Shown here: piece after piece, positions 1 through 64,000 of the stretch
How positions within the stretch are numbered: position 1 is the stretch's first letter
Layout of the letters: each line of letters starts with the position of its first letter
Origin: Parvibaculum sedimenti
GTDB taxonomy: Bacteria > Pseudomonadota > Alphaproteobacteria > Parvibaculales > Parvibaculaceae
Direction: 5' to 3'
Length of the DNA: 64,000 bases
NCBI RefSeq assembly: GCF_009184905.1
Contig: NZ_WESC01000008.1
Coordinates: 124,001 to 188,000, forward strand
Notes under the pieces: model-generated
The model's database searches: none
What the model saw: only the letters and a program-made list of their open reading frames with translations
Told to the model about the DNA's origin: nothing
Made by a program: the position numbers and the translations under genes

Positions 1-350
1 CCGAGCGCCGCCTTGAAGGGGCTGATCATGTCGCCGATCACATATTCCGGCGCGTCATGCAGCAGCGCCGCGAGACGCCAGCGCATGGGCCAGCCGGGAC
101 GGAGGCGGGCGCAGATGTCGTCGACGAGGACGCAATGTTCGGCGACGGTGAAGGCGTGGTCGCCTTTCGTCTGGCCATTCCACCGGGCGACACGGGCGAG
201 CCCATGCGCTATGTCCTCAATCTCGATGTCGAGGGGCGAGGGATCGAGCAGGTCGAGCCGCCGTCCGCTCAGCATGCGCTGCCAGGCCCGGGGAGCTTTA
301 TGCTGTTTGCCATTCTTGCTGCGGGTCGGCTCGGCCATGATCTGTCCCAT
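1..350 (-). CDS. HD-domain phosphohydrolase, YfbR/HDDC2-like (partial, C-terminus off window)
   Basis: Reverse-strand reading frame open from the ATG at 350 to the left edge (116 complete codons). It shows the VAEHCVLV block near residues 69-76 (histidine metal ligand) and LLHDAPEYVIGD near 96-107, which carries the HD pair plus the following Glu and Gly-Asp. This arrangement is typical of 5'-deoxynucleotidases of the YfbR/HDDC2 type, which dephosphorylate deoxynucleoside monophosphates. An in-frame ATG at 338 is an alternative start. The gene diverges from the Lon-like protease gene, so 351-525 should hold both promoters. The distal part is not visible, so substrate is unknown. Confidence 0.75.
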   Translation of the reverse strand, partial: MGQIMAEPTRSKNGKQHKAPRAWQRMLSGRRLDLLDPSPLDIEIEDIAHGLARVARWNGQTKGDHAFTVAEHCVLVDDICARLRPGWPMRWRLAALLHDAPEYVIGDMISPFKAAL

Positions 351-525
351 TTCAGAAAGGCTGAAACTTAAGGCGAGGCCGCGGTCTTGTCACCAAGACG
401 CTCGGCCGGGCAAGGGGTTTGCCGGACGGCATCGATGGACATAGACTCCGGGGCCGAAGGAATTCGCCCCGATAAAAGTAATGCCGCGTCCGCTCGCGGC
501 TGGCAAAAGGCGACAAAGGAAAAGC

Positions 526-3057
526 ATGGCCGTCGATCCAATTCCGGTGGATCTTCTCTATCGCGCTTGCGATCTCACGCAGTTCACCTTCGACACGACG
601 GCCGAGCTCGAAGAGCTGCCCGGCCTCATCGGACAGGAGCGTGTGCTCGATGCGCTGAAATTCGGCACAGGCATCAAGCGGTACGGCTACAACCTTTTTG
701 TGCTCGGGCCGGATGGTGCGGGCAAGCATGAGGCGGTGACGCGCTTCCTGGGCACCGTCGCCGCGCGGCAGAAGGCGCCTTCCGACTGGGCCTATGTGAA
801 TAACTTTCAGGCGCCGAACAAGCCCATCGTGCTGGAGATCGCGGCGGGCTCCGCGCGGGCGCTGAAGGAGGGCATGGGCCGGCTCGTCGAGGAATTGAAG
901 GCGACCGTGCCGAGCGTCCTCGAAAGCGAGGAATATCAAAACCGCCGTCAGTCCATTGATGAGGAATATCGCGAACGGCAGGAACGGTCCTTCGAGGCGT
1001 TGCGCGAAAAGGCGGAAGGCGAAGGCATCGCCCTCCTGCGCACGCCGGCGGGCTTCGCGCTCGCCCCTGTTCATCGCGGCGACGGGCAGGAAGGCGAGGT
1101 GCTGAAGCCCGAAGAATTCAACAAGCTCCCCGAGGCCGAGCGCAAGCGCGTCGAGATGACGATACAGGGCCTGCAGAAGGAGCTCGCCGACATCCTCGAA
1201 CACATCCCCGGCTGGGAGAAAGAGCATCGCGGCCGCGTGCAAAAGCTCAACAGCGAAGTGGCGGAAAAGCTCGTCGAGCAGGCGATGCGCGACGTCAGGG
1301 CACGTTTCGACACCATGCCTGCGGTGCGCGACTGGCTTGCCACTGTCGCCGCCGATCTCATCGAGAATATCGCGATCTTCGCCACTCCCGGCGACCAGCA
1401 ACAGCAGCAGGCGATGCTGGCGATGCAGGCGATGGTGCAGGGACAAACGGTGCCCTTCGGCGCCCTCAATCCTCTTCGCCGCTATGAGGTGAATGTCGTT
1501 GTCGAGAACAACGATCTCAAGCGGCGCCCCGGCAGTTCGCCCTGGCAGGCTGAACCGGTGGTGGATGCGGGCGGCTATATCGGCGGCGGGGCGCCCATTG
1601 TCTATGAGGATCATCCGACGCTTCAGAACCTCGTCGGCCGCGTCGAGCACATACCTCAGATGGGCGCGCTCATCACCGACTTCATGCTGATCAGGAGTGG
1701 ATCGCTTCATCGCGCCAATGGCGGCTATCTGCTCATCGACGCGCTCAAGATCTTGCGCGAGCCGCTGGCATGGGATGCGCTGAAGCGCGCGCTTCATCGC
1801 CGTAAGGTTGTGATCGAATCGCCGGGCGAGTTCCTGAGCCTCGTCAGCACCGTGTCGCTCGAACCCGACCCGGTGCCGCTTGATCTCAAGGTCATTCTTC
1901 TGGGCGACCGCTATCTCTATTACGTGCTTTCGAATGCCGATCCGGAATTCGGCGAGCTGTTCAAGGTGGCGGCCGATTTCGACGACGAGTTCGATCGCGA
2001 GCCGGAAAACGATATTCTCTATGCGCGGCTGCTGGCGGGCCTCGCGCGGAAGGAAGAGCTTCTGCCGCTCGACAAATCGGCTGTCGGCCGCGTCATCGAG
2101 CGGGCGTCGCGGCTCGCGGAGGATGCGGAGAAAATCACCACGGCGGTGAGGCCGATCGCCGACCTTCTGCATGAAGCCGATTTTCTGGCGCGGCGGTATG
2201 AAGCGACGCGCATTTCCGCCAAACATATCGACGAGGCAGTGGATGCGCAGATCGCGCGGGCGGATCGCATGCGCGAGCGCAGCCTTGAAATGATCACGCG
2301 CGACATTGTGATGATCGACACCGAAGGCTCTGTCATCGGTCAGGTGAACGGTCTTTCCGTGCTCTCCATGGGCTCCGTTTCCTTCGGGCGGCCGAGCCGC
2401 ATCACGGCGCGGGTGCGCATGGGGATGGGCGGCTCGCGCGTTCTCGACATCGAGCGCGAGGTGGAGCTTGGCGGGCCCATTCATTCCAAGGGCGTGCTCA
2501 TTCTCTCGGGCTATCTCTCGGCGACCTTTCTGCCGGAAATCCCTTTCTCCATGAGCGCGAGCCTCGTCTTCGAACAGTCCTATGGCGGCGTCGATGGGGA
2601 CAGTGCATCCTCTGCGGAACTTTATGCGCTGATCTCGGCGCTGGCCGAGGTGCCGATCGAGCAGGGGCTCGCAGTCACAGGGTCGGTGAACCAGCTCGGC
2701 GAGGCGCAGGCGATCGGCGGCGTCAATGACAAGATCGAGGGATTCTTCGACATCTGCATGCGGCGCGGGCTGACGGGCGATCAGGGCGTACTGATCCCCG
2801 CGGCCAACGTGAAGCATCTGATGCTCAGGCAGGATGTGGTCGATGCAGTCGAGCGCGGCATGTTCGCGATCTATCCGGTGGAGCGCATCGAGGAAGGCGT
2901 CGAGCTTCTGATGGGCAAGCCCGCAGGCGCACGCGGGCCCGATGGAAAATTCACGCCGGGTAGCGTTTTCGCGCTTGCCGAGGCGCGGCTCGCCGCTTTC
3001 GCCGAGAACCAACGCCGTTTTGCTATGCGTCCTGCCGACAGCAACGGAAAGAAATAG
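526..3057 (+). CDS. Lon-like serine protease (S16) with degenerate AAA domain
   Basis: 843 aa from the ATG at 526, which has AAAGGAAAAG just upstream; an in-frame ATG at 481 lacks a clear ribosome site. The C-terminal S16 protease domain has the catalytic Ser693 in DGDSAS and Lys736 in GGVNDKIEG, 43 residues apart as in Lon. The N-terminal nucleotide-binding region has GPDGAGKH (61-68), where His replaces the usual Ser/Thr of Walker A, and GGYLLIDA as the likely Walker B remnant. This matches the COG1067 Lon-related family rather than classical LonA. Probably a cytoplasmic quality-control protease. It starts a rightward group with two universal stress proteins, which suggests a stress role. 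Certain as a Lon-family protein; ATP dependence is open. Confidence 0.92.
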   Translation: MAVDPIPVDLLYRACDLTQFTFDTTAELEELPGLIGQERVLDALKFGTGIKRYGYNLFVLGPDGAGKHEAVTRFLGTVAARQKAPSDWAYVNNFQAPNKPIVLEIAAGSARALKEGMGRLVEELKATVPSVLESEEYQNRRQSIDEEYRERQERSFEALREKAEGEGIALLRTPAGFALAPVHRGDGQEGEVLKPEEFNKLPEAERKRVEMTIQGLQKELADILEHIPGWEKEHRGRVQKLNSEVAEKLVEQAMRDVRARFDTMPAVRDWLATVAADLIENIAIFATPGDQQQQQAMLAMQAMVQGQTVPFGALNPLRRYEVNVVVENNDLKRRPGSSPWQAEPVVDAGGYIGGGAPIVYEDHPTLQNLVGRVEHIPQMGALITDFMLIRSGSLHRANGGYLLIDALKILREPLAWDALKRALHRRKVVIESPGEFLSLVSTVSLEPDPVPLDLKVILLGDRYLYYVLSNADPEFGELFKVAADFDDEFDREPENDILYARLLAGLARKEELLPLDKSAVGRVIERASRLAEDAEKITTAVRPIADLLHEADFLARRYEATRISAKHIDEAVDAQIARADRMRERSLEMITRDIVMIDTEGSVIGQVNGLSVLSMGSVSFGRPSRITARVRMGMGGSRVLDIEREVELGGPIHSKGVLILSGYLSATFLPEIPFSMSASLVFEQSYGGVDGDSASSAELYALISALAEVPIEQGLAVTGSVNQLGEAQAIGGVNDKIEGFFDICMRRGLTGDQGVLIPAANVKHLMLRQDVVDAVERGMFAIYPVERIEEGVELLMGKPAGARGPDGKFTPGSVFALAEARLAAFAENQRRFAMRPADSNGKK

Positions 3058-3059
3058 TC

Positions 3060-3983
3060 ATGGCGGAGAAGAAGGGAGCAGCCCCGCTTTCCGTTTCTCC
3101 TCCTAAGGGGGAAACCGCCGCTGCGCCTGTCGGGACACAAAAGACGCAAAGCCGCATCGTCGTCGGCCTCGACACCAATACTGCGGCGCGCGAGGCACTT
3201 TCGCTGGCGGCACGTCTGGCCGCCTCTGTCGATGCAAGGCTCAAGGGCGTCTTCGTCGAAGACGAAAATCTGCTTTCGCTTTGCGGCCTGCCTTTCGCGC
3301 GGGAAATCTCTTTCTCCGGCGAGGTGCGCCAGATAGATCATGAGCGCATGTTGCGGGCGATCCGGGCGCAGGCCGAGACGGCGCGGCGCGTCCTTCAGCG
3401 CATCGCCTCGGAAACGCATGTGGACTGGAGCTTCGACATAGCGCGCGGGCGCCCGCTGGCATCGCTCGCGGCATCCGTGACGTCCGAAGACACGCTCGTC
3501 ATTCGCTCCCCGGAGGGGACTGCGCGCGAAGTCGGCCGCGCCGTTCGCTCGGCGACACATGAAACGAAGGCCGATGTTCTGCTCGTCGCGCGGGGCGTCG
3601 CGGCGAGCGGTCTTTTCGGCGTCACGGCGTCGCGAGCGTCGGGCGCTGTGGTGCTGCAGCCGGCGCGGCCCATTGCCGCGGTCGATGACGGCTCCAGCAT
3701 CGGGCAGGCTTGCAGCGGCTTTGCGGCGGCGCTGGCGGCGCGGGCGGGGCTTCCCTTCTATCGACTGGCCCTGGGCGGGCGTGACCCGGCTGAAATCGCG
3801 GCGGCAGCGCGGCGGGCCCATGCGGGATTGATTGTCATCAATGCGGAAAGGCTCGGTAGCGACGAGGATGCCGCGAGGCTTTCGGCGGCAGCCGGATGCC
3901 CACTTCTTCTTCTTGGGGCCGGGCGTGAGCCACGGGGGCCTGCCATCAGTACAGAGAACAAAAACAGGGAGACCGGGCGATGA
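3060..3983 (+). CDS. Universal stress protein family-like protein, divergent
   Basis: 307 aa, starting 2 nt after the protease stop. After a Pro/Ala-rich leader of about 30 residues it has RIVVGLDTNTAAREALSLAA, the first strand and helix of a Usp fold, and later DTLVIRS and KADVLLVARG, consistent with Usp-like beta strands. A second, weaker repeat follows from about residue 200. The usual ATP-binding G-x2-G-x9-G(S/T) signature is not evident, so nucleotide binding is doubtful. It overlaps the next gene by 4 nt (ATGA), so the two are translationally coupled and may act together. Function unknown beyond the fold; the family assignment is moderately sure. Confidence 0.65.
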   Translation: MAEKKGAAPLSVSPPKGETAAAPVGTQKTQSRIVVGLDTNTAAREALSLAARLAASVDARLKGVFVEDENLLSLCGLPFAREISFSGEVRQIDHERMLRAIRAQAETARRVLQRIASETHVDWSFDIARGRPLASLAASVTSEDTLVIRSPEGTAREVGRAVRSATHETKADVLLVARGVAASGLFGVTASRASGAVVLQPARPIAAVDDGSSIGQACSGFAAALAARAGLPFYRLALGGRDPAEIAAAARRAHAGLIVINAERLGSDEDAARLSAAAGCPLLLLGAGREPRGPAISTENKNRETGR

Positions 3984-4840
3984 GCGTTCGCAAGATTCTC
4001 GTGCCGCTTTCGGGCGTGAGTGTTGAGGCCCCGGTGATCGGAACGGCGCTGGCCGCCGCGCGGAAATTCGGCGCGCAGGTGGTCGGCCTCTTCGTGAGGC
4101 CCGACCCGACGGAAGCCTTGCCCTATCTGGGCGACGGCGTTTCGGGTCAGGTTATCGAACAATTGATGACCGCGGCGAAGGAGGCATCCGATCTTTCCTC
4201 CTCCAAGGCGCGCGAGGCATTCGCCAATGCGGCGCAGACGGCGGGCGTGCCGCTTGTGCAGGAAGGCGGCGCGGGTACGCTGCCGTCTGCGCGTTTTCTC
4301 GACGTCACCGGCCACCGCGATGATGTGGTGGCGGCGCATGCGCAGCTCTCCGACATCATCGTTTTCGGCGAGGCGACATCCGGCGTAGCGGGCGGCAGCA
4401 CGCTTGAGGCGGCGATGATGAGCGCAGGTCGCCCGGTTCTGATCGCGCCCAAGACGGCGGTGCCCGCCATTGGCTGCACGGTCGCCATAGGCTGGGACGA
4501 CAGCCCCGTCGCCGCGCATGCCGTTACGGCGGCCATGCCCTTTCTCGACGAGGCGAAGAAGGTCATCATTTTCAGCATCGGCCGCAAGGAGCTCGATCCC
4601 GCGCCCGCCAGCATGCTTGCCGACTATCTCGCGCTGCATGGCGTCGTGGCCGATATCCATCTCGTCGAGGCGCAGGGCCAGCCCATCGGTAGTGTGCTGC
4701 TCTCAAATGCGGAAAAGGCGGGCGCCGATCTGCTAGTCGTCGGCGGCTACGGGCATAGCCGGCTTCGCGAATTCATTCTCGGCGGCGCGACGCAGCATAT
4801 CCGCTCGCACGCGACGATCCCGGTTCTGATGGCGCATTGA
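3980..4840 (+). CDS. Universal stress protein, tandem UspA domains
   Basis: 286 aa, with two Usp repeats. The first opens with VRKILVPLSGVSVEAPVIGT; the second begins near residue 165 (CTVAIGWDDSP). The C-terminal GGYGHSRLREFILGGATQHI matches the ATP-binding signature G-x2-G-x9-G(S/T), and the protein ends in IPVLMAH, the last strand of the fold. Cytoplasmic stress proteins of this kind bind ATP and accumulate on growth arrest or damage. The ATG overlaps the stop of the previous gene. Part of the Lon-like/Usp group. Confidence 0.88.
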   Translation: MSVRKILVPLSGVSVEAPVIGTALAAARKFGAQVVGLFVRPDPTEALPYLGDGVSGQVIEQLMTAAKEASDLSSSKAREAFANAAQTAGVPLVQEGGAGTLPSARFLDVTGHRDDVVAAHAQLSDIIVFGEATSGVAGGSTLEAAMMSAGRPVLIAPKTAVPAIGCTVAIGWDDSPVAAHAVTAAMPFLDEAKKVIIFSIGRKELDPAPASMLADYLALHGVVADIHLVEAQGQPIGSVLLSNAEKAGADLLVVGGYGHSRLREFILGGATQHIRSHATIPVLMAH

Positions 4841-4869
4841 TCCTCGCGCCGCATTGAAGGAAGAAAAAT

Positions 4870-5244
4870 ATGACTCTCTATCGCGTCCGCATGGTGCTGG
4901 CCCGCAACGATGAATTCCCGGAGGGCTCGAACGCCCATGGTTACGATCTCGTCGTGCCGCTTGACGAGGCGGGCAAGCTCGATCCCGTGTCCTGGAAGAA
5001 CCATACGAAGGATTGCATCGTGCATCGCTTCTGGGCGAACGCGGAAGACCGCCGCGGCATCCTGCGCCATTCGGGCAAGAACTGGTTCATCGACTACGAT
5101 ACGAAGACCGAGGGCGACGAAGAGCCCTTCTTCAAGCTCGAACGGCATGAGGTGAAGATTGGCGAATATCTCTCCGTCACGGAACCCGATGGCGACAGCC
5201 ACACGTTCCGCGTCGTCACTCTGGAGCCCTATGTGAAGAAGTGA
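4870..5244 (+). CDS. Conserved hypothetical protein, small acidic
   Basis: 124 aa, preceded by GAAGGAAGAA, a strong ribosome site. The sequence starts MTLYRVRMVLARNDEFPEG and has GYDLVVPLDEAGKLDP and HRFWANAEDRRGILRHSGKN blocks. No signal peptide or membrane segment. I do not recognise a named domain; it resembles small single-domain proteins of alphaproteobacteria. It is the last gene of the Lon/Usp group and is followed by a strong stem-loop terminator. Coding is well supported by codon usage and the ribosome site; function is unknown. Confidence 0.8.
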   Translation: MTLYRVRMVLARNDEFPEGSNAHGYDLVVPLDEAGKLDPVSWKNHTKDCIVHRFWANAEDRRGILRHSGKNWFIDYDTKTEGDEEPFFKLERHEVKIGEYLSVTEPDGDSHTFRVVTLEPYVKK

Positions 5245-5250
5245 CCCCCG

Positions 5251-5286
5251 CCCCGCCCACCTCGGCTCAGCCCGGGGTGGGCGGGG
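5251..5286. terminator. Bidirectional stem-loop terminator between convergent genes
   Basis: Perfect 11-bp inverted repeat, CCCCGCCCACC (5251-5261) and GGTGGGCGGGG (5276-5286), separated by a 14-nt loop. It lies between the stop codons of two convergent genes (5244 and 5296). There is no T-tract, as is common in GC-rich genomes. Confidence 0.7.
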
Positions 5287-5295
5287 GCGTAGCGC

Positions 5296-6420
5296 TTACG
5301 CCCGCTTCCGCAGCAGAATATTGCCGGCGGAATAGCCTGCCCCGAAGCTGCAGATCAGCGCGAGGTCGCCGGCTTTCAGGTCTTCATTGTATTTGCTGAA
5401 GGCGATGATCGAGCCGGCCGAGCTCGTATTCGCATATTCGTTGAGAATGTTCGGCTGTTCGCCGGGCTCCGGTTCGCGGCCGAGCACCTTCTTGCCGATC
5501 ATGTCGTTCATGCCCTTGTTGGCCTGATGGAGCCACATGCGTTTCAGATCTTTCGGGTCGAGGCCCATGTCGGCCATGTGCTCGAGAATGAGCTTCGAGA
5601 CCATCGGCACGACTTCCTTGAAAACCTTGCGGCCATCCTGAACGAAGAGCTTGTCCTTCGCGCCGATGCCTTCCGGCGTCGCGCGGTTGAGGAAGCCGAA
5701 ATTGTTGCGGATGTTGTTCGAGAACTTCGTCAGCAGGCGCGTACCGAGAACTTCCCACGCGCCCTTCGCGGTGCAGGTCTCCTCACGCTCGACGATCATG
5801 GCGGTGCAGACGTCGCCGAAGATGAAGTGGCTGTCGCGGTCGCGGAAGTTGAGGTGGCCCGAGCAGATTTCCGGATCGACGATGAGGACGCAGCGCACCG
5901 AGCCCGAGCGCAGCATGTCATAGGCGGTCTGGATCGCGAAGGTGGCCGACGAGCAGGCGACATTCATGTCGAAGCCGAAGCCCTCGATGCCGAGCAGGTC
6001 CTGCACTTCGACGGCGATGGCCGGATAGGGGCGCTCCAGGTTCGAGCAGGCAACGAGGACGGCGTCGATCTCGGCAGCGGTCTTGTTCGCCCGCGCCATC
6101 GCCTTCTTCGCGGCGTCGACCGCCATTTCGGCGAGAATGCCGGGTTCCTCGTTCGAACGCTGGCGCAGGCGCGGCGCCATGATCTCGGGATCGAGAATGC
6201 CTTCCTTGTTCATCACAAAGCGGGCTTCGATGCCGGATGCCTTCTGGATGAACTCCGCACTCGACTCGTTCAGCGGTTCGATCTCTCCCCTGGCAATCGC
6301 TTCTGCGTTCTTCTCGTTGAAGTTCCGGACGTAGGTATTGAAGGATTCGACGAGTTCCTGATTGCTGATCGAATTGGACGGCGTGAAGACACCGGTCCCG
6401 CTGATGACGACTTTTGTCAA
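5296..6420 (-). CDS. Beta-ketoacyl-ACP synthase III family protein (FabH-like, 374 aa)
   Basis: Thiolase-fold condensing enzyme with the FabH-type triad: Cys156 in NVACSSAT, His298 in WLHQANKG and Asn331 in NEYANTSSAG. It is longer than the usual 320-330 aa FabH and has an extended N-terminal half, like the Pseudomonas beta-ketodecanoyl-ACP synthase that primes fatty-acid synthesis from acyl-CoA. Predicted to condense an acyl-CoA with malonyl-ACP in the cytoplasm. It lies downstream of bactofilin and a structured non-coding segment on the same strand and ends at the shared terminator. Which acyl primer it uses cannot be told. Confidence 0.88.
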   Translation of the reverse strand: MTKVVISGTGVFTPSNSISNQELVESFNTYVRNFNEKNAEAIARGEIEPLNESSAEFIQKASGIEARFVMNKEGILDPEIMAPRLRQRSNEEPGILAEMAVDAAKKAMARANKTAAEIDAVLVACSNLERPYPAIAVEVQDLLGIEGFGFDMNVACSSATFAIQTAYDMLRSGSVRCVLIVDPEICSGHLNFRDRDSHFIFGDVCTAMIVEREETCTAKGAWEVLGTRLLTKFSNNIRNNFGFLNRATPEGIGAKDKLFVQDGRKVFKEVVPMVSKLILEHMADMGLDPKDLKRMWLHQANKGMNDMIGKKVLGREPEPGEQPNILNEYANTSSAGSIIAFSKYNEDLKAGDLALICSFGAGYSAGNILLRKRA

Positions 6421-6746
6421 TTGCTCACCTGATTATTGTCGGCACGATATCCGGCGGCCCGCGGGTTAGCTCCCGTTCTGGCTCGCCTGGAGGCAACGTC
6501 CCACCCCAGAATGGGCGCTAAACTAGAACACCCCGGTGATGGTTTCCACTCCCTAACCGTAATATGGGGCGTGGCGGGTGGAGCGCCGAAGGCGCCGAAC
6601 CCTTCTCAGGGCCAGCGTTCCGCTGCGTCGGGCCGGGTTCAGGTGGTTAATCACGAGGACGAGGTTCGCCGTCGCGGACACCGGCGTGCGCGCTCCCGGG
6701 AGAGCGTCGGAATACGCGCACGCAGGCTGGGTCCCCTTGCGTCGGC
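6421..6746. other. Gene-less, hairpin-rich segment; candidate structured RNA
   Basis: 326 bp without a credible coding frame. It holds several perfect stems: 6583-6587 with 6591-6595 (GAA loop); 6597-6602 with 6635-6640, enclosing 6613-6617 with 6621-6625; and 6684-6692 with 6715-6723 (9 bp) around a CTCCCGGGAG palindrome. CGCCTG at 6484-6489 can pair with CAGGCG at 6752-6757. The stems are symmetric, so strand is not fixed; both flanking genes run leftward. I found no tmRNA tag, SRP core or RNase P core. It could be a non-coding RNA or a long leader of the ketoacyl synthase gene. Confidence 0.45.
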
Positions 6747-7337
6747 CTATTCAGGCGATTCAACGGGACTTCTGGAGACAGGTGAAGCGGTCGACGACGT
6801 CGGACGGGCAACGACCGCGCCGGCTTCGGCGGCCTCCACCTGACCGGTCAGGCGGCCTCCCTGTTCGACCTTGAGCTCTCCATAACGGATCGTGCCGGTG
6901 ACCTTGCCGGTCGCGTTGATCGTCAGGCATTTGCGGACGACGAGCGTGCCGTCGAAGCGGCCCTGGATTTCCGCCTGATCGACGGTGGCCTCGCCGCGCA
7001 CTTCGCCTGTTTCGCTGATGGTGAGCGTTCCGCTTTCGATGGTCGCCTGCACGTCACCTTCGATAACAAGGCTGTCGCAGGACTCGATCTTGCCCTCGAG
7101 CCTCAATCCGCGGCCGACATGCAGATTGGCTGGCGTCGCGTTGGCGGAATAGGAGGGGGGGCTCTGAAGCGTTCGCACGGCTGGTTTCCTTATCTCGTAA
7201 GCGGGGGTCACTGCGCGATTGGCGGACGAAGCATCGCCCTCGGTCCGCGCCGTTTTCTCGACGATGCGAGTGCCAACTGGCGGCGACTTGTCTTCCGCCG
7301 GCTTTGAATCCGGCGTGTCCTTTGGGCGTTTGAACAT
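6747..7337 (-). CDS. Bactofilin (polymer-forming cytoskeletal protein)
   Basis: 196 aa. A disordered, charged N-terminal third precedes the bactofilin beta-helix from about residue 70 (NLHVGRGLRLEGKIESCDSL), with repeated short turns such as GDVQATIESGTLTISETGEV and GEATVDQAEIQGRFDG. The C-terminus is a Ser/Pro-rich tail. Bactofilins polymerise without nucleotide into membrane-associated filaments that organise cell-wall enzymes, stalks or cell shape. The start is preceded by AGGGAGG. No M23 peptidase gene, a frequent bactofilin partner, is adjacent. Confidence 0.88.
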   Translation of the reverse strand: MFKRPKDTPDSKPAEDKSPPVGTRIVEKTARTEGDASSANRAVTPAYEIRKPAVRTLQSPPSYSANATPANLHVGRGLRLEGKIESCDSLVIEGDVQATIESGTLTISETGEVRGEATVDQAEIQGRFDGTLVVRKCLTINATGKVTGTIRYGELKVEQGGRLTGQVEAAEAGAVVARPTSSTASPVSRSPVESPE

Positions 7338-7452
7338 CGTCCCAAGCCTCCCTACGTTGTGTTTCGATACGACGCGAAACTAGAGCGGCAACTTGACGTG
7401 CATGCGTCCACAATGTGGCGAAACAAGGCGAAGCGGAAATAGAGCCGTTATT

Positions 7453-8049
7453 TCAGCGTTTTTTTGAACGCGCGAGTTCTGCGCATTCCTTGTGTCGCGT
7501 GCATCCGATCATGTGATCGTTGACCATTCCGACGGCTTGCGCAAATGCATAAACGATTGTCGGGCCGCAAAAACGGAAGCCTTCGGCCTTCAGCGCCTTC
7601 GAGAGCTTCTTGCTCATCTCGGTTTCCGCCGGAACCTCGCGCATGTTTTTCCACCTGTTCTGCAGTGGTTTTCCGTCGACGAAGCTCCAGATGAAATTGG
7701 AAAAGCCATCACGATCCATAATATCGGCATAGGCGCGCGCGTTGCCGATGGTCGCTTCGATCTTGCCGCGATGGCGAATGATGCCTTCGTTCTTCAGAAG
7801 CTTTTCCACGCGGGCCGGCGTGTAGCGCGCGATGCGCTCCGGGTCGAAATTGTCGAAGGCTTCGCGAAAATTCTCGCGCTTGCGCAGAATGGTGATCCAC
7901 GAAAGGCCCGCCTGAAATCCGTCGAGGATCAGTTTTTCGAAAAGCGCGCGGTCGTCATACTCCGGTACGCCCCATTCGGTGTCGTGATAGGTGAGATAAA
8001 GCGGATCGGTGCCGGGCCATGCGCAGCCCGTTGTGGCTTCAGGCTTCAT
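7453..8049 (-). CDS. tag: DNA-3-methyladenine glycosylase I
   Basis: 198 aa. It has the family start (GCAWPGTDPLYLTYHDTEWG) and the four zinc ligands Cys9, His22, His179 and Cys183. The pocket region reads LILDGFQAGLSW, with Asp43 where E. coli Tag has catalytic Glu38. The enzyme removes 3-methyladenine from alkylated DNA and starts base-excision repair. Its ATG overlaps the end of ygfZ by 11 nt, so both are probably on one transcript. Identity is firm; the Glu-to-Asp change is conservative. Confidence 0.93.
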   Translation of the reverse strand: MKPEATTGCAWPGTDPLYLTYHDTEWGVPEYDDRALFEKLILDGFQAGLSWITILRKRENFREAFDNFDPERIARYTPARVEKLLKNEGIIRHRGKIEATIGNARAYADIMDRDGFSNFIWSFVDGKPLQNRWKNMREVPAETEMSKKLSKALKAEGFRFCGPTIVYAFAQAVGMVNDHMIGCTRHKECAELARSKKR

Positions 8050-8896
8050 CGATCGCGCCCTCGAGTGCGAAGCTGGCCCAGTCGGGCTTTTCGGGCGTGA
8101 GGCTCGCGTCGCCCGCTTCGAGCACTGCGCCGTCGATGAGATCGAGGCGAAGCAGAGCGAGAATGCGGCTCGTCGGCGCGTCGCCCGAGAACACCATGCC
8201 CGCCTCGCGGCCTGATGAGCGCACCGGTGTATGCGGCTTCGGCAGATCGCCTTCGACGCGGCAGGGGAGCAGGCGCTTTCTCACGCTGCCGCGCCGCTTT
8301 GTGCGCGAGGTGACTTCCTGTCCGACGAAACAGCCCTTCTTGAAGTCGATGCCGTTGAGTTCGTCGAGATTCACTTCGAGCGGGAAGGTGCGGTCGGGCT
8401 CGAAGTCGCGGGCCGCATCACCCACACCGAATGCGATGCGGTGGCGGTGATAATCGGCGGGCGTCGCCGGGGTGAAGCTTTTCAGCGTTTCATCCGGTGT
8501 CGAGGTGACGATGCGGTGGCCGAGCGCGGCAAGGCGCGGATCTGGGAAGGCGCCCGCGGGTGCCGCCTCGCCATCCCACAATGCGGCGACGGAATGGGTA
8601 GCTCCCAGATTTTCGAGCGTCACATCGGCGCGGAGCTTGTAGAAGGCCAGGCGCTTCATCAGATCGGCGGCGCGGGCGCCGTCGCAATCGAGAAGCAGCC
8701 CGTCACCATCGGCGACGATGAAAAAATCGAAGAGGAACTTGCCTTGCGGGGTGAGCAGTGCGGCGTAGATCGCGCGTGGCCCCTCCACCAGATCGATATT
8801 GTTGGTGATGAGCCCTTGCAGGAAGGGCCGCGCATCGGCCCCGCCGACCCTTAAAACCCCGCGCTCCGGCAATATCGACGCCTTCAAGCCACTCAT
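8039..8896 (-). CDS. ygfZ: Folate-binding protein YgfZ (Fe-S cluster maintenance)
   Basis: 285 aa with the GcvT-like fold and the diagnostic KGCFVGQE motif near residue 195, preceded by LNGIDF. YgfZ/IBA57 proteins use folate to help assemble or repair Fe-S enzymes, including tRNA-modifying MiaB. The N-terminus carries the conserved FLQGLITNNI. Transcribed with tag and divergently from the glycosyltransferase gene; 8897-9060 should hold both promoters. Confidence 0.92.
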   Translation of the reverse strand: MSGLKASILPERGVLRVGGADARPFLQGLITNNIDLVEGPRAIYAALLTPQGKFLFDFFIVADGDGLLLDCDGARAADLMKRLAFYKLRADVTLENLGATHSVAALWDGEAAPAGAFPDPRLAALGHRIVTSTPDETLKSFTPATPADYHRHRIAFGVGDAARDFEPDRTFPLEVNLDELNGIDFKKGCFVGQEVTSRTKRRGSVRKRLLPCRVEGDLPKPHTPVRSSGREAGMVFSGDAPTSRILALLRLDLIDGAVLEAGDASLTPEKPDWASFALEGAIDEA

Positions 8897-9060
8897 GTCT
8901 CTTTTATGACTTCCGTTCTGGTGTCCCGCCCGGTCCGGGCCTCACGGGACATTTGGTGAGCCCATTTGTCGTCCGCAAGCACCCTGCCTTGGCAGGGGCT
9001 AGCGGCACTCCTATACTCCGCACCCTTTTTCATTTTACGGCAAGGTCGGCGTTCCGCCGG

Positions 9061-10029
9061 ATGCGTATTCTCTTCATCACTTCGAACCGGATCGGCGATG
9101 CCGTGCTCTCAACGGGGCTTCTGGCCGGCCTGATGGAGCGCTATCCGGGCGCCAAATTCTGGGTGGCGTGCGGGCCGCTCGCGGTTCCCATTTTTGAACA
9201 TGCGCCGGGCGTCGAAAAGGTCATCGTCCTCAAAAAAGCCCCCTGGGCCGGACATTGGCGCAAACTCTTGCGCGAAACCATGTTCCGGCGCTTCGAGGCG
9301 GTGGTCGATCTTCGCGGCTCGGCCACGGCTTATCTGCTCTGCGCGAGGAAGCGGCATGTGCTGAAGGCCAACCACACGCTGCACAGGGTCATTCACAATG
9401 CGGGCGTGGCGGGCTTCGACCCTGCGCCCTGGCCCCGCGTCTGGCCGGGGAAGGAGGCGCGCAAACGGGCTCGCGAGTTGATCCCGGATGGCCGCGTGGT
9501 GCTCGCCCTCGGCCCCTCAGCCAACTGGCCGCGCAAGATGTGGCCGATCGAATATGGGGCAGAGCTTGTTCGCCGCCTGACGGGCCCGGGCGGTCCGCTC
9601 CAGGGCGTGTATGTGCTCATTGCCGCTGCGCCGGGCGAGCGCGAGCTGGTGAAGCCGATCATCGACGAGGTGCCGGACGAGCGGCGCATCGAACTCATTG
9701 GCGAGAATCTGAGCCTCGTCGCTGCTTGTTTCGAGCGAGTGCGGCTCTATATCGGCAATGATTCCGGGCTGATGCATCTTTCCGCCGCGGCAGGCGCGCC
9801 GACGCTCGGTCTTTTCGGGCCGACGCCGGACGGACGCTACGATCCCTGGGGCACGAACACCGCCCGGGTGCGCGGCCCGCGTTCCTACGAGCAGATTTTG
9901 GCCGAAGAGGGTGAGAAATATGCGGGCGAGAGCGCCATGCGCGACCTCTCCGTCGACAAGGTTTATGATGCCGCCTGCGCCCTTCTCGCGCGGACGGAAC
10001 CCAAATCTCAGGAAAAGGACATCGCGTGA
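9061..10029 (+). CDS. Family 9 glycosyltransferase (heptosyltransferase-like)
   Basis: 322 aa from the ATG at 9061 (MRILFITSNRIGDAVLSTGL), the standard N-terminus of ADP-heptose:LPS heptosyltransferases; an in-frame start at 8953 would add an atypical leader. The C-terminal donor-binding domain has YIGNDSGLMHLSAAAGAPTL followed by LFGPT, the family hallmark. Expected to act at the inner membrane on lipopolysaccharide core or another glycan. Its stop overlaps the next start (GTGA), although the partner is an amidohydrolase, so the pairing does not clarify the acceptor. Confidence 0.88.
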   Translation: MRILFITSNRIGDAVLSTGLLAGLMERYPGAKFWVACGPLAVPIFEHAPGVEKVIVLKKAPWAGHWRKLLRETMFRRFEAVVDLRGSATAYLLCARKRHVLKANHTLHRVIHNAGVAGFDPAPWPRVWPGKEARKRARELIPDGRVVLALGPSANWPRKMWPIEYGAELVRRLTGPGGPLQGVYVLIAAAPGERELVKPIIDEVPDERRIELIGENLSLVAACFERVRLYIGNDSGLMHLSAAAGAPTLGLFGPTPDGRYDPWGTNTARVRGPRSYEQILAEEGEKYAGESAMRDLSVDKVYDAACALLARTEPKSQEKDIA

Positions 10030-11363
10030 GCGCCAGCTACGATCTCATCTTCCGGGGCGGCACCATCGTCAATCACGACGGCGTGGGCCGGGGCGACGTT
10101 GCGGTGAAAGACGGGCGCATCGCCGCCATCGGCGATCTTTCACAGGCCAGCGCCGGTGAAATCGTCGACGTGACGGGGCTTCATGTGCTGCCCGGCGTCG
10201 TCGACAGTCAGGTGCATCTGCGCGAGCCCGGCAACGAGCATAAGGAAGACCTCGAGACGGGCGGCCGTGCGGCGGTGCTGGGCGGTGTGACCTCCGTCTT
10301 CGAAATGCCGAACACCAAGCCGCCGACGACGACGCCCGAGGCGCTGGCCGACAAGGTGGCCCGCGCTCGCCATCGTATGTATTGCGACTTCGCCTTTTAT
10401 GGCGGTGCGACGACTGAGAATGTCGATCTGCTGCCGGAGATGGAGCGGATGGCGGGCTGCTGCGGCATCAAGATTTTCATGGGCTCGTCCACGGGTACGC
10501 TTCTCGTCGCGAGCGATGAGGATGTCGCCCGCGTACTTGCCGCAATCAGCCGCCGCGCGGCGGTTCACTCGGAAGATGAATTCCGGCTACGCGACCGGCG
10601 CCCGCTTGCCGAACTCGGCAAGGTCGAGACGCATCCGGTCTGGCGCGATGCCGAGGCGGCGGTGCTTTGCACGACGCGGCTTCTCAGGCTCGCGCGTGAG
10701 GCGGGCAAGCGCATCCATGTGCTGCATGTCTCGACCGCCGACGAAATTCCGCTGCTCGCCGCGGCGAAGGACATTGCCAGCGTCGAGGTGACGCCGCAGC
10801 ATCTGACGCTCGCCGCGCCGGAATGCTACGAGGAACTCGGCTCCTACGCCGTGATGAACCCGCCGATCCGCGACGCGCATCATCGCGCCGGGCTCTGGGC
10901 GGGGCTCGCCGCTGGTGTGGTCGATGTGATCGGCTCCGACCATGCGCCGCATACGCGCGAGGAAAAGGCCGAGACCTATCCGAAATGCCCTTCGGGCATG
11001 CCGGGCGTGCAGACGCTGGTGCCGATCATGCTCGACCATGTGAATGCGGGCAGGCTGACGATCGAGCGTTTCGTCGATCTCACCTCGCACGGGCCGCAGC
11101 GCATCTTCGGCATGGCGCGCAAGGGCCGCATCGCCGTCGGCTATGACGCCGACCTCACCATCGTCGACATGAAGGCGAAGCGCACGATCACCAATGACTG
11201 GATCGCCAGCAAATGCGGCTGGACGCCTTATGACGGCAAGACCGTTACCGGCTGGCCCATCGGCACGGTGGTGCGCGGACGGCGCGTCATGTGGAACGAC
11301 GAGTTGATCGGCGCCGCGGCGGGCGAGCCGATAGTCTTCCTCGAGGCGCTGCCGAGAGGGTAA
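10026..11363 (+). CDS. Dihydroorotase family amidohydrolase (PyrC-like)
   Basis: 445 aa, GTG start overlapping the previous stop. The TIM-barrel amidohydrolase motifs are VVDSQVHLREPG (about 58-69), GIKIFMGSSTG with the bridging Lys, AVHSEDEFRLRDR, HVLHVST and IGSDHAPHTREEK. Dihydroorotase closes carbamoyl-aspartate to dihydroorotate in pyrimidine synthesis. The first His of the usual HxH metal motif is Gln here, a trait I recall in a Rhizobiales clade of dihydroorotase-annotated proteins. It could be a true PyrC or a paralogue acting on a related cyclic amide. No pyrB is beside it. Confidence 0.82.
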   Translation: MSASYDLIFRGGTIVNHDGVGRGDVAVKDGRIAAIGDLSQASAGEIVDVTGLHVLPGVVDSQVHLREPGNEHKEDLETGGRAAVLGGVTSVFEMPNTKPPTTTPEALADKVARARHRMYCDFAFYGGATTENVDLLPEMERMAGCCGIKIFMGSSTGTLLVASDEDVARVLAAISRRAAVHSEDEFRLRDRRPLAELGKVETHPVWRDAEAAVLCTTRLLRLAREAGKRIHVLHVSTADEIPLLAAAKDIASVEVTPQHLTLAAPECYEELGSYAVMNPPIRDAHHRAGLWAGLAAGVVDVIGSDHAPHTREEKAETYPKCPSGMPGVQTLVPIMLDHVNAGRLTIERFVDLTSHGPQRIFGMARKGRIAVGYDADLTIVDMKAKRTITNDWIASKCGWTPYDGKTVTGWPIGTVVRGRRVMWNDELIGAAAGEPIVFLEALPRG

Positions 11364-11383
11364 CGCCCACATTACGAAAGCGG

Positions 11384-11401
11384 CGCTGCGTCAATGCAGC
11401 G
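11384..11401. terminator. Stem-loop between convergent genes
   Basis: CGCTGC (11384-11389) and GCAGCG (11396-11401) with a 6-nt loop, extendable by wobble pairs. It lies at the 3' end of the small Usg-like gene and 21 nt beyond the dihydroorotase-like stop. No T-tract; could end transcription in either direction. Confidence 0.35.
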
Positions 11402-11663
11402 TTGCCATGTAATTCGCATACGGAAATTCGGTCGGACCGATGATCCGCTTCGTGGCGACGCGCACGGAGTGGAGCGGACCGTCGAGGTTTTTCTCCCAAT
11501 GGTCGAGGAACTTCGTCAGCTCCGGATAGCGCGGGGCGAGGTCGTATTCCTGCCATAGGAAGGTCTGGATGAGGCCGTGATGATCCGGCATGTGGTAGAG
11601 GATTTCGGCTGTCACCAGACGGTAGCCGTCGAGCATTCTGGCGAACTCGGAAACTGTCGTCAC
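11391..11663 (-). CDS. Usg-like family protein
   Basis: 90 aa. The sequence MTTVSEFARMLDGYRLVTAE and the segments LWQEYDLAPRYPELTKFL and IGPTEFPYANYMATLH match the small Usg-type family conserved in alphaproteobacteria, first noted near tryptophan genes. Molecular function is unknown. Here it stands alone, convergent with the dihydroorotase-like gene and divergent from the oxidoreductase at 11964. Confidence 0.75.
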   Translation of the reverse strand: MTTVSEFARMLDGYRLVTAEILYHMPDHHGLIQTFLWQEYDLAPRYPELTKFLDHWEKNLDGPLHSVRVATKRIIGPTEFPYANYMATLH

Positions 11664-11963
11664 GCAAGCACCCCCTGCTGTCCAATGACGGACGCGTGAG
11701 GCCCAACGACTCGCCCGGCCTGACGCGCCGATGAACGAATCCTAACGAAGGGGCAGGCGGCTCGTCGATGCCGGCGCGATCGTCGATCCGTGATTTTTCC
11801 TTCGTGTGACATTCACATTGGCACTCGTGGAGCCGGATGGCTGCCTGAAGTCTCGGAGTGCCGGAAAGCGTCGCTTGACCGGGGCGGCGATTTGGGTTCG
11901 TTTGTTCCCCAAAATGCCGGGCCGTCAGAGGCCCTTAGCCAGAAAAAACCCACGGGGAAGCCC
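11664..11963. other. 300-bp intergenic region between divergent genes
   Basis: Lies between the start of the usg-like gene and the preferred ATG of the acryloyl-CoA-reductase-like gene. It should contain both promoters. I see no convincing -35/-10 pair, no strong hairpin and no additional gene; an open frame upstream of 11964 lacks a ribosome site. Confidence 0.5.
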
Positions 11964-12956
11964 ATGTCCGAGACATTTCACGCCATTCGCGTGTCGAAAT
12001 CCGATGCTGGCCAGAAGACGGATTTCGTCGATATCACCCTTGCCGATCTCATGGAGGGCGATGTCACCGTCGCCGTCGATTACTCGACCGTCAATTACAA
12101 GGACGGGCTGGCGCTGACCGGCTCGGCGCCCATCATCCGCAGCTTCCCGCTGATCCCCGGCATCGATTTCGCGGGCACGGTCGAGACCTCGTCGCACGCG
12201 GGCTTCAAGCCCGGCGACAAGGTCGTGCTCAACGGCTACGGCGTCGGCGAGGGCCATCACGGCGGTTATGCACAGAAGGCGCGGGTCAAGGGCGACTGGC
12301 TGGTGAAGCTCCCGGCCAATATCTCGACCGCCCATGCCATGGCGATCGGCACGGCGGGTTACACGGCCATGCTTTGCGTGCTCGCCCTCGAACATGAAGG
12401 CGTGACGCCCGATAAGGGCGATGTGCTGGTGACGGGCGCGGCGGGCGGCGTCGGCTCGGTGGCCATCGCGCTTCTTGCGAAGCTCGGCTATCGTGTCATC
12501 GCCTCGACGGGCCGCGCGTCCGAGGCGGCTTACCTGAAAGGCCTTGGCGCCGCCGACATCATCGACCGCAACGAGCTTTCGGCGCCGGGCCGTCCGCTCG
12601 GCAAGGAGCGCTGGGCAGGCGCCGTCGATGCGGTGGGCAGCCACACGCTCGCCAACGTCCTCTCGATGACGCGGTATGGCGGCGCGGTTGCGGCATGCGG
12701 CCTCGCGCAAGGTCTTGATCTTCCGGCCTCCGTCGCGCCCTTCATTCTGCGCGGCATCACGCTTTGCGGCATCGATAGCGTGATGGCGCCGATGAAGAAG
12801 CGCGAAGCGGCCTGGGCGCGCCTCGCGAAGGATCTCGATCTGGGCAAGCTCGACGCCATGACCTCGCGTGCGACGCTGAAGGATGTGCCGCAACTCGGCA
12901 CTGACATTCTGGCGGGCAAAGTTCGCGGCCGCGTCGTCGTCGACGTGAACGCCTGA
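11964..12956 (+). CDS. Acryloyl-CoA reductase / YhdH-family quinone oxidoreductase
   Basis: 330 aa from the ATG at 11964 ([12 protein letters not shown]), chosen because the upstream in-frame extension does not match the family. Zinc-free MDR fold: N-terminal part with [11 protein letters not shown], cofactor domain with [20 protein letters not shown] for NADPH, and [20 protein letters not shown] near the C-terminus, typical of the YhdH/AcuI group. AcuI reduces acryloyl-CoA to propionyl-CoA and detoxifies acrylate. The next gene is an acyl-CoA ligase 19 nt downstream, so a role in an acyl-CoA pathway is reasonable; the substrate is not proven. Confidence 0.85.
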
Positions 12957-12975
12957 CGTATTGGGGGAGAGAAGT

Positions 12976-14823
12976 ATGGATATGTCGAAGCCGCCGTTCC
13001 GCGAGCCGAAATATGTCGAGCGCAAGGTGGAGGTGGAGCACAAGCCCGACGGCTCCATCATCCTGCGCAATCCGCATCCGCTGCGCGGCGTGCCGGAAAA
13101 CCTGATTGCGCCCTTCCGCCGCTGGGCGGTTGAAGCGCCGGATCGCGTCTGGCTCGGCATGCGCAAGCCCGCCAAGCAGGGCTTCGGCGAATGGGAGCTT
13201 CTCACCTACAAGGATGCCGAACGGAAGATCAGCGCCATTGCGCAGGCGCTGCTCGACCGCGGGCTGGGTCAGAAGACGCCGCTGATGATCCTGTCGGGCA
13301 ATTCGATCGAACACGCGCTCATCACCTATGGCGCGATGCTGGCCGGCGTGCCGGTTGCGCCCGTGTCGCCTTCCTACAGCACGATCAGCTCGGCTTTCGA
13401 CAAGCTCGAATATGTCTTCGAGCTGATCGAGCCGAAGATGATCTTCATGCAGTCGGGCGCGCCCTTCGAGCGCGCGCTCGGCTCGCTCAATCTCGAAGGT
13501 ATTGAACTCGTCTCGGTGGATGGATTGCACGGCACGCGCTTTGCCGATCTTCTGGCGACGGCGCCGGGGCAGGCGGTGGAAGAGGCCTATGCGCGTCTCA
13601 ACGACGACATGGTCGCGAAGTACATGCTGACTTCCGGTTCTACCGGCATGCCCAAGGCCGTCATCATGACGGCGCGCATGATGTGCGTGAATTCGGTCAT
13701 GCCGCGAAGTCTGACGCGACCGGAAGAAGACAATGTGCCGCCGGTGCTGCTCAACTGGTTGCCCTGGAATCATTGCTTCGGCGCCAACGCCATTCTCAAC
13801 AACAACACGGTTGCGGGCGGCACGCTCTATATCGATGGCGGGCGTCCCGTGCCGGGCGGCTTCGCGGAGACGGTGCAGAACTTGCGCGAAATCGCGCCGA
13901 CCAATTTTTCGAGCGTGCCCGCAGGCTACAACATGCTGGTCGACGAACTCGAAAAGGACGACGACCTGGCGCGGCATTTCTTCTCGCGCCTTCGCACGCT
14001 TGCTTATGGCGGCGCGGCCCTGTCGCAGGATCTTTACGAGCGCATCCAGCAGGTCGCGATCCGCATCACCGGCGAGCGCATCGTCTTTTCGTCGGGATAC
14101 GGCGCGACGGAGACGGCGCCGACCATCATGAACGTGCATTGGGCGACCGAGCGCATGGGCCTCATCGGCCTTCCGCTGCCGGGCGTCGAGATCAAGCTAG
14201 CGCCGGTCGGTCAGAAGCTCGAAGTGCGTGCGCGTGGCGCGTGCATCACGCAGGGCTATCTCAACAATCCGGTGAAGACGCAGGAAGCCTATGACGAGGA
14301 AGGTTTCTACCGCCTCGGCGACGGCGCGCGGTTCGTCGATCCGGAGCATCCGGAAGAGGGCCTCGTCTTCGACGGCCGCGTGGCGGAAGATTTCAAGCTC
14401 TCCACCGGGACATGGGTGAGTGCGGGCAAGCTGCGCGTCGATGCGCTGGCCTTCACGAACGGCCTTCTCCAGGATGCGCTGGTGGCAGGGCTCGACCGCG
14501 ACTATATCGGCATTCTCGGCTTCCCGAATCTCGTCGCTTGTCGCGCAGCTGCCGGCAAGCCCGATCTCGACGCTGAGGATATCGTGCGACATCCTGCCGT
14601 CCTCGAAAGTCTTGCGGCTGGATTACGCGCGCATAACAAGGACAATCCCGGATCGAGCACGCGCATCGAGCGGGCGCTTCTGATGGTCGAGGCGCCAAGT
14701 ATCGGCGCTGGCGAATTGACCGACAAGGGGTATATCAATCAGTCTGTCTCTCTGGCCCGACGCGCGGCGCTGGTGGAGAAGCTCTATGCAAATCCGCCCG
14801 GCAACGACGTCGTGGTTGTGTAA
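12976..14823 (+). CDS. Feruloyl-CoA synthase-like AMP-forming acyl-CoA ligase
   Basis: 615 aa from the ATG at 12976, which follows GGGGGAGAGA; an upstream TTG at 12961 is less likely. AMP-binding signature MLTSGSTGMPKAVIM, then SSGYGATETAPTIM and a C-terminal RLGDGARFVD block. The overall length and the long N-terminal part resemble feruloyl-CoA synthetases, which activate hydroxycinnamates with ATP and CoA. Operon with an acryloyl-CoA-reductase-like protein, a LysE exporter and a ThDP enzyme. No enoyl-CoA hydratase/aldolase or vanillin dehydrogenase is adjacent, so the ferulate assignment is by family only. Confidence 0.8.
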   Translation: MDMSKPPFREPKYVERKVEVEHKPDGSIILRNPHPLRGVPENLIAPFRRWAVEAPDRVWLGMRKPAKQGFGEWELLTYKDAERKISAIAQALLDRGLGQKTPLMILSGNSIEHALITYGAMLAGVPVAPVSPSYSTISSAFDKLEYVFELIEPKMIFMQSGAPFERALGSLNLEGIELVSVDGLHGTRFADLLATAPGQAVEEAYARLNDDMVAKYMLTSGSTGMPKAVIMTARMMCVNSVMPRSLTRPEEDNVPPVLLNWLPWNHCFGANAILNNNTVAGGTLYIDGGRPVPGGFAETVQNLREIAPTNFSSVPAGYNMLVDELEKDDDLARHFFSRLRTLAYGGAALSQDLYERIQQVAIRITGERIVFSSGYGATETAPTIMNVHWATERMGLIGLPLPGVEIKLAPVGQKLEVRARGACITQGYLNNPVKTQEAYDEEGFYRLGDGARFVDPEHPEEGLVFDGRVAEDFKLSTGTWVSAGKLRVDALAFTNGLLQDALVAGLDRDYIGILGFPNLVACRAAAGKPDLDAEDIVRHPAVLESLAAGLRAHNKDNPGSSTRIERALLMVEAPSIGAGELTDKGYINQSVSLARRAALVEKLYANPPGNDVVVV

Positions 14824-14841
14824 CGAGGAAGACGGACGGCG

Positions 14842-15483
14842 ATGCTGGATCTGGGGCTTGTGGCGAGCGGACTTGTGATCGGAATTGCGGTCGCCGCTCC
14901 CATTGGGCCAGTTAACCTTATCGTCATCCGCCGCACACTTCGCCTGGGCACGCTGGTTGGATTTCTTTCCGGTGCGGGCGCGGCCGTCGGCGACGGAGTC
15001 TTCGCGACGATTGCGGGTTTCGGCCTTACCGCTGCCATCGATTTCGTGGTGCGCCATGAAATGACGCTGCAACTCATCGGCGGCCTGTTTCTTGTCGCGC
15101 TCGGACTTCATACCTTTCGGGCGCATCCTCATCTGGAGGATGCCGAAAATGAAAATCCGTCGGGTGCATTGGCGCGTGTCTTTGCGACGACATTCGCGCT
15201 CACCATCACCAACCCCGCGACCATGCTGGGCTTCATCGCCATTTTCGGTGGCGTGTCCCGGCTGACGGTGCAGGGCAATGGGTACGGCCACGCGGCTATG
15301 CTGGTGGGCTCAGTCTTTCTCGGTTCGATGCTCTGGTGGGCGGGACTTTCCGGCTTTGTCAGTCTTTTCCGCCAGCGCATGAATGATCACCTGCTAGAGC
15401 TGGTCAATCATGTCTCGGGCGGCCTTATCACGCTGTTTGGCCTTGCCGTGCTTGGACGTGTGGCATGGCGCTTTTTCGGTTAA
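14842..15483 (+). CDS. LysE/RhtB family exporter
   Basis: 213 aa, about six hydrophobic segments. The N-terminus VIGIAVAAPIGPVNLIVIRR is the typical LysE signature (Pro-Ile-Gly-Pro), followed by LGTLVGFLSGAGAAVGDGVF and ITNPATMLGFIAIF. These inner-membrane proteins export amino acids or related small molecules. Starts 18 nt after the ligase gene on the same strand; the cargo could be a by-product of the neighbouring pathway, but nothing in the sequence shows it. Confidence 0.85.
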   Translation: MLDLGLVASGLVIGIAVAAPIGPVNLIVIRRTLRLGTLVGFLSGAGAAVGDGVFATIAGFGLTAAIDFVVRHEMTLQLIGGLFLVALGLHTFRAHPHLEDAENENPSGALARVFATTFALTITNPATMLGFIAIFGGVSRLTVQGNGYGHAAMLVGSVFLGSMLWWAGLSGFVSLFRQRMNDHLLELVNHVSGGLITLFGLAVLGRVAWRFFG

Positions 15484-15536
15484 GGTCGCAGGCCAAACGA
15501 AGCCGCGACGACAATAAATGAATATGGGAGACGGCG

Positions 15537-17090
15537 ATGAGTGAGATGAACGGCGCAGAAAGCCTTGTGCGGACGCTTGTGGCTTCCGGCGTCGAGGTTT
15601 GCTTCAGCAATCCCGGCACGTCCGAAATGCATTTCGTCGCCGCTCTCGACAAGGTCGACGGCATGCGCGCGGTGCTCGGCCTTTTCGAGGGTGCGGTGAC
15701 GGGCATGGCGGATGGTTATGGCCGCATGGCGGACAAGCCCGCGGCGACGCTGCTCCACCTCGGGCCGGGCCTCGCCAATGGTCTTGCCAACCTCCACAAC
15801 GCGCGCCGCGCCTCGACGCCCATCGTCAATATCGTCGGCGATCACGCCACCTATCATGCGCAGTATGACGCGCCGCTCGCGTCCGACCTCGCGGGCTTCG
15901 CGCGGCCCGTTTCCGGCTGGCTGCATTCGAGCCCCAACGCGAAGACGGTCGCCGCCGACGGTGCCCGCGCGGTGCAGGCGGCGCGTTCGGCTCCTGGCCG
16001 TATCGCGACGCTGATCCTTCCCGCTGACACGGCCTGGCTGGAAGCGGATGGCCCCGCGCCGGCGCTTCCCGTGGCCGATCCTGCGCCCGTCGCGCCCGAG
16101 ATGATCGATCTCGTTGCCAAGGCGCTGAAGAGCGGCCGCAAGGCGGCGATCATCATTCGCGGGCCTGGTCTTCGCAAGCGCGGGCTTCATGCGGCAGGCC
16201 GCATCGCGGCAAAGACCGGCGCGCGCATCATGTGCGATACCTTCGCGCCGCGCCTCGAACGCGGGGCAGGCATCGTTGCCGTTGAACGCATTCCCTATTT
16301 TGCGGAGCAGATCGTCGATACCTTCAAGGATGTCGAGGAACTGATCCTTGTCGGCGCGCAGCCTCCCGTCTCGTTCTTCGCCTATCCGGGCAAGGCGAGC
16401 TATTGTGCGCCGGAAAGCGCGAAGATCCATTATCTCGCGCAAGCCTATGAAGATGGCGTCGCCGCGCTCGAGGCGTTGGCGGACGCGCTGGGCGCGCCGA
16501 AAGATCCGATCCATGTGGCGCAGGGAACGAAAGGCGATCTGCCCAAGGGCAGGCTCGATCAATTCAGCGCCGGCCAGATCGTTGCGCACTTCCTGCCCGA
16601 AGGCGCGATCATTTCCGACGAGGCGGCGACATCCGGCCTTGGCTCGATGATTGCGACGGCGGCAGCGCCGTTTCACGATTACCTGTCGCTCACCGGCGGC
16701 GCGATCGGTCAGGGCCTTCCGCTGGCGACGGGCGCGGCAGTGGCGAAGCCCGACCGCAAGGTCGTCTGCCTGCATGGTGATGGCGGCGCAATGTACACGT
16801 TGCAGGCGCTCTGGACGCAGGCGCGCGAAAAGCTCGACGTTGTGAACGTCATCTTCGCCAACCACTCCTATGCGATCCTGAATATCGAGCTCGCCCGCGT
16901 CGGCGCCGGCAATCCGGGGCCCAAGGCGCTCTCCATGCTCGACCTGCACAACCCGGAACTGAACTGGGTGCATCTCGCGCAGGGCATGGGCGTCGAGGCG
17001 ACGCGCGTCGAGACGGCGGAGGAATTCGCCGACGCCTATTCGAGCGCGATCAAGGCCAAGGGGCCGCGCCTCATCGAAGTGATGCTCTGA
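15537..17090 (+). CDS. ThDP-dependent enzyme, acetolactate synthase large-subunit-like
   Basis: 517 aa with three domains. Catalytic Glu lies in LFEGAVTGMADGYGRM (about residues 49-64), the central domain carries AAIIIRGPGL, and the ThDP/Mg motif is HGDGGAMYTLQ ending near FANHSYAIL. Shorter than IlvB/IlvI (about 570 aa) and with no regulatory subunit next to it, so it may be a decarboxylase or lyase of the benzoylformate/acetolactate type rather than branched-chain synthesis. Last gene of the 11964-17090 group. Confidence 0.8.
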   Translation: MSEMNGAESLVRTLVASGVEVCFSNPGTSEMHFVAALDKVDGMRAVLGLFEGAVTGMADGYGRMADKPAATLLHLGPGLANGLANLHNARRASTPIVNIVGDHATYHAQYDAPLASDLAGFARPVSGWLHSSPNAKTVAADGARAVQAARSAPGRIATLILPADTAWLEADGPAPALPVADPAPVAPEMIDLVAKALKSGRKAAIIIRGPGLRKRGLHAAGRIAAKTGARIMCDTFAPRLERGAGIVAVERIPYFAEQIVDTFKDVEELILVGAQPPVSFFAYPGKASYCAPESAKIHYLAQAYEDGVAALEALADALGAPKDPIHVAQGTKGDLPKGRLDQFSAGQIVAHFLPEGAIISDEAATSGLGSMIATAAAPFHDYLSLTGGAIGQGLPLATGAAVAKPDRKVVCLHGDGGAMYTLQALWTQAREKLDVVNVIFANHSYAILNIELARVGAGNPGPKALSMLDLHNPELNWVHLAQGMGVEATRVETAEEFADAYSSAIKAKGPRLIEVML

Positions 17091-17105
17091 AAAAGGTAGC
17101 CGGGG

Positions 17106-17402
17106 CTAGTTCATTACGCGGTTGAGCGTGAACTCGCCCTGGCGGACACGATCCGGGAGGCCGGCGGCCATTTCGGCCACGGCTTCCTCTCCATAAGCCT
17201 CTACCATGTCGGAAAGGGCGGCGAAGATCGCAGTCGTGGCGAGGATATCTGCGGAAACGCCTTCGGCCAGCGCTTCGTCCCAGGCATCCAGAATGTTCTG
17301 GAGCGCCATGCGGCGCTGCTCGCTCTCATTCGGGGCGGAAGGGTCGAGACCTTCGTCGTCGATCGAATTGAACCAGGAATCACCGGAAGAATCTTCGGCC
17401 AT
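17106..17402 (-). CDS. Conserved hypothetical protein
   Basis: 98 aa from the ATG at 17402 (MAEDSSGDSWFNSIDDEG), preceded on its strand by AGAGGG; a longer in-frame start at 17567 gives an unlikely basic leader. Acidic and predicted helical (LQNILDAWDEALAEGVSADI, SDMVEAYGEEAVAEMAAGLP). No signal peptide or membrane segment. Looks like a small soluble protein of alphaproteobacteria; no function can be assigned. Convergent with the ThDP enzyme. Confidence 0.65.
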   Translation of the reverse strand: MAEDSSGDSWFNSIDDEGLDPSAPNESEQRRMALQNILDAWDEALAEGVSADILATTAIFAALSDMVEAYGEEAVAEMAAGLPDRVRQGEFTLNRVMN

Positions 17403-17633
17403 CACGCCCTCTGCTTGCGCCCTCGGAGAGAGGGCACGGGCGGCACGGCGATGGAGAACGTCCCCATCAGGCACCCAAACCACCCATATTTTGCTCTTGT
17501 AACATATTTTGGGCAAAAGTCGCCTGTGTCGTGAAAGAGAGGTTAACGGCCGTGATGCATCGGCCACAGCTTCTCAGGAGCCGATGCGTTGCGGCTCGTT
17601 CACTTTTTCGGGCCATTGGGACCCACAAATGGC

Positions 17634-17661
17634 GCGTCCCGCCCCTTTGGGAGCGGGACGC
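17634..17661. terminator. Stem-loop terminator after SDR gene
   Basis: Nine-bp perfect stem GCGTCCCGC (17634-17642) with GCGGGACGC (17653-17661) around a loop that can itself pair CCC/GGG. It lies 25 nt past the stop of the leftward SDR gene. No T-tract. Confidence 0.55.
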
Positions 17662-17686
17662 GACCTTGCGGACGTCGCTGCGGCGA

Positions 17687-18469
17687 TCAGAAGATCGAGT
17701 AAGCGCCATCGATGATGAAGGTATCGCCTGAATGATAGGAGGACGCATTCGAGGTCAGGTAGACGGCGACGCCGCCGAAATCCTCCGGCTCGCCCCAGCG
17801 GCGGGCGGGGACGCGCGGGATCACTTTTTCGGCGAATGCGCTGTTGGCCTGCGCGCCCGCCGTCATGTCGGTGGCAATCCAGCCCGGCAGGATGGCGTTG
17901 GCGCGGATACCGTAGCGCGCGAATTCGACGGCGCAGGATTTGATCATGGAGATGACCGCGCCCTTGGTGGCCGCATAGGCCTGATTGCGCGCTGCGCCCT
18001 CAATGGCGGCGAGGCTCGCGACGCCGATCAGTGAGCCGCCCGTGTCGCCGGTCTTCGCGCGCTCGACCATGTGGCGCGAGGCTTCGCGCAGCGTCCAGAA
18101 CACGCCGTCGAGATTGACGGCCAGCGTCTTGCGGTAGATCTCGGTCGTCATGCCGATGAAGGAGGGCGCGCCGAAGCCGACGCCCGCATTGGCGAAGACG
18201 CTGTCGATGCGGCCGAGTTCGGCAACCGTCGCGTCGATGCCGTCGATGACTTCCTGTTCCCTGGAGACGTCGACCTTGCGCGCATAGACCTTGCCGCCAT
18301 GCGCCTTCAGCTTCTCGACGGCCTTGGCCGTCTTTGCCTCGTTGGTGCCCCAGATGGCAACCGAGCCGCCGGCCTGGGCGATGGCATCGGCCATGCCGAG
18401 CCCGATGCCGCCATTGCCGCCGGTGACCAGCGCAACCTTGCCCGTGAGATCGAAGGGTTTGTAAGCCAT
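17687..18469 (-). CDS. SDR family oxidoreductase
   Basis: 260 aa classical short-chain dehydrogenase. NAD(P)-binding GGNGGIGLG near residue 17, then FANAGVG, a catalytic Ser in GVASLAAIEG and the YAATK active-site pair, ending with GDTFIIDGAYSIF. The FabG/gluconate-dehydrogenase-like core gives no substrate clue. Monocistronic, followed by the 17634 stem-loop. Confidence 0.88.
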   Translation of the reverse strand: MAYKPFDLTGKVALVTGGNGGIGLGMADAIAQAGGSVAIWGTNEAKTAKAVEKLKAHGGKVYARKVDVSREQEVIDGIDATVAELGRIDSVFANAGVGFGAPSFIGMTTEIYRKTLAVNLDGVFWTLREASRHMVERAKTGDTGGSLIGVASLAAIEGAARNQAYAATKGAVISMIKSCAVEFARYGIRANAILPGWIATDMTAGAQANSAFAEKVIPRVPARRWGEPEDFGGVAVYLTSNASSYHSGDTFIIDGAYSIF

Positions 18470-18529
18470 GCATATTCTCCCTGTTTTGAATTCCTTATGG
18501 GGCGTTTATGCCCTCTTGGCCGATTGCGC

Positions 18530-18877
18530 TCAATGCGTTCCGGGCGCGAGGCCGGGTTGCGCAGGGGCGGCAGGCTTTTCCGGCGTTTCTTCCTTCAGTT
18601 CCGAACAGACGAAGCGAGGCTGATAGCTCAGATGCTCGGGGTCGGGTGGGATCATGCAGGAAAAGATCGAAGGACCTTTTTGCAGCACCAGCGAGGTGCC
18701 CAGATTGCCGCGGATCTCGTAGCCATCTTTCGCAAGCTCGCCAAGCGACCGGGGGGTCACGACGAAGGGTCCGGAGCGTGTGCCCACGGCATAGGGCTCT
18801 CCGGCAAAGACCGGACTCGCTGCGAAAAGCGACGTGGCGAGAAAAAGGGCAGCCGAAGCCGCGAGGCGGAAAGTCAT
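18530..18877 (-). CDS. Secreted hypothetical protein
   Basis: 115 aa from the ATG at 18877 (AGGA just upstream). Starts with a signal peptide (MTFRLAASAALFLATSLFAA ending near VFAG), so the mature protein is periplasmic of about 92 residues. It holds two Cys (FSCMIPPD and RFVCSEL), which could form a disulphide, and ends in a Pro/Ala-rich tail. No domain recognised. Located between the SDR and the Zur-like regulator on the same strand; a link to metal handling is not shown. Confidence 0.7.
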   Translation of the reverse strand: MTFRLAASAALFLATSLFAASPVFAGEPYAVGTRSGPFVVTPRSLGELAKDGYEIRGNLGTSLVLQKGPSIFSCMIPPDPEHLSYQPRFVCSELKEETPEKPAAPAQPGLAPGTH

Positions 18878-18955
18878 GATGGATCCTGATTGGGTCCGAA
18901 ACGGAGAGGCGTTCATTCGCCTGCGCGGCGAGTCTAGCCGAAGGAGGGCCTTGCG

Positions 18956-19462
18956 TCAGCCCGCGCAGCGGCCGCAAAGGCCCGCAATCTCGACCACCTT
19001 GCGTTCGACGGTGAACCGGGCGCGCTTCGCCGCCGCGTCGAGCGCCTGATCGAGTTTGGGGTCGACGATCTCCTCCGTCGTGCCGCAGGAACGGCAGATG
19101 AGAAACTGGCTCGTATGGGCCACGCCCGCTTCGCCGCAGCCGAGATAGGCGTTGAGAGACTCGATCTTGTGAATGAGGCCCTCGGCGATCAGGAAATCGA
19201 GCGCGCGATAGACCGTGGGCGGCCGCGCCGCCTTGTGCGTGCGGGAAAGCTCGTCGAGCACCTGATAGGCGCCGACCGGCTTGTGCGAGCGCCAGACGAT
19301 CTGCAGCACCTTCTCGCGAATGGGCGTGAGCTGCACCGAGCGTTCTTCGCAAAGGGCGCGTGCCCGCGCGATCGCCGTGTCGATGCAGGCGTCGTGGTCA
19401 TGCGGCTTTTCGGCGGCCCGGCCAGGACCAGAGTGATGGGGGCTCGTGCGATGCTCAACCAT
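18956..19462 (-). CDS. zur: Fur family regulator, Zur-like
   Basis: 168 aa from the ATG at 19462; an ATG at 19477 is also in frame. His-rich N-terminus, winged helix with LTPIREKVLQIVWRSHKPVG and PPTVYRALDFLIAEGLIHKI, and the C-terminal Cys pairs ICRSCG and CGRCAG that bind structural zinc. The sequence is closer to Zur than to Fur or Irr. It represses zinc-uptake genes when zinc is replete. A TATAAC-like palindrome just upstream may be its own operator. No znuABC is adjacent in this window. Confidence 0.82.
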   Translation of the reverse strand: MVEHRTSPHHSGPGRAAEKPHDHDACIDTAIARARALCEERSVQLTPIREKVLQIVWRSHKPVGAYQVLDELSRTHKAARPPTVYRALDFLIAEGLIHKIESLNAYLGCGEAGVAHTSQFLICRSCGTTEEIVDPKLDQALDAAAKRARFTVERKVVEIAGLCGRCAG

Positions 19463-19470
19463 GGGGGGAT

Positions 19471-19483
19471 GATACAATATAAC
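19471..19483. promoter_or_regulatory. Possible Zur operator
   Basis: GATACAATATAAC, an imperfect palindrome resembling the AT-rich GTTATA...TATAAC sites of alphaproteobacterial Zur. It sits in the 56-bp gap between the divergent zur-like and SRAP genes and stands out against GC-rich surroundings. It also partly overlaps the alternative zur ATG at 19477. Confidence 0.35.
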
Positions 19484-19518
19484 TTTGGGGCTTGTCGCCC
19501 TCCCGCTACACTCGGCCC

Positions 19519-20253
19519 ATGTGCGGACGCTACACCATCACCACGCCGCCGGAGCCGATGCGGACGCTTTTCGGCTTCGTGGAACATCCCAATTTCCCGG
19601 CGCGCTACAATGTGGCGCCGACGCAGCCCGTGCCCATCATCCGCCTCGACAGCGGGCAGCGGCATTTCGCGCTGGTGCGCTGGGGCCTTGTTCCCTCCTG
19701 GGCGAAAGAAGAGCCGCAATCGCTGCTCATCAATGCGCGGGCGGAAACCATCGCGGAGAAGCCCTCCTTTCGCGGCGCGTTCCGGCATCGCCGTTGCCTG
19801 ATGCCGGCGGACGGCTTCTATGAATGGCAGGCGAAGGGGAGGGGGCCGAAGCAGCCCTATTACATCCGCCGCCGCGACGGTAAGCCCTTCGCCATGGCGG
19901 CGATCTGGGACAACTGGATGCCGGCGGATGGAAGCGAGCTCGAGAGTTGCGCGGTAGTGACGACCGATGCCAACGCCACGCTCGCGCCGATCCACAACCG
20001 CATGCCGGTCATTCTCGATGAAAAGGACTGGGCGCTCTGGCTCGATCCGGCGGCAACACCTCAGGAACTCGCGGCGCTCATGAAGCCCGCGTCCGACGAT
20101 CTTCTCGAAGCGATCCCGGTGAACGACGCCGTCAATCGCGTCGCCAACGATCAGCCGGGGCTGATTGTCGAGGCGCATGTCGTGTCGCCCGAACCCTTGC
20201 CCGAGAAGAAAAAAAGGAAGTCTACGGATGATCGGCAGAGCAGTCTGTTTTGA
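19519..20253 (+). CDS. SOS response-associated peptidase (SRAP/YedK, HMCES family)
   Basis: 244 aa from the ATG at 19519, chosen because it places the catalytic Cys at position 2 (MCGRYT). Other active-site residues are visible: Asn72 and Arg74 in LINARAET, Glu102 in DGFYEWQ and His159 in IHNRMPVIL. The enzyme forms a covalent thiazolidine link with abasic sites in single-stranded DNA, shielding them from error-prone repair. Divergent from zur; its stop touches the stop of the convergent GNAT gene with no gap. Confidence 0.93.
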   Translation: MCGRYTITTPPEPMRTLFGFVEHPNFPARYNVAPTQPVPIIRLDSGQRHFALVRWGLVPSWAKEEPQSLLINARAETIAEKPSFRGAFRHRRCLMPADGFYEWQAKGRGPKQPYYIRRRDGKPFAMAAIWDNWMPADGSELESCAVVTTDANATLAPIHNRMPVILDEKDWALWLDPAATPQELAALMKPASDDLLEAIPVNDAVNRVANDQPGLIVEAHVVSPEPLPEKKKRKSTDDRQSSLF

Positions 20254-20742
20254 TCAGCGCGGTGCATCCGGATCGATATGCGGCGCGGGCTGCAACCGCT
20301 TCGACAGGGGAACCGTCTCGTCTTCACCATAGCCGAGCGATTTGTAGAAATCGATGACCGGGAGGTTCGACTTGCGAACCTGAAGGTTGAGCTTCCAGAC
20401 GCCGCGGTTCACCAGCCAGGCTTCGGCAGCCTCCATGATGAGGCGGCCGAGGCCTTGCCCGCGATGCTCCGGGTCTGCCGAGACGTAGTAGACGCAGCCC
20501 CGGTGGCCATCATGGCCGACAATGACTGCGGCGAGGAGCTTGCCCTCGCATTCCGCGACCAGAACGTCGGAGTTCGGCCCGCGGCGGGCGAAGGCTATGT
20601 CGGTTGGGGCATCGTTCCAGGGGCGGGTGAGGCCGCAGGCGTCCCACAGAAGGACAAGGGCGGGCACGTCGCCGTCGCGGGCGGGGCGGACGGAAATGCC
20701 GGGCTTTGATTCGAGACGGGTGGGCGGCGCGGTGTCGGTCAT
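20254..20742 (-). CDS. GNAT family N-acetyltransferase (YpeA-like)
   Basis: 162 aa. After a short leader the GNAT fold starts at ISVRPARDGDVPALVLLWDA; the acetyl-CoA loop is YYVSADPEHRGQGLGRLIME and the last part reads VRKSNLPVIDFYKSLGYGED. LTRPWNDAPTDIAFA resembles the YpeA group. Substrate unknown. Ends immediately at the SRAP stop, so the two convergent messages must overlap. Confidence 0.85.
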   Translation of the reverse strand: MTDTAPPTRLESKPGISVRPARDGDVPALVLLWDACGLTRPWNDAPTDIAFARRGPNSDVLVAECEGKLLAAVIVGHDGHRGCVYYVSADPEHRGQGLGRLIMEAAEAWLVNRGVWKLNLQVRKSNLPVIDFYKSLGYGEDETVPLSKRLQPAPHIDPDAPR

Positions 20743-20864
20743 GGGGCTTCCCCGAAAAAGGCGAGAAAGCGCGGAAGCCTAGCATATATCGCCGTTCCGG
20801 CGAGGTTGATTTCCACATATGGGGTGAGGTCTTAAGTCATTCGCGTGAAATGCCCTTGTGCCTG

Positions 20865-20870
20865 TATAAT
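20865..20870 (+). promoter_or_regulatory. Possible -10 element (TATAAT)
   Basis: Exact TATAAT about 30 nt before the preferred ATG at 20900 of the CNNM-type gene; no good -35 box is visible at 16-18 nt. If it is the promoter, transcription would start near 20877, which excludes the upstream TTG start at 20876. Confidence 0.35.
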
Positions 20871-20899
20871 GAAGATTGACCGTGGTCCCCGGGGACAAG

Positions 20900-22240
20900 A
20901 TGCTATCTGACATAGTCATTCTGCTCGTGATGATCCTTCTGAACGGGTATTTTTCGCTCTCGGAAATGGCGATTGTTTCCGCGCGCCGTCAGCGGCTTCA
21001 GGCGCTTTTGTCCGCCCGCAAGCGCAATGACGGGAATACGGCGGGCTATGAGGCCGCGCTGGCCCTTCATGCGGAACCCGGACGTTTCCTCTCCGCCCAG
21101 CAGATCGGCATCACGCTGGTCGGCGTGTTCAGCGGCGCCTTCGGTGGCGCGACGCTTTCCGACCCCATTGCCAAGGTCATCGCGCCGCTGCCCCTCATCG
21201 GCGCCTATGCCGAGACGATGAGTCTCGCGGCGGTCGTCATCGTCATCACCTATCTCTCGCTCATTCTCGGCGAGTTGGTGCCCAAGCGCCTTGCGCTCGC
21301 CAACCCCGAAGCCATCGCGGGCACCATCGCCCGGCCCATGACGGCCCTGTCGCGCATCCTCAGCCCGGCAGTCGATCTGCTTTCGTGGTCGACGGAAGCG
21401 GTGCTGAAACTCTACGGCATCACCGGTCAGCAGGTGCCGAAGGTCACGGAAGAAGAGATCAAGCATCTCGTCGAAGAGGGCGCCGCCGCAGGCGCAATCG
21501 ACGGCGTGGAGCGCGACATCGTCAACCGCGTCTTCCGGCTCGGCGATACGCGCGTCACCGAGATCATGACGCCGCGCGTGCAGATGGTGTGGCTCGATAC
21601 GGATTTCACGCTCGAGGAAAATCTCGCGCTCATCCGTTCCGAGCAGAAGATGCGCTATCCGATCCGGCGCGGCGCGACCGGCGAACCGCTGGGCGTAATC
21701 AGGCTCGAGGATCTTTATCTGACGCCAAAGTCCAATGATGAGCTGATGCGGAAAATGTCTCCGCCGCTCTACATTCCGCGCACGACGTCGGTGCTCAAGG
21801 CGCTGAGCATTCTGCAGGCGGAAAGCATGTATATGGCGCTGGTCATCGACGAATATGGCGATGTCGTCGGCTCGATCACCATGGCCGAAATTTTCTTTGC
21901 CATGATCGGCGACATTGCCGACCATTCGGCGGATTCGAACCCTGCCGTCGTCACGCGCGACGATGGTTCGTTCGTCGTCGATGGCGTCGTGTCGGTCGAT
22001 GAAGTGCGCCGCCTGCTCAACCTGACGAAGCTGCCCGGCGACGAGCATGTCGAAGTGAACACGCTGGCGGGCGTCATGTTCAACTGGTTCGGGCGTCTGC
22101 CGCGGGAAGGCGATTATTTCGGCTGGAACGGCTATCGCTTCGAGATCGTCGACATGGACGGGCCGCGCATCGACAAGGTGCTGATCGTGCCCGCGCAGAA
22201 CCTGCCCATCGGCAGTCCGCTGGCGCGAACGGCGGACTGA
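20900..22240 (+). CDS. CNNM/CorC-type hemolysin family membrane protein (DUF21, CBS pair, CorC domain)
   Basis: 446 aa from the ATG at 20900. Order: DUF21 membrane domain (about 1-190) with LLNGYFSLSEMAIVSARR and ILGELVPKRLALANPE, then two CBS repeats (TEIMTPRVQMVWLDTDFTLE; YMALVIDEYGDVVGSITMAE), then a CorC_HlyC domain (VVDGVVSVDEVRRLL to the C-terminus). Proteins of this build act in Mg2+/Co2+ efflux or in membrane ion homeostasis; the hemolysin name is historical. Monocistronic. Confidence 0.88.
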   Translation: MLSDIVILLVMILLNGYFSLSEMAIVSARRQRLQALLSARKRNDGNTAGYEAALALHAEPGRFLSAQQIGITLVGVFSGAFGGATLSDPIAKVIAPLPLIGAYAETMSLAAVVIVITYLSLILGELVPKRLALANPEAIAGTIARPMTALSRILSPAVDLLSWSTEAVLKLYGITGQQVPKVTEEEIKHLVEEGAAAGAIDGVERDIVNRVFRLGDTRVTEIMTPRVQMVWLDTDFTLEENLALIRSEQKMRYPIRRGATGEPLGVIRLEDLYLTPKSNDELMRKMSPPLYIPRTTSVLKALSILQAESMYMALVIDEYGDVVGSITMAEIFFAMIGDIADHSADSNPAVVTRDDGSFVVDGVVSVDEVRRLLNLTKLPGDEHVEVNTLAGVMFNWFGRLPREGDYFGWNGYRFEIVDMDGPRIDKVLIVPAQNLPIGSPLARTAD

Positions 22241-22250
22241 GGCAAGGCCC

Positions 22251-23669
22251 TCAATCCACCGAGACAACCTTGCCCGGATTGAGGATTCCCTTCGGATCGA
22301 GCGCGCGTTTCAGCGTGCGCATCAGTTCCATCTCGACCGGAGATTTCGTCGCTGCGATCTCGTCGCGCTTCATGCGGCCGATGCCGTGCTCGGCGCTGAT
22401 GGAGCCGCCGAGTTCGCGGACGATGCCATGCACGATGGCGCTCATCTCGTCCCATCGCGCGAGATAGGATTCCTTGTCGCTGCCCACCGGCTGCGTCAGG
22501 TTGAAGTGGATGTTGCCGTCGCCGACATGGCCGAAAGGCACGGGGCGGATGCCTGGAAGTGCTGCTTCGACGGCCTTGGTCGCGCGGGAGATGAACGCGG
22601 CCACGGCGGAAACGGGGACGGAGACATCATGCTTGATGCTGCCGCCTTCGAGCTTCTGCACATCGGACATGGATTCACGCATGCGCCAGAAGGCTGAACG
22701 CTGTGCCTGCGAGACGGCAATCGCGGCATCGGTGACGAGGCCCTTTTCCATCGCGTCGCCGAGCAGGGTTTCGAGTGTTGCGGTCAGGCCGCTGCCATTG
22801 CCCGCTGAAAGCTCAATCAGCACATACCAGGGCGAGGGCGATGTCAGCGGATCGCTCGCGCCAGAGAGATGCTTCACCACGAAGTCGATGCCGATGCGGG
22901 GCATGAGCTCGAAACCGGTGACGAGGCCGCCCGTCGCGGCATCGGCAAGGCGCAGAAGTTTCACCGCCGCTTCGACATTGGGGACCGCGACGTAGGCAGT
23001 CGTCATGGCGCGCGGGCGCGGGAAGAGCTTCAGCACCGCGCCGGTGATGATGCCGAGTGTGCCTTCGGAGCCGAGGAAGAGCTGCTTGAGGTCATAGCCC
23101 GTATTGTCCTTGCGCAGACCTTTGAGGCCGTTCCAGATGCGTCCATCGGCCAGAACCACTTCGAGGCCGAGCACGAGTTCGCGCGCATTGCCGTAGTGGA
23201 GAACGGCGGTGCCGCCGGCATTGGTCGCCAGGTTGCCGCCGATTTGGCAGCTTCCTTCAGAGGCAAGGCTGAGCGGAAAAAGGCGGTCCGCGTCTTCGGC
23301 GGCGGCCTGCGCCGCGGCGAGCGTGACGCCTGCCTCGACCGTCAGCGTGTTGTTGTCGACATCGAGCGCAAGAACGCGGTTCATGCGCTGGAGCGAGAGG
23401 ACGACTTCCTCGCCCGTCTCGAACGGAATCTGGCCACCGACAAGGCCGGTATTGCCGCCCTGCGGCACCACCGGCGTTCCTGTCTCATGGGCAATGCGCA
23501 TCAGCGCGGAGACTTCTTCAGTGGACGCGGGTTTCAGGATCGCCGCCGCGCGGCCCTTGTAGAGGTCACGGCGCTCGACGAGATAAGGCGCCATGTCGGC
23601 TGCGCCGTCGATGAAGCCCTTCGGCCCGACGATCGCCTTCATCCTTGCCAGCATCTCCGCGGAGGCCAT
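22251..23669 (-). CDS. FAD-linked oxidoreductase, D-2-hydroxyglutarate/D-lactate dehydrogenase-like
   Basis: 472 aa from the ATG at 23669 (a GTG precedes it). N-terminal FAD-binding PCMH domain with VVPQGGNTGLVGGQIP and SEGSCQIGGNLATNAGGTAV, KDNTGYDLKQLFLGSEGTLG, and a C-terminal domain with PFGHVGDGNIHFN and SISAEHGIGRMK, whose His residues bind metal. Converts a D-2-hydroxyacid to the 2-oxoacid, passing electrons to an acceptor such as ETF or quinone. The exact substrate cannot be read. Divergent from the VOC gene. Confidence 0.87.
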   Translation of the reverse strand: MASAEMLARMKAIVGPKGFIDGAADMAPYLVERRDLYKGRAAAILKPASTEEVSALMRIAHETGTPVVPQGGNTGLVGGQIPFETGEEVVLSLQRMNRVLALDVDNNTLTVEAGVTLAAAQAAAEDADRLFPLSLASEGSCQIGGNLATNAGGTAVLHYGNARELVLGLEVVLADGRIWNGLKGLRKDNTGYDLKQLFLGSEGTLGIITGAVLKLFPRPRAMTTAYVAVPNVEAAVKLLRLADAATGGLVTGFELMPRIGIDFVVKHLSGASDPLTSPSPWYVLIELSAGNGSGLTATLETLLGDAMEKGLVTDAAIAVSQAQRSAFWRMRESMSDVQKLEGGSIKHDVSVPVSAVAAFISRATKAVEAALPGIRPVPFGHVGDGNIHFNLTQPVGSDKESYLARWDEMSAIVHGIVRELGGSISAEHGIGRMKRDEIAATKSPVEMELMRTLKRALDPKGILNPGKVVSVD

Positions 23670-23812
23670 CACGCACCAGGCCTTCCGCAGGGGCGGCTGC
23701 GTGTCAACTCGTCAAGCAGAGATTTCATATCCGGCATTGTCGTCTTCGTTCTTCGCATTATGTTTCGCGAAGTCTAGCATGGCTGCAACAAAATGAAGCG
23801 TTCGAGGGTGGA

Positions 23813-24694
23813 ATGACGGGAGAGGCACTGGTCGACGGTATAGACCGGATCATGATCGGCGTGAGGGATGTTGCAGAAGCGGAGCGTATTTATACGCGCA
23901 TGCTTGGCCGTTCGCCCTCATGGCGATATCGGGATGGCGGCACGGAGCGCGTCATATATCGCCTCGGTAACATGTCGGTCGATCTTCTGTCCTCCTCCGA
24001 AACAGGCGCGCCTTGGGGAAGCCTCCTTTCGTCCCAGCTCGACAAGGCGGGCGAGGGCATTGTCGGTATCGTTTTCTCGACGCCCGATGCCGCGCGGACT
24101 GTCGAGGGGTTGAAGGCCCGGGGGTTGCCCGCCGTCCTTTTTCCCGAGGCGGAGGTTTCGGGCCCGGCCGGAGAGCGGCGGCGCTGGCGGAGCCTGATGG
24201 TTCCCGCCGAGATCGCGCGCGGTCTCTTCATGATGGGGCATGAACAGCTTTCGCCCGAGCCATTGCCCGGGGCGGCGCTGCGGCCCGGCTTGCGCGAAGA
24301 CGAGGCGATTTCCGCGCTCGATCATGTCGTGGTGATGACGTCGGACGCCGACGCCTGCAAGCATCTCTTCGGGGAGCAATTCGGCATCCGGCTGGCGCTC
24401 GACCAGTCGAAGCCCGAATGGGGCGTGCGGCAGCTCTTCTTCCGCCTTGGCGGGGTGACGCTTGAGGTCGTGCAGCCGCTCGACAGCGGCAAGGCGCCGG
24501 AACGCGATCAATATTGGGGCCTTGCCTGGAAAGCAGGCAATGTCGGCACCGTCCGGGATCGGCTCGCGCGAGAAGGGGCGGATGTGTCGGAAGTGCGCAA
24601 GGGCCGCAAGAAGGGCACCGAGGTTGCGACCATTCGCAAGCCAACATGCGGCGTACCCGTGCTTCTCGTCGGCCCGGCGGCGGAAAGCGCCTGA
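23813..24694 (+). CDS. VOC family (glyoxalase-like) protein, two domains
   Basis: 293 aa from the ATG at 23813 (GAGGGTGGA upstream). Two VOC repeats: DGIDRIMIGVRDVAEAERIY at the N-terminus and ISALDHVVVMTSDADACKHL from about residue 165. Similar to proteins that bind a metal and rearrange or cleave small organic substrates (glyoxalase, dioxygenase, epimerase). Metal ligands are not all obvious, so catalysis is uncertain. Followed 62 nt later by the YqhA gene. Confidence 0.78.
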   Translation: MTGEALVDGIDRIMIGVRDVAEAERIYTRMLGRSPSWRYRDGGTERVIYRLGNMSVDLLSSSETGAPWGSLLSSQLDKAGEGIVGIVFSTPDAARTVEGLKARGLPAVLFPEAEVSGPAGERRRWRSLMVPAEIARGLFMMGHEQLSPEPLPGAALRPGLREDEAISALDHVVVMTSDADACKHLFGEQFGIRLALDQSKPEWGVRQLFFRLGGVTLEVVQPLDSGKAPERDQYWGLAWKAGNVGTVRDRLAREGADVSEVRKGRKKGTEVATIRKPTCGVPVLLVGPAAESA

Positions 24695-24756
24695 TCCCTC
24701 TGGAAATCTGGCGCGACGACGTTATATGTCGTCGTCCGCCATCTATAGAGGGTCTC

Positions 24757-25251
24757 ATGAAATCCGTTGAGTTGCTGATCGAGCGCGTCATCCTGTCGAG
24801 CCGCTGGGTGCTCGTGGTCTTTTATCTCGGACTTGCGGCGGCGCTCGCGCTTTATGCAGCGAGCTTCACGCTGAAACTCGCCAAGGTGTTCCTCAATGCC
24901 TTCAGCTACAGCGAAGCCGAAATGATCCTGGCCATGCTCGGCCTGATCGACGCGGCGCTGGTGGCGAGCCTCGTTCTGATGGTGATGATTTCGAGCTACG
25001 AGAATTTCGTCAGCCGTTACGATGCGAAGGTCGATCTCACCTGGCTCGGAAAGCTCGATGCGGGGAGCCTCAAGGTGAAGGTCGCCTCCGCCATCGTTGC
25101 CATTTCATCGATCCATCTGCTGCAGATATTCCTGAATGCCGCGCAGTACACGGGCACGCAGATCATGTGGATGACGATCATGCATATGGCTTTCGTGGTG
25201 TCGGCGGTGGCACTCGGCTTCCTCGATCGCATGTCGCTCAAGGCGCATTAG
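24757..25251 (+). CDS. YqhA family (UPF0114) membrane protein
   Basis: 164 aa with four hydrophobic segments: WVLVVFYLGLAAALALYAA, MILAMLGLIDAALVASLVLM, VASAIVAISSIHLLQIFL and MAFVVSAVALGFLDRM. The conserved RVILSSRW, MISSYENFV and AISSIHLL blocks identify the UPF0114/TIGR00645 family of inner-membrane proteins of unknown function. The start at 24757 is set by the family N-terminus. Its end overlaps the convergent sua5 gene by 14 nt. Confidence 0.87.
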   Translation: MKSVELLIERVILSSRWVLVVFYLGLAAALALYAASFTLKLAKVFLNAFSYSEAEMILAMLGLIDAALVASLVLMVMISSYENFVSRYDAKVDLTWLGKLDAGSLKVKVASAIVAISSIHLLQIFLNAAQYTGTQIMWMTIMHMAFVVSAVALGFLDRMSLKAH

Positions 25252-26233
25252 CGCGGGGCGCGGCGGCGCGGCGCAGGCGGTCGTTGATCGCCTCGCCAAG
25301 GCCATGCGCGGGAATGGGCGTCACGGCGATACCCTTCCCGTGCGCCTTTTCGTCGAGCGCGCGCAGCATGGTGAAGAGATTGGCGGCTGCCTCGCGCAGG
25401 TCGCCGGCAGGCGAGAGATTGAGCGCGGCATTTTCCACGGCCCCGAAGCCGAGCAGCAATTCGCCGTTTCGCGCTTCCGCCGCGTCCAGCCGGAGCGCCG
25501 CGCGGGGCGCGTAGTGGCTGGCGAGCTGTCCGGGCGAGGAGCGGCCCGCTTCGCCGGAAGCTACATCGGCAGACGCTAGTGGCTGCCCCAGCACATGTTC
25601 GATGTCCTCGCGCGGGATTGCGCCAGGGCGCAGAAGTGTCGGCGTGCCGCCTTCCGGAAAGCCGATGACGGTCGACTCGAGGCCGAGCGGGCATTGCCCG
25701 CCATCGAGGATCAGCGACAGCAGATCGGTATGTCCGAGCGAGGCCATGACATGCGCCGCGCGAGTGGGGCTCACTTCGCCCGACGCATTGGCTGACGGCG
25801 CGGCGATGGGCCTGCCTGCCGCGCGGATCAGAGATTGGGCGATTTCATGCGCGGGCGCGCGCAGCGCCACCGTGTCGAGACCGGCGCTGACGAGCAGCGA
25901 GATCGGCGTCGTCTCAAGGCGCGGCAGCACGAGCGTTATGCCGCCCGGCCAGAAGGCGCGGGCGAGCGCATCCGCCTCCGGCGTGAAGCGGGCGTGCCGC
26001 GCTGCCTCCTCGCGGCCGGAAACATGCACGATCAGCGGATTGAATGTGGGCCGCCCCTTCGCCTCGAAAATGCTCGCGACGGCGCGGTCGTTCGTCGCGT
26101 CGGCGCCGAGGCCGTAGACGGTTTCGGTCGGGAAGGCGACAAGCCGTCCTTCGCGGATGAGCGCGCCGCCGCGCGTAATGGCTTCTTCGTTCGCAGGCAA
26201 TAGTTCAGGCGGCACGGGGCTTCGCCTTCGCAT
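25238..26233 (-). CDS. L-threonylcarbamoyladenylate synthase, Sua5-type
   Basis: 331 aa. An N-terminal YrdC domain (GRLVAFPTETVYGLGADAT, KGRPTFNPLIVHV, RAPAHEIAQSLIRAAGRPIA, APSANASGEVSPT) is followed by the extra C-terminal Sua5 domain, so this is the long Sua5 form rather than short TsaC. It makes threonylcarbamoyl-AMP from Thr, bicarbonate and ATP for t6A37 in ANN-decoding tRNAs. Start ATG at 26233 overlaps the upstream SDR gene by 29 nt; a GTG at 26215 is an alternative. Translationally coupled to that SDR. Confidence 0.9.
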   Translation of the reverse strand: MRRRSPVPPELLPANEEAITRGGALIREGRLVAFPTETVYGLGADATNDRAVASIFEAKGRPTFNPLIVHVSGREEAARHARFTPEADALARAFWPGGITLVLPRLETTPISLLVSAGLDTVALRAPAHEIAQSLIRAAGRPIAAPSANASGEVSPTRAAHVMASLGHTDLLSLILDGGQCPLGLESTVIGFPEGGTPTLLRPGAIPREDIEHVLGQPLASADVASGEAGRSSPGQLASHYAPRAALRLDAAEARNGELLLGFGAVENAALNLSPAGDLREAAANLFTMLRALDEKAHGKGIAVTPIPAHGLGEAINDRLRRAAAPRANAP

Positions 26234-27032
26234 TGCGCTGGTTCCGCGCCATCAGGGAATGGACGAGGCGCTGGGGCAGGAGCCGCGCAAGCAGCGCAAT
26301 GAAATTGTTGATGCCGCCATTGATGATGACGGGCCGTCCCGCCATCACCGCGTCAAAGGCCTGCCGAGCGACGACGTCGCCCGTCATCCAGATGATTTTC
26401 GGCAGCTTGTTCATTTCCTCGCGATTGCCCGCGACGTCATGAAATTCCGAATAGGTGAAGCCGGGGCAGAGCGCCGTCACATGGACGTTGTTGTTGATAT
26501 TTTCGAGAGCGAGGCTCTCGGACATCTTGATGACGAAGGCCTTAGCCGCTGCGTAGAGCGTGCCGCCCGCCGCGCCCGGCAAGTGGCCCGCGAGCGAGGC
26601 GACGTTGATGATGCGGCCATAGCGCCGCGCGGCCATGCCCGGCCCGAACAGATGGCACAGCTCGGCGACCGCAGTCACCATAACTTGTATGAGGCCCTTC
26701 TGGTCCTCCCAATGCGTGTCGCGGAAATAGCCCGGAACGGAGAAGCCTGCATTGTTGACGAGGGCATCGACCATGATGTGGCGGCGGGCCATTTCGTCGA
26801 AGATCTGACGCGGTGCGGCGGGGTTGGCGAGATCGATGGTCATAATATGGGCTTTCACACCGAATTTGCCCTGCACCTCCTGCGCCAGCGCCTCCAGCCG
26901 CTCCTTGCGGCGGGCGACGAGCACCAGATCGAAGCCGTGTTCGGCGAAAACCAGCGCGAGTTCGCGCCCGATGCCCGCCGAGGCGCCGGTGACGAGCGCA
27001 GTGCGTGTTTTTTGGTCATTGCCCGTCGTCAT
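26205..27032 (-). CDS. SDR family oxidoreductase
   Basis: 275 aa. NADP-binding TGASAGIGRELA near residue 15, NNAGFSVPG, catalytic Ser in NVASLAGHLPG and YAAAK as the Tyr/Lys pair. The DltE-like build (LALENINNNVHVTALCPGFT) resembles reductases of short aldehydes, ketones or lipids. Divergent from the acyl-CoA dehydrogenase, which suggests but does not prove lipid-related work. Confidence 0.86.
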   Translation of the reverse strand: MTTGNDQKTRTALVTGASAGIGRELALVFAEHGFDLVLVARRKERLEALAQEVQGKFGVKAHIMTIDLANPAAPRQIFDEMARRHIMVDALVNNAGFSVPGYFRDTHWEDQKGLIQVMVTAVAELCHLFGPGMAARRYGRIINVASLAGHLPGAAGGTLYAAAKAFVIKMSESLALENINNNVHVTALCPGFTYSEFHDVAGNREEMNKLPKIIWMTGDVVARQAFDAVMAGRPVIINGGINNFIALLARLLPQRLVHSLMARNQRNAKAKPRAA

Positions 27033-27129
27033 GCGGGCCTCCTATCTGTCGCAGTTCAAACGCAGGCCAGAATAGATTAAAACGCCCCCGGCTGTTAGAA
27101 CCGGTTCAATATTTGCTTGAGGATTTTCC

Positions 27130-28920
27130 ATGACTTATCGCGCCCCCGTCCGTGACATGGCTTTTGTGCTTCAGGAAGTAGCGGGGCTCGGATCGCTCGC
27201 CGGGAAGGGCGACTTCGCCGAATTGACGCCCGATCTCATCGAGGCGGTGCTTGAAGAGGGCGCGAAGCTCGCGGGCGACGTTCTGGCACCTCTGAACAAA
27301 TCCGGCGACCATGAAGGTGCCCGGCTTGAAGCCGATGGTGTGAAGACGGCGAAGGGCTTCCGCGAAGCCTATGCGCGCTGGGTCGACGGCGGTTGGGGAA
27401 GCCTCGCAGCCTCGCCTGAATTCGGCGGACAGGGGCTTCCGCTGGCGCTCTCCACGGCCATGCAGGAGATGTGGAACGCCGCCAATATGGGTTTCGGCCT
27501 TTGCCCGATCCTGAGCCAGGGCACCGTCGAGGCACTGACAGCGCATGGCACGGAGGAGCAGAAGCGGCTCTATCTTCCCAAGCTCGTCTCCGGCGAATGG
27601 ACCGGCACGATGAACCTCACGGAACCGCAGGCGGGTTCGGATCTCAATGCGCTGAAGGCCAAGGCCGTGCCGCAGGGCGACGGCACCTATCTCATCACCG
27701 GCACCAAGATCTTCATCACCTATGGCGATCACGACATGGCCGAGAACATCGTCCATCTCGTTCTCGCGCGTCTGCCGGATGCGCCTGCGGGCACGAAGGG
27801 CATTTCGCTTTTCCTCGTGCCGAAATTCCTCGTCCATGCGGATGGATCGCTGGGCGCGCGCAACGATGCGAAATGCGTCGGGCTCGAAGAGAAGCTCGGC
27901 ATTCATGGCAGCCCCACCTGCGTCATGTCCTATGGCGATAATGGTGGCGCCATCGGAACGCTGATCGGGCAGGAGAACAAGGGCCTCGCCTGCATGTTCA
28001 CAATGATGAACAATGCGCGGCTTCTCGTCGGCACGCAGGGTGTCGCGGTGGCGGAGCGCGCCTATCAGCATGCGCTGGCCTATGCGACGGAACGCAAGCA
28101 GGGCAGGTCCATCGGTTTGACGCTCGCGCCGGGCGAGATGGAGCCTATCGTCGTGCATCCCGATGTGCGGCGCATGCTTTTCACCATGAAGTCGCTGACC
28201 GAAGCTTCGCGCTCCATCTGCTACGCCAATGCGGTGGCGATCGACCGCGCGCATCATGGCGCAACGCCGGCGGAGCGCGCCGAGGGCCAGGCCCGCGCCG
28301 ACCTGCTGACGCCGATTGCGAAAAGCTTCTCCACCGATATTGGCTGCGAGGTCGCCTCCATCGGCGTGCAGATCCATGGCGGCATGGGCTTCATCGAGGA
28401 AACCGGCGCGGCGCAATATTATCGGGATGCCCGAATTCTGCCGATCTATGAAGGCACCAATGGCATTCAGGCGATCGATCTTGTGACGCGCAAGCTGCCG
28501 CTCGGCAATGGTGCGGTGGTGAAAGGCTTCATTGCCGAAATGCGTGAGACGGCGGCGAAGGCGCGGGGCGCGAACCATGAATGCCTCGCTTTGATTGGCG
28601 CCGCGCTCGATCAGGGGCTCGACACGCTCGACAAGGCGACGGACTGGATGCTCGCACGGCTGAAATCTGCGACCGATGATTGCCTTGCTGGCGCGTCGCC
28701 CTATCTGCGCCTCTTCGGCACGGTGGCGGGCGGCCATTTCCTTGCGCTGGGCGCGCTCGTGGCAGCGAAGGCCGAGGGCGACGCTTTCCTCGCGGCGCGG
28801 CTTGCGACGGCGCGCTTCTATGCAGTCCAGCAGCTGCCGCTCGCGGAGGGCCTGCTTGCGCCCGCGACAGCCGGTGCGGAGACGCTCTACGCGCTCGATG
28901 CCGAGGGCCTCGGCGCCTGA
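27130..28920 (+). CDS. Acyl-CoA dehydrogenase, 596-aa class
   Basis: FAD enzyme with N-terminal helical domain, substrate/FAD motifs TMNLTEPQAGSDLNALKAKA and TGTKIFITYGDHDMAENIVH, and the catalytic Glu in PIYEGTNGIQAIDL. A C-terminal extension past about residue 460 matches the long acyl-CoA dehydrogenases (AidB/FadE-like, with the DMSP-associated DmdC as one member). Oxidises acyl-CoA to enoyl-CoA with ETF as acceptor. Monocistronic or read through into the MBL gene 85 nt downstream. Confidence 0.9.
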   Translation: MTYRAPVRDMAFVLQEVAGLGSLAGKGDFAELTPDLIEAVLEEGAKLAGDVLAPLNKSGDHEGARLEADGVKTAKGFREAYARWVDGGWGSLAASPEFGGQGLPLALSTAMQEMWNAANMGFGLCPILSQGTVEALTAHGTEEQKRLYLPKLVSGEWTGTMNLTEPQAGSDLNALKAKAVPQGDGTYLITGTKIFITYGDHDMAENIVHLVLARLPDAPAGTKGISLFLVPKFLVHADGSLGARNDAKCVGLEEKLGIHGSPTCVMSYGDNGGAIGTLIGQENKGLACMFTMMNNARLLVGTQGVAVAERAYQHALAYATERKQGRSIGLTLAPGEMEPIVVHPDVRRMLFTMKSLTEASRSICYANAVAIDRAHHGATPAERAEGQARADLLTPIAKSFSTDIGCEVASIGVQIHGGMGFIEETGAAQYYRDARILPIYEGTNGIQAIDLVTRKLPLGNGAVVKGFIAEMRETAAKARGANHECLALIGAALDQGLDTLDKATDWMLARLKSATDDCLAGASPYLRLFGTVAGGHFLALGALVAAKAEGDAFLAARLATARFYAVQQLPLAEGLLAPATAGAETLYALDAEGLGA

Positions 28921-29005
28921 GATTCCCCAGCGGCGGCCTGCGGATAATTGCCAGCGTTTGACCTCTCCCGCCGACGCGCCTATCACGGGTGCAAGGAGAA
29001 TTCAT

Positions 29006-30061
29006 ATGTCAGACGTGTCATTGACCGAACCGGTCGAAAGCGCCTTGCGCTATCCGTTGTCGAGGATTCCTGCGCCCGGAGAAGCGATGGAAGCGGCCCC
29101 GGGGATTTATTGGGTCCGTATGCCGCTGCCTTTTCAGCTCGACCACATTAACTTGTGGCTGCTCGAGGAAGATGACGGCTGGACGGTGGTCGACACCGGC
29201 GTCTCCAGCGACGAGGTCATGGATCTCTGGCGGCAGGTCTTCGCGACGGGCCTCAAGGGCAAGCCGATCACGCGGCTCGTCGTCACGCATCTTCATCCGG
29301 ATCATGTCGGTCTTGCGGGCTGGTTCACGCGCGAATGGGGCATCGATCTCCATATGTCGCGCACCGATTTCCTGATGTGCCGCAACCTTGTTCTCGACAC
29401 AGGCCGCGAGGCACCCAAGGCCGCGCTCGACTTCTACCGTGCGGCGGGCTTCAGCGAGCGCGGGCTCGAAAGCTATTCCAAGCGCTTCGGCGGTTTCGGC
29501 GAGCGCGTGTCGCCGCTGCCCGATATATTCCGCAGACTGAAGGCTGGAGACGAAATGACCATCGGCGGACGCCGCTGGCAGATCGTCATCGGCTCCGGCC
29601 ATGCGCCCGAACATGTCTCGCTTTATTGCGAGGAAGCGAAGATCCTGATCTCCGGCGATCAGGTCCTGCCGCGTATCTCGTCGAATGTCAGCGTGCATCC
29701 GACCGAGGCTTACGAAAATCCGCTGGAGGACTGGCTCGAAAGCTGCCATCGCATACGTGCGACGCTTCCCGCCGATCTGCTGGTTCTACCCGCGCATAAC
29801 GAGCCCTTCTACGGACTCCATACGCGCATGACGCAACTCATCGACGGCCATGAGGAAGGGCTTTCGAGGCTCCATGATCTGCTTGCGGAGCCGAAGCGCG
29901 TCATCGACGTTTTCCCGGCGCTCTTCAAGCGCAAGATCGGGCCGGAAGTCTTCTTCATGGCGACGGGCGAAAGCATCGCCCATCTCAACTGCCTGCTGGG
30001 GCGAGGCAAGGCAAGTGTCGAACGCAACGAGAAGGGCGTCGACTGGTACCGCGCCATCTAG
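29006..30061 (+). CDS. MBL-fold metallo-hydrolase
   Basis: 351 aa from the ATG at 29006 (AAGGAG upstream). Metal-binding THLHPDHVG, a further His in GSGHAPEHVSLY, Asp in ISGDQVLPRIS and His in VLPAHNEP. The C-terminal helical part fits the glyoxalase II/LACTB2-like branch. Probably hydrolyses a thioester or related bond; its place after an acyl-CoA dehydrogenase hints at acyl-CoA or acylated-thiol turnover. Confidence 0.85.
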   Translation: MSDVSLTEPVESALRYPLSRIPAPGEAMEAAPGIYWVRMPLPFQLDHINLWLLEEDDGWTVVDTGVSSDEVMDLWRQVFATGLKGKPITRLVVTHLHPDHVGLAGWFTREWGIDLHMSRTDFLMCRNLVLDTGREAPKAALDFYRAAGFSERGLESYSKRFGGFGERVSPLPDIFRRLKAGDEMTIGGRRWQIVIGSGHAPEHVSLYCEEAKILISGDQVLPRISSNVSVHPTEAYENPLEDWLESCHRIRATLPADLLVLPAHNEPFYGLHTRMTQLIDGHEEGLSRLHDLLAEPKRVIDVFPALFKRKIGPEVFFMATGESIAHLNCLLGRGKASVERNEKGVDWYRAI

Positions 30062-30074
30062 ACAGCGCGGTACC
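30045..30074 (+). terminator. Stem-loop across the stop codon of the MBL gene
   Basis: Ten-bp perfect inverted repeat GGTACCGCGC (30045-30054) and GCGCGGTACC (30065-30074) with a 10-nt loop containing the TAG stop. Followed by GCGTCGTTTGTCT. A likely terminator facing the convergent chemoreceptor gene. Confidence 0.5.
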
Positions 30075-30095
30075 GCGTCGTTTGTCTAACGCTGC

Positions 30096-31430
30096 TCAGG
30101 CAGCGTTCTGGGTGCCGCTGGTCAGACCTTCGAGAATCGTTTCCATGCTCTGGCGCAGGCGGTGGGCAGCTTCGCTCACCTCGCCCGAGACATCGCGCAG
30201 ATAGGTGCAATGCTCGGTGGCGGTGCGCGTCTGGCCCGCGACTTCGACGATCTTCGCCGAGACGTCCTGTGTGCCGGCCGCCGCTTCATCGACATTGTGC
30301 GAGATATGCGCGGCGGCGGCGGTCTGCTGCTGCACGGTCGCGGAAACCTCGATCGAAATGCCGTTGATTTCGCCGATCGTCTCGTTGATATCGGCAATTG
30401 CGCTCATGGCGAGGCCGGTTGCTTCGCGGATGCTGTTCACCTGACTGGTGATGCCTTCCGTTGCGCGCGAGGTCTGGTTCGCGAGAGCCTTAACCTCGGC
30501 GGCGACGACCGCGAAGCCGCGTCCCGCTTCGCCCGCGCGGGCGGCCTCGATGGTGGCGTTGAGCGCCAGAAGATTGGTCTGGCTCGCGATGTCGGCGATG
30601 AGCTTCACCGTGTCCGAGATATTTTCGCTGGCGCTGTGAAGCGCGGCGATGCTTTCTGCCGCGCGTTCGGCGCGGACCACGGCTTCCTGTGCGATGATCG
30701 CGGAATGGCCGACGCGCTGATCGACGTTTCTGACCGCATCGGAGAGTTCGCGCGTGGCCCGCGCGCTTTCCTGCACGTTGGTCGTTGCTTCTTCCGAGGC
30801 CGAGGCGACGGCGCTCGCGCGGTCCTCGACCGCGATCATCGCGTCGGTAATCTTCGCCGCTGCATCGCGCACTTCGTTGCCGCGCTGCGCCATCTGCTCG
30901 ACGGCCTCGCCAATGCCGCTGCTGAGCTCCGCCGCGACGGTACGCAGGTCCATCAGGCGGCGTTCCTGACCTTTTTCGAGATAGACGGAGATCGCAAGTT
31001 CCATGTCGAGAGCGATGGCCTTCGACATAGCTGCGATGGCGGCGGCGAGCCGTGCCGGCTTCCAGCGATATTCGCTTGTCAGCGCAGGCGCGAGTTCAGA
31101 CATCACATAGGCATAGGCGCCGATATACCAGCGCGGCGTCAGGCCGATGCGCTCATGCGCCTCGCCGATGCGGATGGCCTGTGCGATGAACTGCTCGCTG
31201 AAATCGCCCCTGAAAAGACCAGCCCAATGCTGCCTCTGGGCAGCCTTGAGCCGGGGAATGTTGGAGGGGTCGCCGATCAGTTTGGCGAGTTCCGGCTCGC
31301 GGCTCACATGAGCATAAAAGCCGTCGAGGATGCGCTCGATATGCTTGGGAAGAACGGCGTTGATATCGTCAAATGCTTGTTGGTCGGCGTCGCTGAGACG
31401 AACGAAGGCCAGATGCTCGAAGCGGGACAT
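30096..31430 (-). CDS. Globin-coupled methyl-accepting chemoreceptor (HemAT-like)
   Basis: 444 aa from the ATG at 31430 (AAGG upstream); a GTG at 31448 is also in frame. N-terminal protoglobin sensor (about 1-150) with proximal His92 in GEAHERIGL and the following PRWYIGAY. No membrane segment. The C-terminal signalling domain has [20 protein letters not shown] and [13 protein letters not shown], the CheA/CheW-binding hairpin. Predicted soluble heme sensor for O2 or another gas that steers the flagellar chemotaxis pathway. No che genes are nearby. Confidence 0.92.
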
Positions 31431-31688
31431 AATTGTTACCTTACTCACTTAATGGAGATCCCTTACTCAAATATGCAACGCTACGCGGACAAGGGACCGC
31501 GCTCGTTCATTTCGCCGGTCCAGACATTTGGAATGGTATCGGCAGCGCATTAACGAGGCGTTGAAACCAGGGGTCCTGCGACCTTTGACCGCGCCTCCCG
31601 CGCATCGTCACAAAAAAGACGGAGCGGGCGATGGGACGTTGGCCACGCGCCGGTGCTAGGATACGAAGTCTCAAGCTCCGGATTGTTC

Positions 31689-32618
31689 ATGGATACTCTT
31701 CTCGTCAGCCATTCAGCCTGTCTCGCCCACGAGACACCCGAAGAGCATCCCGAATGCCCCGACAGGCTCCGGGCCGTGCTCGGCGTCCTGGAGGCGGAGG
31801 AGTTCATGCTGCTCCATCGGGTCGAGGCCCCGCGCGCGACGGTCGAGGCGATCGAACGTGTCCACCTGCCGATCTATGTCGAGGCGATCCTGAACGGCGC
31901 GCCCGAGCAAGGCTTTCGCCGCGTCGATGCAGACACCATGCTTTCGCCGGGCTCTGTCGAGGCGGCGCTTCGGGCCGCGGGCGCGGTGACCTTCGCCGTG
32001 GACGAGGTGATGTCGGGCCGGGTGCGCAATGCCTTCTGCGCGATTCGCCCGCCGGGGCACCATGCGGAACCCGACCGGGCGATGGGCTTCTGCTTTTTCA
32101 ATAACGTCGCCATCGGCGCGCTTCATGCGCGGCATGTGCATGGGCTCTCGCGCATCGCCGTCGTCGATTTCGACGTACATCACGGCAATGGCACGCAGGC
32201 CTGCTTCGAGACGGACCCGAACCTCTTTTATGCGTCCACGCATCAATGGCCGCTCTATCCGGGTACGGGCCGGGCGGGCGAACATGGGCTCGGCAACATC
32301 CTCAACCGCACGCTGCCGCCGGGCTCTGGTTCCGCCGAGTTTCGCGAGGCGTTCAGCGATGTGATCCTGCCTGCGCTGGAGATGTTCCAGCCGGAATTCC
32401 TGCTGATCTCGGCGGGCTTCGACGCGCATACCGCCGATCCGCTTGCCAATCTGCGGCTCACGGAAGACGACTTTGCCTGGGTTACGACCGAGCTGGTGCG
32501 GCTTGCCAACAAGTTCTGCAACGGCCGCGTTGTTTCCACGCTTGAGGGCGGGTATGACTTGGCTGCGCTGGCTTCGAGCACCAGAGCCCATGTGCGGGCG
32601 CTGCAACTCGGGGCCTGA
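31689..32618 (+). CDS. Histone deacetylase family protein (acetylpolyamine amidohydrolase-like)
   Basis: 309 aa from the ATG at 31689 (MDTLLVSHSACLAHETPEEH). Zinc-site and active-site blocks: IRPPGHHAEPDRAMGFCFFN (His-His pair), VDFDVHHGNGTQ, ISAGFDAHTADPL and LEGGYDL. This matches the class II-like bacterial deacetylases that act on acetylated polyamines, acetyl-lysine proteins or small amides. It is the first gene of a run into xseB, ispA and dxs, 15 nt before xseB. Confidence 0.9.
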   Translation: MDTLLVSHSACLAHETPEEHPECPDRLRAVLGVLEAEEFMLLHRVEAPRATVEAIERVHLPIYVEAILNGAPEQGFRRVDADTMLSPGSVEAALRAAGAVTFAVDEVMSGRVRNAFCAIRPPGHHAEPDRAMGFCFFNNVAIGALHARHVHGLSRIAVVDFDVHHGNGTQACFETDPNLFYASTHQWPLYPGTGRAGEHGLGNILNRTLPPGSGSAEFREAFSDVILPALEMFQPEFLLISAGFDAHTADPLANLRLTEDDFAWVTTELVRLANKFCNGRVVSTLEGGYDLAALASSTRAHVRALQLGA

Positions 32619-32633
32619 CCGAAGGAGAATGAC

Positions 32634-32882
32634 ATGGCGGCTCCCGCATCCGACATCGAAAAACTGAGCTTCGAGGATGCGCTGGCGCAGCTCGAAAAGA
32701 TCGTGAGCCAGCTTGAATCCGGCGAAGCGCCGCTCGAAAAGTCGATCGAGCTTTACGAGCGCGGCACGGCGCTGAAGGCCCATTGCGAGGCCCGGCTCAA
32801 GGCGGCGGAAGCCAAGGTCGAGAAGATCACGCTGTCGGCAGGCGGTGAGCCCACTGGCACCGAACCGCTCGACGTTGAATAA
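32634..32882 (+). CDS. xseB: Exodeoxyribonuclease VII small subunit
   Basis: 82 aa with the family core [20 protein letters not shown] and [20 protein letters not shown]. Pairs with XseA to form a nuclease that cuts single-stranded DNA ends. Preceded by GAAGGAGAAT. The gene order xseB-ispA-dxs is common in proteobacteria; xseA is not in the window. Confidence 0.93.
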
Positions 32883-32888
32883 GCCCGC

Positions 32889-33794
32889 ATGACCCGCTCA
32901 GACGCCGCGCAGAGCTTTGAAGAGGCCATGGCCGAGGTCGTGGCCAAGGTTGAGGAGGCCATCGACCGGTTCCTGCCGCGTACCGACGGTCCCGAAGGAC
33001 AGCTCTTCGAGGCGATGCGCTATGCGGTTTTTTCGGGCGGCAAGCGTTTCCGGCCCTTCCTCGTTTGCGAAAGTGCGCGGCTTTTCGGCGTCGGCAGTCA
33101 ATCGGCGCTCAGGGCGGCAGTCGCCATTGAATGTGTGCATATCTATTCGCTGATCCATGACGATCTGCCCTGCATGGACGACGACGATCTGCGTCATGGA
33201 CAGCCGACCGTGCACCGGAAGTTCGACGAGGCGACCGCCGTGCTGGCGGGCGATGCGCTGCTGACGCTTGCCTTCGAGCTGCTTTCGGGCGTGGATACGC
33301 ATGAGGATGCGCGGGTTCGTCTCGATCTCGTCCGCCGTCTCGCGGAGGCCGCGGGCGGGCACGGCATGGTGGGCGGCCAGACGATCGATCTGGCGAGCGA
33401 GGGCGTCACCCTCGATATCGGCTCGATCACCCGGCTGCAGCGGCTGAAGACCGGTGCGCTGATCGCCTTCGCCTGCGAGGCAGGCGGGGTGCTTGGCCAT
33501 GCTTCCCCGGAAGCGCTGCATGCGCTCCATGCCTATGCCCATGATCTCGGGCTTGCCTACCAGATCGCCGACGATCTTCTCGACGCCGAGGGAGATGCCG
33601 AACTCATGGGCAAGGCTGCCCGCAAGGACGCGGAGGCGGGCAAGGCGACCTTCGTTTCGATCCTGGGGCTCGACCGTGCGCGGGACCAGGCTCGGCTACT
33701 GTCGGATCAGGCGATCCAACACCTTGATTTATTTGATGAAAAGGCCGACCTTTTGCGTGAGGCGGCGCGGTTCGTTATAAACCGCCGCAACTGA
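32889..33794 (+). CDS. ispA: Farnesyl/geranyl diphosphate synthase
   Basis: 301 aa trans-prenyltransferase. First Asp-rich motif DDLPCMDDDDLRHG and second IADDLLDAEG, with GGKRFRPFL near the N-terminus. Condenses IPP with allylic diphosphates to give FPP for ubiquinone, undecaprenyl phosphate and hopanoids. Starts 6 nt after xseB and lies just upstream of dxs, so precursor synthesis and chain building are linked. Confidence 0.93.
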   Translation: MTRSDAAQSFEEAMAEVVAKVEEAIDRFLPRTDGPEGQLFEAMRYAVFSGGKRFRPFLVCESARLFGVGSQSALRAAVAIECVHIYSLIHDDLPCMDDDDLRHGQPTVHRKFDEATAVLAGDALLTLAFELLSGVDTHEDARVRLDLVRRLAEAAGGHGMVGGQTIDLASEGVTLDIGSITRLQRLKTGALIAFACEAGGVLGHASPEALHALHAYAHDLGLAYQIADDLLDAEGDAELMGKAARKDAEAGKATFVSILGLDRARDQARLLSDQAIQHLDLFDEKADLLREAARFVINRRN

Positions 33795-33813
33795 GCTTCC
33801 GGGGGTTCCGGAA
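33795..33813 (+). other. Short stem-loop between ispA and dxs
   Basis: CTTCCGG (33795-33801) and CCGGAAG (33807-33813) with a 5-nt loop, right after the ispA stop and before the dxs TTG start at 33840. No T-tract; it may be an mRNA-processing or attenuating element. Confidence 0.35.
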
Positions 33814-33839
33814 GGTACCGGCTGCGGCCGAGGGTAGAC

Positions 33840-35786
33840 TTGAGCAATATTTCCAAAACGCCTCTTCTCGACGGCATCAACAGTCCTGCCGATCTGCGCG
33901 CGCTGCCGGAATCCGACCTGCGCCAGGTGGCGGACGAGCTACGTGCCGAGACCATCGACGCTGTCTCCGAAACAGGCGGGCACCTGGGTGCCGGCCTTGG
34001 CGTGGTCGAGCTAACGGTTGCGATCCACTACGTCTTCAATACGCCTGACGACCGTCTGATCTGGGACGTGGGCCATCAGGCCTATCCGCACAAGATCCTG
34101 ACCGGTCGCCGGAGCCGCATTCGTACGCTGCGGCAGGCGGGCGGGCTCTCCGGTTTCACCAAGCGCGCGGAGAGCGAATACGACCCCTTCGGTACCGCCC
34201 ATTCCTCGACCTCCATTTCGGCGGGTCTCGGCATGGCGGTGGGACGCGACCTCAAGGGCGCGAAGAACAATGTCGTTGCCGTGATCGGCGATGGCGCCAT
34301 GTCGGCCGGCATGGCCTATGAGGCGATGAACAATGCCGGCGCGATGGACAGCCGGCTCATCATCATCCTCAACGACAACGACATGTCGATTGCGCCGCCC
34401 GTGGGCGGCATGAGCGCCTATCTCGCGCGGCTCATTTCCGGCAGCACCTATCGTTCCGTGCGTCATCTGGGCAAGCAGATCGCCAAGCTCTTTCCGAAGG
34501 GCATCGAGGAAAGCGCGCGACGCGCCGAGGAGTTTGCGCGGGGCATGGCGACGGGTGGCACGCTCTTCGAGGAGCTGGGCCTCTATTACGTCGGGCCGAT
34601 CGACGGCCACAATCTCGATCATCTGCTGCCCGTGCTGAAGAATGCGCGCGATGCGGGCGAGGGGCCGATCCTCGTTCATGTCGTGACGCAGAAGGGCAAG
34701 GGCTATGCGCCTGCCGAAGCCGCCGAGGACAAGTATCACGGCGTGTCGAAGTTCGATGTCATCACCGGCGCGCAGGCAAAGGCCATCGCCAATGCGCCGA
34801 GCTACACCAAAGTTTTCGGCGAAAGCCTGATCGCCCATGCCGAAAAGGACGACAAGATCGTCGCCATCACGGCGGCGATGCCTTCGGGCACGGGCATCGA
34901 CATGTTCGGCGAGCGTTTCCCGACGCGCACTTTCGACGTCGGCATCGCCGAGCAGCATGCGGTGACCTTCGCGGCGGGTCTTGCGACGGAAGGCTTCAAG
35001 CCCTTCTGCGCCATCTATTCGACCTTCCTGCAGCGCGCCTATGACCAGGTCGTGCATGATGTGGCGATCCAGAAACTGCCGGTGCGTTTCGCCATCGACC
35101 GCGCCGGTCTTGTGGGTGCGGATGGGCCGACCCATGCGGGCTCCTTCGACCTCACCTATCTCGGTTGCCTGCCGGATTTCGTCATCATGGCCCCTGCCGA
35201 CGAGGCGGAGCTGAAGCATATGGTGGCGACTGCGGTTGAGATCGACGACCGGCCTTCCGCCTTCCGCTATCCGCGCGGCGAGGGTGTCGGCGTCGAGATG
35301 CCGGCGATTGGAATGCCGCTCGAGATCGGCAAGGGCCGCATCGTCCGTGAGGGGACGAAGGTGGCGATCCTCTCGCTCGGCACAAGGCTTGCCGAGGCGA
35401 TGAAGGCGGCGGAACAGCTCGCCGCACTCGGCCTTTCGACCACGGTGGCGGATGCGCGCTTTGCGAAACCCCTCGACGAGACACTGGTGGCGCGGCTCGC
35501 CCGCGAGCATGAAGTGCTCATCACGGTCGAGGAGGGCACGGTGGGTGGCTTCGGCAGCCATGTGCTCGACTATCTCGCGCGGTCGGGCGCTCTTGATCAC
35601 GGGCTGAAAGTTCGGCCTATGGCCTTCCCGGATGTCTTCATCGATCAGGACAAGCCGGAAAAGATGTATGAGCGCGCCGGCCTCAATGCCTCTTCCATCG
35701 TCGAGACGGCGCTTTCGGCGCTCGGCCTGCAGAACGAGATCGCCGAACTCGCGGCGATCCGGGCCGCCACCCCGAAGCTCGTCTGA
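33840..35786 (+). CDS. dxs: 1-deoxy-D-xylulose-5-phosphate synthase
   Basis: 648 aa. TTG start ([20 protein letters not shown]), the only start that keeps the conserved N-terminus, with GAGGGTAG upstream. ThDP motif [24 protein letters not shown] and [17 protein letters not shown], plus the C-terminal transketolase domain. Joins pyruvate and glyceraldehyde-3-phosphate in the first committed step of the MEP isoprenoid pathway. Operon with ispA upstream and tlyA 5 nt downstream. Confidence 0.96.
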
Positions 35787-35791
35787 ACATC

Positions 35792-36547
35792 ATGAGCGAG
35801 CCACGCAGGCGCCTCGATCAGATGCTGATCGAGCGCGGCATATTTCCATCGCGCGCCAAGGCCCGAGCTGCGATCGAAGGCGCTCTCATCCATGTCGATG
35901 GAAAGCTCGTCACCAAGGGCGCGCAGATGGTCGGCGAGCATGTGACGATAGATGTCGACCCCTCGGCGCATCTCTATGTTTCGCGTGGCGCGTTGAAGCT
36001 CGAACATGCGCTGAAGAATTTCGCCATCAATCCGGTGGGGCTCGACTGTCTGGATATCGGCGCTTCGACAGGCGGGTTCACGCAAGTGCTTCTCGCTCAT
36101 GGGGCGCGCCATGTGACGGCCGTCGATGTGGGCCATGGTCAGCTTGCCGCCGAGCTTGCGTCCGATCCGCGTGTCACGTCGCTTGAAAATCTCAATGCCA
36201 AGGACCTGACGGTGGGGCATCTCTCGCATGAAGTCGATCTCATCGTCGCCGATGTGAGCTTCATCAGCCTGACCAAGGCGCTGCCCGCCGCACTGGCGCT
36301 GGCCACGCCGGGCGCGAGGCTCATTGCGCTCATCAAGCCGCAATTTGAAGTCGGCAAGGGCAAGGTCGGCAAAGGTGGTATCGTGCGCGATGTGGCGCTA
36401 CACGCAGAAGCCTGCGAAACCGTGACCGGCTGGCTCGCCGCCCTGCCGGGCTGGCGGGTGCTGGGCGTTACCGACAGCCCCATTGAGGGCGGCGACGGCA
36501 ACAGGGAATTCCTTGTCGCCGCCGTTCTGGACAGAAAGAACACGTGA
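35792..36547 (+). CDS. tlyA: TlyA family rRNA 2'-O-methyltransferase
   Basis: 251 aa. N-terminal S4 RNA-binding domain (RRLDQMLIERGIFPSRAKAR), then an FtsJ-like methyltransferase with DIGASTGGFTQVLLAHGA as SAM motif and IKPQFEVGKG. TlyA 2'-O-methylates C1409 of 16S and C1920 of 23S rRNA, and its presence sensitises cells to capreomycin. Overlaps the next gene by 4 nt (GTGA). Confidence 0.9.
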   Translation: MSEPRRRLDQMLIERGIFPSRAKARAAIEGALIHVDGKLVTKGAQMVGEHVTIDVDPSAHLYVSRGALKLEHALKNFAINPVGLDCLDIGASTGGFTQVLLAHGARHVTAVDVGHGQLAAELASDPRVTSLENLNAKDLTVGHLSHEVDLIVADVSFISLTKALPAALALATPGARLIALIKPQFEVGKGKVGKGGIVRDVALHAEACETVTGWLAALPGWRVLGVTDSPIEGGDGNREFLVAAVLDRKNT

Positions 36548-37803
36548 CCGATATTCGCACTGCAGAAATTGAAGTGACTATTGCCTCGCTCGGGCATCTG
36601 GGCGACGGCGTTGCGGAGACACCCGCGGGCGAGGTCTTCGTGCCTTTCGTGCTGCCCGGCGAGCGTGTGCGCATTCGCCCGACAGGCGAGGGCAGGGCCG
36701 AGCTTCTCGGCATCGTCACACCGTCGGCGAGCCGGGTTGCGGCACCGTGCCGTCATTTCCGCCAATGCGGCGGTTGCGCCCTCCAGCATGTGGAGGCGAA
36801 GGCCTATGGCGAATGGAAACGGGAACAGGTCGCGGCGGCCTTGGCCCCGCGCAGCATTGAGATTGAGGTCGATCCGATCGTTCCCGCCACACCGAAGAGC
36901 CGCCGCCGCGCGACCTTTTCCGCGACGCGCACCAAGAAAGGTGTGACGCTCGGATATTACAGCCGATCCAGCCACACGATCATTCAGCTGACGGAATGCC
37001 CGCTGGTCGTGCCTGAGATCGAGGCGGCGTTGCAAGGCCTTGCCCATCTCGTCGAGCCCGGACTTTCGCGCAAGGGCCACGCCTCGGTCGCTGTGACGGC
37101 AACCGAGACCGGCCTCGATGTGGCAGTTACCGGCGGCAAGGATGTCGATGGGCCGCTGCGGGCGGAACTTGCCAAGCGCACATCGGCGCATGATCTCGCG
37201 CGGCTCGTCTGGAACGGCGAGATGATTTCCGAACGCCGCGCGCCTGTGGTGACGCTTTCGGGCCTCAAGGTCGCACCGCCGCCGGGAAGCTTTCTTCAGG
37301 CGACGGCCGATGGCGAGGCGACACTTGTTCGCCTTGTGGTCGAGGCGGTGGGCGATGCAAAGCGCGTCGCCGATCTCTTCGCGGGCTGCGGCACATTCAC
37401 GGCTGCGCTGGCGAAGCACAGTTCGGTGCTCGCCGTCGAAAGCGAGAAGCCACAAATCGGCGCGCTCGACCGGGCGCTCCGCGAGCAGGGGCCGGCGCTC
37501 GGCCTCAAACCCGTCGAAATCCTGATGCGCGATCTTTTCCGCCGTCCGATCCTGCCGAGCGAACTGCTCAAGACCGACGCCGTGGTCTTCGATCCGCCCC
37601 GCGCGGGCGCCGCGGCGCAGGCCGAGCAACTGGCGAAATCGGCCGTGCCGCTCGTCATCGGCGTGTCGTGCAATCCGGCCACCTTTGCGCGGGATGCCCG
37701 GACGCTGATCGATGGCGGCTATCGCCTGACGCGCGTAACCCCTGTGGACCAATTCCTCTGGTCGCCCCATATTGAACTGGTCGGCATTTTCCGCAGGGAG
37801 TGA
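36544..37803 (+). CDS. 23S rRNA (uracil-C5)-methyltransferase, RlmD/RumA type
   Basis: 419 aa, GTG start overlapping tlyA. N-terminal TRAM-like domain, then Fe-S cysteines CRHFRQCGGC with a fourth in TECPLV. The SAM domain has ADLFAGCGTFTAALA, FDPPRAGA and the catalytic Cys in GVSCNPATFARD. Methylates a uridine (U1939 for RlmD, U747 for RlmC) of 23S rRNA. The family cannot be divided more finely without alignment. Confidence 0.9.
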   Translation: MTDIRTAEIEVTIASLGHLGDGVAETPAGEVFVPFVLPGERVRIRPTGEGRAELLGIVTPSASRVAAPCRHFRQCGGCALQHVEAKAYGEWKREQVAAALAPRSIEIEVDPIVPATPKSRRRATFSATRTKKGVTLGYYSRSSHTIIQLTECPLVVPEIEAALQGLAHLVEPGLSRKGHASVAVTATETGLDVAVTGGKDVDGPLRAELAKRTSAHDLARLVWNGEMISERRAPVVTLSGLKVAPPPGSFLQATADGEATLVRLVVEAVGDAKRVADLFAGCGTFTAALAKHSSVLAVESEKPQIGALDRALREQGPALGLKPVEILMRDLFRRPILPSELLKTDAVVFDPPRAGAAAQAEQLAKSAVPLVIGVSCNPATFARDARTLIDGGYRLTRVTPVDQFLWSPHIELVGIFRRE

Positions 37804-37806
37804 CGG

Positions 37807-38853
37807 ATGGCAGGGCCCTTGTCCCGGATCGGCTATGGCGTGCAGCAAGGTGCGCGGGTCGCCTGGTATGCGGGCCATTACATCGCGCTCAATCGCATGC
37901 GCGGGCCGCTGGTGCCGCCGGGCGAGGAGCCGGTATCCGTCAAGGGCAAGGTGCCGAAATGGCCGACCCTTGTCGCCGGGATGCGGGAGCTTTTCGAACG
38001 CGACTGGAAGAACATTGCGGCGGGGCTTTATCGCGCGCCGGACGGATTGCTTCCGCCGTCAGCCGCCATTCGCGCCAGCCTTCGTTTCTTCAAGGATGCG
38101 CGAAGGGTGGATGAGCGGCGCTTGTCGCGGCGCCATTCCGAAGTGCTGACGCCAGAGCTTCGCAAGCGCTATCCGCGCTACTATCTCCAGAATTTCCACT
38201 ATCAGACCGGCGGCTGGTTCTCGGACGAATCCGCGAAACTCTATGACACGCAGGTCGAGGTGCTGTTCACCGGCACGGCGGACACGATGCGCCGTCAGGC
38301 GCTGGTGCCGCTCGCCAATGCGTTCAGGGGGCGCGACCAGCGCAAGCTGCATCTCCTCGACGTCGCTTGCGGGACGGGGCGGTTTCTCGATGACGTGACC
38401 GCGAATTATCCGCGTCTCAAGGCGGCGGGGCTCGAACTGTCTCCCGCTTATGTCGCAGAGGCGCGCAAGCGGTTGAAGCGGCGGCGTTCTGTTGAGGTCA
38501 TGGAGGCCAATGCGGAAAAGATGCCGGTGGCCGACGCGTCGCAGGATGCGGTTACCTGCATCTATCTTTTCCACGAATTGCCGCCCAAGGTTCGCAAGAT
38601 CGTGGCTGCGGAGATTGCCCGTGTGCTGAAGCCGGGTGGCATCGCCGTCATTGTCGATGCGCTGCAGACAGGCGACCGGCCTGATTATGACGGGCTTCTC
38701 GAATTCTTCCCCGTCGGCTTTCACGAGCCTTATTTCGGCTCCTATCTTGCCGAAGATTTCGCGGCGCTTTTCGCGCGCACGGGACTCGCTTTCGATGGTT
38801 CAACACCGGCCTTTCTGTCGAAGGTCATGGTCTTCCGGAAAGTTGTGGACTGA
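37807..38853 (+). CDS. Class I SAM-dependent methyltransferase
   Basis: 348 aa, starting 3 nt after the RNA methyltransferase. About 150 unassigned N-terminal residues (LRKRYPRYYLQNFHYQTGGW) precede the Rossmann methyltransferase: LLDVACGTGRFLDDV, NAEKMPVADASQDAVTCIYL and ARVLKPGGIAVIVDAL. It resembles small-molecule or lipid methyltransferases rather than RNA enzymes. Its stop overlaps the next start (TGATG), so it is probably coupled to the FMN glutamate-synthase-like protein. Substrate unknown. Confidence 0.82.
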   Translation: MAGPLSRIGYGVQQGARVAWYAGHYIALNRMRGPLVPPGEEPVSVKGKVPKWPTLVAGMRELFERDWKNIAAGLYRAPDGLLPPSAAIRASLRFFKDARRVDERRLSRRHSEVLTPELRKRYPRYYLQNFHYQTGGWFSDESAKLYDTQVEVLFTGTADTMRRQALVPLANAFRGRDQRKLHLLDVACGTGRFLDDVTANYPRLKAAGLELSPAYVAEARKRLKRRRSVEVMEANAEKMPVADASQDAVTCIYLFHELPPKVRKIVAAEIARVLKPGGIAVIVDALQTGDRPDYDGLLEFFPVGFHEPYFGSYLAEDFAALFARTGLAFDGSTPAFLSKVMVFRKVVD

Positions 38854-40463
38854 TGGCTAGCCTCTTTGCGCGATATATCGTCTTTGCTCTTTGTGTGGCG
38901 GTGATGCTGCTGACATTACCCTTCGTCGCAGGGGTGAACGGGCTCTGGATCGTTACGCTTGGTGCTGCGCTCCTTTCGTTTCTCGGCATTGTCGATATCT
39001 CGCAAGCGCGGCATGCGGTCCGCCGCAACTATCCCGTCATCGGCAATATCCGCTATCTCGTCGAAGAGATCAGGCCTGAGATAAGGCAATATCTCCTTGA
39101 GGGCGATGACGAGAAACTTCCCTACTCGCGCGCGCAACGCTCGCTCGTCTATCAGCGTGCGAAAGATGTTGTAAGCGAAAAGCCGTTCGGAACGCTGCTC
39201 GACGTTTATGGCGACGGTTATGAATTCATCGGGCATTCGGCGCAGCCGGCGTTGAATGTCGATCCGTCGGGCTTCCGTATCTCGATCGGCGGGCCGCAAT
39301 GCACGCAGCCTTATTCGGCTTCCGTCTTCAATATTTCCGCGATGAGCTTCGGCGCCTTGAGCGCCAATGCGATCCGTGCCCTGAACAAGGGTGCGAAAGC
39401 GGGTGGTTTCGCCCATGACACGGGCGAGGGAAGCATCAGCCCTTACCACCGTGAATTCGGCGGCGACCTCATCTGGGAAATCGGCAGCGGCTATTTCGGT
39501 TGCCGCACCAGGGATGGGCATTTCGATCCCGGGAAATTCGCCGCTCAGGCCACGACGCCGCAAGTGAAGATGATCGAAATCAAGCTGAGCCAGGGCGCGA
39601 AGCCCGGCCATGGCGGGATCCTGCCCAAAGGCAAGGTGTCGGCTGAAATTGCGCTGACGCGCGGTGTCGAGACGGGCGAGGAATGTATTTCTCCCGCGCG
39701 GCATTCGGCTTTCAGTACCCCCATCGAGATGATGCATTTCATTGCTCGGCTGCGGGAGCTTTCGGGCGGAAAACCCGTCGGTTTCAAGCTCTGCCTCGGC
39801 CACCCATGGGAGTTCATGGGACTCGTCAAGGCGATGCTCGAAACGGACATCCTGCCGGATTTCATCGTCGTCGACGGCGCGGAGGGCGGTACGGGCGCGG
39901 CCCCGGTGGAGTTTACCGACCATATCGGTGTGCCAATGCGCGATGGACTGCTTTTCGTTCACAACGCGCTGGTCGGCACAGGCCTTCGCGACCGGATCAA
40001 GATCGGCGCTGCCGGGAAGATTGTCAGCGCCTTCGACATTGCGAGCACACTGGCCATCGGTGCTGACTGGGTCAATGCGGCGCGCGCATTCATGTTTGCG
40101 GTTGGCTGCATCCAGTCGCAGAGTTGCCATACCAATCGGTGCCCGACCGGAGTTGCGACGCAGGACCATCTGCGGCAGCGCGCGCTTGTCGTTCCAGACA
40201 AGGCGACAAGGGTTTTCAACTATCACCGTCATACGATGAAGGCGCTGGCCGAGATCCTCGCCTCGGCTGGTCTCGACCATCCCGATCAACTGGGCCCGCA
40301 TCATCTCGCGCGCCGGACCGGTTCGACGGAGATCAAGCTGTTCTCGCAGATTCATTATTTCGCCAAGCCCAGCGAGCTGGTCGCCGGTACATCGGCCAGC
40401 GAGTTCTATCGCGCGAACTGGGCGATGGCGCGGACGGACAGCTTCGATCCTATCCGTCTCTAG
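38853..40463 (+). CDS. FMN-binding glutamate synthase-like protein, membrane-anchored
   Basis: 536 aa. Two N-terminal hydrophobic stretches (YIVFALCVAVMLLTLPFVAG, LWIVTLGAALLSFLGIVDI), then a GltB-type FMN barrel: MSFGALSANAIRALNKGAK, GHGGILPKGKVS, VDGAEGGTGAAPVEF and a 3Fe-4S Cys set in CIQSQSCHTNRC. It lacks the glutaminase and GXGXG domains of full GltB, so ammonia would come from elsewhere, or the true substrate differs. Coupled to the upstream methyltransferase; ends convergent with aroC. Confidence 0.88.
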   Translation: MASLFARYIVFALCVAVMLLTLPFVAGVNGLWIVTLGAALLSFLGIVDISQARHAVRRNYPVIGNIRYLVEEIRPEIRQYLLEGDDEKLPYSRAQRSLVYQRAKDVVSEKPFGTLLDVYGDGYEFIGHSAQPALNVDPSGFRISIGGPQCTQPYSASVFNISAMSFGALSANAIRALNKGAKAGGFAHDTGEGSISPYHREFGGDLIWEIGSGYFGCRTRDGHFDPGKFAAQATTPQVKMIEIKLSQGAKPGHGGILPKGKVSAEIALTRGVETGEECISPARHSAFSTPIEMMHFIARLRELSGGKPVGFKLCLGHPWEFMGLVKAMLETDILPDFIVVDGAEGGTGAAPVEFTDHIGVPMRDGLLFVHNALVGTGLRDRIKIGAAGKIVSAFDIASTLAIGADWVNAARAFMFAVGCIQSQSCHTNRCPTGVATQDHLRQRALVVPDKATRVFNYHRHTMKALAEILASAGLDHPDQLGPHHLARRTGSTEIKLFSQIHYFAKPSELVAGTSASEFYRANWAMARTDSFDPIRL

Positions 40464-40472
40464 AAGCCGGCT

Positions 40473-41558
40473 TCAGCCGTTCTGGCCGCGATGGCGCAGG
40501 AAATGATCGGCCAGCACACAGGCAAGCATGGCTTCGCCGACCGGCACTGCGCGGATGCCGACGCAAGGGTCGTGACGGCCCTTGGTCATGATCTCTGTTT
40601 CCTCGCCCGTCACCGTGATCGACTTGCGCGGTGTGAGGATTGAAGAGGTCGGCTTCACGGCGAAGCGCGCGACGATGTCCTGACCCGACGAAATGCCGCC
40701 CAGAATGCCGCCCGCATGGTTCGTCGTGAAATAGGGGCCCTCATTGCCGATGCGGATTTCGTCGGCATTTTCTTCGCCGGTGAGCGCGGCGGCGCCGAAG
40801 CCTTCGCCGATCTCGACGCCCTTGACTGCGTTGATGCTCATGAGCGCCGCGGCGATGTCGGAATCGAGCTTGCCATAGATCGGCGCGCCCCAGCCTGCGG
40901 GAACGCCCGAGGCCACGAGTTCGATCACGGCGCCGCAGGACGAACCGCTCTTGCGCACACCGTCAAGATAATCTTCCCAGAGCGTGGCGGCTTTGCTGTC
41001 CGGGCACCAGAAGGGATTCCTCTCGGTTTCCTCCCAGCTCCAGTTTCCGCGGTCGATCTTGTGCGGGCCCATCTGCACGAGGGCGCCGCGAATGGTAACC
41101 CCGGAAAGGATCTTCCGCGCGATGGCGCCAGCGGCGACGCGCGCCGCAGTTTCGCGCGCAGAGGAGCGTCCACCGCCGCGATAGTCGCGGATGCCGTATT
41201 TCGCCATGTAGGTGTAGTCGGCATGGCCCGGGCGGAACTTGCTCGCGATGTCGCCATAGTCCTTCGAGCGTTGATCGACATTTTCAATCATCAGCGAGAT
41301 CGGCGTGCCGGTCGTCACTTCCTCGCCCGTATCATCGGAAACGAAGGTGCCGGAAAGAATCTTCACTTCGTCGGGTTCGCGGCGCTGCGTCGTGAAACGC
41401 GACTGGCCGGGCTTGCGCTTGTCGAGATAGGTCTGGATGTCCTCTGCCTTCAGCGGAATGCGCGGCGGCGTTCCGTCGACCACGCAGCCGAGCGCGGGCC
41501 CGTGGCTTTCGCCCCAGGTCGTGACGCGGAAGAGTGTGCCGAAGGTGTTGTAGGACAT
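40473..41558 (-). CDS. aroC: Chorismate synthase
   Basis: 361 aa. Family signatures [38 protein letters not shown] and [18 protein letters not shown]. Uses reduced FMN to convert EPSP to chorismate, the last common step to aromatic amino acids, folate and ubiquinone. Lies 6 nt after fabI and in the same leftward group with the DnaJ-like gene. Confidence 0.96.
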
Positions 41559-41564
41559 GGTCTG

Positions 41565-42404
41565 TCAGACGATGCTGATGTCGGGCGCGTCTTCGGCCTT
41601 CATGCCGATGACGTGGTAGCCGGCATCGACGTGATGCACCTCGCCGGTAACGCCGGAGCCGAGGTCGGAGAGAAGATAGAGCGCGGTATTGCCCACCTCC
41701 TCGATCGTGACCGTGCGCTTCAGCGGCGAGTTCAGCTCATTCCACTTGAGGATGTAGCGGAAATCGCCAATGCCGGAGGCGGCAAGCGTCTTGATCGGGC
41801 CGGCGGAGACCGCGTTGACGCGGATATTGTTGCGGCCGAGATCGACGGCGAGATAGCGCACGCTCGCCTCGAGCGCGGCTTTCGCGACGCCCATGATGTT
41901 GTAATGCGGGATCACCTTCTCGGAGCCGTAATAGGTCAGCGTCACGATGGAGCCGCCATCCGTCATCAGCTTTTCCGCGCGCTGGCAAAGCGCGACGAAG
42001 GAGTAGCAGGAGATCGCCATGCTCGCGGTGAAGTTGTCGAGCGACGTGTCGACATAGCGGCCGTCGAGTTCGTCCTTGTTCGAATAGGCGATGGCATGGA
42101 CGAAGAAGTCGATCTTACCCCAGTCCTTTTTCAGCGTTTCGAACACGGCGTCCATGCTGGCCGCGTCGGTCACGTCGCAGGGCAGGATGTGCTGGGAGCC
42201 CACCGATTCCGCGAGCGGCACGACGCGCTTCTGCAGAGCTTCGCCCTGATAGGTGAACGCGATCTCGGCACCCTGATCGGCGCAGGCTTTGGCGATGCCC
42301 CAGGCAATCGAGCGATTGTTGGCGACACCCATGATGAGGCCGCGTTTGCCGGCCATCAGGCCGCCCCTGGCGCCAGTTTGGGTGTTTGTGATGGCTTCGC
42401 TCAT
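41565..42404 (-). CDS. fabI: Enoyl-ACP reductase (NADH), FabI type
   Basis: 279 aa. SDR-type reductase with GVANNRSIAWGIAKACADQG at the NAD site and the YNIMGVAK active-site Tyr/Lys, plus TLTYYGSEKVIPHYN. The start ATG at 42404 has GAGGA upstream. Reduces trans-2-enoyl-ACP in the last step of fatty-acid elongation; the target of triclosan-like inhibitors. Immediately upstream of aroC. Confidence 0.95.
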   Translation of the reverse strand: MSEAITNTQTGARGGLMAGKRGLIMGVANNRSIAWGIAKACADQGAEIAFTYQGEALQKRVVPLAESVGSQHILPCDVTDAASMDAVFETLKKDWGKIDFFVHAIAYSNKDELDGRYVDTSLDNFTASMAISCYSFVALCQRAEKLMTDGGSIVTLTYYGSEKVIPHYNIMGVAKAALEASVRYLAVDLGRNNIRVNAVSAGPIKTLAASGIGDFRYILKWNELNSPLKRTVTIEEVGNTALYLLSDLGSGVTGEVHHVDAGYHVIGMKAEDAPDISIV

Positions 42405-42547
42405 CGCGTCCTCGTGGTTCTTCGCTCGCAGCCTAAATTCGCGCGCATCCTACACAATAGCCGGGTTCGGTCCACCAAAAAGCCGGGGGCGAGCCGGGGC
42501 GCGTGTCGGATTTTGTCGTTGCTTCAAGCACTTGCACTGATCGGTTG

Positions 42548-43492
42548 TCAGAAGTTTCGCCGCGGGTCCTGCGAAAGCCCCGCCGCCCAGCCTGCCGCGA
42601 AGTTGCGGAGCGCGTCGTCCTGAACATCGGGAAGGACGAGTTCCAGCGTTACATACTGGTCGCCGGGCGGGGCCACGGTCTCGGGCGCAATGCCCCGCCC
42701 CTTGAGGCGAAGCCGCGTGCCCGTATTGGCGCCTTTGGGGATCGTGAGGCTCACCGGGCCGGAGATGGTCGGCGCATCGACCTTTGCCCCCAGCACAGCC
42801 TCGGGCAGCGTCACGGGCAGCGTCAGGTGGATGTCGAGACCGTCGCGTCGGAAATGGGGGTGCGGCTCGATCGAAACCTCAATCAGCGCGTCGCCCGGTT
42901 CGGCACCGCCATGACCTTCACCGCCCTGGCCGCGCAGCCGGATCTGGCGGCCTTCGTCGACGCCGGCGGGGATGCGAACCTCAAGGACCTTGCCGCCGCC
43001 CAGGGCTATGCGCTTTTTGCTGCCGCAGGCGGCCTCGAGGAAGGTGACAGGGAGGCGATAGGTCTGGTCTTGCCCGCGCGCGCGGAAGACGCGCTTGCCT
43101 GCGCTGCGCAGGCCCTGAAAGAGCTCGGAGAAGAGGTCGTCGGAGGGCTTTTCCGGGCCGGCCTCATAGGTCGCTTCGAAAATATGCTCGGTCTTGCGGG
43201 CGGAATTGGCGAAGGGCGCTTCCTCGAAGGGGGCGGGCTTCGCGGCGGATGCGGGCCGAGCGTGGGGCCTCGGACCGCGATGGCGTTCCGCGTCGAAACG
43301 CGCGCGTGCCGAGGCGTCCTTCAGAAGATTGTAGGCGGCGGTCACTTCCTGAAAACGCGCCTGTGCCTCCGCGCCCGCAGGATGACCTTGCGTGTCGGGG
43401 TGCAGGCGTTTCGCGAGCCGCCGGTAAGCGGATTTGATCTCCGCAGGGTCGGCAGCGGGCGTCAGGCCGAGAATTTCATAAGGGTCACGCAA
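42548..43492 (-). CDS. DnaJ/CbpA-like co-chaperone
   Basis: 314 aa, TTG start with GGAG upstream. J domain with the HPD motif (YRRLAKRLHPDTQGHP), a Pro/Ala-rich linker, then the C-terminal substrate-binding domains (VRIPAGVDEGRQIRLRGQGG, IHLTLPVTLPEAVLGA). There is no Cys zinc-finger region, so it is CbpA-like (type II) rather than DnaJ proper. Stimulates DnaK ATPase. Confidence 0.88.
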   Translation of the reverse strand: MRDPYEILGLTPAADPAEIKSAYRRLAKRLHPDTQGHPAGAEAQARFQEVTAAYNLLKDASARARFDAERHRGPRPHARPASAAKPAPFEEAPFANSARKTEHIFEATYEAGPEKPSDDLFSELFQGLRSAGKRVFRARGQDQTYRLPVTFLEAACGSKKRIALGGGKVLEVRIPAGVDEGRQIRLRGQGGEGHGGAEPGDALIEVSIEPHPHFRRDGLDIHLTLPVTLPEAVLGAKVDAPTISGPVSLTIPKGANTGTRLRLKGRGIAPETVAPPGDQYVTLELVLPDVQDDALRNFAAGWAAGLSQDPRRNF

Positions 43493-43567
43493 AGCTCACT
43501 CCGGCGGGCCGAAAGCCTGAGCATAGGGCTCACGCCGATACGAATTCGTTAACCGTGCCGGTGGGGA

Positions 43568-44263
43568 TTATTGGCTGTCCGTGCCGCGCAGTTCGAATTC
43601 GGGCAGAGGCGGAGCGGGCGCGACCTGCTGCGCCGGGGCATCGGCAGGCTTCGGCGGCTTGGGGCCTGCAAGGCTCGGGACAAGAACGGCGAGCCGGTCG
43701 AGCGCGAGTTGGCTACCGGAGCGGGACGCGATCGCATACCAGCCGAGTGCTTTCGGGAGATCCTTCTCCACGCCCTGTCCGCGCTCATACATGACGGCGA
43801 GGTTGTATTGGGCGATGGGGCTCCCGGAGAGCGCGGCGGCGTGAAACCAGAAGGCTGCGGCTTCGAGATTCTCGGGAATGCCGTCGCCCTTCAGATGCAT
43901 GAAGGCGGCATTGAGCTGGGCGAGGCCGAAGCCCTTGCTGCCGGCCTCTTCGTAGAACCAGAGGGCGCGCTTCGGGTCGCGGTCCGTTCCCTTTCCGGTG
44001 CGGAGCAGCAATGCGACATTGCGCATGGCCGCGAGGTCGCCACCCTGGGCGAGCGGTAGCCAGATATCGAACGCTTGTTTGAAATCGCCTGAATCATATG
44101 CCGCCACGCCCTTGAGGAATCGTTCGCTGGGCGGCGGCAGGGGGGCGGGCTGTTTGAGCGTCTGGACGGGCTCTGCCAAGGCAACGGCTGCGCTCCAGAG
44201 GAACGCAGCCGCCACGAGGCCGAGCAGAAAGATGGCGGGCCTAGCCCGGATGACCGATGCCAT
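43568..44263 (-). CDS. Sel1-repeat protein, secreted or membrane-anchored
   Basis: 231 aa. N-terminal hydrophobic stretch (AIFLLGLVAAAFLWSAAVAL, cut near ALAE) followed by several Sel1/TPR repeats such as YDSGDFKQAFDIWLPLAQGG, LWFYEEAGSKGFGLAQLNAA and FWFHAAALSGSPIAQYNLAV. A Pro-rich tail follows. Sel1 repeats bind proteins; in alphaproteobacteria they often work in envelope or morphogenesis complexes. Partner not evident. Confidence 0.83.
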   Translation of the reverse strand: MASVIRARPAIFLLGLVAAAFLWSAAVALAEPVQTLKQPAPLPPPSERFLKGVAAYDSGDFKQAFDIWLPLAQGGDLAAMRNVALLLRTGKGTDRDPKRALWFYEEAGSKGFGLAQLNAAFMHLKGDGIPENLEAAAFWFHAAALSGSPIAQYNLAVMYERGQGVEKDLPKALGWYAIASRSGSQLALDRLAVLVPSLAGPKPPKPADAPAQQVAPAPPLPEFELRGTDSQ

Positions 44264-44278
44264 GCCCGCGGTATCCGC

Positions 44279-44752
44279 TTACTGGTTCACGATCTGCCAG
44301 GAACCGTCCGGCTGACGGCAGGCCGTGCCATAGGCGCGTTCGGTCTTGCCGCCGATATTCACGGTCTGGGTGTATTCGCGGCAGTAGGAACCATTGTCCT
44401 GATACGCCTTCTGCGGCGTCACGGAGCCGTAATGGCCCGAATCCGGATTACGCCATTCGACGGCCTGACCCGAGGGGGCGCTTTCGAGCGCATACTGGGT
44501 CCGGTCGGACATGTACTGGCGGTCGGCGCGGTCGAGCGATTTGCCAATCTCGCTGCCGATCAGGCCGCCGAGAAGCACACCGGCACCGGTCGCCCAGAGG
44601 CGGCCCGTGCCGCCACCGATCGTGGAGCCCGCAAGGCCGCCAAGGACAGCGCCGCCGACGGTGCCGATATTCTGCTTCGGGCCTGCGCCCTCCTGGCAGC
44701 CAACGAGCGACACTGCGAGGAGGCCGATTGCCAAACCTTTGAAAACTTTCAT
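44279..44752 (-). CDS. Glycine-zipper 2TM lipoprotein (17-kDa antigen type)
   Basis: 157 aa from the ATG at 44752 ([12 protein letters not shown]); a TTG at 44761 is also in frame. Lipobox LAVSLVGC, so the mature N-terminus is lipidated. Then a Gly-zipper region ([20 protein letters not shown] and [16 protein letters not shown]) and a C-terminal domain with two Cys ([20 protein letters not shown]). Resembles the Rickettsia 17-kDa surface antigen; an outer-membrane lipoprotein. Confidence 0.85.
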
Positions 44753-44913
44753 CTCATTCAATCCTGTTTCTGCGTCCGCAACGGCCCCCCCAACTTGGCC
44801 AGCGGGACAAACCCCTATGGGGGACTATATAAGACATCAATTGTGGCAGGAAATATGGCAAGACCATAGAAGACCCGCCAGATTTACGCCCTCTTGTGCG
44901 TTGGAGTGACGAA

Positions 44914-45549
44914 GTGAGCGATCAGCCAGAAAATACCGAAAGAGATGACCCCGCCGATTGGGCAGCGGCCGGCGATCCCTTCCGGCTGTTTCACGAATGG
45001 CTGGACAAGGCCAGAGAGACCGAGATCAACGATCCCAACGGCGTGGCGCTGGCGACGGCCGATGCTTCCGGCTTTCCCGACGTGCGTATGGTGCTGCTGA
45101 AGGATGCGGATGAGCGTGGCTTCGTCTTCTACACCAATCTGGGGAGCGCAAAGGGGCAGGAACTGGCGGAAAATCCGCGCGCCGCGCTCTGCTTTCACTG
45201 GAAGAGCCTGCGCCGTCAGGTTCGTGTGCGCGGGCATGTCAGCCCGGTGACGCCGGAAGAGGCGGATGCCTATTTCGCCACCCGCCATCGTGAAAGCCAG
45301 ATCGGTGCCTGGGCCTCGCGCCAGTCGCGCCCGCTGGAGACGCGCTTCGAGCTCGAAAAGGAAGTCGCCCGCTATGCGGCAAAATTCGGTCTGGGCAAGG
45401 TGCCTCGTCCGACGCATTGGTCGGGCTTCCGTATTGCGCCGGTGAGAATCGAATTCTGGCGCGACCGTCCTTTCCGCCTGCATGACCGGCTCGTCTTCGA
45501 GCGCCCCCAGCCCGAGGGCGGCTGGCAAACGATGAAGCTCTTCCCATGA
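44914..45549 (+). CDS. pdxH: Pyridoxamine 5'-phosphate oxidase
   Basis: 211 aa from the GTG at 44914, preceded by TTGGAG; a GTG at 44896 is also in frame. FMN-binding split barrel with [53 protein letters not shown] and the C-terminal [14 protein letters not shown] block. Oxidises pyridoxamine- or pyridoxine-phosphate to pyridoxal 5'-phosphate. Overlaps the CDF gene by 4 nt. Confidence 0.95.
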
Positions 45550-46463
45550 CCGCCCAGGTTTCGCGCAGCGAGAAGAATGGACAACTGATGCGGCGCGCGA
45601 CCTATGCGGCCGTGCTGGTCGCGGTCACGCTGATCTGCATCAAGGGTGTCGCGTTCTACCTGACGGGCTCGGTGGCGATGCTGGGCACGCTGATGGACTC
45701 GCTGCTCGACGGCGCGGCCTCGCTCCTGAACCTCGTCGCCGTTGGTCATTCGCTGACGCCTGCCGATGACGAGCACCGCTTCGGCCATGGCAAGGCCGAG
45801 GCGCTGGCGGGGCTCGGTCAGTCGATCTTCATTTTCGCATCGGCCGGCTACATCGTCATTGAAGCCGTGACGCGCTTTTTCACGCCGGAGCGGGTGGAGA
45901 ATTCGGGTATAGGCATCGCGGTGACGATCGCGGCCATCCTCATCACGCTCGCGCTTGTCGCGTTTCAGCGCCATGTGGTGGCGCAGACGAACTCGCTCGC
46001 CATCGAAGCGGATTCGACGCATTACCGCGGCGACCTCTTCATGAACCTTTCGGTGCTTGCGGCGCTGGCACTGTCGGGCCTTTTCGGCGTCGACTGGGCC
46101 GACCCTTTCTTCGGCATCGCCATTGCCGCGCTGATCGGCATTTCAGCGGCGCAGATCGTCTATGGCGCTTACAACCAGCTCATGGATCGCGAGCTTTCGG
46201 AGGATGAGCGCGAGCGCATCAAGGCGATCGCGCTTTCGCATCCCGAAGCGATCAATATTCACGATCTGAGGACGCGCACCTCCGGCACGAGAAGCTTCAT
46301 CCAGTTCCATCTCGAACTGGACAGCTCCATCTCGCTGATGAACGCTCACCGCATCTCCGACGATGTCGAAGCGCGGATCATGGAGGCGTTCCCCGATGCG
46401 GAAGTCATCATCCATCAGGATCCGGCGGGACTCGAAGACCTGACGCTCCTGCAGCGCATTTGA
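45546..46463 (+). CDS. Cation diffusion facilitator (CDF) transporter
   Basis: 305 aa, six membrane segments and a cytoplasmic C-terminal domain. Metal-site motifs [14 protein letters not shown] (D-x3-D) and [10 protein letters not shown] (H-x3-D), plus [14 protein letters not shown]. Exports divalent metals such as Zn2+ or Fe2+ against protons (FieF-like). Overlaps pdxH (ATGA) and abuts the kinase fusion gene. Confidence 0.92.
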
Positions 46464-46468
46464 GCGCC

Positions 46469-48043
46469 ATGACGGACGAGGGCACCGGAGCAGATATCGC
46501 CGCCTTTCTTTCGCGGCCCGAGACCTATGGGCTTGGCGCCGAGGACAGGATCGGTTGCATAGAGACCCATGCCTCGCGTGTCTATCTCGCGGGCGAGCAC
46601 GTCTACAAGCTGAAGAAGCGCGTCGATTTCGGCTTTCTCGATTTTACGACGCTCGAAAAGCGCCACGCGGCTGCCGAAAACGAAATCGCGCTCAACCGCC
46701 GTACGGCGCCGGATATCTATCTCCGCACGGTGCCCGTGCGCCGCAAGGATGGTGAGTTGCGGCTCGGCGGACACGAAGGCGAGATCGTCGATTGGCTGGT
46801 CGAGATGCGCCGCTTTCCCGCCGAGGGGCTTTTCGCGCGGCTGGCCGATGAGGGGCGGCTCACCCGCGATGAGATCGAGACGCTGGCCGCCGATGTCGCC
46901 GTGTTTCACGCGCATGCGGAAGTGAGACGCGAGCGCGGCGGGGCGGCGCTTTTCGCCCGCATCGTGGCGGGCAATGATGACAATCTGAAAGATTCGGCCG
47001 GTAAGGTTTTCGAGGCTGAAAAGGTCGCGCGTCTGAAGGCGGAGAGCGACCGCCTGATCGCGACCCATGCGGCGTTGCTCGACGGGCGGCGCGACGCGGG
47101 CTTTGTGCGCCGGTGTCATGGCGATCTGCATCTCGGCAATGTGACGCTGATCGGCAATCGGCCCGTCATTTTCGACTGCATCGAGTTCAGCGACGACATC
47201 GCCTCGATCGATATCCTTTACGATCTCGCCTTTCTGCTGATGGACCTTGCCTTCCGCGCGAACACCGATGCGCGGCTGGCGGGCTTCGCCAACCGGGCGC
47301 TCAATGTCTATCTCGATCATGTCGGTGAGGAAGCTATAGCGCCGACGCTTGATGGCCTTGCGCTGTTGCCGCTGTTCGTGGCGACGCGGGCGGCTGTGCG
47401 CGCGAAGGTGACGGCGGTGATCGCCGATACGGAAGAAAAACGCGACCGTTCCCGCTCCTATCTCGATTTCGCGCTGGCGGCGCTTGGCGCCTCGCCTCCG
47501 CATCTTCTCGCGGTGGGAGGACTGTCCGGCACCGGCAAGTCGACGCTCGCCGCGGCGCTTGCGCCCGGACTCGGCGGTCCGCTCGGCGCGATCCATCTGC
47601 GCACCGACATTATTCGCAAGCGTCTCTTCCATGTCTCACCGCTCGAGCGCCTGCCTGAGGCTGCCTATGCGAAGGAGGTGGGGCGCCGCGTTTACGACGA
47701 AATGCTGAAGCTCGCGGGCGTGGCGCTCAGGGCCGGTATGCCCGTCGTGGTTGACGCCGTTTTTTCGCGCGAAGGGGAGCGGGGACGAGCGGAACGCCTT
47801 GCGGCCGAGACTGGCGTTCCCTTCCGGGGGCTCTGGCTGGAAGCCCCGGCGACGACCCTTGAGGCGCGGGTCACGGCGCGCACGGCAGAAGCGCGCGACC
47901 CGTCGGATGCGGATGTTCGCGTGCTGCACCAGCAACTTGGCTATGATCTCGGCCTCATGCGCTGGGCGAAGGTCGACGCTTCCGCGACGCCGGGCGAGTG
48001 CCTTGCGTGCGCCATGAGGCTGCTCGAAAAGCCGCAGGACTGA
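46469..48043 (+). CDS. Fusion of aminoglycoside phosphotransferase-like domain and P-loop kinase
   Basis: 524 aa from the ATG at 46469. The N-terminal half is an APH/choline-kinase fold: RRCHGDLHLGNVTLIG with catalytic Asp and IFDCIEFSDDIASIDILYDL as the Mg loop. From about residue 345 comes a P-loop kinase domain (VGGLSGTGKSTLAAAL) of the gluconate-kinase/AAA_33 type. This architecture is a known bacterial family of unknown substrate. Not direct evidence of antibiotic resistance. Follows the CDF gene without a gap. Confidence 0.83.
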   Translation: MTDEGTGADIAAFLSRPETYGLGAEDRIGCIETHASRVYLAGEHVYKLKKRVDFGFLDFTTLEKRHAAAENEIALNRRTAPDIYLRTVPVRRKDGELRLGGHEGEIVDWLVEMRRFPAEGLFARLADEGRLTRDEIETLAADVAVFHAHAEVRRERGGAALFARIVAGNDDNLKDSAGKVFEAEKVARLKAESDRLIATHAALLDGRRDAGFVRRCHGDLHLGNVTLIGNRPVIFDCIEFSDDIASIDILYDLAFLLMDLAFRANTDARLAGFANRALNVYLDHVGEEAIAPTLDGLALLPLFVATRAAVRAKVTAVIADTEEKRDRSRSYLDFALAALGASPPHLLAVGGLSGTGKSTLAAALAPGLGGPLGAIHLRTDIIRKRLFHVSPLERLPEAAYAKEVGRRVYDEMLKLAGVALRAGMPVVVDAVFSREGERGRAERLAAETGVPFRGLWLEAPATTLEARVTARTAEARDPSDADVRVLHQQLGYDLGLMRWAKVDASATPGECLACAMRLLEKPQD

Positions 48044-48092
48044 TGGTTTCCACCGCTGGCGCCTGTCGCGGCCATGGACTAGATTGCCCCTC

Positions 48093-48848
48093 ATGAGCAC
48101 CCAGGACAAATCCGAACGCAAGACACTGATCCTTACCGGCGCGAGCCGGGGCATCGGCCACGCCACCGTGAAGCGCTTTTCGAGCGCGGGCTGGCGGGTC
48201 ATCACCTGTTCGCGGCACCCCTTCCCCGAGGATTGTCCCTGGGAGATGGGGCCTGAGGATCACATTCAGGTCGATCTCGCGGACCCGAAAAACACCGAAG
48301 AGGCCATCGCCGTCATGCGCGAGCGGCTGAAGGATCAAGGCAGCCGCCTTCATGCGCTGGTCAACAATGCGGCGATCTCGCCCAAGGGGCCGGGCGGCGC
48401 GCGGCTCAACGTGTTCAGCACCGACATGGAGACGTGGCACAAGGTTTTTCAGGTGAACTTCTTCGCGCCGGTCATGCTTGCCCGCGGCCTTGTAGATGAG
48501 TTGAAGGCGGCGCAAGGCTCGGTCGTCAATGTGACGTCGATTGCTGGCATGCGCGTTCATCCATTCGCGGGTTCGGCCTACGCGACGTCAAAGTCGGCGC
48601 TTGCGGGCCTCACGCGCGAAATGGCGGCAGATTTCGGACGGCTTGGCATTCGCGTCAATGCCATCGCGCCCGGCGAGATCGATACGGCAATCCTTTCGCC
48701 CGGCACGGAAAAGATCGTCGCCGAAATCCCGATGCAGCGCCTCGGCAAGCCCGAGGAAGTGGCTCGCACGATCTATTTTTTGTGCACGGATCAGTCGAGC
48801 TACGTCAACGGCGCCGAAATCCACATCAATGGCGGGCAGCACGTCTAG
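48093..48848 (+). CDS. SDR family oxidoreductase
   Basis: 251 aa from the ATG at 48093. LTGASRGIGHATVKRF, VNNAAISPKGPGG, catalytic Ser in NVTSIAGMRV and YATSKSALAGL, then APGEIDTAI and the C-terminal NGAEIHINGG typical of FabG-like reductases. Probably NADP-linked, acting on a 3-oxoacyl or related substrate. Convergent with the gene at 48858. Confidence 0.87.
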   Translation: MSTQDKSERKTLILTGASRGIGHATVKRFSSAGWRVITCSRHPFPEDCPWEMGPEDHIQVDLADPKNTEEAIAVMRERLKDQGSRLHALVNNAAISPKGPGGARLNVFSTDMETWHKVFQVNFFAPVMLARGLVDELKAAQGSVVNVTSIAGMRVHPFAGSAYATSKSALAGLTREMAADFGRLGIRVNAIAPGEIDTAILSPGTEKIVAEIPMQRLGKPEEVARTIYFLCTDQSSYVNGAEIHINGGQHV

Positions 48849-48857
48849 GCGGGCGCC

Positions 48858-49274
48858 TCACGCGAGAAATATCACCGCGCTCTGGCTGTCGCGCAGCATG
48901 GCGTTCTCGCCGACGGTGAAGGCGGAAACCATATAGCCTGTCGCGCCTTCGAAGGCGCCGGTGCCGCTGACGATGCGGCGAATGACATAGCCATATTGCT
49001 GCGAGGGATCGGGGCACTCGCCGATGAGGCCTTCGCCTTCATTGACGAAGTTCACCGTGCCGCCGCCGAAGACGATCTGGCCTTGCTCCGTGAAGTGGCC
49101 ATATTGGTCGGGCTCCACTACCGCTTCGAGGACTGCCTGCGGTGCGCCAGTCGTGAAGACCGGGTCGAGGCCAGCGCCGAAGCTTGCGCGGGTTTCGATG
49201 CGCATGCGCGAGCCCATTTCGTCCTCGGGCGTAACCTTGCCTTCGAAAAGAAGCTGGTAGCGAACTTCCTTCAT
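48858..49274 (-). CDS. Hypothetical protein, possible beta-barrel
   Basis: 138 aa, no signal peptide or membrane segment. It alternates short beta-rich blocks: YQLLFEGKVTPEDEMGSRMR, GHFTEQGQIVFGGGTVNFV and SGTGAFEGATGYMVSAFTVG. The GTGxFEGATG turn recalls allene-oxide-cyclase-like or other calycin barrels, but this is a weak likeness. Sits 2 nt downstream of the aminotransferase stop on the same strand, so probably in its operon; a role in the same catabolic step is inference. Confidence 0.6.
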   Translation of the reverse strand: MKEVRYQLLFEGKVTPEDEMGSRMRIETRASFGAGLDPVFTTGAPQAVLEAVVEPDQYGHFTEQGQIVFGGGTVNFVNEGEGLIGECPDPSQQYGYVIRRIVSGTGAFEGATGYMVSAFTVGENAMLRDSQSAVIFLA

Positions 49275-49276
49275 GG

Positions 49277-50665
49277 TCAGGCGCTCCTCAGACTTTCTTT
49301 CGTCACCGTCGCTTCCACATCGTCGAGTGCGTGTTCGGCGCGGTCGAAGATATCGTCTATATCGGCGTCCTTGACGATGAGCGGCGGGCAGAAGGCGACA
49401 ATGTCGCCACCCAAGGCGCGCACGATGAGGCCGTGCTTCTCGGCGGCCTTCACCACGGCGGCGCCGATACCGGCCGCGGGATCGAAGCTGCGCTTCGACG
49501 TCTTCTCGGCGACGAGTTCGATGGCGCCGATGAGGCCCTTGGCGCGGGCATGGCCGACCAGCGGATGCTCGGCGAGGCGCGCCACGCGGGCTTCGAATTT
49601 CGGCGCGACGCTACGCACATGGCCGACGATGTTGCGCTTGTCATAAATTTCGAGTGTCTTCGCCGCGACGGCTGCAGCAACCGGATGCGCGGTATAGGTG
49701 AACCCGTGGCCGAAGGTGCCGATCTTTTTGCTCTCGTCGAGCATCGCCTGATACATGTCCTCACCGATGGTGACGGCGGCGATGGGGACGTAGGCGGATG
49801 AGAGCGCCTTGGCGACCGAGATCGAGTCCGGCTTGATGCCGAAGGTCTGGCTGCCGAACATGTTGCCGGTGCGCGCGAAGCCGCAGATGACTTCATCGGC
49901 GATGAAATAGATGCCGTATTTGTCGAGCACGGCCTGAATTTTCTGGAAATATCCTTCGGGCGGAATAATGACGCCGCCCGCACCCATGATGGGCTCGGCG
50001 ATGAAGGCTGCGACCGTTTCGGGGTCTTCCTCGATGATCATCTTTTCGAGGTTCTGCGCGAGCCGCGTCGTGAACTCGTCTTCCGTCTCGCCCGGCTCCG
50101 CATAGCGATAGTAATGCGGGCAATCGGTGTGGCGCGCAAAGGAAAGCGGCAGGTCGAAATCGCGATGATTGGGCAGGAGGCCGGTGAGGCTCGCCGACGC
50201 CACCGTAACGCCGTGATAGGCGCGTTGGCGCGAGATGATCTTCTTGCGTTTCGTCTGACCCCTGGCGTTGTTGTAATACCAGACGAGCTTCACCTGCTGG
50301 TCGTTCGCTTCCGAGCCCGAACCGCAGAAGAGGATCTTCGATGCCTTGTGCGGCACGATCGCCTTCAGCTTCTCGGCGAGTTCGGCCGCGCGCTCATGGC
50401 TCTTGCCGCCAAAGACATGGGTGAAGGGAAGCTGGCGGAGCTGCTCGGTCGCCGCCTCGATCAACTCCGGCTCGTTATAGCCGAGCGAGGTACACCACAG
50501 ACCGGCGAGACCTTCGATATATTTGCGTCCGTCCGCGTCCCAGACATGAATGCCTTCGCCGCGCTCAATGATCATGGGCCCTGTGCCGCGGAAAGCATCG
50601 AGATTGGTATAGGGGTGGATCACCGTCTCGATATCGCGGACAGCGGCGTTGCTCAAACTCGTCAT
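49277..50665 (-). CDS. Class III PLP aminotransferase (omega-amino acid:pyruvate type)
   Basis: 462 aa. PLP residues: GSGSEANDQQVKLVWYYNN for the phosphate loop, ADEVICGFARTGNMFG and the Schiff-base Lys in SVAKALSSAYVPIA. Transfers an amino group from beta-alanine, GABA, taurine-like or aromatic amines to pyruvate. Neighbours are an amidase (upstream, same strand) and a small hypothetical, so the locus could free and deaminate an amino compound. The exact amine is not readable. Confidence 0.88.
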   Translation of the reverse strand: MTSLSNAAVRDIETVIHPYTNLDAFRGTGPMIIERGEGIHVWDADGRKYIEGLAGLWCTSLGYNEPELIEAATEQLRQLPFTHVFGGKSHERAAELAEKLKAIVPHKASKILFCGSGSEANDQQVKLVWYYNNARGQTKRKKIISRQRAYHGVTVASASLTGLLPNHRDFDLPLSFARHTDCPHYYRYAEPGETEDEFTTRLAQNLEKMIIEEDPETVAAFIAEPIMGAGGVIIPPEGYFQKIQAVLDKYGIYFIADEVICGFARTGNMFGSQTFGIKPDSISVAKALSSAYVPIAAVTIGEDMYQAMLDESKKIGTFGHGFTYTAHPVAAAVAAKTLEIYDKRNIVGHVRSVAPKFEARVARLAEHPLVGHARAKGLIGAIELVAEKTSKRSFDPAAGIGAAVVKAAEKHGLIVRALGGDIVAFCPPLIVKDADIDDIFDRAEHALDDVEATVTKESLRSA

Positions 50666-50736
50666 CGTTAGCTCCCTCGGGCTTTGCGCCGAACGGGGCG
50701 TAATATGGGAGCGTTGGGGCAGGGTGTCAAAAGGGC

Positions 50737-52203
50737 TCAGAATCCCGGCGGGGCGCGGAAGCCGCCGAGGAGTTCTTCGAGCATGCCGGCCACTGCGATG
50801 GTCGTGCGGTCGCCGAAATGCGGGCCGATGATCTGGACGCCGACGGGAAGCCCTTCGCTGGTGAGGCCAACGGGCGCGACGCTTGCCGGGAGATGCGCGA
50901 CCATGGCGGGGCCCGCCCAGATCAGCACGTCGAAATATTCGCGCTCCTTGCCGTTCACGGCGATGCGGCGCTTGTGCCAGTTCGATTGCTGGTCATGCGG
51001 GAAGGCGGGGCGCATCAGCATCGGCGCGAGGACGACGTCATAGTCGCGGAAGAAGTCGACCCAGGCCGCCTTCAGTCGAGCCTGATGCTCGTGCCAGACG
51101 AGACGGTCGGCATAGGAAATATTCGCGCCGCGCGCTTGCAGTGAGAGGTGGCTCCGGTCATCGGCGGGAAGTTTTGCGCGCATGTCGGAAAGGCGCTGCT
51201 TCACCGTTTCGGGGAAACGCGACGCGGTGATCGAGTGTAGCAACGTCAGATAAACCTCGTTCGACCATTCGAGCGTGAAGTCGGGACGCGCGGACCAGTC
51301 GACCTTCGCACCCGCATCCTCAAGCGCCTTCGCGGCGTTGTTCAGAAGAGCGGCGGATTCCGTGTCGATGTCGCAGAAGGGGTCGTCGATCCAGACGGCG
51401 ACACGCAGGTTCTTCGGGCTTGTCGCGCGCGCCGGTGCAAGATCGAGCTTCCATCCCTCCGATGCGATCTCGTCGGGACCTGCGACGATGGAGAGCAGGA
51501 GGTCGAGGTCTTCCGCGCTGCGTCCCAACGGTCCGGCGACCGACAGATCGCCTTCCGCCAGATGACCGGGTGGCGGCGAGATGTGGCCGCGCTTGGGAAT
51601 GATGCCGAAGGTCGACTTGTGCCCGAAAACGCCGCAGAGATGCGCGGGCGTTCGGATCGAGCCGCCTATATCGCTGCCGATTTCGAGGCCTGTCAGGCCT
51701 GCGGCCAGTGCCGCCGCAGAACCGCCCGATGAGCCGCCGGGACCGCAGGCGAGGTTCCAGGGATTGTTCGTCGTGCCATAGACATCGTTGAAGGTCTGGA
51801 GATCGCCGGAGAGGAAAGGCACGTTGGTCTTGCCGAAGATATTGGCGCCCGCCTTCTCGATGCGCTCCACTGGCGCCGCGCTTCTCTCCGGCACATGATC
51901 CTCATATTCGGGCGAGCCGCCCGTCGAGGTCAGGCCCTTTACCTCGTAGGCGTCCTTGATGGTCATGGGGAGACCGTGGAGGGGCCCCCAGACCTCGCCG
52001 CGTGCCAGCGCTTCATCGGCGGCCAGCGCCTTTTCGCGCGCGGCGTCGAAATCGCTGGCGACAATGGCGTTGATCTTCGGATTGTGGAGAACCGTGCGGG
52101 CGATGAAATGCTCCAGCAATTCGCGCGAGCTGATTTCGCGAGACTGGATCATGCGGGCGAGCTCGGCGGCGGATTTGAAGTGAAGTTCGGTTGCTGCGGC
52201 CAT
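50737..52203 (-). CDS. Amidase (amidase signature family)
   Basis: 488 aa from the ATG at 52203. Ser-cisSer-Lys triad: Lys in PMTIKDAYEVKG, cis-Ser in GPGGSSGGSAAALAAG and the nucleophile in GSDIGGSIRTPA, within HLCGVFGHKST. It is not obviously GatA (no gatB or gatC nearby), so a small-molecule amide or nitrile-derived amide is the likely substrate. Same strand as the aminotransferase downstream (71-nt gap); divergent from the acyl-CoA ligase. Confidence 0.87.
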   Translation of the reverse strand: MAAATELHFKSAAELARMIQSREISSRELLEHFIARTVLHNPKINAIVASDFDAAREKALAADEALARGEVWGPLHGLPMTIKDAYEVKGLTSTGGSPEYEDHVPERSAAPVERIEKAGANIFGKTNVPFLSGDLQTFNDVYGTTNNPWNLACGPGGSSGGSAAALAAGLTGLEIGSDIGGSIRTPAHLCGVFGHKSTFGIIPKRGHISPPPGHLAEGDLSVAGPLGRSAEDLDLLLSIVAGPDEIASEGWKLDLAPARATSPKNLRVAVWIDDPFCDIDTESAALLNNAAKALEDAGAKVDWSARPDFTLEWSNEVYLTLLHSITASRFPETVKQRLSDMRAKLPADDRSHLSLQARGANISYADRLVWHEHQARLKAAWVDFFRDYDVVLAPMLMRPAFPHDQQSNWHKRRIAVNGKEREYFDVLIWAGPAMVAHLPASVAPVGLTSEGLPVGVQIIGPHFGDRTTIAVAGMLEELLGGFRAPPGF

Positions 52204-52403
52204 GTGGTCCTCGACTTTCCCTTTTCCGCCAAGATTAACGGTCAGCGGCCCGGCCGACGCAATAAAATTGCCGTCCGGCGCCCCTTCCGACGACATTGTC
52301 GGCGAGGGGCCGAGCCGCTAGACTGCGCCAAAACCTGCGCAAAACGCTGCGTCCGGCTGGAACGGCGCCGTTTTTCGCCAATTATTGTCAGGGACAGGGA
52401 ACT

Positions 52404-54044
<1,641 letters not shown>

Positions 54045-54073
54045 TCGGCCGCGAGGCCAAAGGGGAGGACGGG

Positions 54074-54820
54074 ATGGAAGGAAAATCACGCGCCGCGCGT
54101 TGGGGCGGGCGGATCGGCATCGTGGCGATCCTGCTGCTGGCCGCCGCCATTGCGGCCAACCATCTCGGCCTGCTCGGTTATGAGCTGCCGCTCATGGGCA
54201 TCGCGGTTGCCGCGCTGCTCGGTGTCATAGCCATTCTGGTCTCGCTCATCGGCCTCATCATTACATTGCGTGGCAAGCCGGGCGCGGGGGCGGCGGTTCT
54301 CGGCGTGGTGCTTGGGGTGGTGGCGGCTGCGCCGCTTGCCTCCACCTTCGTTCTCGGTCGTGGCGTGCCGCGCATTCACGACATCACGACCGATCTCGCG
54401 AACCCGCCTCAGTTCGAGGCGGTCGTCGCTCTGCGTCAGGGCGCGCCGAATGCGCTCGACCGTTCGACGCCAGCCGATCTCGCGGAGCAGCAGCAGAAGG
54501 CCTATCCTGATCTTGTGACGCTCACCGTGGCGGAGCAGCCGGGCAAGGTCTATGTGGCCGCGCTCGAGACTGCGAAGGAGATGGGCTGGACGCTCGACCG
54601 CTCGACGCCTGAAAAAGGATTGATCGAGGCAACTGCGGTGACCAGGCTCATCGGCTTCAAGGATGATGTCGCGATCCGCATCACGGAGAAGGATGGCGGC
54701 ACGGCAGTCGATCTTCGCTCCGTCTCGCGCGTTGGCGTGAGCGATCTCGGCGCCAATGCGAAGCGCATCCGCGCATTTCTCGATGCGCTGAAGGCGAAGC
54801 TCGCGACGCAGGGCTCCTGA
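54074..54820 (+). CDS. DUF1499 membrane protein
   Basis: 248 aa. Three N-terminal hydrophobic segments (IGIVAILLLAAAIAANHLGL; MGIAVAALLGVIAILVSLIG; GAAVLGVVLGVVAAAPLAST), then a C-terminal DUF1499 domain (ANPPQFEAVVAL, VRITEK-like block, VDLRSVSRVGVSDLGANAKR). Function unknown; a membrane-anchored domain facing the periplasm or cytoplasm. Starts 29 nt after the CoA ligase. Confidence 0.83.
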   Translation: MEGKSRAARWGGRIGIVAILLLAAAIAANHLGLLGYELPLMGIAVAALLGVIAILVSLIGLIITLRGKPGAGAAVLGVVLGVVAAAPLASTFVLGRGVPRIHDITTDLANPPQFEAVVALRQGAPNALDRSTPADLAEQQQKAYPDLVTLTVAEQPGKVYVAALETAKEMGWTLDRSTPEKGLIEATAVTRLIGFKDDVAIRITEKDGGTAVDLRSVSRVGVSDLGANAKRIRAFLDALKAKLATQGS

Positions 54821-55705
54821 TCAGGGTAAGCGATATTCTGCACCGAGCGCGGGCTCGCCGTCAGTCACGACGCGGCCCTGCTGGACAAGCCGTCCCATAT
54901 GCGCAAGCACGGAACGGGCGGCCGCCGGATAGAGCCTCTTGTCGACTGCGGCATAGATCACCGGCACCATGTCCGCGATGCGGGTGTGGCCCGCCTTCAA
55001 TTGTTCGATGATCTGGCTTTCGCGATCCTCGCGATGGGCGATGAAGGCGCGGACGAAGGGCTTGGGGTCGCGGATCGCGGGCCCGTGCGTCGGCCAGTAG
55101 GTTTCGTCGTCACGTGTGAGCAGCAGTTCGAGCGAGTTCATGTAGTCGCTCATATTGCCATCGGGCGGGCTGACGATGCTGGTGGACCAGCCCATGACGT
55201 GGTCGCCGGAGAAGAGCGCCTTTTCCTCGCGGAGCGCGAAGCAGATGTGGTTCGAGGTGTGGCCCGGCGTATGGACGCATTCGACGCTCCAGCCCTCGCC
55301 CTCGATGATATCGCCATGCCGGATTTCGACATCCGGCACGAAGGACATGTCGCCATCTTCCTCGCCGGCGCCGCCGGCATGCGGACCGTAACCATAGGTC
55401 CTGGCGCCCGTGCGCGCCTTGAGCGGCGCTGCCGCCGGCGAGTGGTCGCTATGGGTGTGGGTGATGAGGATATGGGTAACTGTCTCGCCTTCGAGCGCGC
55501 GCATCAGCGCCTCAACATGCTTTTCGTCGAGCGGGCCGGGATCGATTACCGCGACCGTGCCACGGCCGACGATATAGGTGCCCGTACCCTTGTAAGTGAA
55601 GGCCGAAGGATTTTCCGCGACGACGCGGCGGATCAGCGGCGAAACCTGCTCGCTTTCGCCATAAGTGAATTCGATCTCGCGCACGTAAGGAATTTCGACG
55701 GCCAT
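54821..55705 (-). CDS. MBL-fold metallo-hydrolase (LACTB2-like)
   Basis: 294 aa from the ATG at 55705 (GAGAGA upstream; an ATG at 55720 is also in frame). Metal-binding ITHTHSDHSPAA, HTPGHTSNHI, FSGDHVMGWS and PTHGPAIRD. The C-terminal winged-helix-like part (VYAAVDKRLYPAAARSVLAH) is a LACTB2/nuclease-related feature. Could be an endoribonuclease or a hydrolase of thioesters. Convergent with the DUF1499 gene with no intergenic gap. Confidence 0.86.
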   Translation of the reverse strand: MAVEIPYVREIEFTYGESEQVSPLIRRVVAENPSAFTYKGTGTYIVGRGTVAVIDPGPLDEKHVEALMRALEGETVTHILITHTHSDHSPAAAPLKARTGARTYGYGPHAGGAGEEDGDMSFVPDVEIRHGDIIEGEGWSVECVHTPGHTSNHICFALREEKALFSGDHVMGWSTSIVSPPDGNMSDYMNSLELLLTRDDETYWPTHGPAIRDPKPFVRAFIAHREDRESQIIEQLKAGHTRIADMVPVIYAAVDKRLYPAAARSVLAHMGRLVQQGRVVTDGEPALGAEYRLP

Positions 55706-55784
55706 CGGAATATCTCTCATTTTGCCGCGGCTGTTTGCGACTGTGCCGCAGCATGGACCGGGCAGGCGGTCAGTTCAACGGCTC

Positions 55785-57317
55785 TCAGTCCATCACTGCA
55801 TGGGCGGCCTGATCGGCGGGTATCGGGTTGGTCATCTTCGGCGAGCGCATCAGATAGACCGCCGGGACGGCAATCAGTGTCAGCCACATCATCAGCTTGA
55901 AGCCGTCGATATAGGCTATCGCGGCCGCCTGTTGCGTCACCAGCCCATTGATAACGCTCAGGCCCCGCGGGTTGTCGATCGAGAAGGAGGCGTATGCAGA
56001 GCCAGTGCGCAGCAGGGGATTGAACGGGCTTATATGCGCGGCAAGCTGCGCGTGGTTCACCTGCGTCATCGTTGCGATCATCGCCTGAGTGGTGGCGATG
56101 CCGATACTCGATCCGACATTTCGCATGAGGCTGAAGAAGCTTGTTCCTTCGGTGCGCAGATGTGCCTGGAGCGTCACGAAGGAAAGTGTCGTCAGAGGTG
56201 CGAAGATGAAGCCGAGGCCGAGGCCCTGCATGACGCCGGTGCGAACGATTTCCATCTCGCTCACATTGAGGTCGAATTTGCTCATTTCCCACAGCGTGAA
56301 AGACGTGAGAGCAAAGCCGCCAGAAATGATGAGACGCATGTCGACGGAGTTGATGATGCGTCCGGCGACCACCATGGCGACCATCGTTCCGAAGCCGCGC
56401 GGGGCGAGCACGATGCCGGTGGTGATGACCGGATAGCCCTTCAGATTCTGCAGGAAGGTCGGCATCAGCGCCATGGTGGCATAGAGCACGAAGCCGACCG
56501 CCATGGACAGGCAGAGGCCGAGCATCAGATTGCGATCCTTGAACAGATCGAGATCGATGAAGGGCTGCCGCGTCGTCGACGAATGTACGATGAACAGATA
56601 GAGGCCGAAGGCGGCGAGCAACGCCTCAAGGATGATCTCGCTTGATCCGAACCAGTCCTGAATGTTGCCGCGGTCGAGCATGAGCTGCGTGGCGCCGATG
56701 GCGAGGCTCAGAAACGCGAAACCGAGCCAGTCGAAGCGGCGCTCCTTTGAAAGCATCGACTCCCGCAATGCGCCGACAATTGCGCTGAAGGCCAGCACAC
56801 CGAATGGTACGTTGATGTAGAAGACCCAGCGCCAGCTGTAATTGTCGGTAAGCCAGCCGCCGAGCGCGGGCCCGACGATTGGCCCCACCATGACGCCAAC
56901 GCCCCACAGCGCCATCATCTTGCCGCGCTGCTCCATCGTGTACATGTCGAACATGATGGTCTGTGAGAGCGGCACGAAGGCGGCGCCGAACGCGCCCTGG
57001 GCGAGCCGGAAGAAGACAATCTGGTCGAGCGTTTGCGCCGCGCCGCAGAGCATCGACGTGACCGTGAAGCCGACGACTGAAATCGCCAGAAGCCGCTTGC
57101 GCCCGAAACGGATCGCAAGAAAGGCGGTGAGCGGCGTCGCGATGGCGGCGGCGATGATGTAGGAGGTCAGGACCCAGGCGATCTGATCCTGCGTCGCCGC
57201 CACGCTGCCCTGCATGTGGGGCAGGGCGACGTTCGCGATCGTTGAGTCGAGCGTCTGCATCACCGTTGCCAGCATGACGCCAGCGGTGACGATCGCTTTG
57301 CGCATCGTCTCGTTCAT
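55785..57317 (-). CDS. emrB: DHA2-family multidrug MFS transporter, EmrB-like
   Basis: 510 aa from the ATG at 57317, overlapping the emrA stop (ATGA). Fourteen hydrophobic segments expected. N-terminal VMQTLDSTIANVALPHMQGS (motif D1), AIRFGRKRLLAISVVGF (motif A) and GPALGGWLTDNYSWRWVFYI (motif C). Uses the proton gradient to move hydrophobic drugs; with EmrA and an outer-membrane factor it forms a tripartite pump. No TolC gene is next to it. Confidence 0.92.
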   Translation of the reverse strand: MNETMRKAIVTAGVMLATVMQTLDSTIANVALPHMQGSVAATQDQIAWVLTSYIIAAAIATPLTAFLAIRFGRKRLLAISVVGFTVTSMLCGAAQTLDQIVFFRLAQGAFGAAFVPLSQTIMFDMYTMEQRGKMMALWGVGVMVGPIVGPALGGWLTDNYSWRWVFYINVPFGVLAFSAIVGALRESMLSKERRFDWLGFAFLSLAIGATQLMLDRGNIQDWFGSSEIILEALLAAFGLYLFIVHSSTTRQPFIDLDLFKDRNLMLGLCLSMAVGFVLYATMALMPTFLQNLKGYPVITTGIVLAPRGFGTMVAMVVAGRIINSVDMRLIISGGFALTSFTLWEMSKFDLNVSEMEIVRTGVMQGLGLGFIFAPLTTLSFVTLQAHLRTEGTSFFSLMRNVGSSIGIATTQAMIATMTQVNHAQLAAHISPFNPLLRTGSAYASFSIDNPRGLSVINGLVTQQAAAIAYIDGFKLMMWLTLIAVPAVYLMRSPKMTNPIPADQAAHAVMD

Positions 57318-58399
57318 TGAGCGCCGCTCGCCGTCTGGAGAGACGTGACCGGCTCCGACTTCGTGTCGATCTCGATATTGGCGCTCATGCCGGCGCGGAT
57401 TTCGGGGTCGCCCTGCTTGCGGTCGATTGCGATGCGGACAGGAATGCGCTGCACGACCTTCACCCAGTTGCCTGTCGCGTTCTGCGCGGGGAGCACGGAG
57501 AACTCCGAACCCGTCGCCTGGGAGATGCTTGCGACATGGCCGGTCCATTTGTGGCCCGGATAGGTGTCAATGTCGATCTCGGCCAATTGTCCGGCATGGA
57601 CGTTGGTGAGGTCGGTTTCCTTGAAGTTGCCTTCGATCCAGACATTGTCATGCGAAACGACGCTCAGGACGGCCATGCCGGGCGCAATCTGATCGCCGAC
57701 CTGGGGCTGCTTGCCAGCCACGCCGTCGAAGGGCGCGCGCACGGTCGTGCGCTCGAGATTGAGCGCGGCGTTGTCGCGCATGGCCTTGGCGGCAAGATAG
57801 GAGGCATGCGACTCCACCGGCGCGTCGGGCGCGCCGTCGAGTTGCGCCGAAATCTGTTCGAGGCTCTGCCGCAGCACGCCGTCAAGCTGGCTCGCCGTAT
57901 CGAAATTATGACGCGCCGTGTCGAGGTTGGACTGGCTGGCGAAGTTGCTCTTGGCGAGCGCCGACTGGCGTTCGAACTGACGCTTGTAATAGGCGATGCT
58001 GGTCGCCGAAAGGCCGAGCTGCGCGACGGTCATTTCATACTTTGCGCGCAGCGCCTTCACATTCGCGGTCGCAGTGGCGAGCTGCGCCTCAGCCTGCGCG
58101 AGCGCGATCTGGTAAGGGGCGGGGTCGATCAGGAAGAGAGGATCGCCCGCCTTCACAAACTGGTTCTCCCTCACGAAGACCTTGACGATGCGCCCGCCGA
58201 CATCGGGGCTCACCGAGACCATATCCGCCTTCGCATAGGCGTTATCGGTGCTCACGTAGCGACCGCCCGTAAAATAGAAATAGGCGATGAGCGCGATGAG
58301 GAGGGCTGGGACGCCGATCAACAGGATCGGGCGAAGCTGCGCCCTGTCGCTCAAGAGGCGCCGCGCCGTGTTCGAAACGGGGGCGAATGTCACCGACAT
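57314..58399 (-). CDS. emrA: HlyD/EmrA-type periplasmic adaptor
   Basis: 361 aa. N-terminal membrane anchor (RPILLIGVPALLIALIAYFY), then the barrel-sandwich halves (GGRYVSTDNAYAKADMVSVS and GVAGKQPQVGDQIAPGMAVL) around a long coiled-coil hairpin (about 90-200) with QAEAQLATATANVKALRAKY. Links EmrB to an outer-membrane channel. Second gene of the marR-emrA-emrB operon. Confidence 0.92.
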   Translation of the reverse strand: MSVTFAPVSNTARRLLSDRAQLRPILLIGVPALLIALIAYFYFTGGRYVSTDNAYAKADMVSVSPDVGGRIVKVFVRENQFVKAGDPLFLIDPAPYQIALAQAEAQLATATANVKALRAKYEMTVAQLGLSATSIAYYKRQFERQSALAKSNFASQSNLDTARHNFDTASQLDGVLRQSLEQISAQLDGAPDAPVESHASYLAAKAMRDNAALNLERTTVRAPFDGVAGKQPQVGDQIAPGMAVLSVVSHDNVWIEGNFKETDLTNVHAGQLAEIDIDTYPGHKWTGHVASISQATGSEFSVLPAQNATGNWVKVVQRIPVRIAIDRKQGDPEIRAGMSANIEIDTKSEPVTSLQTASGAQ

Positions 58400-58457
58400 G
58401 CTTGATGCCTTTCAATTCCAAATGACGAATATCGAGTGGTGGAACGGCGGACGGCCG

Positions 58458-58946
58458 TCAGTCGCCGCGCGTCGGCGCAGAAGAGGCGCCGAGATGCACG
58501 GCGGCGACATTGCCGCGTAACCGTTCAAGAAGGCCCGCGAGCGCCTCTACTTCAGAGCGCGCGAAACCACCAAGAATGGTGCCGTAGATTTCTTCCGCAA
58601 TGTCCCAGATCTGATCAAGAAGCGGGGCCGCCTGCTCGGTGAGAAACAGACGTTGCGCGCGCCGATCCTTGGGGTCCGGGCGCCGCTCCACAAAACCCGC
58701 CGCGACGAGCTTGTCGATCAGGCGCGCGACCGTGATCGGCTGAACGTCCAGCAGATCGGCCAGGCTTACCTGGTTGAGCCCCTCATTGCGCGACAGGTGT
58801 ACGAGCGCGCGCCACTGCGCCTGTGTCAGGCCAAGGGGTGCGATGCGCTCGTTGAAGATGCGTCGGAGCATCCGCGACGAGTCGCCGATCAGGAAGCCGA
58901 TCCCGAGATCGAGGGAGCGGACGACGGGGAGAGGTTTATGCAGCAT
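58458..58946 (-). CDS. MarR family transcriptional regulator
   Basis: 162 aa winged-helix protein. Recognition region LTQAQWRALVHLSRNEGLNQ followed by LADLLDVQPITVARLIDKLV and the wing RRPDPKDRRAQRLFLTEQA. First gene of the emrAB operon, 58 nt upstream of emrA. Proteins of this kind repress efflux genes until a phenolic or drug ligand binds. A perfect palindrome just upstream is the probable operator. Confidence 0.92.
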   Translation of the reverse strand: MLHKPLPVVRSLDLGIGFLIGDSSRMLRRIFNERIAPLGLTQAQWRALVHLSRNEGLNQVSLADLLDVQPITVARLIDKLVAAGFVERRPDPKDRRAQRLFLTEQAAPLLDQIWDIAEEIYGTILGGFARSEVEALAGLLERLRGNVAAVHLGASSAPTRGD

Positions 58947-58968
58947 TGCTGTTTAAAGGCCTTACACT

Positions 58969-58987
58969 TAATAAGCCTTACTTATTA
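58969..58987. promoter_or_regulatory. Probable MarR operator
   Basis: Perfect inverted repeat TAATAAG-CCTTA-CTTATTA (7-bp arms, 5-nt spacer), 22 nt upstream of the marR ATG. AT-rich and symmetric, as expected for a MarR dimer. It would control the marR-emrA-emrB operon by autorepression. Confidence 0.6.
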
Positions 58988-60012
58988 TACAAAGACAATA
59001 AAAGCCTCGGCAAGGGGGCTTTTGTGGGGGGGGAGGGGCAGATTGATTTTGGCTCGGCTACCAATTCAAAGGGGCGATACTTTAGATGCCCTCTAAACTG
59101 GGCCGCCCGGTTTCCCGCCTCCATCTGTTCCTTGCTTTGGAGAGGGCGCTTGCATCCGGCGGCGGTTCCCAGCTCTTGCCGATCTGCTGCAGGGCAGGAC
59201 GAATCCGTGGCATGAGCTGATCTGCCGCAAGCCGGCCTATATGCCGTCGAAGCCACTGAGATATCTCAGCGTCAAAGGCTCCTCACCGTGCTCAGCGGCA
59301 TCGACCGGCGCATGGATGGCAAGGTCCAACGGAGGAATCTCAAGAGTTGATTTGGGCCGCTCTGCGCGCATCATCGACGCGATGAGGTGCAAAAGATGGC
59401 ATTCAACATAGAGCGTTAAAATAGTTTGCTTACAGATTTATTTTGACCGATCTGTTCTACTTTCTCTTCGGGTTCAGGGAGGGTCTGATCGTCTGCGTAC
59501 ATCAAGTGTGTGAGAGCAATTCTCAGTCCTGTTTCATCTCAGGCTACCGACGCCCCTGCCGGCCCCATCATTCTTCGTGTCGGCCAGCGAGCATCTCGGC
59601 AAAAAGCCACGGATCGCAGCCGCACTTCTACGTCGGTACATTCATTACCGATGTGTAATGTCGTTGAACTTTTTTTTGACTTATAGGAAGCAGGTTGGCG
59701 GCACGTTTTTGCGGCGTATATGCGAACGATGCGCATTGTTTCTGTCTTCCGACTGCGTGGTCCATGACCTCCTGCGGAAATTGTCTCCGCTCGTTAATTC
59801 TCCAAGAAACTCCAAACAGGAATCTGTTTAAGTCGCAAAGAATGCAGCGCTGTAGCTGCTTATGAAATGGGCAATTTTTACAATACCGCCAAATGCGGAC
59901 AAACTTTAAAGAAGCCTCCGCACGCGGGAGGCTTTACCGAAAGTGCCGGAATTTTTCGCTCTCCGGAACGGCAGTCATTGTTTCTGCCATTTTCCGCGAA
60001 CAGGGGGATGTC
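58988..60012. other. About 1 kb without a credible gene, lower GC
   Basis: Between the divergent marR operon and the response regulator. Base composition is visibly more AT-rich than the rest of the window, with G-tracts near 59027 and T-tracts near 59669. Short open frames on both strands (for example 59443-59658) lack ribosome sites and family likeness. The only structured element I can support is the stem-loop at 59912-59934. It may be a decayed gene, acquired DNA or a regulatory region. Confidence 0.5.
59912..59934 (+). terminator. Terminator-like stem-loop upstream of response regulator
   Basis: AAGCCTCC (59912-59919) and GGAGGCTT (59927-59934) with a 7-nt loop, flanked upstream by an A/T-rich CTTTAAAG. 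It ends 78 nt before the regulator GTG. It could be an attenuator in the leader, or the end of a small RNA transcribed from the gene-less stretch. Confidence 0.45.
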
Positions 60013-60744
60013 GTGTACCGCGTTTTGATAGTCGATGACGATGTCGAACTCACAGAGTTGCTGCGCGAATATATAGAGCTTGAAGGCTTCACGGTGGAGT
60101 GCGTCCATGACGGCCTCGCCTGCTTGCGCAGCGATGTCGATGTCCATGATCTCATCGTGCTCGACGTCATGCTCCCGTCGATTTCCGGCTTCGAAGTTTT
60201 GAAGAGGTTGAGGCAGCGTTCGAAGGTTCCGGTGATCATGCTGACCGCGCGCGACGGTGATGTCGATCGTGTCGTTGGTCTTGAGTTGGGAGCAGACGAT
60301 TATGTGTCCAAGCCCGTCAATCCCAGGGAACTGATCGCCCGCATAAGAGCAGTCCTTCGCCGCACAAACCCGGCAGAGTCAGGGTCTTCAGGCGAATTGG
60401 AGGTCGGTGACATTCGCCTGGATGCCGCATCGCGCAGCGCATGGGCGATTGGTCGACGTCTTGAGCTCACCACCGCCGAATTTGATCTGCTTCAGCACCT
60501 CATGCGCAATGCGGGAATTATTGTGTCGCGCGACGAACTGTCCTCGGCGGTATTCGGGCGCAAGCACGCCGCGTCCGCCGACCGTAATGTCGACACGCTG
60601 GTGAGCAAGGTCCGACGAAAGATAGTGCCTGCGGGCGGCGTCGAGACATGCATAAAGACGATCCGCAATGTCGGATATCTCTATGCACTTCCGTCGGCAT
60701 CGACGCCGGACAGAGACCGCCGGCGGGCCGCTGTCGATGATTGA
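60013..60744 (+). CDS. OmpR-family response regulator (CpxR/PhoB-like)
   Basis: 243 aa, GTG start at 60013 with AGGGGGA upstream. Receiver domain with phosphoacceptor Asp51 in IVLDVMLPS and conserved Lys100 in VSKPVNPREL. C-terminal winged helix (from about 135) with RRLELTTAEFDLLQHLMRNA and TLVSKVRRKI. Activated by the histidine kinase at the end of the locus. Its stop lies inside the start of the barrel gene (8-nt overlap), so the four genes form one operon. Confidence 0.93.
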   Translation: MYRVLIVDDDVELTELLREYIELEGFTVECVHDGLACLRSDVDVHDLIVLDVMLPSISGFEVLKRLRQRSKVPVIMLTARDGDVDRVVGLELGADDYVSKPVNPRELIARIRAVLRRTNPAESGSSGELEVGDIRLDAASRSAWAIGRRLELTTAEFDLLQHLMRNAGIIVSRDELSSAVFGRKHAASADRNVDTLVSKVRRKIVPAGGVETCIKTIRNVGYLYALPSASTPDRDRRRAAVDD

Positions 60745-61792
60745 ACGGTTCGACAGTCTCTCGCGTTTGACGGTCGGTCTTGCCGCGGTCGGACTTGCGT
60801 CGTGTCTGACAAGCAACCCGGCATATGCAGGCGGAAAGTATCAGCTTGGCAGTGGCTATGACGTGGGGCCGTTCAATTTCTCGGGCTACATGAATTTTGT
60901 GGTGGCCTTGCCGGATCAAGGGCCGAAGTCCGCCACCCTCGAAGACCTCAGCCTCTTTGCAGCCGGCCATATCTCGAAACTCATAAATCCCTTTGTGGAG
61001 GCGGAGCTGACGCATCTTGTCGTCGCCGACACCGACCATTCGGGGGAGAACAACACCGGCGCGGAACTGGTTCTGGAGCGCTATTACAACGACTCCTATC
61101 TGTCCGACAGCGTCATACTGCGTTTGGGCAAGATGCTCGCGCCGGTTGGCGAGTGGAATTTGAATCATGCCGCGCCTCTTGTTCTGGCGACCTCGCGGCC
61201 TGCGGTGACCTTCCGGAATTTTGCCGCTTACATTCAGGGCGTTTCCCTTCTGTACAGCGATCCGGAGGGAGGCGCTCCCGACATGCAGGTCTATTGGCAA
61301 CCTGATTGGGAAGAGACGGAAAAGCCGCGCGGCGTGGTCTTCGAACAGCACAAGATGGCCGAGGGGATTCACGTCAGCGTTCCGATTCTCCAGTTCGACA
61401 AGGTAGGATTTTCGTTTCAGCGGGTTGTCGACTTTCACGGTGTAACTCAATCGCTCGTCGGCGGAGATTTTCGCTACACGCTTCAGAACGTCACCCTGCA
61501 AGGGGAAGCGACCTATTCAAGTCTTTCAGGCGGAGACATGACGCGCCTCAGAGATGATGAGTCTGGCGGATATCTCTCCGCCACCTATGCGTTCAATCCG
61601 AGATGGTCGGCCTATTCGTGGTATGAGGCATTCATGGACCGAACCCAGACATCGGCGGCGCAGGATGCGCTTGTGGGCGTCGCATATCATCCCGTCGATG
61701 TGATGGTCGTCAAACTCGAATATCTGCAGAATTTCGGTGGAACCCCTGTAAATCCGACGGGACTGTTTGCGTCCTGGTCGGTGCTATTCTGA
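60737..61792 (+). CDS. Outer-membrane beta-barrel protein, porin-like
   Basis: 351 aa from the ATG at 60737, overlapping the regulator stop. Signal peptide (LTVGLAAVGLASCLTSNPAY, cut near AYA-GG). The mature part alternates aromatic-rich strands (FNFSGYMNFVVALPDQG, YNDSYLSDSVILRLGKMLAP) and ends in Phe (LFASWSVLF), the usual barrel C-terminal signature. No known porin family is obvious. Embedded between regulator and a binding-protein-like gene, it may admit or report the signal molecule. Confidence 0.78.
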   Translation: MIERFDSLSRLTVGLAAVGLASCLTSNPAYAGGKYQLGSGYDVGPFNFSGYMNFVVALPDQGPKSATLEDLSLFAAGHISKLINPFVEAELTHLVVADTDHSGENNTGAELVLERYYNDSYLSDSVILRLGKMLAPVGEWNLNHAAPLVLATSRPAVTFRNFAAYIQGVSLLYSDPEGGAPDMQVYWQPDWEETEKPRGVVFEQHKMAEGIHVSVPILQFDKVGFSFQRVVDFHGVTQSLVGGDFRYTLQNVTLQGEATYSSLSGGDMTRLRDDESGGYLSATYAFNPRWSAYSWYEAFMDRTQTSAAQDALVGVAYHPVDVMVVKLEYLQNFGGTPVNPTGLFASWSVLF

Positions 61793-61795
61793 ACC

Positions 61796-62230
61796 GTGCC
61801 AATAGCAAGAGCCACATTCTTCCTCGTCGTCGTTATTAATCTGCTTACGGTGCAAGTGGCCGTGGCCGAAGAGCTTCTTATCATCGCCAATCCATCTGTC
61901 GGCCCGATTGCGCCGATGACACTGAGGCAGATTTCCGCGATTTATCTGTTGAGGATGATTTCCTGGCCGGATGGCAGCCACGTCATTCCCGTCAATCGGG
62001 AGCTCGGGAGCAGGGCGCGGGAAAGGTTCACCACCTTGGTGCTTCGTGAAGACAATGCCGCTCTGGTCGACTACTGGAACAAGATGCACTTCCAGGGAAA
62101 GTCGCCGCCTGTGATTCAGGAGTCTGAGCAGGCGATGCTCGCTTTCGTGCGCAGCGTGCCGGGCGCGGTCGGGTATGTATCTGCATCGACGCCTGTCGAT
62201 GGAGTAGAGGTCCTCGACCATGTTCCATAG
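61796..62230 (+). CDS. Small periplasmic PstS-like (phosphate-binding-like) protein
   Basis: 144 aa, GTG start. Signal peptide (FFLVVVINLLTVQVAVAEE) then a short binding-protein-like core: LLIIANPSVGPIAPMTLRQI, VIPVNRELGSRARERFTTLV and VRSVPGAVGYVSASTPVDGV. This resembles one lobe of PstS-type phosphate-binding proteins, but it is far shorter than a full PstS (about 330 aa). No ABC transporter genes accompany it. It starts 3 nt after the barrel stop and overlaps the kinase start by 11 nt, so it is likely a sensory partner. Confidence 0.7.
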   Translation: MPIARATFFLVVVINLLTVQVAVAEELLIIANPSVGPIAPMTLRQISAIYLLRMISWPDGSHVIPVNRELGSRARERFTTLVLREDNAALVDYWNKMHFQGKSPPVIQESEQAMLAFVRSVPGAVGYVSASTPVDGVEVLDHVP

Positions 62231-64000
62231 ACTTTGCAGGGAGTGGAGTGGCGGTCCGGGCGAGTTCTTACGTCGCTCGATTTCCCGCAAGATTCTGGCC
62301 GCTTTGGTAGCGATCTATGTCGTGACCTATGCGTCGACCGCATTCATCGTCTATTCCAGCGTCTCCACGTCCATTGTGGATTCAAATATGCAGGCGCTGC
62401 ACGAGTTGGCGCAGCGCAAATATGAGCGGGTAGAGAGCGTATTGGGCGCGGCGGCGACCGATCTCACCGCTTGGTCGCAGCTGGAGGTGATGAACGATCT
62501 GGTGTCTGGCGATCTCGACAAGCGCATCGATTCGACGCTTGACGGGTTGAAGCGGCTCTATGACTTGAGCGGCGATATCTACGCTTATGATATCAAGGGA
62601 AGGCTGATTTCCAGTACGCGCGCTGACAATCCGGCGGGCGAACTGCCATCCGTATGGAGAAGGCCGGAAAAGCATCTTGTTTTCATCGACAAGCATGTGG
62701 ATCCGGTTTCGCACGCCGATATCGTCGCTCTGGAAATTCCGGTGTTCGGGACTTTCGACAAGAATTATCAGATCGGATGGCTGGTGCTCACCTATCCATG
62801 GGCGGGTGTCGAGCGGTTGCTTTTCAGCGGCGACACGGCAACGGTTCTCAAGGCGACTGGTAGTCAGACATCGATACTGGCGGCCGACTGGGGCCCGTTT
62901 GCGGGTCGTGCCGATGCCGATGAACGTCAGGCATGGCTCAGCGGCAAAGATGGCGACATCGTTGCCGGGCGTTCCGCGCCGAGCAAAGGCATTCTCGGGC
63001 ACTGGCAGGTTTTCGCCCTGCAGAAGACGAATGTGACCGCGCATCTCCTTTGGCGTATCGGTGGGGAACTCATCATGCTGGGGGGAGCATTGGCCGTGCC
63101 GATCATCGGCGTCGGGCGATGGCTCTCAAACAGGCTGACGGCGCCGGTCGTGGAATTGACGCGGGTCGTCAGCGAAATCACAGAGACCGACAATCTCGAT
63201 GTCAGGGTTCCGGAGGCGAGCACGGACGAGCTGGGCACACTGGCGCGTTCCTTCAATCGAATGACTGAAAGCCTTCAGCGCGCGGCCGGCGAAAGAGAAC
63301 GATTTGTGGAAGATCTGGAGGCGCTGAACCAGACGCTTGAGACGAAGGTGGCGGCGCGCACGGAGGAACTTGAGGTCGCGGTCGCGACTCAAAAGCGCCT
63401 CATCGGTGATATCTCCCACGAAATCAAGTCGCCGCTGGCGCGCCTCGGAATGGCGCTCGGCCTGCTTCGGCGATCCGTCAACGACAGCCGTACGACGAAG
63501 CATTTCGATCGCATGGAGCGCGAGATCGACAATATCTCCGCATTGGCGAGCGAGCTTCTGACGCTCATGCGGCTTGATACAGCCGCTGACGCCGTCGAGT
63601 TCATGGTTGTCGATATTTGCGAGGTGATCACGCAGATCGCGTCCGATGCGACTTATGAAGCGCCGAACCGGAAAGACGACATGCATCTGTTTTTGCCGAC
63701 GGCGGCTGTCTTTGTAATGGGCGACGCCCAGCTGCTTGCCCGGGCGATCGAGAATGTCGTGAGGAACGCACTTTTTTACACAACCGAGAAGACACCGGTT
63801 GACGTCATCGTTCGCGCAGAGGGCGACGGGCAGGTGGTGATAGAGGTGCATGATTTCGGCCCGGGTGTTCCACCGGCCGCCCTTGCCCAATTGTTCGAGC
63901 CTTTCTATCGCGTCGACGATGCCAGAGCCCGCAATACGGGTGGCTCTGGCATCGGCCTGGCAATTTGTCAGCGCGTCATGATTCTTCATGGCGGAACTGT
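62220..64000 (+). CDS. Sensor histidine kinase (partial, C-terminus off window)
   Basis: 593 codons to the right edge without a stop. TM1 near residues 22-46 (LAALVAIYVVTYASTAFIVY), a periplasmic sensor of about 225 residues, TM2 near 276-300, HAMP, then the H box DISHEIKSPLARLG with phosphoacceptor His400. The ATPase part has N box ENVVRNALFY, G1 DFGPGVP and G2 GGSGIGLAI. Partner of the OmpR-type regulator in the same operon. The final few residues are missing. The sensor domain has no recognised fold from sequence alone. Confidence 0.92.
   Translation, partial: MFHRLCREWSGGPGEFLRRSISRKILAALVAIYVVTYASTAFIVYSSVSTSIVDSNMQALHELAQRKYERVESVLGAAATDLTAWSQLEVMNDLVSGDLDKRIDSTLDGLKRLYDLSGDIYAYDIKGRLISSTRADNPAGELPSVWRRPEKHLVFIDKHVDPVSHADIVALEIPVFGTFDKNYQIGWLVLTYPWAGVERLLFSGDTATVLKATGSQTSILAADWGPFAGRADADERQAWLSGKDGDIVAGRSAPSKGILGHWQVFALQKTNVTAHLLWRIGGELIMLGGALAVPIIGVGRWLSNRLTAPVVELTRVVSEITETDNLDVRVPEASTDELGTLARSFNRMTESLQRAAGERERFVEDLEALNQTLETKVAARTEELEVAVATQKRLIGDISHEIKSPLARLGMALGLLRRSVNDSRTTKHFDRMEREIDNISALASELLTLMRLDTAADAVEFMVVDICEVITQIASDATYEAPNRKDDMHLFLPTAAVFVMGDAQLLARAIENVVRNALFYTTEKTPVDVIVRAEGDGQVVIEVHDFGPGVPPAALAQLFEPFYRVDDARARNTGGSGIGLAICQRVMILHGGT

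What the first reader, a model, noticed from the sequence alone, without database searches (positions are those of the whole stretch)
60013..64000. Four-gene sensing locus: regulator, outer-membrane barrel, truncated PstS-like protein and kinase, all coupled
The response regulator and its kinase are separated by a porin-like barrel and a 144-aa phosphate-binding-like protein; the genes overlap or are 3 nt apart. No transporter genes are present. A signal could enter or be read at the outer membrane, be bound by the small periplasmic protein and be presented to the large periplasmic sensor of the kinase. I do not recall this exact four-part arrangement as a described system.
Basis: partly seen in the sequence, partly recalled or inferred. 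Interest (0 to 1): 0.62.

Follow-up and report, generated by a model that had tools for sequence, protein, structure and literature searches.

The report
Barrel-assisted sensor controlling a biosynthesis cluster
Four overlapping bacterial genes (a gene regulator, an outer-membrane barrel, half of a phosphate-binding-type protein and a membrane kinase) look like one sensing device, and a rare shared DNA site suggests that it controls itself and a neighbouring set of enzyme genes whose product is unknown.

Summary
In detail: regulator (60013-60744), barrel (60737-61792), 144-aa protein (61796-62230) and kinase (62220-64073, 73 bases past the window) overlap or lie 3 nt apart. The order recurs in six Rhodospirillales loci. 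Barrel, small protein and kinase sensor also recur in three distant loci with another kinase core and regulator, so the pair goes with the input side; two loci keep the sensor without it. The small protein is PstS lobe 2 only; phosphate sensing is unsupported. The sensor is predicted double-Cache. The pair is widespread: 55 of 57 sampled small genes have a barrel-like neighbour, against 38 of 226 control ORFs.

A repeat, TCTCCANNNAACTCSA, has two exact copies in this genome, before the regulator and before that cluster. One paper already proposed that a two-component system controls a related cluster in Pseudoalteromonas (PMC6262041, passages). I propose a binding-protein-assisted two-component system dedicated to this cluster; ligand and product are unknown.

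The parts
59799..59814 (+). Direct-repeat site TCTCCAAGAAACTCCA (proposed binding site of the regulator) before the operon; an AT-rich TTAAGT follows 13 nt after it
   Evidence: exact copies at the matching place in L096, L097, L098, L099, L102 (none found in L100); one of two exact copies in the whole genome, the other (G000:C40:188786, window coordinate 64786) before the T_hemolysin gene.
60013..60744 (+). OmpR/PhoB-type response regulator, 243 aa, GTG start
   Evidence: Pfam Response_reg 3.2e-27 and Trans_reg_C 2.5e-19.
60737..61792 (+). Outer-membrane beta-barrel, porin-like, 351 aa, signal-peptide-like start (by eye), C-terminal Phe
   Evidence: Some orthologues match BBP2, Porin_4, Porin_O_P; profile-profile match to barrels of c-di-GMP and kinase loci, probability 74, E 2.9e-5; 33-56% identity to 9 barrels at the same place. 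No solved relative by sequence.
61796..62230 (+). One-lobe PstS-like protein, 144 aa, GTG start, signal-peptide-like start (by eye), no cysteine
   Evidence: PstS middle part by profile and by model (residues 25-144 on 108-220 of 4exl, Z 8.4, rmsd 3.0, 100 aligned; model pLDDT only 67).
62220..64000 (+). Sensor histidine kinase, 617 aa, continues 73 bases past the window (L003:3221-5074): membrane helix, double-Cache sensor, membrane helix, HAMP, HisKA, HATPase_c
   Evidence: Pfam; sensor model pLDDT 75.9 matching the KinD sensor 4jgo at E 5.5e-10.

Best explanation
A substrate-binding-protein-assisted two-component system devoted to one neighbouring enzyme cluster. A molecule enters or is held at the outer-membrane barrel; the one-lobe PstS-like protein helps present it, or the state of the barrel, to the double-Cache domain of the kinase; the kinase phosphorylates the OmpR-type regulator; the regulator binds the CTCCA direct repeats and switches on its own operon and the T_hemolysin / acyl ligase-iron oxidase / SDR / TPR genes. 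Shown by sequence: gene order and coupling, co-inheritance of barrel, small protein and sensor, the domain classes, and the shared repeat at both promoters. Predicted: the folds. Inferred: that the repeat is bound by this regulator, that control is activating, that the small protein touches barrel and kinase. Unknown: ligand and product.
For: Order RR-barrel-small protein-kinase in 6 further loci (L096, L097, L098, L099 Tistlia consotensis, L100 Nitrospirillum iridis, L102). Of 11 loci that carry this sensor, 9 have barrel and small protein directly before it. Output exchanged, input kept: in L105-L107 sensor 33-38% and HAMP/coil 45-62% identical, kinase core only 22-25% and another regulator type. 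Converse: L049 has the same regulator (56%) and HAMP/kinase core (about 45%), another sensor, and no barrel or small protein beside it. Repeat: 2 exact copies in 3.70 Mb, before the regulator and before T_hemolysin; at equivalent places in orthologous loci; the exact hits in G784, G785, G786, G787 and G081 all lie in this locus type; TCTCCACACAACTCSA has 4 hits in 385 genomes, all at this locus type, reversed control 0. No copy with up to 2 mismatches before the regulators of L101 and L104. In 57 other regions (588,552 bases): 0 exact, 1 with one mismatch.
Against: L101 and L104 keep the sensor (39-40% identity) without barrel or small protein, and their genomes give no match to the small-protein profile, so the kinase can apparently work without them. 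The pair often stands without a sensor: 23 of 57 sampled small genes have no ORF of 350 aa or more just downstream, and several downstream ORFs are metabolic genes. The double-Cache domain could bind a ligand itself. A single lobe has no cleft between lobes. No binding, interaction or expression data. The repeat was found by eye in these same loci before it was scanned: of the loci with exact hits only L049 (G081) had not been used to find it. L100 has no copy before its regulator. Nine one-mismatch copies elsewhere in the genome and one exact copy in G780 were not studied.
Confidence: 0.5

Rival explanations
1. Barrel and small protein are output, not input: a scavenging porin and binding protein whose genes are merely controlled by the two-component system in whose operon they sit.
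For: They share the operon and hence the upstream repeat. Small-protein/porin pairs stand without a sensor in many loci.
Against: No ABC transporter found in the locus. The pair follows the sensor domain, not the regulator or kinase core. The same kind of pair sits beside GGDEF, EAL and chemoreceptor genes that do not act on transcription directly.
Confidence: 0.25
2. The small protein is a mechanical adaptor: it bridges the outer-membrane barrel and the inner-membrane sensor and reports envelope state or barrel occupancy, without binding a small ligand.
For: One lobe only, no inter-lobe cleft; the PstS GSGT loop is not kept; strongly conserved YWN.M.F.G..PP and VPG..GY segments could be contact surface.
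Against: Arg68 and Ser72 of the PstS-type anion loop are kept in all 10 orthologues; the sensor has a fold that binds ligands in other receptors.
Confidence: 0.2
3. The small gene is a decaying paralogue fragment trapped in a regulatory operon.
For: It is below the Pfam and NCBIfam cut-offs of its parent families.
Against: 34 invariant positions in 10 orthologues, start and stop codons coupled to its neighbours, and a family profile that hits 75 of 398 genomes at E<=1e-5, some of the weaker hits being full-length PstS-type.
Confidence: 0.02

Closest known systems
Pseudoalteromonas carrageenovora two-component / acyl-CoA synthetase / thermostable hemolysin cluster
   Same: A paper lists a two-component pair (named QseB/QseC), an iron transporter gene, two acyl-CoA synthetase genes and a thermostable hemolysin gene in one cluster, conserved in 24 Pseudoalteromonas genomes, and suggests that the pair, when activated by iron, controls the hemolysin (PMC6262041, passages read). 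A related gene set, found here in 36 fetched loci, lies downstream of our locus.
   Different: The passages mention no barrel, no small binding protein and no DNA site; in the fetched T_hemolysin loci outside the Alphaproteobacteria the neighbouring pair has only generic similarity to ours (regulators mostly 32-39% identical).
AioX-AioS-AioR, arsenite three-component system
   Same: Periplasmic binding protein gene beside its kinase and regulator, next to the enzyme genes controlled (PMC7533571, passages read).
   Different: AioX is another binding-protein family (recalled) and AioR belongs to the sigma54 type; the passages seen mention no outer-membrane barrel.
NspS-MbaA polyamine system
   Same: Binding protein that drives a membrane c-di-GMP enzyme (search listing with starts of abstracts); resembles the GGDEF/EAL versions of the pair seen here.
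   Different: NspS is a full polyamine-type binding protein and has no barrel partner (both recalled).
BctC-BctE and other SBP-activated sensor kinases
   Same: Ligand-loaded binding protein activates the periplasmic domain of a kinase; many such pairs are adjacent (PMC9602780, passages; PMC11113362, start of abstract and passages).
   Different: BctC belongs to a transporter; two-lobed, without a barrel (recalled).
PhoB-PhoR-Pst phosphate system
   Same: OmpR/PhoB-type regulator and PstS-like fold.
   Different: One lobe only, no Pst transporter, double-Cache kinase; the repeat differs from the Pho box (recalled).

Membership tests
SBP-activated sensor kinase (three-component system) | Binding-protein gene coupled to a kinase with a periplasmic sensor domain | tested here: met
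   Overlapping genes; predicted double-Cache sensor; 9 of 11 sensor-bearing loci.
SBP-activated sensor kinase (three-component system) | The binding protein binds a ligand and the kinase sensor domain | not testable with these tools
   No complex prediction or assay available; an indirect contrast of sensor residues was weak.
SBP-activated sensor kinase (three-component system) | Two-lobed solute-binding protein | tested here: not met
   Only the PstS second lobe is present.
PstS phosphate-binding protein (TIGR02136) | Score above the curated cut-off over two lobes | tested here: not met
   22.4 against 206.6 bits, profile positions 115-221 of 295.
OmpR/PhoB response regulators | Receiver plus winged-helix DNA-binding domain | tested here: met
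   95.3 and 69.6 bits, above both cut-offs.
Porin_O_P (PF07396) | Score above the gathering cut-off | tested here: not met
   13.5 against 20.9 bits for the window protein.
T_hemolysin (PF12261), first enzyme-like gene of the neighbouring cluster | Score above the gathering cut-off | tested here: met
   185.3 against 27 bits.
double-Cache sensor domain | dCache fold between two membrane helices | tested here: met
   Model pLDDT 75.9; KinD sensor 4jgo E 5.5e-10, TM-score 0.77 by target length. The Pfam dCache_1 score is below cut-off (21.9 against 45 bits).

The most novel reading that the evidence does not exclude
A closed chemical-signalling circuit: the T_hemolysin / acyl ligase-iron oxidase / SDR cluster makes a small acyl-derived molecule that leaves or re-enters through the dedicated barrel, is handed by the one-lobe protein to the double-Cache kinase, and induces its own synthesis through the dedicated CTCCA repeats. 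Barrel plus one-lobe protein would then be an unrecognised outer-membrane-to-sensor input module that Pseudomonadota plug into kinases, c-di-GMP enzymes and chemoreceptors.
Probability: 0.12. Interest if true: 0.88.

Novelty: new variant of a known kind. Interest (0 to 1): 0.6.

Why it matters
Binding-protein-assisted sensors are known, but here an outer-membrane barrel and a half binding protein are inherited with the sensor domain while the output is exchanged. That suggests a reusable input module across the envelope, seen next to kinases, c-di-GMP enzymes and chemoreceptors. The narrow DNA-site distribution gives a direct handle on a widespread enzyme cluster whose product I could not find named: find what activates the kinase and the cluster should respond.

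Tried and rejected
Fusion of the small protein to sensors: apparent 575-626 aa ORFs in G384 (L142, L143) are over-extended reading frames, not fusions. Sensor contrast: in the two kinases without the pair, 5 of 33 otherwise invariant periplasmic residues are changed in both, four of them at 84-101; but among control pairs of barrel-associated kinases one shows 4 of 42 and another 3 of 46, so this is only a hint. Tree: the two kinases without the pair form one clade, a single change; direction not settled. T_hemolysin against solved structures: no relative (best E 1). Barrel against solved structures: no barrel relative worth the name (best E 0.075). Phosphate sensing: rejected as a default. 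Promoter and terminator scan: nothing useful.

Literature: ten searches. One search read my term as 'themolysin' and told nothing; one search looked for analogues. One search held 881 papers of which 15 were listed; two searches listed 15 and 7, seen as titles and abstract starts only. I saw no description of the barrel/one-lobe/sensor arrangement. For that reason I lowered the novel-case probability from 0.15 to 0.12 and the interest from 0.62 to 0.6. The library is open-access only.

The background count (9 sites with up to one mismatch) included L148-L150; without them it is 1.
Full report
What is there. On the + strand, an OmpR-type regulator (60013-60744), a barrel (60737-61792), a 144-aa protein (61796-62230) and a histidine kinase (from 62220) are packed with overlaps of 8 and 11 nt and one 3-nt gap. 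The window is G000:C40:124001-188000. The kinase ends 73 bases beyond it, at L003:5074. Next on the same strand come DUF2141, T_hemolysin, a fusion of an AMP-forming ligase and a heme-oxygenase-like iron enzyme, an SDR, a TPR protein and a methyltransferase-like ORF (the last named by eye). The genome belongs to the Alphaproteobacteria (inferred: one search lists G681 as same class, and its contig has the length of the Rhodospirillales record behind L098). GC is 57.8% in the four genes against 62.9% in the window. Among 98 genomes of the relatives sample four give a match to the small protein, and only the own one is close, which fits sporadic inheritance.

Conservation of the order. A scan of genome contigs with the kinase gave 17 loci. 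Eleven carry the sensor domain: L096-L102 and L104-L107 (L103 is cut and shows only the core; L108-L112 match only the core). Regulator-barrel-small protein-kinase stands in six: L096, L097, L098, L099, L100, L102. In L105, L106 and L107 barrel, small protein and kinase are present, and receiver-type regulators of another kind follow. L101 and L104 have regulator and kinase with nothing between, and their genomes, as held, give no match to the small-protein profile. Cluster genes follow the kinase in L097, L098 (T_hemolysin and SDR not detected), L099, L100 and L102 (about 4 kb away); the L096 contig ends before them.

Input and output come apart. Against the window kinase, L105-L107 are 33-38% identical in the periplasmic sensor and 45-62% in HAMP and coil, but 22-25% in the catalytic core, which is of another class. 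The reverse occurs in L049: regulator 56% and the part from HAMP onward about 45% identical by tblastn, another short sensor, no barrel and no small protein found beside it. So barrel and small protein go with the sensor domain. The two kinases without the pair are evidence against strict dependence. Five of 33 otherwise invariant periplasmic residues are changed in both of them, four within 84-101, but a control pair shows 4 of 42, so I do not lean on this.

What the small protein is. A profile of ten orthologues matches PstS-type structures over their middle part (4exl 1.7e-7, 1twy 2e-4). A rough model (pLDDT 67) matches 4exl by Foldseek at E 9.8e-4 and aligns residues 25-144 with 108-220 of 4exl at Z 8.4, rmsd 3.0, 100 residues. 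That is the second lobe alone. The PstS loop printed as REDGSGTRDAF corresponds to REVASEVREKF-like sequence here: Arg and Ser are kept, GSGT is not. It fails the PstS family cut-off. Thirty-four positions are invariant in ten orthologues.

How general the pair is. A profile from ten diverse small proteins hits 75 of 398 Pseudomonadota genomes at E<=1e-5, some weaker hits being full-length PstS-type proteins, and 8 of 385 alphaproteobacterial genomes at E<=1e-3. I fetched 60 regions, not all hits. After the exclusions listed under Tried and rejected, 57 small genes in 55 phylum-sample loci were examined, mostly one strong hit per genome (G384 gave five genes, G100, G104 and G217 two each). Fifty-five have a same-strand neighbour of 300-620 aa ending in an aromatic or His residue, 39 upstream and 16 downstream. 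The same test on other ORFs of those loci gives 38 of 226, and 4 of 43 for ORFs of 110-220 aa. Of 56 such barrels (the window's included), 12 match Porin_4, 9 OMP_b-brl and 6 Porin_O_P at E<=0.01. Thirty-four of the 57 have a following ORF of at least 350 aa; with the window kinase added (35 proteins) 14 match GGDEF, 10 EAL, 10 dCache_3, 6 HisKA and 4 MCPsignal at E<=1e-5, while several are unrelated metabolic genes. In nine plasmid regions opened, seven annotated ones show the small gene directly beside a porin-sized gene, labelled porin or hypothetical protein (L079, L080, L081, L083, L084, L085, L086); L087 shows none, and L082 is not annotated.

The regulon. Comparing upstream regions by eye showed a direct repeat, CTCCA repeated at 10 bp. 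TCTCCANNNAACTCSA covers the two exact sites of this genome. In its 3.70 Mb it has two exact copies: window 59799, before the regulator, and G000:C40:188786, before T_hemolysin; nine further one-mismatch copies lie elsewhere and were not studied, and the reversed control has none. A weaker copy (2 mismatches) precedes DUF2141. At orthologous loci, exact sites precede the regulator in L096, L097, L098, L099 and L102 (none found in L100), and a site with at most 2 mismatches lies between the kinase and the cluster genes (or contig end) in all six. L049 has three, one exact and two with one mismatch. In ten other genomes, exact hits are G784 2, G785 1, G786 3, G787 2, G081 1, all in this locus type; G780 has one on a 3-kb contig that I did not study; G779 and G781-G783 have none; controls zero. 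The form TCTCCACACAACTCSA has four hits in 385 alphaproteobacterial genomes: this genome, G681 (two; the L098 contig) and G081, controls zero. Of these only G081 (L049) had not been used to find the repeat, so the independent part is that site plus the absence everywhere else. In 39 fetched regions (756,876 bases, 36 of them around T_hemolysin genes or their flank) copies with at most one mismatch appear only in L049 (three) and once in L060, inside a coding region, so the site goes with this regulator rather than with the cluster. In 57 other regions (588,552 bases) there are none exact and one with one mismatch. In the regulator promoters of the window, L096, L097 and L098 an AT-rich hexamer follows at a constant 13 nt, not so in L099 and L102; an activator site near -35 is my inference.

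The cluster. T_hemolysin genes occur in 78 of 398 Pseudomonadota genomes. In 36 loci chosen from these, the core T_hemolysin, ligase/oxidase, SDR, TPR is complete in 33, and an OmpR-type regulator lies within 500 bp of the cluster in 15. That a two-component pair controls such a cluster, perhaps in answer to iron, has been suggested for Pseudoalteromonas (PMC6262041, passages); the same passages report a Vibrio thermostable hemolysin shown to be toxic to zebrafish, so the cluster may serve virulence in some marine bacteria, which competes with my signalling reading. The oxidase domain resembles heme-oxygenase-fold proteins of known structure (3dde 1.5e-22; CT610 7.7e-6). T_hemolysin has no solved relative by sequence. 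I recall that Pfam places it with GNAT-type acyltransferases; no call shows this. In the genus, 7 of 27 genomes have a T_hemolysin gene; the six others match the family less strongly.

How it most likely works. Binding-protein-assisted activation of kinases, c-di-GMP enzymes and chemoreceptors is established (PMC9602780, passages; also PMC11113362 and PMC7533571, passages). Here the same logic would use a barrel and a half binding protein. I give about 0.85 to the claim that the regulator controls the cluster, and about 0.45 to the claim that barrel and small protein act on the input side by direct contact.

Noticed in passing
L142-L201 and plasmid loci L079-L087: Barrel plus one-lobe PstS-like gene is a common pair in Pseudomonadota, up to six profile matches in one genome (G217), beside GGDEF, EAL, MCP or hybrid-kinase genes or without them.
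   Followed up: partly
L039-L073, L077: T_hemolysin / AMP ligase / heme-oxygenase-like enzyme / SDR / TPR form a strongly conserved gene set (complete in 33 of 36 loci) of unknown product, in 15 of 36 with an OmpR-type regulator within 500 bp.
   Followed up: partly
L080 and L086 (Alteromonas plasmids): The small-protein/barrel pair sits next to a type IV CRISPR (csf) operon on both plasmids.
   Followed up: no
window 55785-58946, minus strand: MFS-type efflux, HlyD/EmrA-like and MarR-like genes (by eye from the translations), divergent to the sensing locus.
   Followed up: no
L153, L170, L173 and similar: Reverse order, small protein then barrel then a large ORF, in some lineages.
   Followed up: no
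L098:10815-14522: T_hemolysin and SDR were not detected and the ligase match is short, which may mean decay or an assembly error, although four repeat sites with at most one mismatch remain.
   Followed up: no
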